A DNA stretch of 64,000 nucleotides from Maribacter orientalis (GTDB taxonomy: Bacteria > Bacteroidota > Bacteroidia > Flavobacteriales > Flavobacteriaceae). The stretch is from contig NZ_FNZN01000013.1 of assembly GCF_900109345.1 (NCBI RefSeq), positions 1-64,000 of the forward strand, written 5' to 3'. Shown here piece after piece: positions 1 through 64,000 of the stretch (the first letter of the stretch is position 1; the number at the start of each line of letters is the position of its first letter). Below the pieces are notes generated by a model. It was not told the DNA's origin. It worked only from the letters and a program-made list of their open reading frames with translations, and did no database searches. A program made the translations under genes and the position numbers.

Positions 1-560
1 CCATCATTGTTCGTGAACGTATATGTTCCATCTGGATTTGCTGTGATATCCGATTTGGATATGGTAACACTTGCCCCGGCCTCGTTGACCAAAGTAACGT
101 TACCGTCATTGTTATCCACTATCGAAGTTATCGTCTCTTGGATGGATACCGTGGTACCGTCCTCTTTTTCATAAACCCCTATTTCATTTCCAGTGGTCGA
201 TGTGCCCGTAATATCGGTAATCGTTTCATTGATATCTGAAATTGTGCCATCGGCCTCGGTCAAGGTCGCGATCCTATTACCTGCAACAAGGTTGCTGATC
301 ACCAAGCCATTAGTATCAATAGTTACATCGCTACCATCATTGTTGGTAAATGTATAGGTTCCATCTGGATTCGCTGTGATATCCGATTTGGATATGGTAA
401 CACTTGCCCCGGCCTCATTGACCAAAGTGACATTACCGTCATTGTTATCCACTATCGAAGTAATGGTCTCATTAATCGTTACCAAGTCTCCATTTTCATT
501 TTCATAAACACCAATAGCGTTTCCTGTGGGCGAAACCCCAGATAGCGTAGTTTGGGTTTC
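1..560 (-). repeat. In-gene tandem repeat, 333 bp period
   Basis: The block beginning at 1 (ccatcattgttcgtgaacg) recurs at 334 (ccatcattgttggtaaatg), and the match continues beyond 500 with mostly third-position changes. The unit encodes 111 residues. More units are likely past the left edge. Confidence 0.85.
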
Positions 561-923
561 TATTGGTAGGGTTACACTTGATGTTCCTCCATTTTCCAAT
601 GTTAAGACTAACTCGCCAGTAGCAACATCAAAGGTAAAACCCTGTAATTGCTGACTATCTGTAGATGTCAACTCCCAAGTTGTTCCATCCCAGAAATATA
701 TTGTTCCTGTATCTGTATTTACATATAGATCTCCCAAATCGGCGCCTGCCGGAGTTGCAACACCTGGTGCAGTAACATCTGTTCCTTGTAGAACTTCACA
801 ATTACATTGATCTTCCAATGTTACTGTGGTTTGTGCTATAGAAATGCCTGACAACAGTAAAGCAAATAATACCATCAAGCATTTAATGGATTTACCTAGG
901 GTTGTAGTAGTTTGACTCTTCAT
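1..923 (-). CDS. Secreted 111-residue-repeat protein, 3' end cut by window
   Basis: The open frame starts at the ATG at 921-923 and runs without a stop off the left edge, giving 307 visible residues. It begins with a signal peptide (basic start, then a hydrophobic stretch ending SGISIAQ). A segment of about 100 residues follows that mentions the phrase GDLYVNTDTGTIYFWDGTTW, typical of flavobacterial surface proteins. After that come repeats rich in Asn, Asp, Thr and Gly (NNDGNVTLVNEAG, SKSDITANPDGTYTFTNNDG). The repeat period is 333 bp, or 111 residues. The composition and repeats suggest an exported adhesin or structural protein, probably a T9SS substrate, but the C-terminus that would show a sorting signal lies outside the window. 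The function is not known. It shares strand and character with the next two genes. Confidence 0.85.
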   Translation of the reverse strand, partial: MKSQTTTTLGKSIKCLMVLFALLLSGISIAQTTVTLEDQCNCEVLQGTDVTAPGVATPAGADLGDLYVNTDTGTIYFWDGTTWELTSTDSQQLQGFTFDVATGELVLTLENGGTSSVTLPIETQTTLSGVSPTGNAIGVYENENGDLVTINETITSIVDNNDGNVTLVNEAGASVTISKSDITANPDGTYTFTNNDGSDVTIDTNGLVISNLVAGNRIATLTEADGTISDINETITDITGTSTTGNEIGVYEKEDGTTVSIQETITSIVDNNDGNVTLVNEAGASVTISKSDITANPDGTYTFTNND

Positions 924-1385
924 ACTTTTAATATTCAATTCCACCTTCAAAAATTCGTTGGTCATATAGGTTTTTCTAATTGTGGTTTCCAGATAGTTCC
1001 AGTTATTTTTCAACAACACGGATCACTGGTAAACACAATACACAAATATTGATTATAAGTAGTGCTCCTTAAAATAAATGTTGTGTAGAGAGATATTTAC
1101 ACAGTATACGTAGATAAACATGAGGTTAAGGTTTCTTAAAATGAGAGAGAATTATATTTACGCTTTATCGAACAGACATTGATTTTAATGCACTTGTAAG
1201 AGTCCATTCATAAAAAACATAATTAAAAAAACACTAAAAATAGAGCTAGAAAAAGCATAAATAAAAATTCAAAAAAGGAAGTCTTATTTGCTCATTTTTA
1301 AACCAATTCTGAAAAATTTGTAAGGCTTGTTAATCGTTAAAACACGAAATGTAAATCTATATAATAGAATAAAAAATTAGTAACC
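924..1385. other. Intergenic region, no gene seen
   Basis: This is 462 bases of AT-rich sequence between two minus-strand surface-protein genes. I see no convincing ORF, RNA gene, strong hairpin or full promoter pair. It must hold the promoter of the leftmost gene. Confidence 0.6.
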
Positions 1386-3830
1386 TTACTTATTCTTTAC
1401 ACGATAAGTTATTCTTTTATTGGTAATCACAGTGCCTACCAAGGTTGTCAAAATAACTTCATTTGATACTACTGGAGTACATGATACACCCCCAGAATTA
1501 GACACTATCACTCTAAAAATATAGCCATTTTTATCTACATTTGGCTTAATAGCTCTCAATACTGTTGACTGGGTTCCAGAATATTCAGAACCATCTGTTA
1601 AATTATTGAAACTGACACCACCATTAGTGCTCAACTGCCATTGATAGGTATCTGTGTTATTGGCGGTGACAGAAAAAATACCATCATTTCCCACTATAAC
1701 ACTTTGATCAGTTGGTTGCCCTGTAATATCAACCGTATTAACGTTTATTGTTTGGGTTACATCAGTACTGTTACCACTATCATCTGTAATTCTATATGTT
1801 CTTGTAATTATTTCAGGATTAGTACCACCATCGCTTACATCACTTATAAAAGTTACCGTTGGATTTACTGTACAATTATCAGCCTCATCAGTTACAACCG
1901 TTATATCTGTAGCTGGTATATCACTCGTACAGTAAACTGTAATTGGGCTTGGATTGCTAGCTGTGGGCGCTACATTATCTATAGTAATAGTAGTTACATC
2001 TGTAATGTTTAGTGAAGGGTCACCTGATGTACCCCCATATTCTATTACATAGCCTTGTGGTTGATAGTAACCACCTCCGCCTGCATTTGGTAAATCGTTC
2101 CATGATCCATTCGGATTGATATTAGGATGAGTAATATGTGCATAATCTTCACCACCAGAATCATTAGGTTCTCCGGCATTCCAAAAAGCATAGGTAATCT
2201 CTGTTCCTGCAGCTGCTCCATTCCAAAAAAGGGTACCTGCCTCTGGTCCTGTCACCCATCTCCACTCACCCTCTAAGGCTGTATCAGTTGCTCCGATCCA
2301 ACCAGTACCAATTGCTTGTGTTCCAGAAAAATCTGCCTCGTCTTGTGAGGTCAAAGTTGCTAAGTAACCTTGAAGACCATAATATGTGCTTGCATTGGCA
2401 GCTGCATTGGCAGCCGTCCATGTAATTCCCAAATTCGAAACATATTCATAATAGTGGCCTGTACTAGGCAAATAATTTGGTACACCAACAGTAATGGAAA
2501 ATTGCCTTGTACCGGTAGGCACCCCAGAACTTGAGTATTCTACGGCCAAAACTGCAGTTTCAAATTCTGTATAAGTTGCGGGTCCAGAGAGTGTTATTTT
2601 ACCTTGTGTAGCATCCCATGTAGAAGTAATATTAGGGTGTGTACCAGTAAGCGTCAAAAGATCTTCTCCATTGGCATAACCATTGGAAATTTGTATATAA
2701 ACAGCATTGGCCGTTGTGTCGTCTGAATCGCTAATACTGATAGTCTCTGCGACAGAAATTGAGTCACCAGAGCAAAATATTTGATCTCCCGTCGCTGTTA
2801 AGACTGGAGGTTCATCTCCAACCGGTGCACTTGTACATGTACCATGCAATATAGAAAAGGGTATATTCTGTTTTGCTATTGATGGACCTTGATATTGAAC
2901 TGATAGGTTCGAACCTCCTCCATTTTCAAAAAATAGAATCTCTATATTATGAAAACCAGTTGTTAAGGTGACGGTTCCTTGTCTTTGCCGTGATCCATGG
3001 TTACCATCATTATCCACTATCTCTACTCCATCTATAAATAATTTTGACCCATCATCGGAGGTTGTATAAAAAGTATATGATCCAGCTGTTGTAATATCTA
3101 TTTTACCCGTATACCGAATTGAAAAACTATCTGTATCACCTGGATCTTCTTGGTTTTGTAATGCATTAACATCAAAGCTAGAAAATTGACCTGTATTTAA
3201 TGCTCCTGTGGTTGGTATATTATCTACTGATGCACCAGTCGGTACCAAATCATAAAATTCAAAATCTAATTTACCGGGACATTCAGATAGGGTTCCCTCA
3301 ACCAATACATCGTCTATATAGTAATATTCATTATTTGCCGTATTATAAAACCTTACCCTAATTTCCAGTGTTGAACCGGTTGCAGGCAATGTAATATTAT
3401 AATTAGGTTGAAGAGGGTCTGAAGGATTGGAATCACCTGAAGCATTTTCAAATTCGGTCCATGCAGCTGCACCATCAATTCTATACTCTCCTATGAAATA
3501 GTCCGTTCCTTGTTCAAATTGGCTAGTATCTCCTTGGGTAGCTACATTTAGTCTAAAAGTAACTCCTGTATAATTACTAATATCAATTGTATTTGTACTC
3601 CAAATACCTTGTGTTCCTAAATTTGTTGCCTCAATTCTATTGCCTTGAACCCAAACCTTACCCGTAATTGTGGTTGTCCAGTTTGCAGGAGATGCACCAG
3701 TACCCGCTCCGTTTTCGGTGCCATTAACATACGTAAAATCTTCAGACCAAATAGTTGTTTGGGCGAATGATCCAATACTATAAATAAAAAAAACAATTAG
3801 AATTGCATTACCTATTAAACCATTGCTCAT
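1386..3830 (-). CDS. Secreted PA14 and C-type lectin domain protein
   Basis: This is an 814-residue exported protein. I place the start at the ATG at 3828-3830, because it gives a clean signal peptide (MSNGLIGNAILIVFFIYSIGSFAQ, cleavage about residue 24). The frame extends 15 codons upstream only to a GTG. In order the protein has a beta-sandwich-like N-terminal domain (25-180), a PA14 domain (about 186-327, with FYTTSDDGSKLFIDG), a spacer of cadherin/Ig character, and a C-type lectin fold (about 457-599) with an EPN motif and a WND motif. A HYR-like domain and an Ig-like domain come next. PA14 and C-type lectin domains both bind carbohydrate in known families, so binding of a polysaccharide or glycoprotein at the cell surface is inferred. 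The last 15 residues, TVITNKRITYRVKNK, match the tail of the neighbouring protein. No CHU_C or usual type A sorting domain is visible. Confidence 0.85.
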   Translation of the reverse strand: MSNGLIGNAILIVFFIYSIGSFAQTTIWSEDFTYVNGTENGAGTGASPANWTTTITGKVWVQGNRIEATNLGTQGIWSTNTIDISNYTGVTFRLNVATQGDTSQFEQGTDYFIGEYRIDGAAAWTEFENASGDSNPSDPLQPNYNITLPATGSTLEIRVRFYNTANNEYYYIDDVLVEGTLSECPGKLDFEFYDLVPTGASVDNIPTTGALNTGQFSSFDVNALQNQEDPGDTDSFSIRYTGKIDITTAGSYTFYTTSDDGSKLFIDGVEIVDNDGNHGSRQRQGTVTLTTGFHNIEILFFENGGGSNLSVQYQGPSIAKQNIPFSILHGTCTSAPVGDEPPVLTATGDQIFCSGDSISVAETISISDSDDTTANAVYIQISNGYANGEDLLTLTGTHPNITSTWDATQGKITLSGPATYTEFETAVLAVEYSSSGVPTGTRQFSITVGVPNYLPSTGHYYEYVSNLGITWTAANAAANASTYYGLQGYLATLTSQDEADFSGTQAIGTGWIGATDTALEGEWRWVTGPEAGTLFWNGAAAGTEITYAFWNAGEPNDSGGEDYAHITHPNINPNGSWNDLPNAGGGGYYQPQGYVIEYGGTSGDPSLNITDVTTITIDNVAPTASNPSPITVYCTSDIPATDITVVTDEADNCTVNPTVTFISDVSDGGTNPEIITRTYRITDDSGNSTDVTQTINVNTVDITGQPTDQSVIVGNDGIFSVTANNTDTYQWQLSTNGGVSFNNLTDGSEYSGTQSTVLRAIKPNVDKNGYIFRVIVSNSGGVSCTPVVSNEVILTTLVGTVITNKRITYRVKNK

Positions 3831-4073
3831 CAATGACCTGCCTACATGACTTAAATATCTATCATTCTGATTCACAACTTCTTAAAAAATATTTATTTTA
3901 CAATTATAATGATGAATCATCAAAAATTTGTGATTATCGTTGTATAAGCTAACATTCTTGCGGTCAACAACCTTTTAACTGAATAATCAATAAAATTATA
4001 GCGCATTTTTATTCTTTTCACCAATGGCTTTACGTAAACCTCCATTGTAGTCTAAATTAAACTAGAATTATAG

Positions 4074-7000
4074 CTAATTTGTTTTAACTCTATAGGTAAT
4101 TCGCCTATTTGTAATTACGGTATAAGTAGTTATTACAACTTTTGGTGAAAATTCTGAGGTGGAATTAGCCCTTGTACCGGTTGTAGTCACTAAATCGCCT
4201 AAAGCCGTACCTGGCGGTAAAGGAAAGGTGAATTTGTATTTATTGGTAGTATCAGTATTACCATCATCATCTAAATATGAAGAAGTAGAGCCATCTTGAT
4301 CACTAGCACTACCTTCTACAGCAGTTCCTATATACACCTGCCCTTCACCATAATCTTGTGTTAGGCCTAACTGGTTGTCTCCCACAGATGCAGTACCTTC
4401 ATTAATATCGGTAAAAAACACTTCTACAGTTGTACCGGGTGCTGTCCAACCTGTGACAACCATAGTATTACCTACTATATATACTCCTCCAATAACAGGA
4501 AAATTCTCTAACCCATTAGGACCCGAATCTCCATCTGCCGTGTCATTCAAAGTAACACCATCATTATTCAAATCAATACCCAAAGCATCACCATCTGTTC
4601 CATTTGCATAAATTGAATTCTGACTGATTCTATTTGCCGTACCACCAACAATACTTATACCTGAACCACCATTCAAATAAATTTTATTACCAGTGATCTC
4701 AGAACCATCTCCTGCCAGCTTAATAGCCATTTGTTGTGGACTACCCGTACAATTCCCTCCATCCTGACCTGATGTGGTCAATGAGTTCTCTGAAATGATA
4801 ATATTACCCGTACTTGCTTCACCATCAATTGCAGTAGAAGCTGAAGTTTCTATTAAATTTTGTGAAATTTGAATTCCTGAACCTCCAGTAATCAAAATTG
4901 CGTCATCACAGGCCGCATTACCATTATTAGCGAAGTGATTGTTTTGAATTATATTCGAGGTGCCAGAGTCTATTAATATGGCATAATCACCTGTATTTGC
5001 AATAAAATTACTATCGGCTTCGACTGACCCGCCTAAATTTTCGATACCAATATCCAAAGCATTGGACGTAACGCCTTTAGCATCTACACCAATTAAATTT
5101 TGGAAAATTGAAAGTGACCCATTATCTACCCTAATACCCGCATTGGAGTTCGCATATATTGAAAGGTTACGAATAGCTACATTGTTACCTGCTGTTTTAA
5201 ATACATCACCAGTGTTTTTATATACCTGAATTTCTGGCCTATTGTAGTCTGGTAAAGTAAATACAGAAACCCCTACATTGGCACCACCAGCACCCACAGT
5301 TCCAGAATTTGTATCCCCCGAATATGCAGTCTGGGTAAGACCATCTATTACCGTATTATCATCTGTGATTACTGACATAGTATTGGCATTTGAATATGAA
5401 ATATCAAAGTAACCATTTACAAAATTTGCATCTGCTGTTCTACCGTACGTATCACTTGTAGGTGGTATCATGAAGATCGATATATCCTCACCTGGATTTG
5501 GGTCGAAAAGGCCATTGGCCTCAACATCCAGACCAACTTCATCTAAATTGTTAGAATTTAGAACAAACTGCTCCAAAGAACCTTGGCCATTCTCGTTGGT
5601 ATTTACTATTGTATTAAAATTAAATCCAAAATTAATACCGGTTACACCATTACTAGCTACCGATACTTCAGATATTGACTGTGCATTTGTTAAAATTCCT
5701 AATGCAGCATCTAAATTTGCTGCAGGGTTTGCACCACCAACCTCGGTCGTAACTTCATTAATTGTAGTTGCGTCACCAAAACTTCTGAATGTTTGCACAG
5801 GAAAACAACTACTGCAATTCAATCCACCTCCTCTGTTTGAACTAACAGTTGAATTCACAACTTTTATCAAGTAATCGCCATCCTCCATACCGGCAAATGA
5901 ATATTTACCATTTATATCAGTGTTTTTCCTCTCTCGGAATGTACCGTTGCTATCAAATAACTCTACAATCGCGCCAAATATTCCAACCCCATTAGATGTA
6001 ACTTCATTTCTTCCTACGCCACCTGGATAATTAATATCTTCAAATACAGTACCCGTTATCAAATTAGATGGTACTTTCATTACTACTGCCATATTAATCA
6101 CATAATCTTGGCCAACATTCACTGTCGCAGTAATTTGAGAATCTCCAGGGGAAATAAATGTTGATATATCATAGGTGTCCAAATCTACTCCAAAAACATT
6201 TGTTTGATTATAGTTCGTTGGAGTTGTTGTATTGTCAAAAATGGTTCCGTTATATGCATTATTTCCTGTTTGCCCACCATCACCGGCTAATGTAAAAATT
6301 GTATTGGCTTGGTTGGTAATCGTTAAACTTTCTGGATTTGCGCCACTTGACCCTAATGTATCATCACCTTCCCATGACAGAAATGTTGCCTTTGCACCTG
6401 ACCCTGCAATTGCAAAAAATGCGTCAAGTGTAAATGGAGTACCCGGTGAATTATTCTGGAGACCATCAAAACCTTGGTAAATATTTATATTCACAGCAGG
6501 TAAAGAAGGCTCTTCATAATAAATAATTAGTGACCAACCACCCAGAACAGTTGCAGTGCTACAGAAGTTATTCGAGGTATCAATACTTAAGCCGGAAAAA
6601 TCAAAGTTATTTGTATTAATATTGGGAATACCACTCACTAAACCAGTTACATCACTTACATAACCATAAAAATTTAAATTTGTTCCACTTGCATTAAACG
6701 TTGTTTGATATACCGCATTAGCATTTATTGTTTGACCCTCAAATGTCACTTGCTCATCTGTAACATAACTTGAATGTGCCCAATATAAATAAGCTGCACT
6801 TATTGTACCCGTAGCAGGAATATCTGAAACCAGCTGATTCGTAGAGGTCGCTTGAATGGCACATGGATTTCCACCATTGCTTTGAGTGCGCAAACTACCA
6901 CCCGTAGACACGTAGTCATATTTACCATCAAATTGTTTGATTAATGTTAAAGGTACGTTTGCCAAAATTTGCGAATTGATCGTAGCTGTTCCTGTATCCT

Positions 7001-8543
7001 CAATGTTTACCTGTGCATTTGGGGCATTAACACTAGTAAACTCCACAAAGAAATTCTCGTCTAATTCTGGTATTCCATCGTTTGTTATAGGTACAGAAAT
7101 TGTTCTTTGATTACCTATAGCTCCATTAAAAGTCAATGTACCCGAAGTTGTGGTATAATCACTACCTGATAAAGCAGTTCCATTAGTTGTAGTGTAATTT
7201 ACAGTAAATTGAGTATTTACAAATCCTAATAAAAATACATTTGTACCATGTCTTGCACGTGTAGAGGTTACAGTAAATACTGCCGTACCAGCATCTTCAT
7301 CAACTGAAATATCATCGATAACAAGCCGTGGTCCTTCTTGAGAACATTTAATATCTGCTTGAAAACCAGAGCCATTTACACTACCATCTGAAGTAAATCT
7401 AAACGTTAAACAACCCGTACCACCAGCAGATGCTGCAATAGTGGTCGGTATATTATTATTATCATATTGACCGATTAAGGTCGATCCTGTAGAACTACCA
7501 TCATAGATGTACAAAAAATCGAAACCCGCCTCAATGTCGAAACTTGTAAAATCTACCGTCACATAATCAGTACCGGGTTCTGGGCACAAAGTATGTACTA
7601 TACTCTCATTGTTCCCGTAATTACCTAATCCACCCGAGTCTAAAAATACTTTACCACATTCATTGGTTGTTGCCCCATCTGTAATACTAATGGAATCATT
7701 ATCTGTAATAGTTCCTAAAGCGGTATCTGAAATACTCGTACTACTATTTGAAGAGCTTATCATTACAATTCTAAATGTTTCAGGATTTTCAAGATCTATA
7801 TCATCAAGAATTGGAACCGTAATGGTTTCTGTATCCCCAATAGCACCATTAAAGGTCATTGTTCCGGTAGTGGCACCGTAGTCTGACCCTGAGGATGCTG
7901 TTAAATCTTGTGTCTCATAGTTTACTGTATATGATCCAGCAGTGGCAGTCCCACCTGCTGTAGCAGTAAATGTTGCCGTCCCAGCTCCTTCATTTACAGT
8001 AACATCACCAATACTTATATTAGGACCAAAATTGGCCGTAAATTGTACATTATCAATCTCAATCCTATCACTATTTCCCCATCTGTTGTCTGTTCCTTCA
8101 AATCTAATTTCGGAGGATGTCGAAATTTGATTTGCTGTCAGGTTATATGAAATACTATTATTTGTGTCACTATTTATAGTTGCAATGGTCTGAAATGAAT
8201 TTGAGCCAGTATCATATAACTGTACCCGTAAACTTTCACCCCCTCTAGAAATTGCATAATAATCCAAAGTAAGGGTTACCGATGAGGCTCCATTCAGGTT
8301 TAATGTTCTTCTTATATTTTGACCATCCAAATTTTCAAAAACAAGTCTACCTCCTGAAATACTAATTCTTCCATTACTTGGGTTATTGTCTTCACTATCA
8401 TCCCAAATCGCAGAAAAGTTTTGAGTTCCGTTATTGTTGGAATATGAGGTATTATTGAAATTATCAAAATAGGTCTGTTGTCCATTAATAAAGGATGAAC
8501 AAACGACGATAAACAAAAAACTAAATATGTATTTTAAATTCAT
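4074..8543 (-). CDS. Large secreted Calx-beta/CUB/beta-helix protein
   Basis: The protein has 1489 residues and an ATG start followed by a signal peptide (about 1-21, ending SFINGQ). Domains by eye, in order: an N-terminal beta-sandwich, a Calx-beta domain (about 171-285), a CUB-like domain (about 294-401, with FDFLYIYDGSS), and a second Calx-beta domain (about 404-526). A long region (527-828) follows that resembles the head of DUF11/SdrD-type surface proteins. Next come an SdrD B-like or prealbumin-like domain (about 828-905, with GKYSFAGMEDGDYLIKV), a right-handed parallel beta-helix (about 1064-1314, repeated N-x-I/L/F-x-x-N), and a final beta domain. It ends TVITNRRITYRVKTN, shared with the next gene downstream on the strand. 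Calx-beta domains normally bind calcium. A role as an extracellular adhesin or matrix protein is inferred; no enzyme motif is evident. Confidence 0.85.
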   Translation of the reverse strand: MNLKYIFSFLFIVVCSSFINGQQTYFDNFNNTSYSNNNGTQNFSAIWDDSEDNNPSNGRISISGGRLVFENLDGQNIRRTLNLNGASSVTLTLDYYAISRGGESLRVQLYDTGSNSFQTIATINSDTNNSISYNLTANQISTSSEIRFEGTDNRWGNSDRIEIDNVQFTANFGPNISIGDVTVNEGAGTATFTATAGGTATAGSYTVNYETQDLTASSGSDYGATTGTMTFNGAIGDTETITVPILDDIDLENPETFRIVMISSSNSSTSISDTALGTITDNDSISITDGATTNECGKVFLDSGGLGNYGNNESIVHTLCPEPGTDYVTVDFTSFDIEAGFDFLYIYDGSSTGSTLIGQYDNNNIPTTIAASAGGTGCLTFRFTSDGSVNGSGFQADIKCSQEGPRLVIDDISVDEDAGTAVFTVTSTRARHGTNVFLLGFVNTQFTVNYTTTNGTALSGSDYTTTSGTLTFNGAIGNQRTISVPITNDGIPELDENFFVEFTSVNAPNAQVNIEDTGTATINSQILANVPLTLIKQFDGKYDYVSTGGSLRTQSNGGNPCAIQATSTNQLVSDIPATGTISAAYLYWAHSSYVTDEQVTFEGQTINANAVYQTTFNASGTNLNFYGYVSDVTGLVSGIPNINTNNFDFSGLSIDTSNNFCSTATVLGGWSLIIYYEEPSLPAVNINIYQGFDGLQNNSPGTPFTLDAFFAIAGSGAKATFLSWEGDDTLGSSGANPESLTITNQANTIFTLAGDGGQTGNNAYNGTIFDNTTTPTNYNQTNVFGVDLDTYDISTFISPGDSQITATVNVGQDYVINMAVVMKVPSNLITGTVFEDINYPGGVGRNEVTSNGVGIFGAIVELFDSNGTFRERKNTDINGKYSFAGMEDGDYLIKVVNSTVSSNRGGGLNCSSCFPVQTFRSFGDATTINEVTTEVGGANPAANLDAALGILTNAQSISEVSVASNGVTGINFGFNFNTIVNTNENGQGSLEQFVLNSNNLDEVGLDVEANGLFDPNPGEDISIFMIPPTSDTYGRTADANFVNGYFDISYSNANTMSVITDDNTVIDGLTQTAYSGDTNSGTVGAGGANVGVSVFTLPDYNRPEIQVYKNTGDVFKTAGNNVAIRNLSIYANSNAGIRVDNGSLSIFQNLIGVDAKGVTSNALDIGIENLGGSVEADSNFIANTGDYAILIDSGTSNIIQNNHFANNGNAACDDAILITGGSGIQISQNLIETSASTAIDGEASTGNIIISENSLTTSGQDGGNCTGSPQQMAIKLAGDGSEITGNKIYLNGGSGISIVGGTANRISQNSIYANGTDGDALGIDLNNDGVTLNDTADGDSGPNGLENFPVIGGVYIVGNTMVVTGWTAPGTTVEVFFTDINEGTASVGDNQLGLTQDYGEGQVYIGTAVEGSASDQDGSTSSYLDDDGNTDTTNKYKFTFPLPPGTALGDLVTTTGTRANSTSEFSPKVVITTYTVITNRRITYRVKTN

Positions 8544-8878
8544 AAGTTTTAAACCAAAGATTTTTGCGTTAGATCATAATGATGCAAATAGCATAAATCA
8601 TTAGCTAAAATAATCATAGAGTCGAGTTAGCCCTAAAAATTGTTGTGAAGTAGAGTTATTACTAAGTGAATTCGTATAAAATTGCTGTTTACCGCAAATA
8701 TATTTACAAATAAATAGGCCCTTTACAATGGTGTTTCATCGATAAAGGTCTAAAAAACATAAGGGTTTCAGCGCGTTAAAAATGTAATTTCAAGGTAAAG
8801 AATAAGTGATATAACATCATATAAAACGAAAAAAAGCAACCAATTATATAGTTGCTTTTTTAAATTTCAATTATCAGA
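8544..8878. other. Intergenic region with terminator at one end
   Basis: This 335-base AT-rich stretch lies between the 1489-residue protein gene and the OmpA-family gene. Apart from the hairpin at 8831-8860 I see no gene and no clear promoter pair. The upstream signals of the 1489-residue gene must lie here. Confidence 0.6.
8831..8860 (-). terminator. Terminator of the SprF-like operon
   Basis: AAAAAGCAAC at 8831-8840 pairs with GTTGCTTTTT at 8851-8860 around a 10-base loop, 18 bases past the OmpA-gene stop. The A-run on the plus strand supplies the U-tract on the minus transcript. It could work in both directions. Confidence 0.75.
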
Positions 8879-10819
8879 TTATTCTAGTATAATAAACTCT
8901 GATCTTCTATTTACATCGTGTTTTTCAGCACTACATTTTACAATGTCTGAACATTCATTCAAAAGTTTAGTTTCACCGAAACCTTCACTTACAAGTCTAT
9001 CTGCTGAAATACCTTTTTTAATCATATAATTAATAGTAGACTCTGCCCTTTTTTGTGACAACGAAAGATTGTAAGCAGCAGGTCCTCTGCTATCTGTATG
9101 TGAATTGACCTTTAATTTAAGACTAGGATATTTCTCCATAGCAGCTATTACTTTTTCAATTTCGACCTCTGAATCTTTTCTAATATTATACTTATTGAAA
9201 TCAAAATAAATTGTACTTAATTGTAACAATTTTGCCAAATCATCGCCAAAACCTGCTGTTATTTGGTCTCTCTCAAGGTAAAAATCAATAATTTTCGGTT
9301 TACCATCAGAAACCCCTATGTATTCTTCAAACGGGATATAACCCTCCATTAAAGCCCTAACAAAATTACCTTTATTGCAATCTAATTCTAAACTATAGTT
9401 ACCGTCAGAATCTGTAATTGTTGAGAAAAGTTCATCGTTATTTTCATTAATAACCTTTATTGTTGCCCCTACCAAAACTTCATTTGTAATTTTATCCCTA
9501 ACTGTACCCGTTACTTTTTGAATACAATCAAATTCTAGAGATCTGGTCTCGGTGAAGCTATAAATATCATCGTACCCTAAACCTCCTTCTCTATTTGAGG
9601 CTACATAACCTGTTCTTGATTCTTCATTAAAAATGAACGTAAAATCATCGCTATTACTATTGACCGGTTGGCCAACATTTAATATTTTACCTGTAAAATC
9701 TTGCCTCTTGATTTTGGTTGCAAAGACATCTAAGCCACCTAAGCCGGGATGACCATCTGAAGAAAAATACAAAATCTCCTCATTTGTTATATAAGGGAAT
9801 GTTTCACGTGCTTCTGTATTAATATTAGGTCCTAAGTTTTCTGGTTGCCCAAATGTACCATCGTCGTTTATAGATACCATAAACAAATCTGAGGCACCAA
9901 CCGTACCAGGCATATCTGAAACAAAGTACAATGTCTTCTCATCTGGACTCAATGCTGGATTCGCAACAGAATAAGAATCGTTATTGAAAGGAAGTTCTTC
10001 AACTTCACCCCATACACCCTCATCATTTAATTTTGCCCGTAATATTTTTAACCTAACAATTCCTTTTTCGTCTTTTACCGTTCTCTTCTTTTCAGAATTA
10101 TTTCGCGTAAAATATAAAGTTTGACCATCTTTGGTAACTACTGATGTTGACTCATGAAATCGAGTATTTACATTTTCACCTAATTTCTTAACGCTATTTA
10201 AAGAAGAGCTATCTGCATTTACCTCATATAGATCTAAAAAATCTTTGGCATTCCAAGTATGTCGATATTTTGCAAAATTACCAGTATCCCGATCCGAAGA
10301 AAATATTAATCCTTCTTTAAAGAATGAAGGTGCAAAATCTGAGTATGGTGAGTTATATTCGAAAGTTCCAAAATTATATCTATCTGAATTTTCCTTAATT
10401 TCTTTCATAAAATCACGCTCCTCAGTGAAGGCGTTTGCACGTCCATCGCCTTTCGTAATTTCTTTGAATTTCGTCATTATTGAACTCGAAGTATCATAAT
10501 CTCCCAAAGTTTTCAATGTCTGGGCATATTTAAAATAATCTTCAGCAGAAACTTCTTCTGTATATTCCGCTACCAATTTCTTATATGTATCAGCAGCATC
10601 TTTATAATCTGCATTATAATAATAAGAATTTCCTAATTTTCTTAGTAAGTCTGCAGACACATAACCCTTATCTAATACTTTTTTATAAATATCAATTGCT
10701 GGACTAAATGAATATGCTTCAAATTTCTCATTTCCCTTCTCAATTAACCGTTCTTGAGCATAGGTTAAACCATGAATTAAAAATAAGATTACTAAAATAA
10801 ACTTTACGCTATGTTTCAT
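8879..10819 (-). CDS. OmpA-family protein with TPR and beta-propeller (T9SS-associated)
   Basis: This is a 646-residue envelope protein. The start is set at the ATG at 10817-10819 because it opens a normal signal peptide (MKHSVKFILVILFLIHGLTYAQ); the frame reaches a TTG at 10834 but gains only VY-type residues. It has TPR-like helices (about 25-140), WD40-like/PD40 beta-propeller blades (about 165-400, with FSSDRDTGNFAKY and SPDEKTLYFVSDMPG), a carboxypeptidase-regulatory-like domain (about 430-515), and a C-terminal OmpA peptidoglycan-binding domain (about 535-646, with FDFNKYNIRKDS and HTDSRG). This architecture is that of PorE-like proteins, which tie the T9SS to peptidoglycan. No lipobox cysteine is seen. 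It follows the PorP/SprF gene by 15 bases and is the last gene of that operon. Confidence 0.88.
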   Translation of the reverse strand: MKHSVKFILVILFLIHGLTYAQERLIEKGNEKFEAYSFSPAIDIYKKVLDKGYVSADLLRKLGNSYYYNADYKDAADTYKKLVAEYTEEVSAEDYFKYAQTLKTLGDYDTSSSIMTKFKEITKGDGRANAFTEERDFMKEIKENSDRYNFGTFEYNSPYSDFAPSFFKEGLIFSSDRDTGNFAKYRHTWNAKDFLDLYEVNADSSSLNSVKKLGENVNTRFHESTSVVTKDGQTLYFTRNNSEKKRTVKDEKGIVRLKILRAKLNDEGVWGEVEELPFNNDSYSVANPALSPDEKTLYFVSDMPGTVGASDLFMVSINDDGTFGQPENLGPNINTEARETFPYITNEEILYFSSDGHPGLGGLDVFATKIKRQDFTGKILNVGQPVNSNSDDFTFIFNEESRTGYVASNREGGLGYDDIYSFTETRSLEFDCIQKVTGTVRDKITNEVLVGATIKVINENNDELFSTITDSDGNYSLELDCNKGNFVRALMEGYIPFEEYIGVSDGKPKIIDFYLERDQITAGFGDDLAKLLQLSTIYFDFNKYNIRKDSEVEIEKVIAAMEKYPSLKLKVNSHTDSRGPAAYNLSLSQKRAESTINYMIKKGISADRLVSEGFGETKLLNECSDIVKCSAEKHDVNRRSEFIILE

Positions 10820-10834
10820 ATATACGTTTGCCAA

Positions 10835-11788
10835 TTAGAAAAAACGAGGTGATACCAATCTTTGAAAAGATTTAACCAATTCATATCTCAAGAGTACCTC
10901 AAATGACCCATCGTTAAATTGTGTTCCTCCTAAATCTGTAGTTTCTCTATCATAAGCTAGACCTATCATGAACTGATCCGAAATTTGAAAACCTGCCATT
11001 GCACTAACTGCAGCATCCCATCGGTAAGCAGCGCCGAATGTAAATCTATCATTAAACATAAAATTTGCTGACATATCTACCTGTAAAGGTGCGCCACCAA
11101 CTACTTTAGTTAGCAATGCTGGTTTAAATTTCAAATTACCATTTAAATCAAATACATAACCAGTTATTAAATAAAAGTTGATTCGTTCTTTTGATAAGAA
11201 TTGAACGCTCCCAGCTTGCTGCTGAGAATTGTCAAAATGTTCTGTTTGTAAAAGATTTGGAGCAGAAAGACCGGCATAAAACCGTTCTGCATGATAATAT
11301 AAACCAACTCCCACATTTGGTGAGAATCTATTTTCAATATTATCTGAACTTACTGGTTCAGCATCAAAATTACGCAACTTTGTAAAATCTAGATTTAATA
11401 AATTACCCCCAGCCTTTAAACCAAATGATAATTTACCTTCAGCAGATACATCAATGGTATAAGAAATAATTGCATCAAAATAAGTTTCTTGCACAACTCC
11501 ATCACCAATTTGGTCATTCACTATAGAAACACCATAACCTAATTTGCTATTTCTTATTGGAGATTGAATGTTCAACGTTTGTGTTTTGGGGGCACCTTCT
11601 AAACCAACCCATTGTGATCTATACAACGCCGCAATACTTAATTGACCTCTGGACCCTGCATAAGCTGGGTTAACAGTCATTGTATTAAACATGTACTGGG
11701 TATATTGCGCATCTTGCTGTGCAACTACGGTTCCACAAATAAGCAATAAAACGCCTAATAGAATTAAAACCTTATTTCTAATATTCAT
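10835..11788 (-). CDS. PorP/SprF family type IX secretion membrane protein
   Basis: The protein has 317 residues with a signal peptide (MNIRNKVLILLGVLLLICGTVVAQ) followed at once by the family hallmark QDAQYTQYMFNTMTVNPAYAGSRG. The rest consists of alternating amphipathic strands of an outer-membrane beta-barrel (for example FGAAYRWDAAVSAMAGFQI) and ends in an aromatic residue, FF. In Flavobacterium johnsoniae SprF is needed to export the adhesin SprB, and proteins of this family assist T9SS cargo that carries a type B C-terminal domain. Here the gene starts 13 bases after a gene for exactly such a cargo protein, so the two are probably a dedicated pair. Length and ends are normal for the family. 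Confidence 0.93.
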   Translation of the reverse strand: MNIRNKVLILLGVLLLICGTVVAQQDAQYTQYMFNTMTVNPAYAGSRGQLSIAALYRSQWVGLEGAPKTQTLNIQSPIRNSKLGYGVSIVNDQIGDGVVQETYFDAIISYTIDVSAEGKLSFGLKAGGNLLNLDFTKLRNFDAEPVSSDNIENRFSPNVGVGLYYHAERFYAGLSAPNLLQTEHFDNSQQQAGSVQFLSKERINFYLITGYVFDLNGNLKFKPALLTKVVGGAPLQVDMSANFMFNDRFTFGAAYRWDAAVSAMAGFQISDQFMIGLAYDRETTDLGGTQFNDGSFEVLLRYELVKSFQRLVSPRFF

Positions 11789-11801
11789 ATTTTATAAACT
11801 A

Positions 11802-14800
11802 TTATCTACTAATATAAAGGTATTCACTATCTACTATTTTCTCACCTTCTATAGTGGTGTAGTCAAATATATAGAAATATATTCCAGCGGGTAGATAATC
11901 ATCAACTCCCAAAGTCGACCTACCTCTTGACCTACCGTCAAATACATTGTTTTGATTATTATAATTTTCGCCTTCATAAACAGCAACTCCCCATCTGTTG
12001 AAGATTTTTAAAGTACTCCTTTGAATTTTGTCTACGCCTCTTATAAATAAGAATTCATTTCTACCATCACCATTTGGTGTAACCATCTGATTGACTTCAA
12101 TAACAAATTCATCTGGAGGCGTTATAGGATTATCATTAGTTACAGTTATATCAACTGTTGCCGTATCGCAGTTGCCCAAGGTATCACAGACCGTGTAATC
12201 GAAACTATCGTTTCCTTCGAAGCCGTCGTTCGGAGTGTACGTAACCGTATCATCGAAAATATCGTCGGGTGTCCCACCGTCATTAATCGCTACAGTTCCG
12301 CTCGATGGTTCTGTCAGTGTCAACGTACCATCGCTCGGGATGCCAAAATCATTATCCAAAATAGCGATATCGATCGGTGTATCTATCGGTGTGGTTACAA
12401 CATCATCTACAACATCCAAGGCAACTGGCTCACCTACCGTAATGGTAATGGTTGCCGTATCGCAATTGCCCATTGTATCACAGACCGTGTAATCGAAACT
12501 TTCTGTTCCTTCGAAGCCGTCGTTCGGAGTGTACGTAACCGTATCATCGGAAATATCGTCGGGTGTTCCACCATCATTAATCGTTACAATTCCGTTAGAT
12601 GGTTCTGTCAATGTCAACGTACCATCGCTCGGGATTCCAAAATCATTATCCAAAATAGCTACATCTATTGGTGTATCTATCTGTGTGGTGACAACATCAT
12701 CTATAACATCCAACGCAACTGGCTCCCCTACCGTAATGGTAATGGTTGCCGTATCGCAATTATCCATTGAATCGCATACCGTATAATCGATACTATCGAT
12801 TCCTTCAAAGACGTCATTCGGAGTATAGGTAACCGTATCGTCGGAAATATCGTCCGGTGTTCCACCATCATTAATCGCTGCAGTTCCGTTCGATGGTTCG
12901 GTCAATATCAACGTACCATCGCTCGGGATGCCAAAATCATTATCCAAAATAGCGATATCGATCGGTGTATCTATCGGTGTGGTAACAACATCATTTATAA
13001 CATCCAAAGCAACTGGCTCACCTACCGTAATGGTAATGGTTGCCGTATCGCAATTATCCATTGAATCACATACCGTGTAATCGATACTGTCGCTTCCTTC
13101 GAAGCCGTCATTCGGAGTATAGGTAACCGAATCGTCGGAAATATCGTCAGGTGTTCCACTATCATTAATCGTTACAATTCCGTTAGATGGTTCTGTCAAT
13201 GTCAACGTACCATCGCTCGGGATTCCAAAATCATTATCTAAAATAGCTACATCTATTGGTGTATCTATCTGTGTGGTGACAACATCATCTATAACATCCA
13301 ACGCAACTGGCTCCCCTACCGTAATGGTAATGGTTGCCGTATCACAATTACCTAGTGAATCGCAAACCGTATAATCGATACTATCGATTCCTTCAAAGAC
13401 GTCATTCGGAGTATAGGTAACCGTATCGTCGGAAATATCGTCAGGTGTTCCACCATCATTAATCGCTATAATTCCGTTAGATGGTTCTGTCAATGTCAAC
13501 GTCCCATCGCTCGGGATGCCAAAATCATTATCCAAAATAGCGATATCGATCGGTGTATCTACCGGTGTGGTAACAACATCATCTACAACATCCAAGGCAA
13601 CTGGCTCCCCTACCGTAATGGTAATGGTTGCCGTATCGCAATTGCCCATTGTATCACAGACCGTGTAATCGAAACTTTCTGTTCCTTCGAAGCCGTCGTT
13701 CGGAGTATAGGTAACCGTGTCGTCGGAAATATCGTCGGGTGTTCCACCGTTATTAATCGCTATAGTTCCGTTCGATGGTTCTGTCAATATCAACGTACCA
13801 TCGCTCGGGATGCCAAAATCATTATCCAAAATAGCGATATCGATTGGTGTATTTATAAGTGTCGTTACTACATCGTCTATAACATCTAAATCTTCCATAT
13901 TACCATTGTCTGGATCAAGATAGTCTGGGGTTCCATCATTATCCGTGTCGTCATTGGTAGGGTCGCCATCATTGTTGGCATCCTCGTCAGGAGTATCGAT
14001 TCCGTCGCCGTCATCGTCAAGATCCCTATAGTTAACATCCTCCGTACCATCGGTATCAGGTAGGTCGTTCGCTGGGTCGTCGATCTCATCGTTTACATCG
14101 AAGCCGTCGTTAACATTTGAACCTTCGTAACCATCGTCCAGGCCATCGCCGTCAGAATCGATACCGGTATATGTTTGGTCCGGAATACCGTCGAAATTAA
14201 AATCGTTGCCTTCGTTATTATCAGGAACCGAATCGTTGTCACTGTCATCATCAAGGTTATCGACATTGTCGGTGCCATCGGTGTTCACAGGTACAAGTCC
14301 TGTTGGGTATGCACTGTTGACACCATCATTGGAAGCATACGTCGCCGCATCATCTACGTTCGGAGCAATATAACCCGAAGTGGTCTGTGCCTCTACGTTA
14401 TCCGGAATTCCATCGTTGTCGCTGTCGATATCAAGATGGTTCGGTTTACCGTCATTGTCCGAATCCAATGGATCGGTCAATGGGTCATTATCACCATCAA
14501 TATTCGGATCTTCTACTGTGTCCAAAATACCATCATTATCATCATCAAGGTCGGTACTGTCAGGTACTCCATCTCCATCCGTATCGGGACCTAGAGTATT
14601 ATCTACATCAAGATAGTCAGGAGTACTATCATTATCCGTGTCGTCATTGGTAGGGTCGCCATCATTGTTGGCATCCTCGTCAGGAGTATCGATTCCGTCA
14701 CCGTCATCATCAAGGTCACGGTAATTTACATCTCCTGTACCATCGGTGTCGGGTAGATCGTTCGCAGGGTCGTCGATCTCGTCGTTTACGTCGAATCCAT

Positions 14801-15608
14801 CATTAACATCGGAACCTTCGTAACCATCGTCCAGGCCATCGCCGTCAGAATCGATACCGGTATATGTTTGGTCCGGAATACCGTCATAGTTAAAATCGTT
14901 GCCCTCGTTACTATCAAGCACAAGATCATCATCGCTATCAAAATCTTGATAATCCGGCTTATTAGGTGGTGGCGTGCCATCAGTATTAACAGGAGTTAAC
15001 CCTCCGATATAGGCACTATTTACACCATGGTTTGTGATATATGTTGCAGAACTATCTTGATTAGGTGGCACATAGCCCGCAGTAGTCTGGGCTTCAACAT
15101 TGTCAGGTATACCATCATTATCCGTATCAATATCAAGATGATTAGGTTTTCCGTCACCATCCCTATCGTTTACTGCTACACCTTCACCACTTCCAGGAGA
15201 ACTTTCATAAATATCATCTAAACCATTACCATCAGAATCTATTCCTGATTTTGGTTTATAGGTATGGAAATTTTGTCCTTCCAAATTATCTAAAATACCA
15301 TCATTATCCGAATCTAAATCTAAGTAATCTGGTACGCCATCACAATCTGTATCTGTAGGATTAGTTGTATGGTTATGATCGCCATCTAAATTCCTATCCT
15401 CTTTAGAATCTAGTATTCCATCACCATCATCATCAATATCAACTGAATCCCAAACCCCATCGCCATCTGTATCAATAGTATACAAACTCGACAAATCAGA
15501 TTCTAAATTGTTAATACTAGAAAAGGAAAACGTTAATAAAAGTGTTGCCAAAAGAACATAGCCCTTCAACGAAAAAAAATAACGTAAAGTAAAAGTAATT
15601 TTACCCAT
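11802..15608 (-). CDS. Gliding-motility-type repeat adhesin with type B T9SS sorting domain
   Basis: The protein has 1268 residues, with an ATG start and a hydrophobic signal segment (about 14-32). Residues 45-570 are acidic thrombospondin type 3-like calcium repeats (DxDGDGxxD patterns such as [12 protein letters not shown]), containing a large tandem duplication. Residues about 572-1160 are six Ig/cadherin-like modules of exactly 98 residues each ([15 protein letters not shown], [20 protein letters not shown]). The last 100 residues form the CHU_C / gliding-motility-associated C-terminal domain ([41 protein letters not shown]), the type B T9SS signal. The calcium-stiffened stalk and terminal sorting domain suggest a cell-surface adhesin of the SprB kind, though far smaller than SprB. 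It heads a three-gene unit with PorP/SprF and the OmpA-family gene. Confidence 0.9.
12131..13894 (-). repeat. Six tandem 294-bp units in the adhesin gene
   Basis: The string ggct(c/a)ccctaccgtaatgg-like recurs at 12427, 12721, 13015, 13309 and 13603, always 294 bases apart. This gives six units of 98 codons with very high nucleotide identity. Units 3 and 5 (counted from the N-terminus) are nearly identical, and units 2 and 4 share a different variant, so a two-unit (588 bp) higher-order pattern is superimposed. Confidence 0.92.
13905..15290 (-). repeat. Two 693-bp copies in the calcium-repeat region
   Basis: The block around 14091 (gtttacatcgaagccgtcg) recurs at 14784 with few changes, 693 bases or 231 codons apart. 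Both copies encode the same succession of TSP3-like segments (for example [10 protein letters not shown] and [11 protein letters not shown]). The copies are most alike in their C-terminal halves. Outer limits are approximate. Confidence 0.8.
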
Positions 15609-15991
15609 AAGTGTTTAGTGTTTTACTAATCACCATGGCACGGTAGTATAAGGTTCCTTTAAGAAAGTGGGGCTGTCTTAATAAAATCTATGCTAAGATA
15701 TATTATAAACTATTCAACTCAAATTGTTTTTCGTTCAACCATCAAATTCATAAGATGATTAACTTAAATATTGGTTCAATTACCAAAAAAATGGCGAAAT
15801 TCATGTTATATGTACGTTCATATTGAATTAAAAGACTATTCAAAAAAATATATTTATTAGTAAAATTTTAAAACCAATCTAAAAAAGCAATGTGTCATTC
15901 TGATAAAATAAAACGATGTATTTTGGATTTTCATTAATTAAACTTAAAGGCTAAGAATCCAATTTATCTTACTTTTGCACAAATATTCTAC
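15609..15991. other. Divergent intergenic region between adhesin and prfC
   Basis: These 383 AT-rich bases separate divergent genes, so promoters for both must lie here. I recognise only the prfC -7 element at 15970. No RNA gene or extra ORF is supported. Confidence 0.6.
15970..15977 (+). promoter_or_regulatory. Putative -7 element for prfC
   Basis: TACTTTTG matches the Bacteroidota -7 consensus TAnnTTTG and ends 14 bases before the prfC ATG. I see no good TTG element about 19 bases upstream, so this is only a candidate. Confidence 0.45.
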
Positions 15992-17581
15992 ATGACTTTT
16001 AAGCAAGAAATAGCGCGAAGAAGAACCTTTGGCATAATATCTCACCCTGATGCCGGAAAGACTACATTAACTGAAAAATTATTACTTTTTGGAGGTGCAA
16101 TTCAGGAAGCTGGAGCCGTAAAAAACAATAAAATAAAAAAATCGGCTACAAGTGATTTTATGGAGATTGAGAGACAGAGAGGAATATCTGTGGCAACTTC
16201 TGTACTTGCCTTTATTTATAAGAATAAAAAAATCAATATACTAGATACCCCTGGCCACAAAGATTTTGCAGAAGATACTTTTAGAACTTTAACAGCTGTT
16301 GATAGTGTCATTGTGGTAATTGATGTTGCTAAAGGTGTGGAGGAACAGACCGTTAAATTAGTAGAGGTCTGTAGAATGCGAAAAATTCCTATGTTGGTTT
16401 TCATCAATAAAATGGATAGAGAGGGTCAAGACGCCTTTGATCTATTAGATGAATTGGAACAAAAATTAGGCCTTTCGGTTACGCCTTTGAGCTTCCCTAT
16501 CGGAATGGGATATGATTTTAAGGGCATTTATAACATTTTTGAAAAAAATATCAATCTTTTTAGCGGTGACAGTAAGAAGAACATAGAACAAACCATTGCA
16601 TTTGATGATGTAACTAACCCTGAATTAGATAAAATAATAGGAAACAAGGCAGCAACTGAATTGAGAGACAATCTAGAATTGGTTTGGGGTGTCTATCCAG
16701 AATTTGATAAAGAACTATATTTAAAAGGTGATCAACAACCTGTATTTTTTGGGTCTGCATTGAACAATTTTGGTGTCAGAGAACTTTTAGATTGTTTTAT
16801 ACAAATTGCACCTCCCCCACGCTCTAAACATGCAGAAGAACGTTTGGTAGAAGCAAATGAAAAAGAGATGACCGGTTTTGTATTTAAGATTCATGCTAAC
16901 ATGGATCCAAAACATCGTGATCGTTTAGCATTTATAAAAATTGTATCAGGAACATTTGAGCGAAATAAACCTTATTTGCATGTACGTCAAGGTAAAAATT
17001 TAAAATTCTCTAGTCCGAATGCATTTTTCGCCGAAAAGAAAGAAATAGTTGATATTTCATATCCTGGTGATATTGTAGGCCTACATGATACAGGCAATTT
17101 TAAAATTGGTGACACCCTTACGGAAGGAGAAATATTACATTATAAAGGCATACCAAGTTTCTCTCCTGAGCATTTTAGATATATCAATAATGCTGATCCG
17201 ATGAAATCAAAACAATTGAACAAAGGGATTGATCAACTAATGGATGAAGGGGTTGCTCAATTGTTTACTTTAGAATTAAACGGCAGGAAAGTTATTGGAA
17301 CGGTAGGAGCCTTACAATTTGAGGTTATACAGTACAGACTTGAACATGAATATGGGGCAAAGTGTAGCTATGAAAATTTCAACGTTTACAAAGCTTGCTG
17401 GGTAGGTAACGAAAATAGAAAAACTGAAGAATTCAAAGAATTTGAACGTGTAAAACAAAAATTCTTGGCAAAAGACAAAAGAGGACAATTGGTGTTTTTA
17501 GCAGATTCTCAATTTTCACTACAAATGACTCAACAAAAATACCCATTAGTAAAACTTCATTTTACTTCTGAGTTTGAATAA
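15992..17581 (+). CDS. prfC: Peptide chain release factor 3
   Basis: This is a 529-residue translational GTPase that removes RF1/RF2 from the ribosome after termination. G motifs are plain: SHPDAGKTT near residue 17, DTPGHKDFAEDTF in switch II, and NKMDREG for guanine recognition. The AGAVK and SATSDFMEIERQRGISV stretches separate RF3 from EF-G. The length equals that of the family. The ATG is the first in frame and begins MTFKQEIARRRTFGIISH as usual. The gene stands alone on the plus strand, convergent with the DUF3467-rpo block, and ends in a strong shared hairpin. Confidence 0.97.
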   Translation: MTFKQEIARRRTFGIISHPDAGKTTLTEKLLLFGGAIQEAGAVKNNKIKKSATSDFMEIERQRGISVATSVLAFIYKNKKINILDTPGHKDFAEDTFRTLTAVDSVIVVIDVAKGVEEQTVKLVEVCRMRKIPMLVFINKMDREGQDAFDLLDELEQKLGLSVTPLSFPIGMGYDFKGIYNIFEKNINLFSGDSKKNIEQTIAFDDVTNPELDKIIGNKAATELRDNLELVWGVYPEFDKELYLKGDQQPVFFGSALNNFGVRELLDCFIQIAPPPRSKHAEERLVEANEKEMTGFVFKIHANMDPKHRDRLAFIKIVSGTFERNKPYLHVRQGKNLKFSSPNAFFAEKKEIVDISYPGDIVGLHDTGNFKIGDTLTEGEILHYKGIPSFSPEHFRYINNADPMKSKQLNKGIDQLMDEGVAQLFTLELNGRKVIGTVGALQFEVIQYRLEHEYGAKCSYENFNVYKACWVGNENRKTEEFKEFERVKQKFLAKDKRGQLVFLADSQFSLQMTQQKYPLVKLHFTSEFE

Positions 17582-17586
17582 AAAAA

Positions 17587-17617
17587 AGCCCAACTTTTAA
17601 TAGTTGGGCTTTTTTTA
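17587..17617. terminator. Bidirectional terminator between prfC and the DUF3467 gene
   Basis: AGCCCAACT at 17587-17595 pairs with AGTTGGGCT at 17602-17610 around a six-base loop, with an A-run before and a T-run (17610-17617) after. It ends prfC. The minus-strand gene's stop codon at 17615 lies in its edge, so it can serve both. Confidence 0.9.
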
Positions 17618-17929
17618 AGCTTCTCCTGTCGGACCAAAATTCATTGGTATCGAAGGTTGTTCATAATCTTTAATTGCACCATGTGCTTTCTCAAACCGTT
17701 GAACATTATCATTCAAGGCTTTTAAAAACTTCTTAGCATGTTGAGGAGTCAAAATTATTCTACTCTTCACTTTTGCCTTTGGAGCGCCTGGCATCATACT
17801 TATAAAATCCACCACAAACTCTGAAACTGAATGATTAATTATAGCTAGATTAGAATAAATTCCCTCAGCCATTTTTTCATCCAATTCTATATTAATTTGT
17901 TTTTGATTCGGATTTTTATTGTCACTCAT
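17615..17929 (-). CDS. DUF3467 family protein
   Basis: This 104-residue soluble protein matches DUF3467 in length and in its core (AEGIYSNLAIINHSVSEFVVDFISMMPG, then a VKSRIILTPQHAKKFLKALNDNV segment). Genes of this family are often found right after rpoC in Bacteroidota, as here. The biochemical role is not known. Position suggests a link with transcription or translation machinery, but nothing in the sequence proves it. A hairpin separates it from rpoC, so it is probably read at reduced level or by read-through. Confidence 0.88.
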   Translation of the reverse strand: MSDNKNPNQKQINIELDEKMAEGIYSNLAIINHSVSEFVVDFISMMPGAPKAKVKSRIILTPQHAKKFLKALNDNVQRFEKAHGAIKDYEQPSIPMNFGPTGEA

Positions 17930-17940
17930 ATTATATCAAT

Positions 17941-17973
17941 TAAAAAAAAACCCTCAAATAAAATTTGAGGGTT
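17941..17973 (-). terminator. Terminator after rpoC
   Basis: AACCCTCAAAT at 17949-17959 pairs with ATTTGAGGGTT at 17963-17973 across a three-base loop. On the minus transcript it is followed by a U-run (A-run 17942-17950 on plus). It lies 10 bases past the rpoC stop and before the DUF3467 gene. Confidence 0.88.
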
Positions 17974-17982
17974 ATCATCATA

Positions 17983-20900
17983 TTAAAATCTTAAGGCCTC
18001 TTTTCTAGCCATTATCTCATCATATTCTTCTTTGGAACCAACGATAATGCTATCGTAGTCTCTCATTCCCGTACCAGCCGGAATCTTATGACCAACAATT
18101 ACATTCTCTTTAAGACCTTCTAACGTATCAATTTTACCACTTACAGCAGCTTCGTTCAATACCTTAGTCGTTTCTTGGAACGATGCAGCAGAAATAAATG
18201 ACTTCGTCTGTAAAGATGCTCTTGTGATACCCTGTAAAATTGGGGTTGCAGTAGCAGATACCGCATCACGTGCTTCTACTAAAGTTTTATCACCACGTCT
18301 TAACAAAGAATTTTCATCTCTAAGTTCACGAGGAGTAACAATTTGTCCTGGTTTAAGATTCTCAGAATCTCCAGCTTCCATTACCACTTTCTTTCCGAAG
18401 ATATCATCATTCTCTTTAATGAAATCATCTTTATGAATAAGTTGGTTTTCTAAGAAAATAGTATCACCTGGATCCTGAATTCTCACTTTTCTCATCATTT
18501 GTCTTACAACAACTTCAAAGTGCTTATCATTAATCTTAACTCCTTGTAATCTATAAACCTCTTGAACTTCATTAACTAAGTACTGTTGTACAGCTGATGG
18601 GCCTTTGATAGATAAGATGTCTTCTGGAGTAATTGAACCATCAGATAAAGGCATTCCTGCTCTAACATAATCGTTCTCTTGAACTAGAATCTGGTTAGAA
18701 AGTTTTACAAGATATTTCTTCACTTCACCTAACTTAGATTCAATGATAATTTCTCTATTACCTCTCTTTATTTTACCAAAAGAAACTACACCATCAATCT
18801 CAGACACAACCGCTGGATTAGAAGGATTTCTAGCTTCGAATAACTCGGTAACTCTTGGAAGACCACCAGTAATATCACCCGCTTTCGCAGATTTACGTGG
18901 TATTTTAACCAAAATTTTACCTTCCTTAATCTTATCACCATCATCTACCATGATGTGTGAACCAACAGGTAAGTTATAAGAACGCAATGTTTCACCTTTT
19001 GAATCTTGAATCAATAAAGTTGGAATCAACTTCTTGTTTCTAGATTCTGAAATTACTTTTTCTTGGAAACCTGTTTGCTCATCAATTTCAACTTGGTAAG
19101 TTACACCTTGTTCAATATTTTCGTAAGCAATTTTACCTGGGAATTCAGAAACAATAACGCCGTTATATGGATCCCAAGAACAGATTACATCTCCTTTCGT
19201 AACCTTAGCTCCGTTCTCCACAAATAACTGTGAACCATAAGGAATATTATTTGTACTTAAGGTAATTCCTGTTTTAGCATCTACTACCTTAATTTCACTT
19301 GTTCTTGATATAACAATCTCAGCAGGTTTGCCATCTAATCCTTCACCTGTAACAGTTCTCAAATCTTCAATTTCAGCAACTCCTGAGAATTTAACCTCTA
19401 ATTTGTTATCTTCTGAAATGTTACCTGCAATACCACCTACGTGGAATGTTCTCAATGTAAGTTGCGTACCTGGCTCTCCAATTGACTGAGCAGCAACAAC
19501 ACCAACAGCTTCACCCCTTTGTACCATTTTATTGGTAGAAAGGTTTCTTCCGTAACATTTAGCACAGATTCCTTTTTCAGCCTCACATGTAAGAGCAGAA
19601 CGAACTTCTACTTTTTCAATTGGAGAAGCTTCAATCTTCTTCACATCAGCTTCCATTATCTGTTGACCTGAAGTAAGAACTAATTCTTCTGTCATTGGGT
19701 TATATACATCATGTAATGATACACGACCTAATATTCTTTCCCCAAGACTTTCAACAATCTCTTCATTTTTCTTAAGCGCCTGTACTTCTACACCTCTTAG
19801 TGTTTCACAATCTTCTGTATTTATTATTACATCTTGAGAAACATCTACCAATCTTCTAGTCAAGTAACCTGCATCTGCCGTTTTCAAAGCTGTATCCGCA
19901 AGTCCTTTACGAGCACCGTGTGTTGATATAAAGTACTCCAAAATGGATAAACCTTCCTTAAAGTTAGAAAGGATAGGGTTTTCAATAATTTCCCCACCAC
20001 CTGCAGTAGATTTTTTAGGCTTGGCCATTAAACCACGCATACCTGTTAACTGACGAATTTGCTCTTTAGAACCCCTTGCACCAGAATCAAGCATCATATA
20101 TACCGAGTTGAATCCTTGTTGGTCTTCACGTATACGCTTCATTGCCAATTCAGTCAATTGTGCGTTTGTAGAAGTCCAAACATCAATTACCTGATTATAA
20201 CGCTCATTGTTAGTAATTAGACCCATGTTATAATTGGCCTTAATTCCATCAACTTGTACGTTAGCTTCAGCAATCATTTCATGCTTTTCCTTTGGAATAA
20301 TAATATCTCCTAAACTAAAGGATAATCCGCCTTTAAATGCGAAATCATACCCCATAGTTTTAATCTTATCCAAGAAGTCAGCAGTTGTTGGTACATCAGT
20401 TACACTTAAAATACCACCAATAATATCACGAAGTGATTTCTTGTTCAATACATCATTAATGTAACCAGCAGCTTCAGGCACTTCCATGTTAAACAATACC
20501 CTTCCAACTGTAGTTGGAATAATCTTGTAAACTAATTCTCCTTCTTCATTAAAATCTTTTGCCCTTACTTTAATACCAGCATTCAAATCAACCATTCCTT
20601 CATTGAAAGCTATCTCTACCTCTTCATATGAATAAAATGTAATCCCTTCACCTTTAACAATTAGTTCTGGAGTTGATTTTCTTTCTTTTGTCATGTAATA
20701 CAGACCCAAAACCATATCCTGAGAAGGTACCGTAATCGGAGAACCGTTAGCAGGGTTCAAAATATTATGTGAAGCCAACATTAATAATTGGCATTCTAGA
20801 ATTGCTTCTGGTCCTAAAGGAAGGTGAACCGCCATCTGGTCACCATCAAAATCCGCGTTAAACGCAGTACACACTAACGGGTGCAAACGTATAGCTTTAC

Positions 20901-22281
20901 CTTCAATAAGTTTTGGCTGAAACGCTTGAATACCTAAACGGTGTAATGTAGGAGCCCTGTTCAACATTACAGGATGTCCTTTCAAAACATTCTCTAAAAT
21001 ATCCCAAACTACAGGCTCTTTTTTATCTATTATTTTTTTAGCTGATTTTACTGTCTTAACAATTCCTCTTTCAATCAATTTCCTGATTACAAAAGGCTTG
21101 TACAATTCAGCTGCCATATCTTTTGGAAGTCCACATTCGAACAACCTCATTTCTGGTCCCACAACAATTACCGAACGTGCTGAATAATCTACACGCTTAC
21201 CTAATAAGTTTTGACGAAAACGACCTTGCTTACCTTTCAATGAATCAGAAAGAGATTTCAATGGTCTGTTCGATTCTGTCTTAACAGCAGATGCTTTTCT
21301 CGTATTATCAAATAAAGAATCTACAGCTTCTTGAAGCATACGTTTTTCATTACGCAAAATTACTTCTGGAGCTTTTATTTCTACTAACCTTTTAAGACGG
21401 TTATTTCTTATAATTACCCTTCTATATAGATCATTTAAATCTGAAGTTGCAAAACGACCACCATCTAATGGAACTAATGGACGTAATTCTGGTGGAATAA
21501 CCGGAATTACTTTCATTATCATCCACTCTGGTTCGTTTTCTCTATTCTCTTGAGATTCTCTAAGAGCTTCAACTACCTGTAAACGCTTTAAAGCTTCAGT
21601 TTTACGTTGCTTTGAAGTTTCAGTATTTGCTTTATGTCTTAGTTCAAAAGAAAGTTCTTTTAGATTAATTCTTCCCAATAAATCAATTAAGCATTCTGCT
21701 CCCATCTTAGCGATGAATTTATTAGGATCAGAATCCTCCAAATATTGATTCTCTTGAGGAATGTTTTCTAAAATATTCAAGTATTCTTCTTCCGTTAAGA
21801 AATCCATTTTTTGAATTTCCTCTCCTTCCGAACCTTTAGCTATACCTGGTTGTATTACTACATAACGTTCGTAGTAAATAATCATATCCAATTTCTTGGA
21901 TGGTAAACCTAAAAGGTATCCAATCTTATTAGGTAAAGAACGGAAATACCAGATATGAGCTACCGGCACTACCAAATTAATATGCCCTACGCGGTCTCTT
22001 CTTACTTTTTTCTCAGTAACCTCTACACCACAACGATCACATACTATACCACGGTAACGAATACGTTTATATTTACCACAAGCACATTCGTAATCCTTTA
22101 CAGGGCCGAAGATACGCTCACAGAATAAACCATCACGTTCTGGCTTATGAGTTCTATAATTTATTGTTTCAGGCTTTAAAACTTCTCCTCTAGATTCTGC
22201 CAAAATTGATTCTGGCGAAGCTAATCCTATTGAAATTTTATCGAACCTTTTTACTGGGTTATTATCTTTTATTCTTGCCAT
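17983..22281 (-). CDS. rpoC: RNA polymerase beta' subunit
   Basis: This is the 1432-residue largest subunit of RNA polymerase. The first zinc site is seen near residues 66-85 ([21 protein letters not shown]), the absolutely conserved catalytic metal loop [15 protein letters not shown] near residue 475, and the second zinc site near residue 897 ([13 protein letters not shown]). The bridge-helix region carries [20 protein letters not shown]. Length and start ([24 protein letters not shown]) agree with flavobacterial beta'. It follows rpoB by 62 bases, in which a small 8-bp hairpin (22325-22343) can form. Confidence 0.98.
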
Positions 22282-22343
22282 AATAGCGTGCTGATAATGT
22301 TTTAATTTGTTTTACTTAATAGTCTTCAATAGTAACTATTGAA

Positions 22344-25300
22344 CTATTCCTCAAGTCTAATATCCAAACCTAATCCCTTAAGTTCGTGCATTAAAACGTT
22401 GAAAGATTCTGGTAAACCAGGCTCTGGCATAGTTTCACCTTTAACGATAGATTCATAGGTTTTAGCTCTTCCGATTACATCATCAGATTTAACCGTTAAA
22501 ATCTCACGTAAAGTTGCAGATGCACCATAGGCCTCAAGTGCCCATACTTCCATCTCCCCAAAACGTTGACCACCAAATTGAGCTTTACCACCCAATGGTT
22601 GTTGTGTAATCAATGAATATGGTCCTATAGAACGTGCATGCATCTTATCATCTACCATGTGACCAAGTTTCAACATATAAATCACACCAACTGTCGCTGG
22701 TTGATCAAAACGTTGTCCTGTTCCACCATCGAATAAGTATGTATGTCCAAATCTTGGAATACCTGCTTCATCGGTATAGGCATTAATTTGATCCAAAGTC
22801 GCACCATCAAAAATTGGTGTTGCAAACTTCTTACCTAATTTTAGACCAGCCCAACCTAACACAGTTTCGTAAATCTGCCCAATGTTCATACGAGATGGAA
22901 CACCTAATGGGTTTAACACGATATCAACAGGAGTTCCATCTTCTAAGAACGGCATATCTTCATGACGCACTATTCTAGAAACAATACCTTTATTACCGTG
23001 TCTACCGGCCATTTTATCACCAACTTTAAGTTTACGCTTTTTAGCTACATAAACTTTAGCAAGCTTCATTATACCAGCAGGCAATTCGTCTCCTACTGAG
23101 ATTGTAAACTTATCTCTTCTCAAGTTACCTTGTAAATCGTTAAGCTTAATTTTATAATTATGAAGTAAATCAGCAACAAATGTATTTGTGTCGTTATCCG
23201 TTGTCCAACTTCCGCCCACTAAATGTGCGAAATCATCAACAGAATTTAACATTTTCATTGTATACTTTTTACCCTTAGGTAAAACTTCTTCTCCTAAATC
23301 ATTAAGTACACCCTGAGAAGTTTTACCGTTAACAATGGTAAATAATTTTTCAACAAGTACATCTTTTAATTCTTGGAATTTAACTTCATATTCCAATTCA
23401 AGTTTAGAAAGCTCTTCTTTATCTTCAGAACGTTTTCTCTTATCCTTAACAGATCTAGAGAACAATTTCTTCTCGATAACAACACCTCTTAAAGAAGGTG
23501 AAGCTTTTAAAGATGCATCTTTTACATCACCAGCTTTATCACCAAAAATGGCACGTAATAACTTTTCTTCTGGTGTAGGATCAGATTCACCTTTTGGTGT
23601 AATCTTACCTATAAGAATATCGCCAGGCTTAACTTCAGCTCCTATTCTAATCATACCATTTTCATCAAGGTCTTTAGTTGCCTCTTCAGAAACGTTTGGT
23701 ATATCATGAGTAAGCTCTTCTGCTCCTAATTTTGTATCTCTTACTTCTAAAGAATATTCATCAACGTGAATAGATGTAAAAATATCTTCACGAACAACTT
23801 TTTCAGAAATTACGATGGCATCCTCAAAGTTATACCCTTTCCATGGCATAAATGCCACTGTTAAGTTTCTACCTAATGCTAATTCACCTTTCTCAGTTGC
23901 ATAACCTTCACATAAAACCTGTCCTTTTTTAACTCTATCACCTTTTTGAACAATTGGTTTTAGATTAATATTGGTTCCTTGGTTCGTTTTTCTAAATTTC
24001 ACCAAGAAATAAGTTTTCTCATCCTCTTCAAAACTGATTAATCTTTCCTCATCAGTTCTATCATACTTGATGGTAACTTTCTGAGCATCTACATACTCAA
24101 TAACTCCATCTCCTTCGGCATTTATCAATACTCTAGAGTCTGAAGCAACTTGACGTTCCAATCCAGTACCAACAATCGGTGACTGTGGTTTCAATAAAGG
24201 TACAGCCTGACGCATCATGTTAGACCCCATCAATGCTCTGTTCGCATCATCGTGTTCCAAGAATGGAATCAAAGATGCAGAAATTGAAGCAATCTGATTT
24301 GGTGCTACATCAGTATACTGAATATCTGATGGATTAACCACCGGGAAATCTCCTTCTTCCCTTGCAATAACTTTTTCAGCAGTTATCTTACCTTCTTCAT
24401 TCATTGGAATGTTTGCTTGCGCAATTTTCATTCCTTCTTCCTCTTCAGCACTTAGATAAGTAAAGCTATTAATATCAACAACAGAATCAGTAACTTTTCT
24501 ATACGGTGTTTCCAAAAAGCCCATTGGGTTCACCTTCGCAAAAACAGAAAGTGAAGAAATAAGTCCAATATTCGGACCCTCTGGAGTTTCAATCGGACAT
24601 AAACGGCCGTAGTGAGTATAGTGAACATCACGTACTTCGAAACCAGCACGCTCTCTAGAAAGACCACCTGGCCCTAGTGCCGATAATCTTCTTTTGTGCG
24701 TTATCTCTGCCAATGGATTCGTTTGGTCCATAAACTGAGATAATTGATTTGTACCAAAGAAAGAATTAATTACGGAAGACAATGTCTTAGCATTAATTAA
24801 ATCTATAGGTGTAAACACCTCATTATCACGAACATTCATACGCTCACGTATTGTTCTAGCCATACGAGCTAAACCAACACCGAACTGTGATGACAATTGC
24901 TCACCTACAGTTCTAACACGACGATTAGAAAGGTGATCAATATCATCAATCTCTGCTTTTGAGTTTATTAACTCAATTAAGTATTTAATAATAGTTATGA
25001 TATCTTCTTTGGTCAAGACTTGCTTGTCCATACCAATATCTAACTGCAATTTTTTGTTCATTCTGTATCGACCAACTTCACCTAAATTGTAACGTTGATC
25101 AGAAAAGAATAATTTATCGATTATTCCACGAGCCGTTTCCTCATCTGGCGGCTCAGCATTACGTAATTGACGGTAGATATGCTCAACTGCTTCCTTTTCA
25201 GAATTGGTTGGATCCTTTTGCAAAGTATTATGAATAATTGCATAATCAGATTGTGCATTATTCTCTTTATGTAAAAGAATTGTTTTTACATCTGCATCAA

Positions 25301-26153
25301 TTATCTCTGCAATATGATCTTTATCAAGAATAGTATCACGGTCAAGAACTATTTCATTACGCTCAATAGAAACAACTTCACCAGTATCCTCATCCACAAA
25401 ATCTTCATGCCACGTATTCAAAACTCTAGCGGCCAATTTGCGACCAAGTACTTTCTTAAGTCCGGCATTAGAAACCTTAACCTCTTCAGAAAGGTCAAAT
25501 ATCTCTAATATGTCTTTATCACGTTCAAAACCAATAGCCCTGAACAAAGTAGTAACCGGTAATTTTTTCTTTCTATCGATATAAGCATACATTACGCCAT
25601 TAATATCGGTAGCAAATTCTATCCAAGAACCTTTAAAAGGAATTACCCTAGCAGAATATAATTTTGTTCCGTTTGCATGAAAAGACTGACCAAAGAAAAC
25701 CCCTGGAGATCTATGCAACTGAGAAACCACAACTCTCTCTGCACCATTGATTACAAAAGTACCACTTGGAGTCATGTAAGGTATCGTACCTAAATACACA
25801 TCCTGTACTATAGTCTCAAAATCCTCATGTTCCGGATCTGTACAATACAACTTTAAACGTGCTTTTAACGGTACGCTATATGTAAGACCACGCTCGATAC
25901 ATTCTTGAATAGAATATCTCGGTGGATCTATAAAATAATCTAAGAATTCCAATACGAACTGATTTCTTGTATCAGTTATTGGGAAATTTTCCATGAAGGT
26001 ATTATAAAGACCTTCATTACCTCTTTCATCTGATTTAGTCTCTAGTTGAAAAAAGTCTTGAAAAGATTTAATCTGAATATCCAAGAAATCCGGATAATCC
26101 GGTGTATTTCTTGCGGAAGCAAAGCTTATTCTTTCAGTCTGATTTGTGAACAT
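22344..26153 (-). CDS. rpoB: RNA polymerase beta subunit
   Basis: This is a 1269-residue subunit starting [24 protein letters not shown], the usual start in this phylum. The rifampicin-binding cluster (about residues 465-505) reads [32 protein letters not shown] in overlapping segments, with the residues usual in sensitive strains (D, H and S at the three main positions). The [18 protein letters not shown] and C-terminal [11 protein letters not shown] segments are intact. A terminator-like hairpin lies upstream between rplL and this gene. Confidence 0.98.
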
Positions 26154-26219
26154 CTACGGACAGTGTTTTGATCGTGAGTACTAAATGGGTGATATACCTC
26201 TAAATATACCTAATTCTAT

Positions 26220-26262
26220 AAAAAGGCTTAGGTCTAACCGCAAAAAGCGAAAAGACCTAAAC
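26220..26262 (-). terminator. Attenuator-like hairpin between rplL and rpoB
   Basis: On the minus transcript an 11-bp stem with one wobble forms from GGTTTAGGTCT and AGACCTAAGCC (plus 26252-26262 and 26225-26235), with an inner CGC/GCG pairing in the loop, followed at once by five U (plus 26220-26224). The position matches the rplL-rpoB attenuator and RNase III site known in enterobacteria. Partial termination is an inference. Confidence 0.6.
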
Positions 26263-26285
26263 CAAAAATGATATGGTTGTTGCTA

Positions 26286-26663
26286 TTATTTAAGCTCAAC
26301 TTCTGCTCCAGCTTCTTCCAATGATTTTTTGATACCTTCTGCTTCATCTTTAGAAACAGCTTCTTTAACAGCTTTAGGTGCGCTATCAACAATATCCTTT
26401 GCATCTTTCAAACCTAAACCAGTTAATTCTTTAACCAATTTAACTACTGCTAATTTAGAAGCACCTGCTGCTTTCAAAATTACGTCAAATTCAGTTTTTT
26501 CTTCAGCCGCTTCACCAGCTTCAGCACCACCACCGGCAGCTACTGCTACTGCTGCTGCTGCAGGCTCAATACCGTATTCATCTTTCAATATACCAGCTAA
26601 CTCATTTACTTCTTTTACCGTAAGGTTAACTAATTGTTCTGCGAAATCTTTTAAATCTGCCAT
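26286..26663 (-). CDS. rplL: 50S ribosomal protein L7/L12
   Basis: This 125-residue acidic stalk protein recruits GTPase factors to the ribosome. It has the N-terminal dimerisation helices, an Ala/Gly-rich hinge ([21 protein letters not shown]) seen in two overlapping parts, and the C-terminal domain with [20 protein letters not shown] and [14 protein letters not shown]. It lies 51 bases after rplJ in the canonical L11-L1-L10-L12 order. Confidence 0.98.
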
Positions 26664-26714
26664 TTTCTATCGTTTAATAAAATTTTTAAAATATACTTAG
26701 TTTATAGTGCGTAC

Positions 26715-27230
26715 TTATCTTTCAGATAATGTCTTAAGGATTCCGGCAAGTTTACCACCGCCAGATTTAAGTCCAGAAATAACATTTTTAGCAGGCGATT
26801 GTAATAATCCAATAACCTCACCAATCATTTCTTCTTTAGACTTAATGCTTACCAAAGCATCCAAGTTTTCATCACCTATGTAAATTGCTTCTTGTACAAA
26901 AGCTCCCTTCAATAAAGGTTTTTTAGATTTTTTTCTAAAATTCTTTATCAATTTCGCAGGAGCATTGGCAACTTCCGAAAACATTAAAGAGGTATTCCCC
27001 TTCAATACTTCAGGTAATTCGCCAAAATCTTTTTCAGAAGCATCCATTGCTTTTGAAAGCAATGTATTCTTAACTACAGCTAATTTAATATTTGCCTTAA
27101 AGCAAGCTCTTCTTAAATCAGAAGTTGTACCAGCATCTAAGCCAGAGATATCTGCCAAATAGATTGTTGTGCTATCTGCCAACTGCGTAGTCAAATCTTT
27201 TATAACCGTTGCTTTTTCTTCTCTTGTCAT
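26715..27230 (-). CDS. rplJ: 50S ribosomal protein L10
   Basis: This 171-residue protein anchors L7/L12 dimers to 23S rRNA and starts MTREEKATVIKDLTTQLADS. VVKNTLLSKAM and the LKGNTSLMFS segment match the family. It follows rplA by only 26 bases, too little for the long L10 leader used for autoregulation in enterobacteria, so control must differ. Confidence 0.97.
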   Translation of the reverse strand: MTREEKATVIKDLTTQLADSTTIYLADISGLDAGTTSDLRRACFKANIKLAVVKNTLLSKAMDASEKDFGELPEVLKGNTSLMFSEVANAPAKLIKNFRKKSKKPLLKGAFVQEAIYIGDENLDALVSIKSKEEMIGEVIGLLQSPAKNVISGLKSGGGKLAGILKTLSER

Positions 27231-27256
27231 ACTTATAATTTTTAACTAGCAGTTTG

Positions 27257-27946
27257 TTAAATTGACTTTGGATCTAATTGCAAACTAGGGCTCATTGTGC
27301 TCGACATGAAAATACTTTTCATATAAACACCTTTTGCCGCAGTTGGCTTCATCTTATTCAAAGTATCCAACAACTCCTTCGCATTTTCCGCTATTTTATC
27401 TGCAGAGAAAGAAGCTTTACCTATCGCAGCATGTACGATACCAGTTTTATCAACTTTAAAATCTATTTTACCTGCCTTAACTTCAGATACAGCTTTAGCT
27501 ACATCCATAGTTACAGTACCTGTTTTTGGATTGGGCATTAAACCTCTTGGCCCTAATACACGACCTAAAGGACCTAATTTCCCCATAACGCTTGGCATTG
27601 TGATGATAACATCAACATCTGTCCAACCATTTTTAATTTTTTCCAAATACTCATCTAACCCAACATAATCAGCACCCGCTTCTAGAGCCTCTGCTTCTTT
27701 GTCTGGGGTTACCAAAGCCAAAACCTTAACATCTTTACCTGTTCCGTGAGGTAGTGTAACTACACCACGAACCATTTGATTCGCCTTTCTTGGATCTACA
27801 CCCAAACGAACTGCCAAATCAACCGATGCGTCAAATTTTGTATTGGTTATCTCTTTTATTAAAGCTGAAGCTTCCGTAACAGAGTATAATTTATCTTTCT
27901 CTATTTTGGAGTGCGCTTCCTTTTGCTTCTTTGTTAACTTTGCCAT
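27257..27946 (-). CDS. rplA: 50S ribosomal protein L1
   Basis: This 229-residue protein of the L1 stalk is also a translational repressor of its own operon in other bacteria. Conserved stretches include [28 protein letters not shown], and [15 protein letters not shown] near residue 130. It starts [19 protein letters not shown]. It lies 18 bases downstream of rplK. Confidence 0.98.
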
Positions 27947-27964
27947 TTAATTACTTTTAAGATT

Positions 27965-28402
27965 TTAAAAAGGTTTCTTTCCTGCTACCTTCATACCCAT
28001 AGAACGAGCAGTACCCGCTATCATACTCATAGCCGATTCTACTGTAAATGCATTAAGGTCAACCATTTTATCTTCGGCTATTGCCTTGATTTGGTCCCAG
28101 GTAACACTACCTAATTTTACTCTGTTAGGTTCGCCAGATCCTTTTTTAATCTTAGCCGCTTCCAATAGCTGAATTGCAGCCGGTGGAGTTTTTACAACGA
28201 AGTCGAATGACTTATCCTTGTAAACGGTGATAACAACTGGTAATATTTTACCTGGTTTATCCTGTGTACGCGCATTAAACTGCTTACAGAACTCCATTAT
28301 GTTAACACCAGCAGCACCTAAGGCAGGTCCAACCGGTGGCGATGGATTCGCTGCACCTCCCTTAACTTGTAGCTTAACTACTTTACCTATTTCTTTTGCC
28401 AT
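27965..28402 (-). CDS. rplK: 50S ribosomal protein L11
   Basis: This 145-residue protein of the GTPase-associated centre begins [20 protein letters not shown] with the proline-rich [20 protein letters not shown] signature. The C-terminal rRNA-binding part ends [12 protein letters not shown]. It is the first r-protein gene after nusG. Confidence 0.98.
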
Positions 28403-28473
28403 TGTTTAAAATTAAATTGAAAGTGTGTTTACGGAAGCAACACTACTTTAATATATGTATGTAACACTTATTC

Positions 28474-29025
28474 TTATACTTTCTCAACTTGCATGTAACT
28501 AAGCTCTAAAGGTGTCTTTCTACCGAATATCTTCACCATTACCTCAAGCTTACGTTTTTCTTCGTTAATCTTCTCAACAGTACCATTAAAACCGTTAAAT
28601 GGACCATCAATTACCTTAACAGTTTCTCCAAATACAAATGGAATCGCTACACTATCTGTATTTACAGCAAGCTCATCTACTTTACCTAGCATTCTATTCA
28701 CTTCATTCTTTCGCAAAGGAACTGGATCACCGCCTTTTGTCTCTCCTAAAAAGCCTATAACATTAGTAATTGAGCGGATAATGTGAACCATTTCACCTCC
28801 CAAGTTCGCTTTAATCATAATGTAGCCAGGAAAATAAACTCTTTCTTTGTTTATTTTCTTACCATTTCTGATTTGAACTACCTTTTCAGTAGGTACAAGA
28901 ACATCTTCTAGATAGTCAGAAAAACCATGACGCTCTACTTCACTTTCAATGTATCCTTTGATTTTATTCTCTTGACCACTGACAGCCCTAACAACGTACC
29001 ATTTTTTCTCTAATACTTCTGACAT
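28474..29025 (-). CDS. nusG: Transcription termination/antitermination factor NusG
   Basis: This 183-residue factor couples RNA polymerase to the ribosome and Rho. The N-terminal NGN domain starts KKWYVVRAVSGQENKIKGYIE and holds VYFPGYIMIKA. The C-terminal KOW domain contains GETVKVIDGPFNGFNGTVEK. It directly follows secE with eight bases between, the near-universal secE-nusG arrangement. Confidence 0.98.
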   Translation of the reverse strand: MSEVLEKKWYVVRAVSGQENKIKGYIESEVERHGFSDYLEDVLVPTEKVVQIRNGKKINKERVYFPGYIMIKANLGGEMVHIIRSITNVIGFLGETKGGDPVPLRKNEVNRMLGKVDELAVNTDSVAIPFVFGETVKVIDGPFNGFNGTVEKINEEKRKLEVMVKIFGRKTPLELSYMQVEKV

Positions 29026-29033
29026 AGGACCTA

Positions 29034-29222
29034 CTAGTTTAAAACAGTGTTGAAATATAATTTTATCACTTTACTAAAGACCGTATCTACACCCCAAGTT
29101 GCTAAAGCAAAAAGGATAGAAAACACAGCTACAATAACCATCAAATTTGATGATTCTGCACGTGATGGAAGAGTAACATTATTCCTTAACTCTTCAACGG
29201 ATTCTTTTATATATGTGAACAT
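29034..29222 (-). CDS. secE: Preprotein translocase subunit SecE
   Basis: This 62-residue short-form SecE has the amphipathic helix ESVEELRNNVTLPSRAESSN followed by one membrane segment (LMVIVAVFSILFALATWGVD) and a short tail. It clamps SecY in the inner membrane. It lies between tRNA-Trp and nusG. Confidence 0.95.
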   Translation of the reverse strand: MFTYIKESVEELRNNVTLPSRAESSNLMVIVAVFSILFALATWGVDTVFSKVIKLYFNTVLN

Positions 29223-29277
29223 TTAGATTCTGTTTTACAATTTAAACTAAAAGATATTTCTTCCAAATTATAATGCG

Positions 29278-29350
29278 CACGGGAGGAGAGACTCGAACTC
29301 CCGACACCTGGTTTTGGAGACCAGTGCTCTACCAACTGAGCTACACCCGT
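29278..29350 (-). tRNA. tRNA-Trp (CCA)
   Basis: The full cloverleaf is 73 nt. Acceptor ACGGGTG pairs with CTCCCGT (one wobble), the anticodon loop is CTCCAAA with anticodon CCA, the T-arm has GTTCGAG, and the discriminator is G. The 3' CCA is not encoded. It sits between tuf and secE, as in most Bacteroidota. Confidence 0.96.
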
Positions 29351-29445
29351 ATGAATAGTGATATAAACCACCTATTCTTTTATTTGCATGTAAAGGTGTC
29401 CCGCTTGAGCAAGACACCCTTAAACACAATTCTCTTTAGATTAAA

Positions 29446-30633
29446 TTAATCTATGATCTTAGTTACCTGACCAGCACCTACCGTTCTACCACCTTCACGG
29501 ATAGCGAAACGTAGACCTACGCTCAATGCGATTGGCTGAATCAACTCAACTGTAATTGTAAGGTTATCACCTGGCATTACCATTTCAACTCCAGCAGGAA
29601 GTGCAATGTTACCAGTAACATCAGTAGTTCTTACGTAGAACTGTGGACGGTAGTTATTGTGAAATGGCGTGTGACGACCACCTTCTTCTTTTTTCAATAC
29701 ATAAACTTCAGCTTCAAATTTAGCATGTGGCTTAACAGAACCTGGCTTACAGATTACCATTCCACGGCTAATTTGCGATTTTTCAATACCTCTTAACAAG
29801 ATACCTACGTTATCACCAGCCTCACCTCTATCTAATATTTTGCGGAACATTTCAACCCCTGTGATAGTAGAGTTTAATTTTTCAGCACCCATACCAATAA
29901 TCTCGACAGGATCACCAGTGTTTGCAATACCAGTTTCTATACGACCAGTAGCAACAGTACCACGACCGGTAATAGTAAATACATCTTCAACAGGCATTAA
30001 GAAAGGCTTCTCAACATCTCTTACAGGCAATTCGATCCAGCTATCAACAGCTTCCATCAATTCCATTACCGTATCAACCCATTTTTGCTCACCGTTCAAT
30101 GCACCTAATGCAGAACCAGCGATTACAGGTCCATTATCACCATCATACTCATAAAAAGAAAGCAATTCTCTTACTTCCATTTCAACAAGCTCGATCAATT
30201 CCTCATCATCAACCATATCCACTTTATTCATGAATACAACCATTCTAGGAATACCAACCTGGCGACCTAAAAGGATATGCTCACGAGTTTGAGGCATAGG
30301 ACCATCTGTAGCGGCAACAACTAATATAGCACCATCCATCTGAGCAGCACCCGTAACCATGTTTTTTACGTAATCCGCGTGACCAGGACAGTCAACGTGA
30401 GCGTAATGACGGTTAGCTGTAGAGTACTCTACGTGAGAAGTGTTAATAGTAATACCTCTTTCTTTTTCTTCAGGAGCGTTATCGATAGAATCGAAACTTC
30501 TCATTTCAGAAAGACCTGCATTTGCCAAAACAGTTGTAATAGCAGCAGTTAATGTAGTTTTACCGTGATCCACGTGTCCAATAGTACCTATATTTAAGTG
30601 CGGTTTGGAACGATCGAAAGTTTCCTTTGCCAT
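29446..30633 (-). CDS. tuf: Elongation factor Tu
   Basis: This 395-residue GTPase delivers aminoacyl-tRNA to the ribosome. It starts [20 protein letters not shown], with P-loop [10 protein letters not shown], switch [14 protein letters not shown] and guanine motif NKVD. Domains 2 and 3 are complete and end in [14 protein letters not shown]. It lies between a four-tRNA cluster and tRNA-Trp, so it is probably made from one tRNA-tuf-tRNA transcript. A hairpin between it and tRNA-Trp (29395-29418) may aid processing. Confidence 0.98.
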
Positions 30634-30688
30634 GTTTAATGAATTTTAATCTTAGTTTATATTAGTGTACAAATTTATACCTTAATTG

Positions 30689-30760
30689 AGCCAATGACGA
30701 GAATTGAACTCGTGACCTCTTCCTTACCAAGGAAACGCTCTACCCCTGAGCTACACCGGC
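30689..30760 (-). tRNA. tRNA-Thr (GGT)
   Basis: The 72-nt cloverleaf has acceptor GCCGGTG pairing with CATTGGC and anticodon GGT in the loop between TTCCT and AGGAA. The T-arm has GTTCAAT. CCA is not encoded. It is the last of four tRNAs before tuf. Confidence 0.93.
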
Positions 30761-30792
30761 GTAAAGTGTCGAATCTGTCTTTCTTAAAACAG

Positions 30793-30812
30793 ATTCCTGC
30801 CTTCGCAGGGAT
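30793..30812. repeat. Short palindromic element between tRNA genes
   Basis: ATTCCTGC at 30793-30800, a CTTC loop and GCAGGGAT at 30805-30812 form an 8-bp stem with one G-T pair. It resembles small dispersed palindromes with the core ATTCCTGC-CTTC-GCAGGAAT found in many genomes. Here it lies in the 73-base gap between tRNA-Gly and tRNA-Thr. Confidence 0.55.
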
Positions 30813-30833
30813 GACATTACTGTCAAATTATAG

Positions 30834-30906
30834 AGCGGGAGACCGGGTTCGAACCGGCGACATTCAGCTTGGAAGGCTGACGCTCTACCAACTGAGCTAC
30901 TCCCGC
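30834..30906 (-). tRNA. tRNA-Gly (TCC)
   Basis: The 73-nt cloverleaf has acceptor GCGGGAG pairing with CTCCCGC, anticodon TCC in loop CTTCCAA, T-arm GTTCGAA and discriminator T. CCA is not encoded. Confidence 0.95.
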
Positions 30907-30955
30907 TTATAAAAATTACAATATTTCAATTTAAAGTCCCTAGTTAAAAGTTTTG

Positions 30956-31037
<82 letters not shown>

Positions 31038-31064
31038 TCAAACTAATATTTTCAAGAACTTTAG

Positions 31065-31138
31065 AGCCGATGGAGGGACTCGAACCCACGACCTGCTGAT
31101 TACAAATCAGCTGCTCTAGCCAGCTGAGCTACATCGGC
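31065..31138 (-). tRNA. tRNA-Thr (TGT)
   Basis: The 74-nt cloverleaf has acceptor GCCGATG pairing with CATCGGC, anticodon TGT in loop TTTGTAA and T-arm GTTCGAG. It is the first tRNA of the tRNA-tuf operon, downstream of a good promoter. CCA is not encoded. Confidence 0.95.
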
Positions 31139-31189
31139 TTATTTCACCACATTTCTGTCATAAAAAAGCCCGCTATTTCTAACGGACTG

Positions 31190-31219
31190 CAAATGTATAG
31201 TATTTTTTGTTTATTCAAA
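31190..31219 (-). promoter_or_regulatory. Promoter of the tRNA-tuf-secE-nusG operon
   Basis: Read on the minus strand, TTTG (31219-31216) is followed after 18 bases by TACATTTG (31197-31190), fitting the Bacteroidota -33 TTTG / -7 TAnnTTTG pattern. The expected start of RNA near 31183 is about 45 bases before tRNA-Thr. Confidence 0.7.
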
Positions 31220-31240
31220 ACAAATTTTAAAAAATTTTCA

Positions 31241-31543
31241 TCAAGCTTGTACTCTTAATTTCTCCTTTTGTTTTATCAGCCTTCTTTCCAGTGAATTACA
31301 TGCCGAATCGACCGCCTCTTCAAATGACTTACACTGTTTTTTAACAATAAATTTATCTTTAGGTACATTAATTTTTATCTCAACTATCTTATTCGCCTTA
31401 GAACTAGTGTTTTCAACCTTCATATATACATCAGAGCTAATGACCTTAGAATAAAAGGTTTCAATTTTATCAAGCCTGTTTTGTAGAAAATTAATTAATT
31501 CACTATCTGCGTTAAAATTTACCGATTGCGTATTTACTTTCAT
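31241..31543 (-). CDS. hpf: Ribosome hibernation/translation inhibitor (HPF/RaiA family)
   Basis: This is a 100-residue short-form HPF. The single beta-alpha-beta domain starts MKVNTQSVNFNADSELINFL and has the conserved EIKINVPKDKFIVKKQCKSFEEAVDSAC and a basic LERRLIKQKEKL end. The family binds the 30S decoding centre in stationary phase and blocks mRNA and tRNA. There is no long C-terminal dimerisation extension. It lies 41 bases after the xer gene, likely in the same transcript. Confidence 0.92.
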   Translation of the reverse strand: MKVNTQSVNFNADSELINFLQNRLDKIETFYSKVISSDVYMKVENTSSKANKIVEIKINVPKDKFIVKKQCKSFEEAVDSACNSLERRLIKQKEKLRVQA

Positions 31544-31584
31544 AGTCAGAAAATTAATGGCTAAAGGATTTAGCCTGATTATAA

Positions 31585-32478
31585 TTATAATTTATTACCC
31601 CTCGGGTGTGCTTTTGAATGAACTTTTTTCAATTCAGAAATACTATTATGCGTATAAACTTGTGTTGAAGCCAAACTTGAATGTCCTAATAGCTCCTTTA
31701 CAGCATTTAAATCAGCCCCCTTATTCAAGAGATGCGTAGCAAAGGTATGCCTAAGAATATGTGGACTTGTCTTCACCTTTGAGGAAACTACTCTAAAATA
31801 CTTGTTTATTAACCTATAAACAAGAGTTTCATACATTTTATTGCCCGATTTCGTAAGGAACACGTAGTTAGCTTCTTTAATTTCATTAAGCCCCAATCTT
31901 TTTACAAAATAAGACTTAAACTTGCTCTTTGTTTCTGACAACAGCGGTATAAAGCGTTCTTTATTTCGCTTACCTAAAACTTTGATAGTCATGGTCTCAA
32001 AATCTACGTCAGACAACCTTAGTTCTAACAGCTCTGCCCTACGCATACCTGTCGCATACAGCACATGGATTAACAACTCATCTCTAACACCTTCAAAATC
32101 ATTAGTATACTCTATAATTGAAAGCACATTCTGCATTTCTATTTCCGAAAACGGTATCTCTAGTTTTTTTGATGTTTTTAAGGCTTTATGCTTTATAAGT
32201 GGATTTAAATCTAATACTTCTATTTTTTGAAGAAACTTAAAATAAGACTTTAGTGAGGAAATTTTTCTGTTAATAGAACGATTGTTTATTTCTCTTTCAG
32301 ACAAATTAACAATCCATAAACGAATTAAGCTATAATCTACTTTATCGATATCTGCAATATCATATTGCATTTCACAAAAATGACTGAATTCAATAATATC
32401 ATTTTCATATGCCTTTACAGTATGCTTAGAATAGTTTTTCTCTAAGGATAGATACGAAATGAATTGTGACAATAACAT
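31585..32478 (-). CDS. Tyrosine recombinase of the XerC/XerD type
   Basis: The protein has 297 residues, the normal Xer length, with an N-terminal SAM-like core-binding domain (1-85). In the catalytic domain all six residues are present: R146 (ATGMRRAEL), K170 (VLGKRNKER), H240 and R243 (SPHILRHTF), H266 (LLGHSSLASTQ) and nucleophile Y275 (VYTH). Xer recombinases resolve chromosome dimers at dif. The setting among core genes (rpsU, hpf, tRNA-tuf) and the full motif set argue for the house-keeping enzyme, not a phage or island integrase. Which of XerC or XerD it is cannot be settled by eye. Confidence 0.92.
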   Translation of the reverse strand: MLLSQFISYLSLEKNYSKHTVKAYENDIIEFSHFCEMQYDIADIDKVDYSLIRLWIVNLSEREINNRSINRKISSLKSYFKFLQKIEVLDLNPLIKHKALKTSKKLEIPFSEIEMQNVLSIIEYTNDFEGVRDELLIHVLYATGMRRAELLELRLSDVDFETMTIKVLGKRNKERFIPLLSETKSKFKSYFVKRLGLNEIKEANYVFLTKSGNKMYETLVYRLINKYFRVVSSKVKTSPHILRHTFATHLLNKGADLNAVKELLGHSSLASTQVYTHNSISELKKVHSKAHPRGNKL

Positions 32479-32512
32479 ATTCTAAAGGTATTAAATGACT
32501 TGAGGTTAAAGC

Positions 32513-32544
32513 AAAAAAAATCCCGCAAATTGCGGGATTTTTTA
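32513..32544 (-). terminator. Terminator after rpsU
   Basis: AATCCCGCAA (32519-32528) and TTGCGGGATT (32530-32539) form a strong stem. On the minus transcript it is followed by a U-run from the plus A-run 32513-32520, and T-richness on the other side makes it bidirectional in look. It separates rpsU from the xer gene. Confidence 0.88.
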
Positions 32545-32560
32545 TTCTCTATTAAAAAGA

Positions 32561-32755
32561 CTAAATTTCTTCTTGATCTCTAAGACCTTGAATATATTCT
32601 GCTTTTTGTATTTGTGCTCTTCGAACAACCGACGGCTTATTAAACTGTTGACGCTTACGTAACTGTCTCATTGTACCTGTCTTATCGAACTTACGTTTGA
32701 AACGTTTTAAAGCTCTATCGATGTTTTCTCCTTCTTTTACTGGTATTATTAACAT
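32561..32755 (-). CDS. rpsU: 30S ribosomal protein bS21
   Basis: This 64-residue basic protein starts MLIIPVKEGENIDRALKRFK, with KRKFDKTGTMRQLRKRQQF as in Bacteroidota bS21. In this phylum bS21, with bS18 and bS6, covers the 3' end of 16S rRNA so that the anti-SD is hidden on most ribosomes. The gene has its own promoter and terminator and, unlike the other genes here, a perfect SD. That fits the known model in which ribosomes lacking bS21 translate rpsU preferentially. Confidence 0.96.
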   Translation of the reverse strand: MLIIPVKEGENIDRALKRFKRKFDKTGTMRQLRKRQQFNKPSVVRRAQIQKAEYIQGLRDQEEI

Positions 32756-32762
32756 GGGCTAA

Positions 32763-32769
32763 ACCTCCT
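32763..32769 (-). promoter_or_regulatory. Perfect Shine-Dalgarno before rpsU
   Basis: On the minus strand AGGAGGT ends seven bases before the rpsU ATG. I found no comparable SD ahead of the other genes in the window. Established work on Bacteroidota ribosomes links a retained strong SD on rpsU with autogenous control by bS21. Confidence 0.88.
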
Positions 32770-32788
32770 CTCTTTATGATTAAGGGTG

Positions 32789-32818
32789 CAAATATAACAA
32801 CTATATTCATTTAGGCAA
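32789..32818 (-). promoter_or_regulatory. Promoter of rpsU
   Basis: On the minus strand TTG (32818-32816) stands 19 bases before TATATTTG (32796-32789), a good match to the phylum's -33/-7 pattern. RNA would start near 32782, leaving a leader of about 27 bases that contains the SD. Confidence 0.72.
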
Positions 32819-32855
32819 CCAATAATCGAATTTTTAAATACTAATTTTATTTCTA

Positions 32856-34025
32856 TTAAACCTTAGCAGTTTTATACTCTTTTTTATCTATGACCATCTT
32901 AGCGATTATCTCCCTAAGAATTTCCGATGTTCCACCACCTATAGGCCCTAGTCTACTATCTCTAAAGTTACGCGCCATTGGGTAATCTTCTATATAACCA
33001 TAACCCCCCAAGAACTGCAAACATTCATAAGCAACCTCATCGGCAACTTTAGTAGATTTCAATTTAGAAATCGTAGCCTCTTTAACTACATACTCACCTT
33101 TATCTAAACGATATGCGACTGAATAATTATATTCTTTACACATATCAATATCACCATACAAATCTGCCACCCTATGTCGCAGGGCCTGAAATTTATTTAT
33201 AGATTTACCAAAGGCTTCTCTTTCTGACATATACTTTAATGCGTACTCCAAAACATGCTCTGACCTAGCATGAGCATTTACACCCATTATCAATCGCTCT
33301 AAAGAGAAATGCTCCATAATGTAAGAAAAACCCATATGCTCTTCGCCCATAAGGTTTTCAACAGGAATTTTTACATTATCGAAAGCTAGTTCTGCAGTAT
33401 CAGATGCGCGCCAACCTAATTTATTCAATTTATTAGCGGTAACACCTTCACTTTGTCTATCGACGACGAAAATGCTAATTCCCTTATTTCCTAATTCCGG
33501 TGCAGTCTTAGCAGCTACAATCATATAGTCAGCGTAAACACCATTTGTTATAAAAGTTTTAGAACCATTTAAAATATAAAAACCACCTTCTCTAACCGCA
33601 GTTGTGCGCATTGCAGCAACATCACTCCCACCAAAAGGTTCTGAGACGCAAAGACATCCTATTTTATCACCATCAACACTTGGTCTTAAATATTTTTCCT
33701 TAACAAAAGAATCTGCCTCTTTATTAAGATGTGTCATTGCCAAATAAACATGTGCCCAAATTGCGGCAGCAAAACCACCCGAATTAACTTTTTGTAATTC
33801 TTCCAACAGAACTACGGTATAAAAGAGATCAAGACCTAAGCCTCCATCTTCTTCTGGAGTAGCTAGACCGAAATAACCCATATCTCCGAATTTCTTCCAT
33901 ATGAACCTTTCAATAGTACCTGTCTCCTCCCATTTTTCAATATGTGGAACAACTTCTTTTTGTAAAAAATCTTTTAGACTCTCCCTAAATAATTGATGTT
34001 CTTCACTGAAGTACATACTTTGCAT
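32856..34025 (-). CDS. Acyl-CoA dehydrogenase
   Basis: This is a 389-residue FAD enzyme of acyl-CoA beta-oxidation or branched-chain degradation. The start at 34025 (MQSMYFSEEHQLFRESL) is chosen because the longer frame begins with TTG inside the preceding gene; an ATG three codons later is an alternative. Family features are CVSEPFGGSDVAAMRTTA, NGSKTFITNG, REAFGKSINKFQALRH and LGGYGYIEDYPMARNFRD. The usual catalytic Glu of the medium/short-chain group (YEGT position) is Gly here (GPIGGGTSEI), as in the isovaleryl/long-chain group, where a Glu in helix G serves. The E in EHVLEYALKY is the candidate. The exact substrate is unknown. Confidence 0.9.
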   Translation of the reverse strand: MQSMYFSEEHQLFRESLKDFLQKEVVPHIEKWEETGTIERFIWKKFGDMGYFGLATPEEDGGLGLDLFYTVVLLEELQKVNSGGFAAAIWAHVYLAMTHLNKEADSFVKEKYLRPSVDGDKIGCLCVSEPFGGSDVAAMRTTAVREGGFYILNGSKTFITNGVYADYMIVAAKTAPELGNKGISIFVVDRQSEGVTANKLNKLGWRASDTAELAFDNVKIPVENLMGEEHMGFSYIMEHFSLERLIMGVNAHARSEHVLEYALKYMSEREAFGKSINKFQALRHRVADLYGDIDMCKEYNYSVAYRLDKGEYVVKEATISKLKSTKVADEVAYECLQFLGGYGYIEDYPMARNFRDSRLGPIGGGTSEILREIIAKMVIDKKEYKTAKV

Positions 34026-34035
34026 AGCATTTTTT

Positions 34036-34914
34036 TTATAGTGACAAATATAAATTAATTCTATCAATTCGCTCTGCGGGAAATTCTTCTATTTTTAATA
34101 ATTCGTTCAATGATTTGATACTTCCGTTGAGATTACGATAATTTACTATTCGCTCAGCTACCTCTTTTTGAATATATATCAATTTAGACAATTCATAAGC
34201 GGTTGCAGTATTAATATTAATCTTGACAATATTAGGCTTACTAATTACCTTAAACTGTTTTAATATACGCTTAGCGACTTCTTCATCTAAATAATAAACT
34301 TCGAATAATTGGTCGTCTACCAAAAAACCACCTAATCTCTTTCTGAATTTTATAATTCTCGCTGATAGTTTCTCTCCCACTCCATTAACAACCCTTAATT
34401 CCTCAGCCGTGGTTGTATTCAAATCTTTAAAAATAACATTCTCAGTAGTAGGATTTACGTTTTTTTTACTACTCACCTTACTTGGTTTATATTCCTGCTT
34501 TGTTGTCCATTCTGGAAATTTAAAAAAAGGAGAAATAACTTGCAATAATGAATCTGAAATGTTGGTTACATCTTGGAATTCTTCAGCCGAATTAACGAAT
34601 TTATTAGTCTTTCTAAAATGATGTAATTTATCAATCTCATCAGTTGACATACCTAATGTATATCCTTTAAAGTCTGAAATATAATTTGGATTAAAAGGAT
34701 ACACTTTAACTGTATCATTCTTCAACGCAACATTTTTTAACGAATCAATTCTAACCTGAAAGTTACTATCAATATTTAATGGGTATTTCTCATTTATTTG
34801 ATATGAATCATATACAACATATCCTACTTGAATTATGATGAGGAAAAGTATTAAAAAGAAAATCCCACTTCGTTCTTGTTTGTTGAACTTGAAGTGGGAT
34901 TTTAAATTTTTCAA
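34036..34914 (-). CDS. ComEA-like helix-hairpin-helix protein
   Basis: The frame gives 292 residues from a TTG (34912-34914). There is no nearby ATG, and the early residues KSHFKFNKQERSGIFF are typical of the family start, so TTG is accepted. One membrane segment follows (FFLILFLIIIQVGYVVYDSY). In the second half are two or three HhH motifs (DLNTTTAEELRVVNGVGEKLSARIIKFR and ININTATAYELSKLIYIQKEVAERIVNYR in pieces), which bind DNA backbone in ComEA and related proteins. Membrane-anchored DNA binding, perhaps in DNA uptake, is inferred. A perfect 13-bp inverted repeat lies inside the first 20 codons. It follows the AGCS symporter gene by 11 bases. Confidence 0.82.
   Translation of the reverse strand: MKNLKSHFKFNKQERSGIFFLILFLIIIQVGYVVYDSYQINEKYPLNIDSNFQVRIDSLKNVALKNDTVKVYPFNPNYISDFKGYTLGMSTDEIDKLHHFRKTNKFVNSAEEFQDVTNISDSLLQVISPFFKFPEWTTKQEYKPSKVSSKKNVNPTTENVIFKDLNTTTAEELRVVNGVGEKLSARIIKFRKRLGGFLVDDQLFEVYYLDEEVAKRILKQFKVISKPNIVKININTATAYELSKLIYIQKEVAERIVNYRNLNGSIKSLNELLKIEEFPAERIDRINLYLSL
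34859..34903 (-). repeat. 13-bp perfect inverted repeat at the start of the HhH gene
   Basis: AAAATCCCACTTC at 34859-34871 and GAAGTGGGATTTT at 34891-34903 are perfect reverse complements separated by 19 bases. T-rich sequence follows on either strand. It lies within codons 5-19 of the HhH gene and 23-67 bases past the symporter stop. Confidence 0.75.
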
Positions 34915-34925
34915 AAGATCAGCTA

Positions 34926-36536
34926 TTAATAAACCTCTTTAATAGCTTTTAAATAACGTTCAAAACTCTTCTTAACTTTTGGAAAGAGTATTAGGAGTCC
35001 AATCATATTTGGAAAAACTAATGCTAAAATCATGGCATCAGAGAATTTTATCACGGCATCTAAAGTAGCGGCCGCACCAATTACAACAAACATTAAAAAC
35101 ATTACTTTATAAATGATATCAGCAGTTTTACCTCTACCAAATAAATATTTCCAAGATTGTAGTCCGTAATAAGACCAAGATATCATGGTTGAAAAAGCAA
35201 ATAGAATAATAGCAATAGTCAGAACATATCTAAACCCTGGTATTACCGAATCGTAAGCCATAGACGTTAAATCAACACCACCAACATAAGCTCCTGTTTC
35301 ATTCAACAAAACAGTACTACCGATTCCATTTCCATAATCAAATGCCCCCGCATCCATATTAAAGAATATAATTACCAAAGCTGTCATAGTACAAATTACC
35401 ACCGTATCAATAAACGGCTCTAATAATGCAACAATACCTTCACTCGCAGGGTATCTTGTTTTAACAGCTGAATGTGCTATTGCAGCAGAACCAGCACCTG
35501 CTTCATTAGAGAAGGCAGCTCTTTGAAAACCTACGATAATCACACCTACAATACCACCTATTGCAGCATCGGGAGCAAAGGCACCAGCGAATATCATACC
35601 AAAGGCATCACCTATATATTTGATGTTTGCAAAAATAATGATCAAAGAAGCCAAAACATATATCCCAGCCATGAATGGTACTATCTTTTCAGTAACACTG
35701 GCTATTTTTTTAATTCCACCAATAATTACAATTCCAACCAAAACCGCAAGAACTACACCGATGATAACGCCGTTAGCACCACCTTCTAAATTAAACATGG
35801 TTGTTAATTGAACAGCTGCTTGATTTGATTGAAACGCATTTCCACCACCAAAAGAAGCTCCTACACACAATACAGCAAAGATTCCAGCAAGAATTTTACC
35901 CAAAACCTTCATGTTGTTTTCGCTAAGTCCCTTTGACAAATAGTACATTGGTCCACCATATACTGTACCGTCTGGTCCAACATCTCTATACTTAACTCCT
36001 AAAGTACATTCCACAAATTTTGTAGACATTCCTATAATACCACAAACAACCATCCAAAATGTAGCACCAGGACCACCTAATGCGATAGCAACAGCCACAC
36101 CTGCAATATTACCAAGCCCGACAGTACCAGAAACCGCAGTAGCCAATGCTTGAAAATGACTAACCTCGCCCTCTTCGCTTTCATCTCTTATCGTATCAGG
36201 TATATCACCATCTTCGGTCATATGCAACTGAACTTTTTCTAAGCCATATTTTTCTATCTCCTCATATTTTCCACGAACCACATTTATTGCTAAAGGAAAT
36301 TTGGTGATACCAGGAAATTTAAAATAAATTGTGAAAAAAGTTGCCCCTGCAATTAGCAGAATCAAAACTATAGGTATATTATAACCGGCAATGGGAACAG
36401 ATGTCAATACTGTTGCTTCCCACCAAGTTGCAAATGGCATAAAAGCATCATTTACTTTTTCATCTAAACCTTTTTCTTGTGCGAAGGTTAATGTGGGTAG
36501 TAAAAATGACAAAAAAGTCAGAAGTTTATACTTCAT
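34926..36536 (-). CDS. Sodium:alanine symporter (AGCS family)
   Basis: This 536-residue inner-membrane transporter of the alanine/glycine:cation symporter family has about ten or eleven membrane segments. Signatures are GTVGLGNIAGVAVAIALGGPGA, FWMVVCGIIGMSTKFVECTLGVKYR and AAFSNEAGAGSAAIAHSA in pieces. The N-terminus (MKYKLLTFLSFLLPTLTFAQ) looks like an extra signal peptide, common in flavobacterial members. It is likely to import Ala or Gly with Na+. On the plus strand a CAAATTTA (36602) could be the reverse of a -7 element, but no -33 partner was found. Confidence 0.92.
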   Translation of the reverse strand: MKYKLLTFLSFLLPTLTFAQEKGLDEKVNDAFMPFATWWEATVLTSVPIAGYNIPIVLILLIAGATFFTIYFKFPGITKFPLAINVVRGKYEEIEKYGLEKVQLHMTEDGDIPDTIRDESEEGEVSHFQALATAVSGTVGLGNIAGVAVAIALGGPGATFWMVVCGIIGMSTKFVECTLGVKYRDVGPDGTVYGGPMYYLSKGLSENNMKVLGKILAGIFAVLCVGASFGGGNAFQSNQAAVQLTTMFNLEGGANGVIIGVVLAVLVGIVIIGGIKKIASVTEKIVPFMAGIYVLASLIIIFANIKYIGDAFGMIFAGAFAPDAAIGGIVGVIIVGFQRAAFSNEAGAGSAAIAHSAVKTRYPASEGIVALLEPFIDTVVICTMTALVIIFFNMDAGAFDYGNGIGSTVLLNETGAYVGGVDLTSMAYDSVIPGFRYVLTIAIILFAFSTMISWSYYGLQSWKYLFGRGKTADIIYKVMFLMFVVIGAAATLDAVIKFSDAMILALVFPNMIGLLILFPKVKKSFERYLKAIKEVY

Positions 36537-36625
36537 AGTTTTCAGATTTATTTTGGATTAGTTAGTTAATCTAGCAATATCTTAAAAATAATGGATGCAG
36601 TCAAATTTATATGCCATAAAGATTT

Positions 36626-37633
36626 TTAATCTATATGAAACATTTTGTTCAATTTTTTAATTTGTTCAGGCCTACCTAAAACAATTACCTTGCTTTTAGG
36701 TTGTAATTGCATATCAGCCTCCGGGTTTATAATATACTTGCCATCTGGCGATATGTATCCAATAATTGTACAGCCGGTTTTTTTTCTTAAATCTAAATCT
36801 CTCAATGAATTACATTCTATTTGGTTCGAGAAATCTTCAATTGCGACCTCTTCTAAATTGGTTGTATTCTCACCTTCCATCGAAAGCTTATCCATAAACG
36901 TGATAAGGTCTGGCATTACCACCAAAGATGCCATATGGTCTCCCCCGATCTTATCTGGCATTATCACCTTATTTGCACCTGCCAAGAATAACTTCTTTTG
37001 AGAATTCACTAAAGATGCCCTACTTATAATGAAGAGGTCTTTTTTCATTTGCCTGGCAGACAGAACAACAAAAAGGTTTGCAGCATCATCTGGTAAGGCA
37101 GCAATCAAAAATTGAGCTCTCTCAATACCGGCTTCTAATAATACATCATCATCATTTGCGTCACCTTCAATGAATAAGATTTCATCCTCAAATCTTTCTA
37201 TAACTTCTTTATCTTTTTCTATAACCACAAATGGTCTTTTATAGGCTTTTAGCCTTTCAGCAGCCTGCATACCATTTCGACCAAAGCCACAGACTATAAC
37301 ATGTTGATTTAAATTCTCAATGGCATTCTTCATTTTCTTCTTTTTTAGCAGTTCAATTGAATTTCTAGAGAGTAGGTATTCTGTAACTATAGATATGGCA
37401 AAACCCACTATAAAAACACTGGTAATGATTAGCACTATGGTAAATATCTTACCTTCTGGCCCCATAGGCCTTACTTCTGAAAAACCAACTGTAGTGACCG
37501 TAATTATGGTCATATAAAATGCATCTACCCAGGAATAGTCTGCAACAATTCTATACCCGAGCACACCAAATGCCAATACCATAACCATTAGGGCTAGTGC
37601 CAAATAAATTTTAGACCTAAATAATTGTATCAT
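36626..37633 (-). CDS. Two-TM potassium channel with RCK (TrkA-N/TrkA-C) domain
   Basis: This 335-residue protein has two membrane helices (about 8-30 and 64-86) enclosing a pore loop, then an NAD-binding RCK domain (HVIVCGFGRNGMQAAERL near residue 112) and a TrkA-C domain (about 245-335). The architecture is that of MthK-like K+ channels gated by ligands. The selectivity filter reads TTVGFSEV (47-54), where most channels have TVGYGD or TVGFGD, so a Gly is Ser and the Asp is Glu. Ion selectivity is therefore less certain. The gene ends just before the symporter and starts three bases after the PspC gene stop. Confidence 0.88.
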   Translation of the reverse strand: MIQLFRSKIYLALALMVMVLAFGVLGYRIVADYSWVDAFYMTIITVTTVGFSEVRPMGPEGKIFTIVLIITSVFIVGFAISIVTEYLLSRNSIELLKKKKMKNAIENLNQHVIVCGFGRNGMQAAERLKAYKRPFVVIEKDKEVIERFEDEILFIEGDANDDDVLLEAGIERAQFLIAALPDDAANLFVVLSARQMKKDLFIISRASLVNSQKKLFLAGANKVIMPDKIGGDHMASLVVMPDLITFMDKLSMEGENTTNLEEVAIEDFSNQIECNSLRDLDLRKKTGCTIIGYISPDGKYIINPEADMQLQPKSKVIVLGRPEQIKKLNKMFHID

Positions 37634-37636
37634 AGA

Positions 37637-37864
37637 TTACAAATCAAAAACTGAGTTTCGTTTGGTATAAATTAAATCTTTGATTCTAAGCCAAAAAGCT
37701 AAAAAAAGATAAAGCGCAAAACCAAAACCCACAGTAACAAAGGTTAGATAAATAAAGGAGGTTCGAACTACTCGTGCTCTTATTCCTAAACGCTCAGCAA
37801 TTCTACCACATACCTCAAAACCTCTTTTTTGAAAGTATAACAATAATTTATAGAATACATTCAT
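37637..37864 (-). CDS. PspC-domain small membrane protein
   Basis: The protein has 75 residues from the ATG at 37862-37864, which follows the DUF2851 stop by 11 bases. An earlier in-frame ATG at 37924 would overlap that gene and add a Cys-rich start without family support. The PspC pattern is clear: GFEVCGRIAERLGIRARVVR followed by a long hydrophobic segment (about 38-60). Full-length PspC proteins act with phage-shock or envelope-stress systems. Here no PspA or partner lies nearby, so the role is open. It ends three bases before the K+ channel gene. Confidence 0.85.
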   Translation of the reverse strand: MNVFYKLLLYFQKRGFEVCGRIAERLGIRARVVRTSFIYLTFVTVGFGFALYLFLAFWLRIKDLIYTKRNSVFDL

Positions 37865-37875
37865 TGGGCATAAAA

Positions 37876-39153
37876 TTAGACTTTTATATTCATTAAAGAT
37901 GCACCTACAGCACAATCTAAGCATTTGTCTTTAACACAGTATTTATCATATAATTGAATATATGATTGTGACTCTTTCGCGTCTTTAATCGAGACATGCA
38001 ATTTTCTGAAATTATCGACTATACTATTATCTTCCTTTTTAATGGACATCATCATTTTAAACAACGACTCATTATTTTCTTTCCCTTGATACCTTTGATA
38101 ACAGAACTTTAATGGAATAATGGTATTGATCATTAGCAAATCTAAAAATGAATTTGAAATTTTCTTAACACTCTTTTTCGATGTTTTCCCAAAGTTATAG
38201 TGAGTCTCCCAAAACTCACTGGTTCCTAAATTGAATATTTTAGAAATGTTTGGCTCATCTTTTTCAATTATTAAATGAAAAAGATTATTGTTCGTAGAAT
38301 AAATAGCGCTCAATTGTGCCAACCTTATCGTAGGAAAATTAGATGGTCTGAGTCTAAAAAATTCTGGTGTTTTATAAGGCTGGTTTAGTTGATATTTATG
38401 TTTTAAATAAGAATACTCCTTTTTCAGTAATTGATAATACGAATCAATCACTTGGTCATCATCTAATAATCTTGCTTGCCCCAATAACAAACTCTCTAGT
38501 TCTAAAGGTTTTTGATGAAGCTTTCTAATTATTGAAAAATCAATAGTTTTCCCCAATTCTATAAATACGTCCTTATTAATTTTTGATCCAAAGGTTTTCA
38601 ATAGCATTAAGAACAAAACCTGCTCCCAATCATTGTTAGTAGACTCAAGTAAATGATTTATGAACACAGATTTTTCCTCTAATCGTTCTACAAATAGTCG
38701 GTCTAACCAATTATTTCTCAAAAAATCATCTACATCAATAAATTCCTTTTCGCAATTAATAAATTTATAATTTCTTAAATCAAAAAGTGATTGATACGTT
38801 TCTAAAAGCTCTAAAGAAATATATTGTTTTAATGATAGTGTTGGTATTTGTGTTCCATCTTTTCTAAACACCGAAACATCATCATCCCAAACTACATGTA
38901 GTACAACATTGTCATATTTACTATCTTCTTGATGATTATGGGCATACCAATCTGAAGATTTTACATGAATCTCTATGTTACCTGCCCATAATTGGCCATT
39001 CAATTCAACCTTAGCATTAAAAAAATCTGGACCACTTAAATGATTGTGAACACCAGTCGATTCTACAATAATACTTTCCCCTGAATTGGTTTCAAGTTTG
39101 TTAATAGGGTACTTTCTGTACATCCACACAAAATGAAGTAAATCTTCCCTCAT
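37876..39153 (-). CDS. DUF2851 family protein
   Basis: This is a 425-residue protein of unknown function, widespread in Bacteroidota. Recognised by its start (MREDLLHFVWMYRKYPINKL) and the conserved SGPDFFNAKVELNGQLWAGNIEIHVKSSDW region (in pieces), which has a nuclease-like look (G-P-D-F, E-I-H-V-K). The C-terminus carries a cluster of cysteines (DKYCVKDKCLDCAVG) that could bind metal. It lies in a minus-strand run with the PspC gene and channel. Confidence 0.85.
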   Translation of the reverse strand: MREDLLHFVWMYRKYPINKLETNSGESIIVESTGVHNHLSGPDFFNAKVELNGQLWAGNIEIHVKSSDWYAHNHQEDSKYDNVVLHVVWDDDVSVFRKDGTQIPTLSLKQYISLELLETYQSLFDLRNYKFINCEKEFIDVDDFLRNNWLDRLFVERLEEKSVFINHLLESTNNDWEQVLFLMLLKTFGSKINKDVFIELGKTIDFSIIRKLHQKPLELESLLLGQARLLDDDQVIDSYYQLLKKEYSYLKHKYQLNQPYKTPEFFRLRPSNFPTIRLAQLSAIYSTNNNLFHLIIEKDEPNISKIFNLGTSEFWETHYNFGKTSKKSVKKISNSFLDLLMINTIIPLKFCYQRYQGKENNESLFKMMMSIKKEDNSIVDNFRKLHVSIKDAKESQSYIQLYDKYCVKDKCLDCAVGASLMNIKV

Positions 39154-39164
39154 TCTATAAAAGT

Positions 39165-39187
39165 AAAAAACCCGCTATAAAGCGGGT
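39165..39187 (-). terminator. Terminator after the rhodanese gene
   Basis: ACCCGCT at 39170-39176 pairs with AGCGGGT at 39181-39187 around ATAA. The plus A-run 39165-39170 gives the U-tract on the minus RNA. It lies 23 bases past the rhodanese stop and before DUF2851. Confidence 0.82.
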
Positions 39188-39209
39188 GTATTTTTTAGAG
39201 AAATAAATA

Positions 39210-39518
39210 TTAAGCGGTCTCTCCTTCCCAATTCATAAAACCACCTTGCAGGTTATATGAATTCTCAAAACCTATACTCTTCATAATTGCACAAGCTTGA
39301 CCACTTCTATTACCAGATCTACAATAAACGTAGTAATTTTTGGATTTGTCTAACTTTTCTAATTCCTCAATAAATTCTTGACCCTTATATATGTCTATAT
39401 TAATAGAATTAGGAATTATTCCCTCTTCCAGTTCCTCTTCTGTTCTAACATCAAGTATAACAGCATTAGAATCTTTTTCTAGCTGCTCTTCCCAATCTTT
39501 TTGCGATAAATCTGCCAT
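39210..39518 (-). CDS. Rhodanese-like domain protein
   Basis: This 102-residue single-domain sulfurtransferase has the active loop YCRSGNRSG with nucleophile Cys66 and the conserved ILDVRTEEE and GGFMNWEG. Family members carry persulfide sulfur for tRNA or cofactor thiolation or detoxification. It is cytosolic, with no signal peptide. The physiological acceptor cannot be told from context. Confidence 0.92.
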   Translation of the reverse strand: MADLSQKDWEEQLEKDSNAVILDVRTEEELEEGIIPNSINIDIYKGQEFIEELEKLDKSKNYYVYCRSGNRSGQACAIMKSIGFENSYNLQGGFMNWEGETA

Positions 39519-39627
39519 AGTATAAAAATTATGTTGTAAAAATAATCGATTTTTATTTAACAGGAACCGCTGTAAAATTTTAACAAAAAATTAAATACCT
39601 AAAACTAAAAAATCAAAAAAATAAATA

Positions 39628-39646
39628 TACATTTGTATATACAAAT
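39628..39646 (+). promoter_or_regulatory. Promoter -7 box overlapped by a 16-bp palindrome
   Basis: TACATTTG at 39628-39635 fits TAnnTTTG. ATTTGTATATACAAAT at 39631-39646 is a perfect palindrome covering its 3' half, five bases before the first in-frame ATG of the MarR gene. The layout is that of an autorepressed MarR operator. No -33 TTG is seen. Confidence 0.7.
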
Positions 39647-39651
39647 ATTGT

Positions 39652-40104
39652 ATGTACATGAATGTTGAAAACGTTATTAAAACCAATATTAAAATACCGC
39701 TTCACAAGCGTACCATAATTCATTTGTCTTTAATCATGAACAAAATTGACGAACAAGTCTCTACATGTCTAAAACCATTTGAAATATCTATTCAACAATA
39801 TAACGTACTTAGTATTTTAAGAGGCCAAAAAGGCAACCCTGCTAATCTTTCAACTATAAATGAGCGTATGGTTTCTAAAATGAGTAATACCACTAGGCTA
39901 GTGGACAAGCTTATACTAAAAGGTTATGTTAACCGTACTGTATGTAAACAAAACAGAAGAAAAGTAGAAATTCGTATAACAGAGTCAGGATTAAATATTC
40001 TAAAAGACCTAGATGGAATACTTTTTGAAACAGAAAAGAAAATTCTTGGAAATTTTAATGAAACTGAATTACACAAATTAAATATCCTATTAAATAAATT
40101 TTAA
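39652..40104 (+). CDS. MarR family transcriptional regulator
   Basis: The protein has 150 residues from the first ATG, or 148 from the ATG two codons on, which I find equally likely. It has a winged-helix fold with LSTINERMVSKMSNTTRLVDKLILKGYV as recognition helix and NRRKVEIRITESGLNIL as wing. MarR proteins dimerise and bind palindromes, releasing them on ligand or oxidant. Cysteines at the EQVSTCLKPF and VCKQNR positions could sense thiol stress. It is first in an operon with a nitroreductase and a YceI protein and is probably controlled by the palindrome over its promoter. Confidence 0.9.
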   Translation: MYMNVENVIKTNIKIPLHKRTIIHLSLIMNKIDEQVSTCLKPFEISIQQYNVLSILRGQKGNPANLSTINERMVSKMSNTTRLVDKLILKGYVNRTVCKQNRRKVEIRITESGLNILKDLDGILFETEKKILGNFNETELHKLNILLNKF

Positions 40105-40116
40105 GTAAAAAGATAA

Positions 40117-40749
40117 ATGAAAAAAGTTCTAGACAAATTAAATTGGCGTTACGCCACAAAAGTGTTTAATCCTTCTAAAAATGTAAGTAAAGAAGATTTG
40201 AATATTCTATTAGAAGCAGCAAGATTGAGCGCATCATCATACGGTTTGCAACCCTACCATTTCTTCGTTATAGAAGATAATGAAGTAAGATCTAAACTAC
40301 GAAAGGCTTCTTGGAATCAATCTCAAATAACCGATGCTTCATACCTGTTGGTTCTTGCCAATAAACCAACTTTTGATGACAGTTTAGTAGACAATTATAT
40401 TGATAATATAATTGAAACACGTGGTGTTTCAAAAAAGGACCTTGAAGGTTACTCACAAATGATGAAGAGCACACTTTTAGGTCTACCAGATGCTCAAAAA
40501 AATTCTTGGACTTCTGATCAGACATATATTGCACTTGGGAACCTTATGACCATTGCTGCCGAAATGGAAATTGATACTTGCCCAATGGAAGGTTTCGACA
40601 AAGCACAATACAATGAAATACTAGGTCTTAATGATAAAAACCTTAGTGCTTCTGTTGTTTTAGCGGTAGGTTATAGAGCAGATGATGACGAAACTCAAAA
40701 TTACCCAAAGGTTAGATATTCTAAAGAACAAATTATTACACACATATAA
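40117..40749 (+). CDS. NAD(P)H-dependent nitroreductase family oxidoreductase
   Basis: This 210-residue FMN flavoprotein of the NfsB/YodC-like group has NWRYATKVFNPSKNV at the start, LSASSYGLQPYHFFVI for FMN binding and QTYIALGNLMTIAAEMEIDTCPMEGFD near the C-terminus. Members reduce nitro compounds or quinones with NAD(P)H. It starts 12 bases after the MarR gene, and co-regulation by it is likely. The in vivo substrate is unknown. Confidence 0.92.
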   Translation: MKKVLDKLNWRYATKVFNPSKNVSKEDLNILLEAARLSASSYGLQPYHFFVIEDNEVRSKLRKASWNQSQITDASYLLVLANKPTFDDSLVDNYIDNIIETRGVSKKDLEGYSQMMKSTLLGLPDAQKNSWTSDQTYIALGNLMTIAAEMEIDTCPMEGFDKAQYNEILGLNDKNLSASVVLAVGYRADDDETQNYPKVRYSKEQIITHI

Positions 40750-40779
40750 ATAATCACATTAACAATTAAAATTAAAAAC

Positions 40780-41361
40780 ATGAAAAAAACAATATTAAGT
40801 ATCGCATTAGTTGCAGTTTTCGGTTTAACAGCATCTGCCTCTGCGCCTAATGAAGATGAAAAGAAACCAGTAAAAGTTAGTGAAAGTACCGTTACTTGGA
40901 AAGGATATAAAGTTACTGGGGAGCATAATGGTTCAATAAATTTGAAATCTGGTTTTTTAGAAATGAAAGGCAAGAAATTAATAGGTGGCGAATTCGTTGT
41001 AGATATGACATCTCTTACATGTAACGATTTAGAAGCCGGTCAAGGAAAAGAAAAATTAGAAGGTCATTTGAAATCTGCAGATTTCTTCGGTGTAGATGCT
41101 AATCCTAACTCTAAATTAGTTTTTACTTCAGTAAAAGCGATGAATGAAAATTCATACACAGCAACTGGAGATTTAACTATAAAAGGAATTACAAAGCCTG
41201 TAACTGTTGTAGTTTCTATGTTTGAAAATAAAGCAACAGCTACTATTAAAGTTGATAGAACTAAATATGATATTAAATATGGTTCTGGAAGCTTCTTCGA
41301 TGACTTAGGAGACAAAGCTATTTATGATGAGTTCGATTTAGTTGTAGATCTAGCGCTATAA
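40780..41361 (+). CDS. YceI family periplasmic protein
   Basis: This 193-residue exported lipocalin-like protein has signal peptide MKKTILSIALVAVFGLTASASA, then a YceI barrel (STVTWKGYKVTGEHNGSINL; DLTIKGITKPVTVVV). The family binds isoprenoid-like or amphiphilic ligands in the periplasm. It is the third gene of the MarR unit, 30 bases after the nitroreductase, and is followed by a strong terminator. A redox or quinone-stress role is suggested by the setting. Confidence 0.92.
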   Translation: MKKTILSIALVAVFGLTASASAPNEDEKKPVKVSESTVTWKGYKVTGEHNGSINLKSGFLEMKGKKLIGGEFVVDMTSLTCNDLEAGQGKEKLEGHLKSADFFGVDANPNSKLVFTSVKAMNENSYTATGDLTIKGITKPVTVVVSMFENKATATIKVDRTKYDIKYGSGSFFDDLGDKAIYDEFDLVVDLAL

Positions 41362-41406
41362 TTATTATTATTTTAGGTATTACCTAAGTCAAATTCAAAC
41401 AATTTT

Positions 41407-41443
41407 AAATCCCTTTGATAAATTTCAAAGGGATTTTTATTTT
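41407..41443 (+). terminator. Terminator of the MarR-nitroreductase-YceI operon
   Basis: AAATCCCTTTGA at 41407-41418 pairs perfectly with TCAAAGGGATTT at 41425-41436, followed by TTTATTTTT-like sequence. It ends about 15 bases before the trp promoter. Confidence 0.9.
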
Positions 41444-41456
41444 TGAAGAAGGAAAG

Positions 41457-41487
41457 TTTGATAGTTTAAAATTCCTTTATATATTTG
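41457..41487 (+). promoter_or_regulatory. trpE: Promoter of the trp operon
   Basis: TTTG at 41457-41460 and TATATTTG at 41480-41487 are separated by 19 bases, matching the Bacteroidota -33/-7 consensus. RNA would begin about 41492, only a few bases before the leader-peptide ATG at 41495. Confidence 0.8.
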
Positions 41488-41494
41488 AACTTCA

Positions 41495-41551
41495 ATGAAA
41501 AATTTAATTGCAAATACTTGGTGGTGGAATAACTTACGAATAACAACGTGA
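41495..41551 (+). CDS. trpL: trp operon leader peptide
   Basis: An 18-codon ORF, MKNLIANTWWWNNLRITT, ends in TGA at 41549-41551. Three consecutive Trp codons occupy 41519-41527. Trp is the rarest amino acid, so a WWW run in a tiny ORF between a trp promoter and trpE is strong evidence of a leader peptide for attenuation. Its stop codon lies in the left arm of the predicted antiterminator, so a ribosome that finishes the peptide would mask that arm, while one stalled at the Trp codons would leave it free. Confidence 0.92.
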   Translation: MKNLIANTWWWNNLRITT

Positions 41552-41610
41552 GCAAAGCATCATTGTAGTAAAACTATATAAAGGCTTGTCATCACGACAA
41601 GCCTTCCTTA
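41546..41610 (+). promoter_or_regulatory. trp attenuator: antiterminator and terminator
   Basis: The terminator is AAGGCTTGTC (41581-41590), loop ATCAC, GACAAGCCTT (41596-41605), then CCTTATTTTA, a modest U-tract. The alternative pairing is C47-G96, G48-C95, T49-A94, G50-C93, A51-T92, G52-C90, C53-G88, A54-T87, A55-T86, G57-C85 and C58-G84 (last two digits of 415xx), 11 pairs with small bulges. It uses up the left arm of the terminator, so the two structures exclude each other. Confidence 0.85.
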
Positions 41611-41626
41611 TTTTATAAAAGTACCT

Positions 41627-43024
41627 ATGGCCTATCAATTTAAAACATATCATAAAAAAATTCTTTCCGACACGTTAACCCCGGTAAGTATTTATTTAAA
41701 AATCAGGGACCGTTTTCCAAATAGTATTTTATTGGAGAGTAGTGACTATCACGCAAATGATAATAGCTTTTCCTATATCTGCTGCAACCCTATAGCTTCT
41801 ATAAAAATTGAGAACGAAACCGTTACCGAAACGTATCCTGATGGTACAATAGAAGAATTGAAAATTGATGAAAAAACTAATATTGTTGAAATTATTGATG
41901 CATTTAGCAAGACTTTCAAAGCGGATGACAATGATTTTAAATTCATTAACAACGGTCTTTTTGGATATATGGCTTATGATGCCGTTCGATATTTCGAGGA
42001 TGTCAATTTAACCGCAAAGGAAGATTCTATTCAGATACCGGATATCTACTACGCCGTGTATCAAAATATTATTGCAATCAATCACTTTAAAAATGAAGCC
42101 TATCTATTTGCTCATTGTTACGAGGTAGACAATAATATTCCAGAATTAGAGCAGCTTCTGAACATTCGAAATTTTGCCACCTACAATTTCAAGATAGATG
42201 GCGAAAGAGAATCCAATTTAGAAGACGAAGAATTTAGAGAACAAGTTACGTTGGCAAAAAAACATTGCCAACGTGGCGATGTTTTTCAATTGGTCTTAAG
42301 TCGTAGATTCTCGCAAGGTTTCAAAGGTGATGAATTCAATGTATACAGAGCTTTACGCTCGGTGAACCCTTCACCATACTTATTCTATTTCGATTATGGC
42401 GATTTTAAAATCTTCGGAAGTTCTCCCGAGGCTCAATTAATTGTAAGTGATGGTAAGGCTGAAATACATCCAATTGCAGGTACTTTTAAAAGAACCGGAA
42501 ATGACGAGCAAGATGCTGAACTAGCTAAAGAATTAAAAGCTGACGACAAAGAAAACAGTGAACATGTAATGTTAGTCGATTTGGCTCGTAACGATTTAAG
42601 TCGAAATGGCAACGTTGTTCAAGTCGAGAATTATAGAGAGGTTCAATTTTTCTCACATGTAATACATTTAGTTTCTAAGGTTACTGGAATGAAAAAAAAT
42701 GATATTTCTACCATGAAAGTAGTGGCAGACACCTTTCCGGCTGGCACATTAAGTGGTGCGCCAAAGCACATGGCAATGCAACTTATTGAAAAATACGAAA
42801 AAACAAGTCGCGGATATTATGGTGGTGCAATCGGGTTTATGGACTTTAACGGCAACTTCAACCATGCTATCATGATTAGAACTTTTCTCAGTAAAAACCA
42901 TGAACTTCATTATCAGGCAGGGGCAGGTATTGTGGCAGCTTCTAACTCAGAAAACGAGCTACAAGAAACCTATAACAAATTAGGCGCTTTAACCAAAGCA
43001 CTAGAAATAGCGGAGGAAATTTAA
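41627..43024 (+). CDS. trpE: Anthranilate synthase component I
   Basis: This 465-residue chorismate-using enzyme makes anthranilate with ammonia from TrpG. The tryptophan feedback site motif LLES is at 35-38. The catalytic half has LSRRFSQGFKGDEFNVYRAL, FGSSPEAQLIV, HPIAGTFKRTGNDEQDAELA, DLARNDLSRNG, AGTLSGAPKHMAM and RGYYGGAIGFM, all typical. It is the first structural gene of trpEGDCFBA, expressed behind the attenuator, so the pathway has both feedback and attenuation control. Confidence 0.97.
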   Translation: MAYQFKTYHKKILSDTLTPVSIYLKIRDRFPNSILLESSDYHANDNSFSYICCNPIASIKIENETVTETYPDGTIEELKIDEKTNIVEIIDAFSKTFKADDNDFKFINNGLFGYMAYDAVRYFEDVNLTAKEDSIQIPDIYYAVYQNIIAINHFKNEAYLFAHCYEVDNNIPELEQLLNIRNFATYNFKIDGERESNLEDEEFREQVTLAKKHCQRGDVFQLVLSRRFSQGFKGDEFNVYRALRSVNPSPYLFYFDYGDFKIFGSSPEAQLIVSDGKAEIHPIAGTFKRTGNDEQDAELAKELKADDKENSEHVMLVDLARNDLSRNGNVVQVENYREVQFFSHVIHLVSKVTGMKKNDISTMKVVADTFPAGTLSGAPKHMAMQLIEKYEKTSRGYYGGAIGFMDFNGNFNHAIMIRTFLSKNHELHYQAGAGIVAASNSENELQETYNKLGALTKALEIAEEI

Positions 43025-43025
43025 A

Positions 43026-43589
43026 ATGAAGAAAATACTAGTTATTGATAATTACGACAGTTTTACGTACAACCTTGTTCATTATTTAGAAGAGTTAGAT
43101 TGTGAAGTCGTGGTAAAACGAAATGACCAACTAACATTAGAGGAGGTTGATGCTTTTGAAAAAATAGTGCTTTCTCCTGGTCCTGGCATTCCTGATGAAG
43201 CTGGTCTATTAAAGCAAATCATTTCAACATATGCGCCCACAAAAAGTATATTCGGCGTTTGCTTAGGCCAACAGGCGATTGCCGAAGTATTTGGTGGTTC
43301 ACTAATAAATTTAGAAGAAGTTTATCACGGTATTGCAACTAAAATTAAAATCACGGTAAAGGATTCTATTTTTGAAGGGATACCATCTGAAATTGAAGTG
43401 GGTAGATATCATTCATGGGTTGTTAATCCTGAACTTCCTGACGTTCTAGAAGTAACCTCAGTTGATGAAAACGGACAGATTATGTCTTTACGCCATAAAA
43501 CCTATGATGTACGTGCTGTACAGTTTCATCCAGAGTCGGTATTAACGCCACACGGAAAAAAAATGCTAGAGAATTGGGTGAAGAATTAG
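43026..43589 (+). CDS. trpG: Anthranilate synthase component II (glutamine amidotransferase)
   Basis: This 187-residue class I amidotransferase supplies NH3 from glutamine. SPGPGIPDEAG forms the oxyanion region, GVCLGQQAIAEVFGG has nucleophile Cys79, and VQFHPESVLTPHG supplies the His-Glu of the triad. It starts one base after the trpE stop, so translational coupling is likely. Confidence 0.97.
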   Translation: MKKILVIDNYDSFTYNLVHYLEELDCEVVVKRNDQLTLEEVDAFEKIVLSPGPGIPDEAGLLKQIISTYAPTKSIFGVCLGQQAIAEVFGGSLINLEEVYHGIATKIKITVKDSIFEGIPSEIEVGRYHSWVVNPELPDVLEVTSVDENGQIMSLRHKTYDVRAVQFHPESVLTPHGKKMLENWVKN

Positions 43590-43623
43590 TATACAGCTCT
43601 ACGAATTTATTATTATCAAGAAA

Positions 43624-44619
43624 ATGAAAGAAACACTTAATAAACTTATAAATCACGAAATACTTTCTAAAGAAGACGCAAAACGTATTTTGGTCAACAT
43701 TGCGAAAGGTGATTATAATACCAGTCAAATAGCTGCCTTTTTAACGGTGTACATGATGCGCAGTATTACCATCGAAGAATTAGAGGGGTTTAGAGATGCT
43801 TTATTAGATTTATGTTTGGCCATAGATTTATCTGCCTATAACCCAATCGATTTATGCGGTACTGGTGGTGATGGTAAAGACACATTCAACATATCAACCT
43901 TGGCTTCTTTTGTAACGGCAGGTGCCGGTGTAAAAGTAACCAAACATGGTAATTATGGAGTTTCATCGAAGTGTGGTAGTAGTAATGTCATGGAGTTTCT
44001 TGGCATCAAATTTAGTAATGAAACCGATTTCCTAGAAAAATGTATCGATGAGGCAGGTATATGTGTATTGCATGCACCATTATTTCATCCAGCAATGAAA
44101 AACGTGGCACCTATTCGAAAAGACTTAGGGGTGAAGACTTTCTTTAATATGTTGGGTCCTATGGTGAATCCGGCATTTCCTCAAAATCAAATGGTAGGTG
44201 TATTTAATTTAGAATTGGCTCGTATGTACGGATATCTTTATCAGAAGACCGATAAAAACTTCACCGTTTTACATGCATTAGATGGATACGACGAAATCTC
44301 ATTGACCGGAAATACTAAAACCATTTCAAATACCACAGAGGGCATGTTAAAACCTTCAGATTTTGGCGTGAATTCTATAAAGCAATCAGATATTGTTGGT
44401 GGTGATTCTATAGAGGATTCTGCTCAAATTTTCTTAAACGTTTTGCAAGGAAAAGGAACAGAGCCACAAAACAACGTAGTTTGTGCTAACGCCGGTATTG
44501 CCATTGCAACAGTAGAAGGCTTGACTCCAATTCAAGGTTTTGAAAGAGCCAAAGAATCTTTGTTAAACGGAAAAGGTTTGGCAGCATTGAAAAAAATACA
44601 AGAATTAAGCAGGAAATAA
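43624..44619 (+). CDS. trpD: Anthranilate phosphoribosyltransferase
   Basis: The 331-residue enzyme joins anthranilate to PRPP. The PRPP-binding CGTGGDGKDTFNIST (78-92) and the KHGNYGVSSKCGSSNVMEFLG stretch (in pieces) are complete, as is the anthranilate-site VAPIRKDLGVKTFFNMLGPM. It follows trpG by 34 bases. Confidence 0.97.
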   Translation: MKETLNKLINHEILSKEDAKRILVNIAKGDYNTSQIAAFLTVYMMRSITIEELEGFRDALLDLCLAIDLSAYNPIDLCGTGGDGKDTFNISTLASFVTAGAGVKVTKHGNYGVSSKCGSSNVMEFLGIKFSNETDFLEKCIDEAGICVLHAPLFHPAMKNVAPIRKDLGVKTFFNMLGPMVNPAFPQNQMVGVFNLELARMYGYLYQKTDKNFTVLHALDGYDEISLTGNTKTISNTTEGMLKPSDFGVNSIKQSDIVGGDSIEDSAQIFLNVLQGKGTEPQNNVVCANAGIAIATVEGLTPIQGFERAKESLLNGKGLAALKKIQELSRK

Positions 44620-44620
44620 A

Positions 44621-45433
44621 ATGGCTAAGTTCGTAATGAACATATCAAACATGGATATACTTTCAAAAATAGTAGCAGACAAACGTAAGGAGGTCGAATT
44701 AAAAAAATCGATAATCCCTGTATCACAATATGAGGCATCGGCTTTGTTTGAAAGAAAAACCAACTCCTTGTCAAATGCATTGAGGCAAAATGATATGGGT
44801 ATAATTTCTGAATTTAAACGAATGTCCCCATCCAAAGCGAGTATTAACCAAAATGCAAATGTTGGCCAGGTAGCAAAGGGGTATGAAAAAGCCGGTGTTT
44901 GTGGAATGAGCATACTTACAGATATCAAATATTTTGGTGGTTCTATTGAAGATTTAATTTTAGCGAGGGCGTCGGTTCAACTACCATTACTTCGTAAAGA
45001 ATTTATTATCAATGAGTATCAAATAATAGAAGCAAAGGCATATGGCGCAGATGTCATCTTATTAATTGCAGCAATTTTAACGAAACAAGAAATCAAAACC
45101 TTTTCTGAGCTTGCCAAAAGTTTAGGGTTAGATGTTCTTTTGGAGGTGCATAATGAAGAAGAATTACATAAATCTATTATGCCAAGTTTAGATATGTTAG
45201 GGGTTAATAATCGTAACCTAAAAACTTTTGAGGTAAGTCTTGATACTAGTAAGTTATTATCTAAATTGATACCTGATGATTTTGTGAAAGTATCAGAAAG
45301 TGGTATTAGTTCTATTGAGGCCATCCAAGAATTAAAAGAATATGGTTACAAAGGATTTCTAATTGGAGAAAATTTCATGAAAACCGATAACCCAGGACAA
45401 AGTGCCATAGACTTTATCCAGAATTTAAAATAG
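44621..45433 (+). CDS. trpC: Indole-3-glycerol phosphate synthase
   Basis: This TIM-barrel enzyme forms indole-3-glycerol phosphate. Up to 270 residues from the ATG one base after trpD; the family usually starts like MDILSKIVADKRKEVE, so the ATG at 44651 (or 44636) may be the true start. Conserved parts are IISEFKRMSPSKASI, GMSILTDIKYFGGS, LLRKEFIINEYQI, LGVNNRNLKTFEV and SESGISS. It is not fused to trpF here. Confidence 0.96.
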   Translation: MAKFVMNISNMDILSKIVADKRKEVELKKSIIPVSQYEASALFERKTNSLSNALRQNDMGIISEFKRMSPSKASINQNANVGQVAKGYEKAGVCGMSILTDIKYFGGSIEDLILARASVQLPLLRKEFIINEYQIIEAKAYGADVILLIAAILTKQEIKTFSELAKSLGLDVLLEVHNEEELHKSIMPSLDMLGVNNRNLKTFEVSLDTSKLLSKLIPDDFVKVSESGISSIEAIQELKEYGYKGFLIGENFMKTDNPGQSAIDFIQNLK

Positions 45434-45437
45434 AATC

Positions 45438-46064
45438 ATGAAGCTAAAAATCTGTGGCATGAAATTAAATACAGCCGAAGTCGCACAATTGCGACCAGAC
45501 TATCTTGGCTTTATTTTTTGGAAACATTCGTCCAGATTCTTTGAAGGTGAAATTCCAGAACTCCCTCATTACATTAATAAAATAGGAGTTTTTGTTGATG
45601 CCGAATTTGATTATATTATCAAGATGGTTAAAAAATATCAATTACAAGGATTGCAGTTACATGGTCATGAAAGTCCAGAATATTGCGCAGAAATTGCATC
45701 AGAATTAAAAAAAACAAATCATAAAGTTGATATCATTAAGGTCTTTTCCATAAAGGAGGAATTTGATTTTGATGTACTAACTACTTATGAGAAAGCATGT
45801 GATTATTATCTTTTTGATACCAAAGGAAAATTACCTGGTGGTAACGGGTATACTTTCGACTGGTCTGTTTTAAAAAATTATCCTTCAACCAAACCTTACT
45901 TTTTAAGTGGAGGTATTGGGTTAAATAACCTTGATAAAATAAACGAATTCATAAAATTACCTGAATCTAAATACTGCTTTGCAATTGATGTGAACAGTAA
46001 ATTTGAAGCAGCACCAGGATTAAAAAAAATTGAAGAATTACAACTATTTAAAAAAGCGCTATGA
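45438..46064 (+). CDS. trpF: Phosphoribosylanthranilate isomerase
   Basis: The 208-residue TIM-barrel isomerase starts [27 protein letters not shown], with the catalytic Cys in [25 protein letters not shown] holds the second catalytic Asp, and [14 protein letters not shown] binds phosphate. It overlaps trpB by four bases (ATGA), so coupling is likely. Confidence 0.96.
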
Positions 46065-47245
46065 ATTATAATGCTGACGAAAAAGGATATTATGGGGAAT
46101 TTGGCGGTGCCTTTATTCCAGAAATGCTATATCCCAATGTTGAGGAGCTGCGTGCCAACTATCTAAAAATAATGTATGAGGATTCTTTTCAAGAAGAATT
46201 TAACCAGCTATTAAAAGATTATGTTGGCAGACCATCTCCATTATATTTTGCCAAACGTCTTTCTGAAAAGCACGGTTGTAAAATTTATTTGAAGCGAGAA
46301 GACCTTAACCATACAGGTGCGCATAAGATTAATAATACAATTGGTCAAATACTAATGGCTCAGAAATTAGGCAAGACTAGAATAATTGCAGAAACGGGCG
46401 CTGGTCAACATGGGGTTGCAACCGCTACGGTTTGTGCGTTAATGGGCTTAGAATGTATTGTATATATGGGTGAAATCGATATTGCTCGTCAAGCACCAAA
46501 TGTGGCCCGTATGAAAATGCTAGGCGCAGAGGTTAGACCAGCGAAATCTGGCAGTAGAACGCTAAAAGATGCGACAAATGAAGCAATCAGAGATTGGATC
46601 AACAATCCGGTAGATACGCATTATATTATAGGCTCTGCGATTGGGCCACACCCCTACCCTGATATGGTGACGCGGTTTCAATCTGTTATATCCGAAGAAA
46701 TAAAATGGCAACTAAAAGAAAAAGAAGGACGTGAAAATCCTGATTATGTTGTTGCTTGTATTGGTGGTGGCAGTAATGCCGCAGGCACCTATTATCACTT
46801 TTTACATGAACCTGAAGTAGGTATTATTGCTGTGGAAGCAGCAGGTAAAGGCGTAAATTCAGGAGAAAGTGCAGCAACTTCTGCTTTAGGAAAAGTTGGA
46901 ATTATTCATGGCTGTAAAACAATGCTGATGCAAACACCTGATGGACAAATTACCGAACCCTACTCTATTTCTGCAGGATTAGATTACCCTGGTGTCGGAC
47001 CTATGCATTCGCATTTATACAAAACAGGTCGTGCAGAATTTTATTCGGCTACCGATGATGAGGCTATGGCTGCAGGGCTAGAATTAACACAATTAGAAGG
47101 AATCATACCCGCCATTGAAACGGGACATGCATTTGCCATTTTTGCCCATAAAAAATTCAAGAAAGATGATGTTGTAGTAATTAGTCTTTCTGGAAGAGGT
47201 GATAAAGATTTGAACACGTATATCGATTATTTTAAGCTAGCATAA
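46061..47245 (+). CDS. trpB: Tryptophan synthase beta chain
   Basis: This 394-residue PLP enzyme condenses indole and serine. [15 protein letters not shown] contains the PLP lysine, [18 protein letters not shown] is the core helix, and [15 protein letters not shown] binds the phosphate. VEAAGKG and [15 protein letters not shown] [14 protein letters not shown] are intact. It starts [22 protein letters not shown], a TrpB1-type protein. It pairs with TrpA through a substrate tunnel. Confidence 0.98.
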
Positions 47246-47246
47246 G

Positions 47247-48011
47247 ATGAGCAATAGAATAAAAAGCAAATTACAAGAAGACAAGAAACTTCTTTCCATA
47301 TATTTTACAGCTGGGTATCCATCTTTAAATGACACTGTTCAGATTATTCAAGATTTGGAGAAGAATGATGTAGATATGATTGAAATAGGTTTACCCTTTA
47401 GTGATCCTTTAGCAGACGGCCCTACAATTCAAGAAAGTTCTACCCATGCCTTAAAAAATGGTATGACTACCGAACTACTTTTTGACCAATTAAAAGACAT
47501 TAGAAAATCTGTTTCTATTCCCTTGATTATTATGGGATATTTCAACCCAATGCTACAATATGGCGTTGAAGCATTTTGTAAAAAATGTCATGAGATAGGT
47601 ATTGATGGTTTAATTATGCCCGATTTACCTTTAGATGTGTATCAATCGGATTATGAAGCAATATTCAAAAAATATGGGTTGTTAAATATCTTCTTAATTA
47701 CTCCGCAAACTAGTGATCAGCGTATTCACCAAATCGACAAGGCTTCAGATGGATTTATCTATATGGTTAGCTCGGCAAGTGTAACAGGGTCAAAATCTGG
47801 TTTTGGGCAAGAGCAAGAAAATTATTTTGAGCGCGTTGCAGCAATGAATCTAAAAAACACACAGATTGTTGGGTTTGGTATTAAAGACGCGGAAACTTTT
47901 AAACAAGCCACTAAAACTGCTAAAGGTGCCATTATTGGTTCAGCTTTTATTAAACATTTGACGGCAAATGGAATTACCAAAATAGCCGATTTCATTAATA
48001 AAATACGTTAA
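47247..48011 (+). CDS. trpA: Tryptophan synthase alpha chain
   Basis: This 254-residue TIM barrel splits indole-3-glycerol phosphate. MIEIGLPFSDPLADGPTIQ carries the catalytic Glu, GLIMPDLPLD the catalytic Asp, and IYMVSSASVTGSKSGF and VGFGIKDAE the phosphate loops. It starts one base after trpB and is last of the biosynthetic genes. Confidence 0.97.
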   Translation: MSNRIKSKLQEDKKLLSIYFTAGYPSLNDTVQIIQDLEKNDVDMIEIGLPFSDPLADGPTIQESSTHALKNGMTTELLFDQLKDIRKSVSIPLIIMGYFNPMLQYGVEAFCKKCHEIGIDGLIMPDLPLDVYQSDYEAIFKKYGLLNIFLITPQTSDQRIHQIDKASDGFIYMVSSASVTGSKSGFGQEQENYFERVAAMNLKNTQIVGFGIKDAETFKQATKTAKGAIIGSAFIKHLTANGITKIADFINKIR

Positions 48012-48012
48012 T

Positions 48013-48243
48013 TTGAAAGAATTCACAAGCAATTGGAAATTGATACTCCTGTTATGTCTAACCTTGGGGATGGCACCTTTTTTTCCTGAGCCTCACATTT
48101 ATGGAAAGTTAAAATGGATTATTGGAGGCGCGCACGGAATGGGATTTATGGATTGGTTTGATGTGTTATTACATGGGTTTCCATTTGTACTACTTATTCG
48201 TTTAATTGTCCTGAAATTATTCAAATTAAAAATTAGCAAATAG
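48013..48243 (+). CDS. Small two-helix membrane protein after trpA
   Basis: A 76-residue frame opens with TTG one base after the trpA stop. There is no better ATG before residue 20. Two hydrophobic segments (WKLILLLCLTLGMAPFF at about 8-24 and DVLLHGFPFVLLIRLIVLKLF at about 51-70) flank a loop with HIYGKLKWIIGGAHGMGFMDW. Similar short proteins occur in other Bacteroidota, but I know no function. Its tight spacing makes it part of the trp transcript. No clear terminator follows in 48244-48491. Confidence 0.78.
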   Translation: MKEFTSNWKLILLLCLTLGMAPFFPEPHIYGKLKWIIGGAHGMGFMDWFDVLLHGFPFVLLIRLIVLKLFKLKISK

Positions 48244-48491
48244 TCTTATTTTTTTAAGTACTCACTACCATTTTAGGTGATGATTGGGGATTATTCAATT
48301 ACGGTTTTAATTACCTTATTGATTAAAATATAACATCAAGACACAATATACTAATCATGTCTGCAGGGTATATGTGACATTAAAAATAATTCGACAATCA
48401 TATTATGAGCCTTAACATATGTACTACTCCATTTAAAATAGATTTCACAGCATTTTCATTACTTTTAAAGAATATATATACAAGAACATTC

Positions 48492-49985
48492 ATGAAAAAA
48501 TTTATTTCTTACCTACTATACTTATCTCTTTGTTTTAGTTATTCACAAGACTCTGTTCTAATAAAATCTAAGGTAGCCAATGCTATAACCGAATTGAGCG
48601 ATTTTGTTGCGATACCTAATGATGCATTGAATGCAGATGATATAGATTCTAATCTTTTTTGGCTTAGAAAAAAGTTTACAGAACGAGGATTCAATAGTTC
48701 TATTTTAGATACTGAAGGTCTTCCCTTATTCTTTGCAGCATTACCTATGGATGATAGCAAGCCTACTATTTTATTTTATATGCATTTAGATGGACAATCT
48801 GTAGACCCATCAAAATGGGACCAACCTGATCCATACAAAGTAGTTTTAAAATCTAAAACTGAGGATGGCTGGAAAACGGAATCATTTTCTGATTTATCTG
48901 ATGATATTAATTATGATTGGCGCCTTTTTGGTAGATCAACCTCAGATGACAAAGGCCCTATCGTAATGTTCTTAAATGCAATTGATATTCTTAGAAAAGA
49001 AAATGTAGACATCCCATATAATGTAAAAGTCATTTTAGATAGTGAAGAGGAAAAAAGCAGCGCCCCATTACCAAAAGCGGTACGCACCTATAAAGATTTG
49101 CTTAAAGCAGATTTCTTAGTCATTAATGACGGACCTGTTCATGTTTCAGGAAAACCAACTATCGTTTATGGCTGTAGAGGTATAACTACACTCTCACTGA
49201 CTACTTACGGCCCCATTAAACCTCAACATAGTGGTCATTATGGTAATTATGCACCAAACCCTGGGTTTCAATTAGCTCAACTACTTGCCACTATGAAAGA
49301 TGCTGAAGGGAAAGTTCTAATAGAGGGTTATTATGACGGAATTACCTTAGACGAGGCAACTCTTGAGATATTGAGGAGCGTACCCGATAATGCAGAAGAA
49401 ATCAATTCTAATTTAGCCATTTCAACTCCTGAAAAAGTAGGTAGTTTTTATCAAGAAGCGCTACAATACCCTTCTTTAAATATAAGAGGATTAGGTTCTG
49501 CATGGATTGGCGATCAAGCAAGAACAATAGTGCCTGCTACAGCTACTGCGGAATTAGATTTGAGATTAGTACCTGAATCTGATGGCAACCATCTAAAAGC
49601 TTTAGTAAAAGATCATATTAAAAAACAAGGGTATCATGTGATGAGCAGTGTTCCTACCAAAGAAGAGCGTTTAAAGTATGACCATATTGTTACAGTTCAA
49701 GAAGGATCTGTTACCGATGCTTTTAGAACGGACTTGAATAACCCATTTGGAAAATCAATAGTAAAAATTTTGGAAAACAAATTTGGTGAAAAACCGGTTC
49801 AAATAAGAATTATGGGTGGTACTGTGCCTATTTCTCCATTTATTAATGAATTAAAAATACCTGCGTTTATTGTTCCTATGGTAAACCCTGACAACAATCA
49901 ACATAGCCCGAATGAGAATTTAAAGATTGGTCAGATTGCTTACGGTATTGAAACTTTTTATTCCCTGTTGAGCACGAAGATGTAA
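48492..49985 (+). CDS. Exported M20 family metallopeptidase
   Basis: This 497-residue protein has signal peptide MKKFISYLLYLSLCFSYSQ. The longer frame from 48405 is rejected because this ATG opens the signal. M20 zinc ligands and catalytic residues are visible: H in FYMHLDGQSVDP, D in RSTSDDKGP, the catalytic and ligand Glu pair in LDSEEEKSSAPL, D in VINDGPV and the last His in NNQHSPNEN. A dimerisation domain lies in between (about 215-370). It is likely to be a periplasmic di- or aminopeptidase. The gene stands alone after the trp operon. Confidence 0.9.
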   Translation: MKKFISYLLYLSLCFSYSQDSVLIKSKVANAITELSDFVAIPNDALNADDIDSNLFWLRKKFTERGFNSSILDTEGLPLFFAALPMDDSKPTILFYMHLDGQSVDPSKWDQPDPYKVVLKSKTEDGWKTESFSDLSDDINYDWRLFGRSTSDDKGPIVMFLNAIDILRKENVDIPYNVKVILDSEEEKSSAPLPKAVRTYKDLLKADFLVINDGPVHVSGKPTIVYGCRGITTLSLTTYGPIKPQHSGHYGNYAPNPGFQLAQLLATMKDAEGKVLIEGYYDGITLDEATLEILRSVPDNAEEINSNLAISTPEKVGSFYQEALQYPSLNIRGLGSAWIGDQARTIVPATATAELDLRLVPESDGNHLKALVKDHIKKQGYHVMSSVPTKEERLKYDHIVTVQEGSVTDAFRTDLNNPFGKSIVKILENKFGEKPVQIRIMGGTVPISPFINELKIPAFIVPMVNPDNNQHSPNENLKIGQIAYGIETFYSLLSTKM

Positions 49986-50204
49986 TATTTTGTCATATCA
50001 ACTATTTTCTACAGTCTTTTAATTAAAGCCTGCTTTTAATGAATGTAAATCAACAAAATTAACGGCATAATAATTGACTTTACTTTAGTATGATATTTAA
50101 AAATCACCTCAGCCTATTTTTTCTTTACCTTTTTTTATAGCACCTAATTTTGACTTATTAGGCACAATGCCAAATAAAAATATACAACCAAGTAAATAAT
50201 TACA

Positions 50205-50522
50205 ATGTTTGAGTGTTTACAGCATGGTGAACAATATACTATTGAAATTACATCGTTGGGTTATTTTGGTAAACGGCAAAACATTTATATTATAAATGAC
50301 CTGGGACTAATTACCGCAAACTTAAATAGTTCATCAAAGGTTTTAACAACATACGATATTGAAGAACTGATTCGTTTTGAGCTACAATTAAGGGATCTTC
50401 AAATTGGTGGATGTTCAACCGTGGATAAGTTTGTACTTAGCAATTTCAACGAAACATTTGTGACTAATGATGGTACTTACAGTTGGCAAGGCTACAAACA
50501 ACTTCTTGCATTATTCGAATAG
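50205..50522 (+). CDS. Hypothetical 105-residue protein
   Basis: This is an unrecognised soluble protein. It has no signal peptide or membrane segment and a mixed alpha/beta composition, with a repeated LR-x-LQ-like stretch (IRFELQLRDLQIGGCST). It has its own ATG and about 220 bases of upstream sequence, where TAATTTTG at 50145-50152 could be a -7 element lying in a CCTAAT/ATTAGG inverted repeat. Convergent with ppc. I cannot assign a function. Confidence 0.7.
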   Translation: MFECLQHGEQYTIEITSLGYFGKRQNIYIINDLGLITANLNSSSKVLTTYDIEELIRFELQLRDLQIGGCSTVDKFVLSNFNETFVTNDGTYSWQGYKQLLALFE

Positions 50523-50526
50523 AAAT

Positions 50527-50560
50527 AAAAAAAAGAGCCGCCCTAAATTAAGTCGGCTCT
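50527..50560 (-). terminator. Terminator after ppc
   Basis: AGAGCCG at 50534-50540 pairs with CGGCTCT at 50554-50560. On the minus RNA the U-tract comes from the plus A-run 50527-50534. It lies 24 bases past the ppc stop and just after the convergent 105-residue gene. Confidence 0.8.
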
Positions 50561-50584
50561 ATGAATTATATTAAAAACTTAAGA

Positions 50585-53131
50585 TTAAGCCGAGTTTCTA
50601 CTCGCATTAATATTACCATATAAAGAACGAGTAACAATTTTCTCATACAACTCTTTAAATTCTGTGCCTTCGCCAATTCTTTGAAGTGCATATTGTTGTA
50701 TCACTAATAATGGTAAAACTATATTCTCTCTAATTTTAATAGACTCTCTAGAAATTGCTTCTTTTTCCATCAAAATCTCCATACCAGATAATTTCAATAA
50801 CATTGCTTTTGAAAGTATATACTCTGCATGAAGAATTTCCCAAAATGCGCCATACTCTTCGTTCTCTTTCATATAGCTAGTCAATTCAAAATAGCATTTT
50901 GAAAGACTCATCATACTATTCATCATTAGAGCTTGAAAGAATGGTACTTCCTCATAAAGCTTTTGCGCTTCCTCAAATCTGCCATTATCTTCTAAAGACT
51001 TTAATGCTGTACCAATTCCATAATAGCCTGGTACGTTTTGCTTTAACTGGCTCCAAGATCCTACGAATGAAATAGCCCGCAAATCAGACAACTCTAATTT
51101 AGCCTTATTACCACGTTTACCTGGTCTACTACCAATATTTGCCTTGGTATAGTACTTCAACGTACTCATATTCTCTAAATAAGGCATAAACTTATCATGA
51201 TGTTTTAATTCATCATATTTCTTAAAGCTTAATTCAGATAGCTCTTCTACTAACTTTCTATCAGTTTCAGAAATTGAAATTTCCTTTCCTAAAATGGTAT
51301 TAGATAATCCTGCTGTCAATAATTGCTCACTATTATAAATAAATTGCTCTTTTGTACCGTAAGTACTTGTAATAGTTTGCCCCTGAATGGTAAGTTGTAT
51401 TTCGTTATTCGCAACTTCTTTTGTCTGTGCTGCATAAAAACGGTGTGTTTTGCCACCACCTCTTGCCGGTGGACCTCCCCTACCATCAAAGAAAATAGCT
51501 GCAATATCATTTTCATCACATACAGCAGAAAGCTCTTCTTTTGTTTTTAAAATAGACCAATTCGCTTTTAAATAACCACCATCTTTAGTACCATCAGAGA
51601 AGCCTAACATTATCGTTTGCTTATTATTTCTACTTTGTACATGCGACCTATACTCTGGCAAGTTGAACATAAATCGCATAGTTTCCTGTGCACTGTCCAT
51701 ACCATTCATAGTTTCAAATAACGGAACTATATCAAACGTTATTTTCTTATCTGCCCAACCACACCATCTAAAAAGGGCATATACAAACAAAATAGAGAAA
51801 ACGTCTTCAGAATTACTAATGATATATCTATTACAACCTTCCTCACCATTCTTATCTTGTATAGTTTGTAATTGAAGAATGTTCTTAATAGTATCCTTTA
51901 CAATTTCCTCTTCATAATCATTTGGTTCTAATTGGAAATTTTCATGCAGTAAAATATCAATTAGGCGCTCTTCAGATAATTCACTAAGTTCTTCCTTAAT
52001 AAATTCTTTCTTTTTAAGAACCTCTACCATAACCTTAGTATGCATACTATGGTCTTGGCGAATATCTATAGTAGCAAAATGAACTTTAAAAATTTTCACT
52101 TTGTCAATAAAACGTTCTAAATCTTTTAAATAAAGTCCTTGATATTTTTCAATCAAGATTAGTCTAATTTCCTCAAGGGGAATTATCAAATCTTTATATC
52201 CAATATCTTTTAAACTATCGAACATTGCGATATACAGATTGGATCGCAATTTCTGTAATGGCTCTTGTACATCCTTAAAAGTAAGTTTATGCAAAAGACT
52301 CTTTAGCTCATTGTAATAACATTTCATTAATGTTAAACGAAGCTCGTTCATTACATCTCTAGTAATATCTGCTGTTACAAACGGATTCCCATCACGGTCA
52401 CCACCTGGCCAAAATCCTAATTTCACAATATCATGATTCTCAAATTCCTTTGATCCCACACTACCTTTTATATAGGCATACATATCACCAATTGCATCGT
52501 AATATACATTTCGCAATGTATAAATGATGTTCTTAGCTTCGTCTAATGGCGTCGGTTTGGTCGCATTAATTAACGAGGTAAGTCCCAATTGCTGTAATCC
52601 AACATCTATCTCATCAATTTTATCTTCAAGAATCAATGTTCTAAGATTGGTGATAATATCTAATACTGCAGGAGTGTAGAATTGTGTAGGGTGAGCCGTA
52701 AGTACAATTCTAGCACTGAAGGTGCTTAATTTATCCCAAATAGTATCCCAAGAATTATTCTTTTCAACCAATTGAAAATATTCTCTTAATGACAATGAAC
52801 TAGAATGCTTATGTAATTTCGGGAATGCTGCATCTTCAACACTATCATAAAGTACCACTTGGCGCTCTACATATTGTATAATACGAAACATAAAATCAAT
52901 TTGTTCTTTTTCTGATTCTATCTCCACAAAATTTTCGAAAAAATTTTCTAATATTTCTTTTGGATTAAGGCCATTACTCAAACCTTTTTCTGATTGGTTC
53001 AGTAATAACGGTATCAACATACCTACATTCTCAATATTCTTGTAAGGTAAATTGAGGAATAGACTATTATAGACATTAAATTTATTTTGGACAGACTTTT
53101 TAAACTCTGCCAACCTTTCTTGTTGTTGCAT
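50585..53131 (-). CDS. ppc: Phosphoenolpyruvate carboxylase
   Basis: This 848-residue enzyme fixes bicarbonate on PEP to give oxaloacetate. Motifs: VLTAHPTQF (catalytic His near residue 146), GFWPGGDRDGNPFVT (near 244), MLGFSDGTKDGGYLKANW (phosphate site) and FFDGRGGPPARGGGKTHRF (near 556). The protein is shorter than typical PEPC (about 880-970), and its C-terminus ends INASRNSA, not with the usual RNTG, as part of a divergent group seen in Bacteroidota. Catalytic residues are kept, so it should be active. Allosteric behaviour may differ. Single-gene unit with a terminator. Confidence 0.92.
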   Translation of the reverse strand: MQQQERLAEFKKSVQNKFNVYNSLFLNLPYKNIENVGMLIPLLLNQSEKGLSNGLNPKEILENFFENFVEIESEKEQIDFMFRIIQYVERQVVLYDSVEDAAFPKLHKHSSSLSLREYFQLVEKNNSWDTIWDKLSTFSARIVLTAHPTQFYTPAVLDIITNLRTLILEDKIDEIDVGLQQLGLTSLINATKPTPLDEAKNIIYTLRNVYYDAIGDMYAYIKGSVGSKEFENHDIVKLGFWPGGDRDGNPFVTADITRDVMNELRLTLMKCYYNELKSLLHKLTFKDVQEPLQKLRSNLYIAMFDSLKDIGYKDLIIPLEEIRLILIEKYQGLYLKDLERFIDKVKIFKVHFATIDIRQDHSMHTKVMVEVLKKKEFIKEELSELSEERLIDILLHENFQLEPNDYEEEIVKDTIKNILQLQTIQDKNGEEGCNRYIISNSEDVFSILFVYALFRWCGWADKKITFDIVPLFETMNGMDSAQETMRFMFNLPEYRSHVQSRNNKQTIMLGFSDGTKDGGYLKANWSILKTKEELSAVCDENDIAAIFFDGRGGPPARGGGKTHRFYAAQTKEVANNEIQLTIQGQTITSTYGTKEQFIYNSEQLLTAGLSNTILGKEISISETDRKLVEELSELSFKKYDELKHHDKFMPYLENMSTLKYYTKANIGSRPGKRGNKAKLELSDLRAISFVGSWSQLKQNVPGYYGIGTALKSLEDNGRFEEAQKLYEEVPFFQALMMNSMMSLSKCYFELTSYMKENEEYGAFWEILHAEYILSKAMLLKLSGMEILMEKEAISRESIKIRENIVLPLLVIQQYALQRIGEGTEFKELYEKIVTRSLYGNINASRNSA

Positions 53132-53361
53132 ATTTCAAAAACTTTTGGCCATACCATTATGGCAAACTTTATAAATTTCGAATATAAATATCGCTATTCC
53201 AAGAGAATTTAGAGAATCATTACACTGAAATATCATTTTACTAGAAGTAAACCACAAAATAGTATGTATTGACAACAAATATTCCTAAATACAGACAAAG
53301 CTATCTACATTTATAGTGTAATCAAGCAAATAAAATTTTCATTTTCATATAGTGTTCTCGT

Positions 53362-53394
53362 AAAAGAGTCTTGTTCTAAACGCAGGACTCTTTT
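53362..53394 (-). terminator. Probable terminator of the UDG-like gene
   Basis: AAAAGAGTC (53362-53370) pairs with GACTCTTTT (53386-53394), and TTG/CAG extends the stem with one wobble. It lies 30 bases past the stop at 53425. The U-run on the minus RNA is part of the stem, so efficiency is uncertain. Confidence 0.55.
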
Positions 53395-53424
53395 TAGTTT
53401 TAAGAAATTCTAGCCACACCCTAC

Positions 53425-54099
53425 TTAGAAAAACTCTTTATACTGAAGCACCCTAAAATCTAACGTATTGAATTCGGTGTTTTCGCGCTTCATTCTCTTA
53501 TAACTTTCGAGACTACCTACTGCTCTATTTGCAGCGCCAGAAGGCGCTATTAACGAAACGGTTTTTATTTTGTTCTTTGTAATAGGATGTATAAATTGAT
53601 GTATTCGAGGAACGGTGTTTGAAATATTCTCCAATAAAACATCATGTTCTATTAAATGTTTCCTGAAAAAATATTCAGGTCCGTTTTTACTATTACCTCC
53701 TGTGAAAAGAAGCGTTTTCACTTTAGGATACTTTTCTAAATAATCGAGTACATTACGTAACTTAGTATTTTGCATACCAATATCTGATGCATCAATTGTC
53801 TTACGCTCAGCCGATGCTACAATATCACAAACACCAATATGTCTTTGCTTTAAAAATGATTTACGTTGTTCAATGGCTTCATGGGTAGATTCAAACTTTA
53901 ACTCCAAATTAAATATTCTATCTAGTATCGGCCATAATTGACCATCTCTACTACCGTAGCAAAAATTAACATCACCTTCTTTTAAATCACCCGTTGTAAA
54001 TCGCGGTGGCGGTAAGGTACCAACAATAAGTTTCTCTGTATTGTGGTCAATAAAGGGTTCATAAGGATGAGTATGGAGAAACACTTTTTGCATCAACAT
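53425..54099 (-). CDS. UDG-superfamily protein (uracil/hypoxanthine-DNA glycosylase-like)
   Basis: The protein has 224 residues (222 if the ATG two codons later is used). The first motif LIVGTLPPPRF and following NFCYGSRDGQLWPILDRIF match the pattern of family 6-like uracil/hypoxanthine DNA glycosylases (I-G-S/T-x-P, then Y-x-x-x-x-N/x-x-F/L-W). GVCDIVASAERK and the C-terminal LIAPSGAANRAVG correspond to later motifs of the fold. Base excision repair of deaminated bases is therefore likely, but the residues at the active site differ from classical Ung and the substrate is uncertain. It is a single gene divergent from the bTHX gene. Confidence 0.7.
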   Translation of the reverse strand: MLMQKVFLHTHPYEPFIDHNTEKLIVGTLPPPRFTTGDLKEGDVNFCYGSRDGQLWPILDRIFNLELKFESTHEAIEQRKSFLKQRHIGVCDIVASAERKTIDASDIGMQNTKLRNVLDYLEKYPKVKTLLFTGGNSKNGPEYFFRKHLIEHDVLLENISNTVPRIHQFIHPITKNKIKTVSLIAPSGAANRAVGSLESYKRMKRENTEFNTLDFRVLQYKEFF

Positions 54100-54175
54100 T
54101 TAATCTCTTGAGTTCATTTTCTCAACTATTCATTCCTAAATTACTAACTTTAAATGAAATCAAAGAAAACGAGTT

Positions 54176-54304
54176 ATGGGTAAAGGAGACAGAAAGTCAA
54201 AAAAGGGAAAAATATCAAATAATTCTTATGGTGCAAGAAGACCTCGAAAAATTAAAAAAAGACCAACGATTGAGGAAAAAATAAAAGTTAATAAAAAAAA
54301 GTAA
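54176..54304 (+). CDS. Ribosomal protein bTHX
   Basis: This 42-residue very basic protein, MGKGDRKSKKGKISNNSYGA then RRPRKIKKRPTIEEKIKVNKKK, has 17 or so Lys/Arg. The MGKGDxKxxxGKI-x-SYGxxRPRK pattern is that of the small-subunit protein THX, first known from Thermus and present in Bacteroidota, where it fills a cavity at the head of the 30S. It is too short for usual ORF cut-offs. It ends two bases before the convergent stop of the lipoprotein gene. Confidence 0.9.
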   Translation: MGKGDRKSKKGKISNNSYGARRPRKIKKRPTIEEKIKVNKKK

Positions 54305-54306
54305 CC

Positions 54307-54672
54307 TTATTCGTCTATTCTAAAATTCAGACCTACTTGATTTTCTTCGTCCAAGGTAATCTCATAGGTATAGAAACCTATTGGTAATGAATCAGTAAAT
54401 ACTTCCGTAGGAAAATAATTTAAACTAGTAGAATCTGTTAGTATGGTAAGCGCAGCCGTTGGATAAGCCTTTTCAAACTCGATATATTCAGAAAATTTAC
54501 CAGCTTCGATATTTTCATACACCGTGTCATTTTTAGCTACACGAACTTCACTAAAAAATAGACTCGTACTGTTCTGAATACGAATATTTACCATGCTCAC
54601 ATTATCATCCCTATCAGTACAAGAAAAGAATAAACCTATGCAAAAAATAGAAAGTAGTAATACCCGTTTCAT
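54307..54672 (-). CDS. Hypothetical lipoprotein
   Basis: The protein has 121 residues with a lipoprotein signal MKRVLLLSIFCIGLFFSC (lipobox LFFSC, Cys18) followed by DRDDN. The mature part is a small beta domain (SLFFSEVRVAKNDTVYENIEAG; IGFYTYEITLDEENQ) resembling flavobacterial envelope lipoproteins of unknown role. It is convergent with the bTHX gene and lies 47 bases downstream of yaaA on the same strand, so it may be co-transcribed with it. Confidence 0.82.
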   Translation of the reverse strand: MKRVLLLSIFCIGLFFSCTDRDDNVSMVNIRIQNSTSLFFSEVRVAKNDTVYENIEAGKFSEYIEFEKAYPTAALTILTDSTSLNYFPTEVFTDSLPIGFYTYEITLDEENQVGLNFRIDE

Positions 54673-54719
54673 ATGCGCTATTTAAGTTTAACTAATAACG
54701 TAAAACCGTAGATAATATT

Positions 54720-55481
54720 TTATCTAATGAATACAGGTTCGTTTTGCTTTATGGTATGCTCTTGACTGAATTCGTAATCATCTAAATTGAAACATTTGAT
54801 ATCTTCTAAGGTTTTCGCGTTAGAATCTAATATAAAACGAACCATAGAGCCTCTTGCTTTTTTTGCAAAAAAACTGATGATTTTTAATTTATCATTCTTC
54901 CAGTCTTTAAATATGGGCGTAATAATTTCAGCTTTTAAATTCTTTGGCTGTAGCGCACTATAGTATTCATTACTTGCCAAATTAACAAGCAACTCGCCCT
55001 CTTCCATTTCATTGTTCAAATATTCGGTAAGTCTGTTTCCCCAATATTCATAGAGATTTTTATTTCTACCTACTTTCAACGAGGTGCCCATTTCTAAACG
55101 GTAAGGCTGCATTAAATCGAGCGGTCTTAAGATACCATACTGACCAGATAGAATTCTAAGCGTTTTTTGCAGACGTTTTATTTTATCATCGGATAATGTA
55201 TACGCATCTATACCTTGATACACATCGCCATTAAAAGCATAGATTGCCTGTCTAGAATTCTTGGGTGTAAACGGAGTTTCAAAATCTTGATTACGTTGCC
55301 AATTCAACTGTGCCAAATTATCTGAAATGGACATAAGTTCAGACAAAACTTTAGGTTTTTTCTTAGCCAAAAGCTTGTTCAACTTCTCGGCATCATCTAT
55401 AAACTCTGCCGACGTATATTCAGTAGTTGGAAGTTCACTTTCGTAATTCAATGATTTAGCCGGTGAAATAACAATTTTCAT
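54720..55481 (-). CDS. yaaA: Peroxide stress protein YaaA
   Basis: This 253-residue DUF328 protein starts at the ATG at 55479-55481 with the hallmark [16 protein letters not shown]; the eight extra codons up to a TTG are rejected. [44 protein letters not shown] (in pieces) is diagnostic, as are [10 protein letters not shown] and the C-terminal [13 protein letters not shown]. In Escherichia coli the protein lowers free iron during H2O2 stress. The fold is a HhH-like DNA-binding one. CAAAAATA on plus at 55503 could be a reversed -7 box. Confidence 0.93.
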
Positions 55482-55574
55482 AGTGCACTTTTTAAGTATA
55501 CCCAAAAATAAAAAGGAATTGTAGGAAGACCTACTAAAGATAAAAAAGAGTTTAAATAGCGTTATCGAAGAATC

Positions 55575-56603
55575 TTATTCTGTACTGCTCTTACTGTAAT
55601 TACGCCATTTCTCTATTGCATTTGTCATATCTTCTGGCACGACTGAATCAAAACTCATGTGCTCTCCTGTAACAGGATGTATAAAACCCAAGGTTTTAGC
55701 ATGCAAGGCCTGTCTTGGCAATAATTTAAATGTATTATCTACAAATTGCTTGTACTTCGTAAACGTAGTACCCTTTAAGATTCGATTACCACCATATCGT
55801 TCGTCATTAAACAATGTGTGACCAATATATTTCATATGTACACGAATTTGATGTGTTCTACCTGTTTCTAATTTACAAGAAACTAAGGTTACATACCCCA
55901 ATCGTTCAAGTACTTTAAAATGTGTAACTGCTTCCTTTCCTTCTTCACCTTCGGGAAAAACATGCATTTGCAATCGATTCTTAGGATTTCGACCTACATG
56001 ACCAACAACAGTACCTTCATCTTCCTCAATATTACCCCAAACCAAAGCGATATATTCACGTTCAGATGTCTTGTCAAAAAATTGTTTTGCCAAATGGGTC
56101 ATGGCTGCTTCAGTCTTGGCTACTACCAATAACCCAGAAGTATCCTTATCTATTCTGTGAACCAAACCAGGTCTTTCATTACTATTTGCCGGTAAATTAT
56201 CTGAATGAAAAATAAGCGCATTTATCAAGGTGCCAGAATAGTTACCATGACCTGGGTGAACTACCATACCTGCTGGCTTATTGACAACTAATAACACATC
56301 GTCCTCATAGATAATATCTAATGGAATATCTTCGGGAACCAACAAAAATTCATGTGGCGGGTGCTCAAACAATACCTTTACCTCATCACCTGCCTTAACC
56401 TTATAATTCGATTTTACAATTTCGTCATTAACCCAAACATGGCCGTCTTTAGCAGATTGTTGAATTTTGTTTCTGGTAGCATTTTCAATGAAATTCATTA
56501 AAAATTTATCTACTCTTAAAGGTTCTTGTCCTTTAGATGCTACAAAGCGGTAATGTTCAAAAAGTTCACCATCTTCATTCTCTGGTTGCTCTATATTCTC
56601 CAT
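55575..56603 (-). CDS. RluA family 23S rRNA pseudouridine synthase
   Basis: The protein has 342 residues with an N-terminal S4 RNA-binding domain (about 28-90, RVDKFLMNFIENATRNKIQQ) and a catalytic domain with GLVHRIDKDTSGLLVVAKT, whose Asp (about 149) is the nucleophile, and LETGRTHQIRVHM. Size and S4 domain fit RluD-type enzymes that modify helix 69, but RluC-type cannot be excluded. Its ATG abuts the PASTA gene stop (no gap), so the two are coupled. Confidence 0.93.
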   Translation of the reverse strand: MENIEQPENEDGELFEHYRFVASKGQEPLRVDKFLMNFIENATRNKIQQSAKDGHVWVNDEIVKSNYKVKAGDEVKVLFEHPPHEFLLVPEDIPLDIIYEDDVLLVVNKPAGMVVHPGHGNYSGTLINALIFHSDNLPANSNERPGLVHRIDKDTSGLLVVAKTEAAMTHLAKQFFDKTSEREYIALVWGNIEEDEGTVVGHVGRNPKNRLQMHVFPEGEEGKEAVTHFKVLERLGYVTLVSCKLETGRTHQIRVHMKYIGHTLFNDERYGGNRILKGTTFTKYKQFVDNTFKLLPRQALHAKTLGFIHPVTGEHMSFDSVVPEDMTNAIEKWRNYSKSSTE

Positions 56604-57194
56604 TTATTGTTCTGATTCAGCTTTTATGATGGCACGTTCAGTTATGGCACCATTACCACAAATCAATTCTATCTTTGATGTTTTAGGTAGTTTATCTCCC
56701 GGCTTTATATACTTTCCTTTAAATTTTAATTGATACACCATGTCTTTTCCCAATTCGTCTACGTAGGTTACACGTTCCACATCTAAACCTACCGCTTTCA
56801 ACATTGAAGAAGCATTACGTTTAGTGACTTGAATTATTTTTGGCACGGTTACTTTTTTATATCCTGAAGGATTGACCGTTAAATATATTTTTCTATTTGT
56901 CTTTACTTTAGCTCCGGCTTCAGGATCTTGAGTTATAATAGAAAATCTTGGGTAATCTGGATTATAATTTGCAGAATCTAATACTTCATACCTAAGCCCT
57001 GCTTCTTCTATTGATTTTCGCATTTCCATCACCGACTTTTTAGAAAAGTCTGGCACTTCAACAAATTCACCATGATTTGTAGTGCTGTTAAGATATCTCA
57101 ACACAAGAAAAACCGTTACTACCAAGACCAACAACGCAAGACCTAATTGAATTAAAAATGTCTTACTTTTTAAAAAATTAAAAAAATTCCTCAT
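56604..57194 (-). CDS. PASTA-domain membrane protein
   Basis: The protein has 196 residues from the ATG at 57192-57194 (MRNFFNFLKSKTFLIQLG), chosen because it fits the family; an ATG 15 codons earlier adds a hydrophobic piece without support. One membrane helix (about 14-34) is followed by three PASTA-like repeats (VEVPDFSKKSVMEMRKSIEE; VTVPKIIQVTKRNASSMLKA; YIKPGDKLPKTSKIELICG). PASTA domains bind peptidoglycan fragments in kinases and PBPs, but no kinase or transpeptidase domain is attached. It lies divergently beside ddl and in an operon with the pseudouridine synthase, an arrangement I know from other flavobacteria. Confidence 0.88.
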   Translation of the reverse strand: MRNFFNFLKSKTFLIQLGLALLVLVVTVFLVLRYLNSTTNHGEFVEVPDFSKKSVMEMRKSIEEAGLRYEVLDSANYNPDYPRFSIITQDPEAGAKVKTNRKIYLTVNPSGYKKVTVPKIIQVTKRNASSMLKAVGLDVERVTYVDELGKDMVYQLKFKGKYIKPGDKLPKTSKIELICGNGAITERAIIKAESEQ

Positions 57195-57367
57195 ACTTAT
57201 TATTTGACCCAACAAATATAGTAAATGCCCTCTTACCATTTAACTGCTTCGCTCTATAGTTATATCAATACCAAAATCTCTAATGTTTATATTAATGCAC
57301 TTGGTTTTCTTTTTTATTTTATGTCAATACTTCATCTTTGTTCTAACTTTTGATTTAGACCTTACAA

Positions 57368-58342
57368 ATGAAAAAAAATATTGCAATTATAATGGGCGGT
57401 TATTCTAGTGAATATAAAATATCACTTAAAAGTGGTAACGTGGTCTATAATTATTTGAATAAAGACAAATTCAACCTTTTTAGAATTCATATTTTCAAAA
57501 ACAAATGGGTTTATGTAGATGATTCTGACAAGGAGGTTATGATTGACCGTAATGATTTTTCTATTCCCTTGAATGGAACCTCAATAAAATTCGATTGCGT
57601 TTTTAATGCAATACATGGTTCGCCTGGTGAGGACGGACTCATGCAAGCTTATTTTGAATTATTAGGACTTAAGCACACCTCTTGTAACTTTTATCAAGCT
57701 GCTTTGACTTTCAATAAAAGAGACTTATTAAGTGTTCTAAAACCTTATGGTATTAAATCGGCACCTTCATATTATTTAAATATGGGCGATGATATTAATG
57801 AGACTGATATTATAAATACCGTAAAACTACCTTGTTTTGTGAAAGCAAATAAATCTGGTAGCAGCTATGGTATCACTAAAGTGTATAAAGTAGAAGAATT
57901 AAAGAATGCAATAGAAACGGCTTACAAAGAAGATGATGAAATAATAATAGAAGGTTTTCTTGAAGGAATAGAAGTTTCTGTAGGTGTTCTAAAATTGAAA
58001 GGAGAGACAACTGTTTTACCTATTACAGAAATCGTCACCGAAAATGATTTCTTTGATTACGAAGCTAAATATGAAGGCAAGTCAGAAGAAATTACACCAG
58101 CTAGAATTAATAAAGTGCAGCTAGAAAAAGTAACTTCCGTAGTTAAAAAAATATATGACGTTCTTAAGATGACCGGTTTTTCTAGAAGTGAATTCATATT
58201 TATAGGAGACGAACCTTTTTTACTGGAAATGAATACCACACCCGGCTTAACAACAGCAAGTATATTACCGCAACAAGCTAAAGCAGCTGGTATTGAATTA
58301 GGGATGCTATTTGAACACGCCATAATAGAGGCATTGTCTTAA
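57368..58342 (+). CDS. ddl: D-alanine--D-alanine ligase
   Basis: This 324-residue ATP-grasp enzyme of peptidoglycan synthesis starts MKKNIAIIMGGYSSEYKISL. CVFNAIHGSPGEDGLMQAYFELLGL matches the family's FPxLHGxxGEDG, and the ATP-grasp core and metal loop EFIFIGDEPFLLEMNTTPGLT are complete. It makes D-Ala-D-Ala. It is followed after 31 bases by coaD. Confidence 0.97.
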   Translation: MKKNIAIIMGGYSSEYKISLKSGNVVYNYLNKDKFNLFRIHIFKNKWVYVDDSDKEVMIDRNDFSIPLNGTSIKFDCVFNAIHGSPGEDGLMQAYFELLGLKHTSCNFYQAALTFNKRDLLSVLKPYGIKSAPSYYLNMGDDINETDIINTVKLPCFVKANKSGSSYGITKVYKVEELKNAIETAYKEDDEIIIEGFLEGIEVSVGVLKLKGETTVLPITEIVTENDFFDYEAKYEGKSEEITPARINKVQLEKVTSVVKKIYDVLKMTGFSRSEFIFIGDEPFLLEMNTTPGLTTASILPQQAKAAGIELGMLFEHAIIEALS

Positions 58343-58373
58343 AATACCTATATTTAAAAAGTAAAACCTATCT

Positions 58374-58826
58374 ATGAGACGCGCAATTTTCCCCGGTTCT
58401 TTCGACCCTTTAACATTAGGCCATCATGATATTATTATGAGAGGCATAACTCTATTTGACGAAATAATTATTGCTATTGGAAAAAATGCCGATAAGAAAT
58501 ATATGTTCAGTTTAGAAAAACGTATGCAATTTATTGAAGAGGCATTTAAAGATGTTCCTTCTATTAAAGTGAAAACATACCAAGGTTTAACGGTAGATTT
58601 TTGTAAGAAAGAGGATGCAAATTTTATTTTGAGAGGTCTACGAAATCCTGCAGATTTTGAATTCGAAAAGGCAATTGCGCATACGAATAGAAAATTATCT
58701 GAGATAGAAACCGTATTTTTATTGACTTCATCTGGTAAATCATACATTAGTTCTTCTATTGTGAGAGATGTAATTCGCAACAACGGGGACTACACTGGCT
58801 TAGTGCCAAATTCTGTAAGAAAATAG
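58374..58826 (+). CDS. coaD: Phosphopantetheine adenylyltransferase
   Basis: This 150-residue nucleotidyltransferase performs the penultimate step of CoA synthesis. FPGSFDPLTLGHHDII holds the TxGH motif (14-17), ILRGLRNPADFEFE the substrate loop, and SYISSSIVRDV the ISSS-x-x-R motif. Length is normal. Same strand as ddl and probably co-transcribed. Confidence 0.97.
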   Translation: MRRAIFPGSFDPLTLGHHDIIMRGITLFDEIIIAIGKNADKKYMFSLEKRMQFIEEAFKDVPSIKVKTYQGLTVDFCKKEDANFILRGLRNPADFEFEKAIAHTNRKLSEIETVFLLTSSGKSYISSSIVRDVIRNNGDYTGLVPNSVRK

Positions 58827-58945
58827 TTTCCGAAAGGAATTTCATAATATAAAAGCACTCTTCAATAACAATTCTAGATAAAATCACAACAATTGAACAT
58901 GTTTAGTTAGAATAATCCTATGAATTAGGAAGAAAATTTTTTTTT

Positions 58946-59266
58946 ATGCTAAAATCAAAAAACAGTCCTTCATTTTCATTAGATTATATTCCTCAAATTC
59001 CTTCTTCTATTGCTATAGTTGACACCAATTTTAAATTAATAAGCAAATCTCCTAGATGGCAAGCTAATTTTAATCTAGACCTACAAGAAGTAGAAGGCAA
59101 AAATTTGATTGAATTATTTACTTCATAAGCTCAAGAGCAACAGACACGTTTAGCATATCGCTTTATAACCAAAAATGAAATCGAAGCTATGAATGGAAAA
59201 ATCACTATAGTGAGTTCATGTAATAAGGGTAGTAGTACATTTAAAATTCAATTGAATAAAAAATAG
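58946..59266 (+). pseudogene. Decayed PAS histidine kinase remnant
   Basis: The first 60 codons (58946-59128) encode a PAS start, IPSSIAIVDTNFKLISKSPR, and stop at TAA. The same frame continues for 45 more codons to TAG at 59264-59266 and encodes RFITKNEIEAMNGKITIVSS followed by KGSSTFKIQLNKK. That is the C-terminal end of a histidine-kinase ATPase domain and matches the intact kinase just downstream (YITKNQIDAMNGKVEVTSEV, KGTEFKIFF). The middle (further PAS, H box, N box) is missing. This looks like an internally deleted and stop-broken paralogue of the next gene. Confidence 0.85.
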
Positions 59267-59382
59267 TAAAACCTAACCAAAAAGTAGATTAAAATCAGTT
59301 TTACAACAATAATTTACCCATTCACAACAATTATACTACTAACCTACACTTTACTCTTATTATTGTAAGAAATTACATCGGT

Positions 59383-61236
59383 ATGCTAAAAATCCCCCAA
59401 ACATCAAATACCTCGTATATAATTAGTCAGTTGCCTACACCAACCGCTTTTATTGACACTGATTATAATATTCTTCTAACATCTAATAAATGGAAGAGCA
59501 TATTTAGTACTAATAACCAGAGTTATACATCACAAAGTTTATTTAAAGTTTTCCCACATCTAAGCCCTAAGTGGAAAATGGTACTACAAAATTGTTTTGA
59601 AGGAAACCCTCAACCTATGGGTATTCATAAAGCAAATAATATTAATGAAGAAGAATTATGGTTCGAGTGGTCAAATGCTCCTTGGTATGACTCTGATGAA
59701 AATATTATTGGCGCCATTATTCAACTAAATGATATTACCGATTCCATCAACAACGAATTGGAATTAAGAAAGAAAGACCTACTGCTACAGCAACAGGCTG
59801 AGATAACCAAAATTGGACGATGGGAATATGATTTAAAAGATAATAACCTTACTTGGTGCACAACTACCAAGGCTATACATGAGGTTCCGCCGCATTTTAT
59901 ACCTAACATTGAAAACGCACTATTCTATTATAAAGAAGGTCATAGCAGAAACGCAATCTCTATGGCTCTTTTTGAGGCTCAGGATAATGGTAAAGCGTGG
60001 AGTAACTTAAAATTACAAATCACAACAGCAAATGGAAACGAAAAATGGGTTATGTCTAGTGGCAAACCAGTTTATAGTAAAGGTGATTTGGTTGGCTTAG
60101 TGGGTACATTTCAAGATATTCATGACCAAGTTGAAGCTGACATTAAATCTTTGAATAACGAAAAGTTATTGAGAACCTTAATCGACAACTTACCTGTCAA
60201 TGTTTATATAAAGGATACCGAATCTAGAAAAATTTTAGTCAATAAAGCTGAATGTGAATTTTTAGGAGTTGATAATCCTGAAGATATACTAGGGAAAAGT
60301 GATTTTGAACTATATCCAGAAGAATCAGCAATCAAGTCAAGAGAGGAAGATTTAATGGTTATGAACACCTTAAAACCTGTTCTTTCTAAAGAAACGATAA
60401 ACATAAAATTAGATGGTAAGGAAACATCATTTCTTAGCTCAAAAATACCATTACTCAACGATAAAGGAATAGCTTATGGCCTTGTAGGTATTAGCTTAGA
60501 TATATCTAAATTAAAAGAGAAAGAGTCTGAGTTAAGAAATATAATTAATATAGCATCTATTCAGAATAAAAAGCTTCTGAATTTTGCTCACATTGTATCG
60601 CATAACTTACGATCTCATTCAGCCAATTTTTCAATGTTGTTAAACTTTTTAGAAAGTGAACATGATGACGAGGAAAAGGTTCGAATAATAGGAATGCTTA
60701 GTGAAGCTTCTAATAATCTATTGGATACACTTGACAATCTAAATGATGTTATTTCTATTAACACTCATACCAATATAGAGAAACAAAAAATCAACCTATG
60801 TGACAAAGTGATAAATGTAAATCAAAATCTGATTTCTTATCTTTTCAATAATAATGCATCAATAAAAAATAATATTCCTTCTAATTTTATCGTAAAGTCT
60901 GTACCTTCTTATTTAGATAATATTTTAACTAATTTTATAACAAATTCTGTTAAATATAAGGATCCCAGTAGAAAACCACTTATAACCTTAAGTGCTATTA
61001 AAAAGAACAACTACTCTATTTTGACAATTGCAGATAATGGTTTAGGTATAGACCTTGAAAAGCATGGTAAAAAATTATTTGGCATGTACAAAACTTTTCA
61101 CGAACATAAAGATGCTAAAGGTATTGGACTTTACATTACCAAAAACCAAATTGATGCCATGAACGGTAAAGTAGAAGTAACCAGTGAAGTAGGTAAAGGA
61201 ACAGAATTTAAAATATTCTTTAATGACAAAGATTAG
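59383..61236 (+). CDS. PAS-domain sensor histidine kinase
   Basis: The protein has 617 residues and no membrane segments, so it is a cytoplasmic sensor. Three PAS-type domains are seen: about 8-115, 120-250 (with WEYDLKDNNLTW and a PAC tail GLVGTFQDIHD) and 260-380 (LIDNLPVNVYIKDTESRKI). The kinase core has H407 in AHIVSHNLRSH, an N box ILTNFITNSVKYKD, G1 IADNGLGIDL and G2 AKGIGLYITKNQID. The HNLRSH form is common in Bacteroidota kinases. Its 3' end overlaps the receiver gene by 14 bases, so the two form a pair. Confidence 0.93.
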   Translation: MLKIPQTSNTSYIISQLPTPTAFIDTDYNILLTSNKWKSIFSTNNQSYTSQSLFKVFPHLSPKWKMVLQNCFEGNPQPMGIHKANNINEEELWFEWSNAPWYDSDENIIGAIIQLNDITDSINNELELRKKDLLLQQQAEITKIGRWEYDLKDNNLTWCTTTKAIHEVPPHFIPNIENALFYYKEGHSRNAISMALFEAQDNGKAWSNLKLQITTANGNEKWVMSSGKPVYSKGDLVGLVGTFQDIHDQVEADIKSLNNEKLLRTLIDNLPVNVYIKDTESRKILVNKAECEFLGVDNPEDILGKSDFELYPEESAIKSREEDLMVMNTLKPVLSKETINIKLDGKETSFLSSKIPLLNDKGIAYGLVGISLDISKLKEKESELRNIINIASIQNKKLLNFAHIVSHNLRSHSANFSMLLNFLESEHDDEEKVRIIGMLSEASNNLLDTLDNLNDVISINTHTNIEKQKINLCDKVINVNQNLISYLFNNNASIKNNIPSNFIVKSVPSYLDNILTNFITNSVKYKDPSRKPLITLSAIKKNNYSILTIADNGLGIDLEKHGKKLFGMYKTFHEHKDAKGIGLYITKNQIDAMNGKVEVTSEVGKGTEFKIFFNDKD

Positions 61237-61627
61237 TGATATCACTATAATCGACGATGACGCAATAATGGTTTTTGGTTTACGTAAATTAATTTCTTGT
61301 ACTGTAGATTGTAACTCAATAATATCTTATGGTAATGGATTATTAGCCTATGATGGAATTAAGAAAAAGTTAGAACAAAAAGCGCCAATTCCACAAATTA
61401 TCTTTTTAGACATTAACATGCCTATTATGGATGGCTGGGAATTCTTGGAAGCATTTATAAAGCTTCCTATTTCTGACAAAATAAGAATCAATATTGTCAC
61501 ATCTTCAATCGATCCTTTTGACAAACAGCAATGGGAATTTTATAAAAATAAAAGTCACCATTTAATTACATTCAATCAAAAGCCAATTGATAGGAATACA
61601 ATTGAAGAAATCACCAAAATTCTATAA
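61223..61627 (+). CDS. Single-domain response regulator
   Basis: This 134-residue receiver domain has no output domain. Acidic pocket D11-D13, phospho-acceptor D63 in FLDINMPIMDGWEF, T93/S94 region in IVTSSIDP and K120 in FNQKPID are all present. It overlaps the kinase gene, so it should take phosphate from it. Signalling then passes to an unknown partner protein, as for CheY-like regulators. Confidence 0.93.
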   Translation: MTKISDITIIDDDAIMVFGLRKLISCTVDCNSIISYGNGLLAYDGIKKKLEQKAPIPQIIFLDINMPIMDGWEFLEAFIKLPISDKIRINIVTSSIDPFDKQQWEFYKNKSHHLITFNQKPIDRNTIEEITKIL

Positions 61628-61693
61628 GCAATAAAGTATTGATTATTTTAGCTGAACTAATTAAGACTTAACTCTTAAAATACTTGTTCGGTA

Positions 61694-63442
61694 ATGAGAA
61701 TAATACAACTATCTCTGCTTTTGGTTTTATTGATTTCTTGCAAGAAAAAAATAAATCAAACGAAAGCTGATTTTCCTACACCTTTCGAAATTTCGAATAA
61801 GACTGAAACTGCTACCTATGAACAGGTGGTTGAATTCTACCTAGAGTTATCCAAAGAATTTTCTAGCATAAATCTGCAAACCATTGGTACAACTGATAGT
61901 GGCAAACCATTGCATTTAGTAACCTTTAGCGCACAAGGTGATTTTGATTTTAAAAAATTAAGCGAAGACCATACCTTAATCCTTATTAATAATGGTATAC
62001 ACCCTGGTGAGAGTGACGGCATTGATGCTACGATGTTATTGTTTCGAGACTTAGCAACCAAAAAAATTAAAACACCCACGCATACTATAATTTCTACCAT
62101 ACCAATTTATAATATTGGTGGGTCATTAAATCGAAACAGTACTTCAAGGGCAAATCAAAATGGACCAAAAGAATATGGGTTTAGAGGTAATGCCAAAAAT
62201 TATGACCTCAATAGAGATTTTATTAAAACAGATACGAAAAACGCTGAAACGTTTGCTCAAATATTCCATCTTGTTAATCCAGATGTTTTTATTGATAATC
62301 ACGTAAGCAACGGTGCAGATTATCAATATACACTGACCCACTTATTTACACAACATAATAAGCTTGGCGGAAAATTAGGAGAATATGTTCATAACAGATT
62401 AATGCCACAACTAAAAGATTCACTTTTAAAATCTGACTGGGAAATTACACCCTATGTAAATGTTTTCAATAAACCACCAGAATTAGGGTTTCAACAATTC
62501 ATGGACCACCCAAGATACTCTAGTGGTTATACCACGTTATGGAACACTTTGGGAATGATGGTAGAAACCCATATGTTAAAGCCATACAATAAACGTGTAG
62601 AAGGTACTTATGAACTAATGCTTAAAATGATTTCCATTTCTGAAAAAGATGGCAGCGAAATCAGGTCTTTGCGAGATAATTCGCCAAACTCATTCAAGGT
62701 TGATGATTACTATCCAATCGCATGGCAGCTAGACACAACGAAAGTATCGAAAATTGTTTTTAAAGGATACAAAGCAGATACCATAATAAGTAAGGTAACC
62801 GGATTACCAAGATTGAAGTTCAATCGTGATATGCCTATTGAAAATGAAGTAGAATACCAAGATTATTTTAAAGCATCTGATTCGGTCAAAATCCCAAAAG
62901 CTTATGTTATTGGTAAACAGTGGCAGAATGTTATTAAGAGATTAGATTTAAACCACATAACGTATTCAACAATCAAAAATGACACTATCATTAAGGTTGA
63001 AACATATAGAATAGCCGATTATAAAACGGTTTCGGCACCTTACGAAGGTCATTACCTACATTATAACACTACTATCAGTTCAATTGAAACCAGTGTAAGT
63101 TTTCATTCTGGGGATCTAGTGATACCGACAAACCAACCAGGAGTTAGATATATTTTAGAAACATTAGAGCCAGCAGCTGCAGATTCATTTTTTAATTGGA
63201 ATTTCTTCGATACTATTCTTCAGCAAAAAGAAGGTTTTTCTCCTTATGTATTTGAAGACACTGCACTTTTAATGCTAGAAAACGATTCTGTTCTAAACAA
63301 TACGTTTTTAAACAAAAAGAAACTAGATGCGAATTTCAACTCTAACTGGTATCTGCAGTTAGATTGGTTGTTTAAACAAAGTAATCTCTACGAGAAAGCC
63401 CATTTGCAGTACCCTATTTATAGGATTATCAATTCAAATTAA
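61694..63442 (+). CDS. M14 family zinc carboxypeptidase, lipoprotein
   Basis: The protein has 582 residues with a lipoprotein signal MRIIQLSLLLVLLISC (Cys16) followed by basic residues. The M14 zinc triad begins with H103 and E106 in INNGIHPGESDGID, with the third His in VFIDNHVSNGADYQY. The Arg/Asn substrate segment is LNRDF. The C-terminal 230 residues are beta-rich and of unknown role. It is likely to trim peptides at the outer membrane or periplasm. Its TAA overlaps the stop codon of the convergent NUDIX gene by three bases. Confidence 0.9.
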   Translation: MRIIQLSLLLVLLISCKKKINQTKADFPTPFEISNKTETATYEQVVEFYLELSKEFSSINLQTIGTTDSGKPLHLVTFSAQGDFDFKKLSEDHTLILINNGIHPGESDGIDATMLLFRDLATKKIKTPTHTIISTIPIYNIGGSLNRNSTSRANQNGPKEYGFRGNAKNYDLNRDFIKTDTKNAETFAQIFHLVNPDVFIDNHVSNGADYQYTLTHLFTQHNKLGGKLGEYVHNRLMPQLKDSLLKSDWEITPYVNVFNKPPELGFQQFMDHPRYSSGYTTLWNTLGMMVETHMLKPYNKRVEGTYELMLKMISISEKDGSEIRSLRDNSPNSFKVDDYYPIAWQLDTTKVSKIVFKGYKADTIISKVTGLPRLKFNRDMPIENEVEYQDYFKASDSVKIPKAYVIGKQWQNVIKRLDLNHITYSTIKNDTIIKVETYRIADYKTVSAPYEGHYLHYNTTISSIETSVSFHSGDLVIPTNQPGVRYILETLEPAAADSFFNWNFFDTILQQKEGFSPYVFEDTALLMLENDSVLNNTFLNKKKLDANFNSNWYLQLDWLFKQSNLYEKAHLQYPIYRIINSN

Positions 63443-64000
63443 TCGCCTTCAAACAAAATTTTAATATTTGCGTATGAATTTAAAAGTGCCTTTTGAATTT
63501 TAACCGGACCTTTCCATTTTACTTTAACGATTCCCTCCTTTTTCTCAGGCTTTAGTTTGCCTGTGTAATCGGTCTTCATCGCATACCAATGCACTTGTTT
63601 AAGTGTAATTACTCCGTTATTTTTAAAAATATGATACGTGGTGCGTAAAAAGTTTTCAATCTTGAGTCCTTTCACTCCTGTTTCTTCCTCTACCTCTCTA
63701 ATGGCGCAATCTTCTATTGACTCACCCTTATCCAATTTACCTTTTGGTAAGTCCCATTTATCATTTCTATAAATGAATAGCACTTTACCTTCATCGTTTG
63801 TAACTACACCACCTGCCGCAACTACTAATGGAATTTCTTTAGTGAACTTCTTTAAAATTTCTTCATGATTTGGGTGGTAGATGTATGCAGATTCTAGCTT
63901 TCCCTTCTTCAAAGACCTTATTGCCTCTTGTATAGAATCCTGATTTAGTAAAAAATACTCCCCATTTGCCGTTTCGGAGAGTTTATTTGTTAAAATCAAA
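63439..64000 (-). CDS. NUDIX hydrolase, 5' end cut by window
   Basis: At least 187 codons are visible. The frame stays open to the right edge, where a TTG occurs, but related flavobacterial proteins begin with about ten more residues, so the start is probably outside. The NUDIX box is intact: GKLDKGESIEDCAIREVEEETG, with AAGGVVTNDEGKVLFIYRNDKWDLPKG before it. These enzymes cleave nucleoside diphosphate derivatives. The N-terminal third is a separate small domain of unknown function. It is convergent with the M14 gene. Confidence 0.9.
   Translation of the reverse strand, partial: LILTNKLSETANGEYFLLNQDSIQEAIRSLKKGKLESAYIYHPNHEEILKKFTKEIPLVVAAGGVVTNDEGKVLFIYRNDKWDLPKGKLDKGESIEDCAIREVEEETGVKGLKIENFLRTTYHIFKNNGVITLKQVHWYAMKTDYTGKLKPEKKEGIVKVKWKGPVKIQKALLNSYANIKILFEGD

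Follow-up and report, generated by a model that had tools for sequence, protein, structure and literature searches.

A Bacteroid-trp leader with a predicted ribosome-mediated attenuator ahead of the tryptophan operon of Maribacter orientalis

The trpEGDCFBA operon of Maribacter orientalis is very probably controlled by a ribosome-mediated transcription attenuator of the RF01692 (Bacteroid-trp) type, a reading drawn from sequence and comparison, to which a probability of about 0.9 is assigned. The element lies in the window, a stretch of 64,000 nucleotides (assembly GCF_900109345.1, contig NZ_FNZN01000013.1), where TTTG, TATATTTG, an 18-codon ORF with three Trp codons and a 10-bp hairpin follow one another 5' to 3' ahead of trpE. 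It is a member of a catalogued family and as a kind is not new; its switching parts appear better supported by the present comparison than by the Rfam model alone.

The trp operon, its leader and the RF01692 family

The features are as follows.

41407-41436, plus strand: terminator-like hairpin, found by the terminator scan on both strands, between a YceI-like gene (by Pfam) and the trp leader
41457-41460, plus strand: -33 element TTTG (sequence, relatives)
41480-41487, plus strand: -7 element TATATTTG (TAnnTTTG; sequence, distance to the leader ATG in relatives)
41495-41551, plus strand: leader ORF MKNLIANTWWWNNLRITT, 18 codons, stop TGA at 41549-41551 (sequence, relatives)
41515-41570, plus strand: outer 1:2 helix, 41515-41526 with 41558-41570, pairing the Trp-codon region with the post-stop region (predicted fold, Rfam structure)
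41519-41527, plus strand: three Trp control codons (sequence, alignment)
41533-41552, plus strand: inner 1:2 hairpin, 41533-41538 with 41547-41552, which hides the antiterminator arm (predicted fold)
41547-41558, plus strand: antiterminator left arm (segment 2), whose core CGTGA at 41547-41551 holds the leader stop (CGTGA spacing, pairing)
41581-41605, plus strand: intrinsic terminator hairpin AAGGCTTGTC/GACAAGCCTT, segments 3:4, then a weak T tract (terminator scan, alignment)
41584-41596, plus strand: antiterminator right arm (segment 3), the terminator left arm plus loop (pairing)
41627-43024, plus strand: trpE (ORF, Pfam domain)
43026-43589, plus strand: trpG (ORF, Pfam domain)
43624-44619, plus strand: trpD (ORF, Pfam domain)
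44621-45433, plus strand: trpC (ORF, Pfam domain)
45438-46064, plus strand: trpF (ORF, Pfam domain)
46061-47245, plus strand: trpB (ORF, Pfam domain)
47247-48011, plus strand: trpA (ORF, Pfam domain)

The gene order trpE-G-D-C-F-B-A (41627-48011) follows from ORFs and Pfam domains, from which the names were assigned in the present analysis; the trpE gene is 95% identical, over the best segment, to that of Maribacter arcticus. A CRISPR-repeat reading of 41403-41448 was set aside, being a weak match (30.5 bits against a cut-off of 48) that sits on the upstream hairpin. Five tRNA genes lie on the minus strand of the window at 29278-31138.

RF01692 matches the window at 41475-41590 with 49.6 bits, a narrow margin over the cut-off of 49, and the match covers model positions 1-131, which is the full length; the genome gives no further match at E 0.001. 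The family is marked by a Trp-codon-rich leader ORF ahead of Bacteroidota trp genes, here 41495-41551 with its WWW before trpE. Its structure models the 1:2 pairing, while the terminator and antiterminator are absent because the model stops at the terminator left arm. Bacteroid-trp was introduced in 2010 by Weinberg et al. (PMC2864571), who give it in table 1 as a likely cis-regulatory RNA of Bacteroidetes; a likeness of the element to E. coli attenuation was drawn in a 2019 paper on F. psychrophilum. The novelty suggested for a Bacteroidota trp attenuator by an earlier sequence-only reading of this DNA was thus wrong, since the element has been catalogued since 2010. A literature search on transcriptional attenuation with trpE gave no match; subscription journals lay mostly outside it, and earlier accounts may exist. 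RF01692 is matched in 109 of the 149 genomes sampled from the family, in 33 of 196 of the order sample (28 of the 33 in the family) and in 42 of 395 of the phylum sample (35 in the family). These counts come from searches whose filters lose weak matches, and the inspection covered the genomes with a match.

The leader ORF with three consecutive Trp codons, named in that reading together with the -33/-7 promoter and the terminator stem, is present in the window as listed, as are the other two. Its persistence in relatives, on which the reading had staked its refutation, is borne out in two samples. All of the best 80 of 586 trpE candidate loci carry a WWW leader, 71 within 320 nt of trpE and nine farther upstream; the absence of a leader in these nine was only apparent. 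At least two adjacent Trp codons occur in the leaders of all 109 RF01692-positive genomes of the family sample (108 genera; 105 by script, four by eye). The two samples are not independent, because they overlap (L187/L005, L199/L073, L163/L059, L176/L051, L216/L038). With 63 further loci the trpE set was extended to 144 including the window, and leader and hairpin were located in each, the hairpin of L054 wrongly, since the script picked another than the true one visible in its sequence.

The peptide core N-T-WWW-N-N-L/S-R is well conserved in the window clade; across the set the Trp codons, like the distance of 19 nt from them to the antiterminator arm, are nearly fixed, and the other leader codons vary. 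By eye, the Trp leaders of L111, L159 and L207 begin apparently with TTG and that of L194 with GTG. The leader of L111, whose sequence is cut at the terminator, was missed by the script because of its TTG start. More distant leaders with Tyr-Trp-Trp(-Trp) runs, in which CGTAA or CGTAG replaces CGTGA, are seen in L132, L139 and L140. In eight loci (L025, L053, L054, L055, L061, L062, L078, L080) a small GIY-YIG nuclease-like ORF of 94 residues (71 printed in L025; Pfam run on the L061 protein) sits between attenuator and trpE, accompanied by short palindromes, for instance TTTCCGCGAAGGCGGAAA. L079 is similar, with no such open ORF printed. An ORF in this position would be expected to come under Trp control.

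Terminator, antiterminator and competing folds

Scanning 41350-41700 for terminators gave four sites, from two hairpins that each score on both strands, where shuffles average 0.1, and the leader folds better than 200 of 200 shuffles (z -3.88). The T tract 3' of the window hairpin is weak (CCTTATTTTA). For pair counts an alignment was used that keeps 73 of 143 sequences, each less than 86% identical to the others, with L054 excluded. The terminator pairs are formed in 729 of 730 cells and show changes on both sides in 7 of the 10 pairs; none of 500 shuffles is as good on all five measures, with the caveat that related sequences may beat such shuffles without structure. A terminator ahead of the first structural gene, as expected of an attenuator, is thus kept by covariation.

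The alternative stem joining 41547-41558 to 41584-41596, described earlier as having 11 pairs, indeed has 11 standard pairs, interrupted by bulges, and the leader stop TGA (41549-41551) does lie in its left arm. Taken alone, the window duplex (-11.8 kcal/mol, z -1.8) is matched by 14 of 200 shuffles and does not stand clearly apart from chance; the case for this antiterminator comes from relatives. Of 130 loci scored, 90 have z below -2 (median -2.4) and 12 are better than 200 of 200 shuffles, a tally that is rough because ORFs or hairpins are wrong in, for example, L053, L054, L071 and L080, and 14 of the 144 loci have no scored hairpin. Six core pairs are formed in 426 of 438 cells and the seventh in 34 of 73 sequences. 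Against shuffles, the percentage paired is reached by 6 of 500, the covariation score by 2 and the number of pair types by 432; changes on both sides occur in two of seven pairs, and 60 of 500 shuffles do at least as well. Of the covarying stems sought in relatives as a test of the sequence-only reading, the terminator was found, while the antiterminator is conserved and its covariation is weak.

The spacing of CGTGA adds to this picture. In 136 of the 144 loci the motif follows the last Trp codon at a distance of 16-21 nt, and in 126 of them the distance is exactly 19 nt. For 121 of the 136 the TGA of the motif serves as the leader stop, placed, as in the window, where a terminating ribosome would presumably cover segment 2; in eight it lies within the ORF before a later stop and in seven after the stop. 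Conservation at 19 nt, although 15 of the 136 motifs do not take the usual place at the leader stop, argues that it concerns the RNA and not only the peptide. CGTGA is absent from eight of the 144 loci (L104, L132, L134, L135, L137-L140). The duplexes of L104 and L134 are weak (z 0.03 and -1.36). In L135, L137 and L138, which come from a different family within the order, neither arm is kept, and in their place UUCAAAGUCUU pairs with AAGACUUUGA in 10 pairs (-12.7 or -12.8 kcal/mol); the leader of these three carries NWWWPQNFQSLEHCSFV, with the box 5 nt before ATG. Arm 2 of these loci with arm 3 of five flavobacterial loci gives -6.7 to -8.5. Swapping the other way gives mixed results: arm 2 of L118 pairs with arm 3 of L137 at -14.2, better than the own pair of L137 (-12.8), and further foreign combinations, such as arm 2 of L145 with arm 3 of L092 (-20.2), also outdo own pairs.

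The earlier structural account named its elements correctly and lacked the competing 1:2 pairing of CUUACG with CGUGAG. The outer 1:2 helix is paired in 77.4% of cells, which is not above shuffles (79 of 500 reach it). The inner hairpin is paired in 80.5%, which is above shuffles, and its covariation score exceeds that of all 500; a control shifted by -3 covaries about equally (0.185 against 0.190). Naked RNA is predicted to fold into 1:2 plus terminator (-29.9), RNA free from 41532 and made to 41596 into the antiterminator (-14.2), and once the right terminator arm is present in RNA free from 41532 the terminator is again the lowest fold (-23.1). Antitermination must therefore depend on the order of synthesis, which is held to decide in other attenuators as well. 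If the footprint of a ribosome extends about 15 nt past the first P-site base, the front edge of one stalled on the three Trp codons would lie near 41531-41537, before the arm at 41547; for one at the leader stop it would lie near 41561, so that the arm is covered up to its last base at 41558. The predicted folding thus agrees in part with the ribosome geometry.

Promoter and near-leaderless start

TTTG and TATATTTG are 19 nt apart. Of 81 loci in the trpE set, 78 have the -7 box 4-8 nt upstream of the leader ATG; the exceptions are L033 (28 nt), L040 (30 nt) and L051, which has no exact box. Among these 78 relatives TTTG occurs 17-21 nt before the box in 51, three of its four letters in 25 and neither in two. 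Such a distance predicts a 5' UTR of about 0-4 nt in the 78 loci and of 2-3 nt in the window, which leaves no room for a Shine-Dalgarno sequence, and none was seen before the window leader ATG. The proposal of a nearly leaderless peptide without Shine-Dalgarno is, as a prediction from the distance between box and ATG, supported by the comparison. As controls, a box at such a distance precedes 7 of 2344 ATGs in the window, none of its 44 ORFs of at least 120 residues, and none of 424 such ORFs in 80 trpE loci, many of which are the same few genes.

The TAnnTTTG box is reported at -12 to -5 in F. psychrophilum (PMC9723704), and in F. johnsoniae probable promoters were defined with 4 or 5 nt from box to start (PMC6847099). 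Published figures for leaderless or very short 5' UTRs in Bacteroidota are low: 5.5% leaderless in F. psychrophilum (PMC9723704), 3.7% of 5' UTRs below 10 nt in B. thetaiotaomicron (PMC7366714), and 13% not over 10 nt in F. johnsoniae, derived from '87% more than 10 nt' (PMC6847099).

Family-wide, the near-leaderless start alternates with longer leaders. In the 105 family leaders measured (the remaining four of 109 lack an ATG start; in L096 the farther of two boxes was chosen by hand), the distance from box to ATG is at most 8 nt in 30, 9-13 nt in 15 and at least 14 nt in 58, and two have no box. Many inner branches of a trpE tree (FastTree, 105 rows) have poor support. On this tree the near class requires 10 changes, where shuffles give 26.4, and the window falls in a set of 18 rows (17 near, one unscored; local support 95). 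The near-leaderless context is CA|ATG, with A at -1 in 92%, C at -2 in 78% and A at -3 in 12% of 78 loci; leadered starts have A in 61-75% at each of -1 to -8 (57 loci). The chances are roughly even that trp attenuators of Bacteroidota start translation in either of two ways and have switched back and forth between them in evolution, one with an A-rich 5' UTR and one truly leaderless, in which the 5'-terminal AUG is taken once exposed, synchronising ribosome loading with the start of transcription, and that the leaderless mode is nearly fixed in the window clade. The near-leaderless start there, predicted from promoter geometry rather than from mapped RNA ends, appears to be the less expected detail, of specialist interest.

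Proposed mechanism, alternatives and known systems

On these features a mechanism may be proposed, in which the transcription start, stalling, termination and response to Trp are predicted. In the window clade the ribosome would start on an AUG at or within a few nt of the RNA 5' end, with neither a Shine-Dalgarno sequence nor the A-rich stretch found ahead of longer leaders. When charged tRNA-Trp is plentiful it would reach the leader stop and mask the CGUGA arm, the hairpin 41581-41605 would form and transcription would end before trpE. When charged tRNA-Trp is scarce it would stall on the three Trp codons and disturb the 1:2 fold, the freed 41547-41558 would pair with 41584-41596 as the latter leaves the polymerase, and, no terminator being formed, the trp genes would be read. 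Without a ribosome the arm would be hidden by the 1:2 fold, making termination the default.

A gap of 21 nt separates the end of the hairpin from the trpE ATG, and the T tract is weak. Both would suit translational attenuation, where transcripts would not end at this site and the leader ribosome would determine whether ribosomes binding at trpE are obstructed by the hairpin. Many relatives, however, have a long T tract after the hairpin, and in nine loci some 460-560 nt separate the leader from trpE, so that the hairpin would be unable to mask the trpE start; this reading is very improbable. A second role in trans of the terminated RNA or the peptide, which is compatible with attenuation, is slightly easier to credit, though still improbable. 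It would account for the conserved peptide core of the window clade, and a trans role of this kind has been proposed for rnTrpL and peTrpL of S. meliloti (PMC7298713). The conserved leader codons, however, coincide with paired RNA segments, and peptides differ in other genera while CGTGA stays. Least probable by far is a Trp-binding riboswitch or protein with an incidental ORF. A structured 5' RNA with alternative folds would fit it, but the near-fixed Trp codons and spacing amid variable codons do not, and table 1 of the 2010 paper marks the motif as not a switch (PMC2864571).

Transcription attenuation paced by the leader ribosome is thus the preferred reading, and the trpL-like logic first proposed from the sequence gains from the conserved WWW leader, the terminator covariation and the fixed CGTGA spacing. 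For a phylum in which translation starts without Shine-Dalgarno sequences, the element offers a compact and testable model of attenuation paced by the ribosome, and near-leaderless and leadered forms of one regulator, side by side, could probe how the start mode affects the tightness between ribosome and RNA polymerase.

The E. coli trpL leader contains tandem Trp codons, segments that pair as 1:2, 2:3 and 3:4, and a stop codon in segment 2. The window leader follows the same logic, but with three Trp codons instead of two, another promoter, no Shine-Dalgarno sequence and a predicted near-leaderless start; the likeness proposed is one of logic. RF01692 shares with the window the place before trp genes and the Trp-rich leader; its model lacks the terminator and antiterminator, and the window scores near its cut-off. 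The trpL of S. meliloti (rnTrpL) is likewise a trp attenuator, whose RNA begins with the leader ATG (PMC7298713), and on this precedent a leaderless trpL is in itself not new. It differs in belonging to another phylum and having another promoter, while the RNA start in the window is predicted from promoter geometry.
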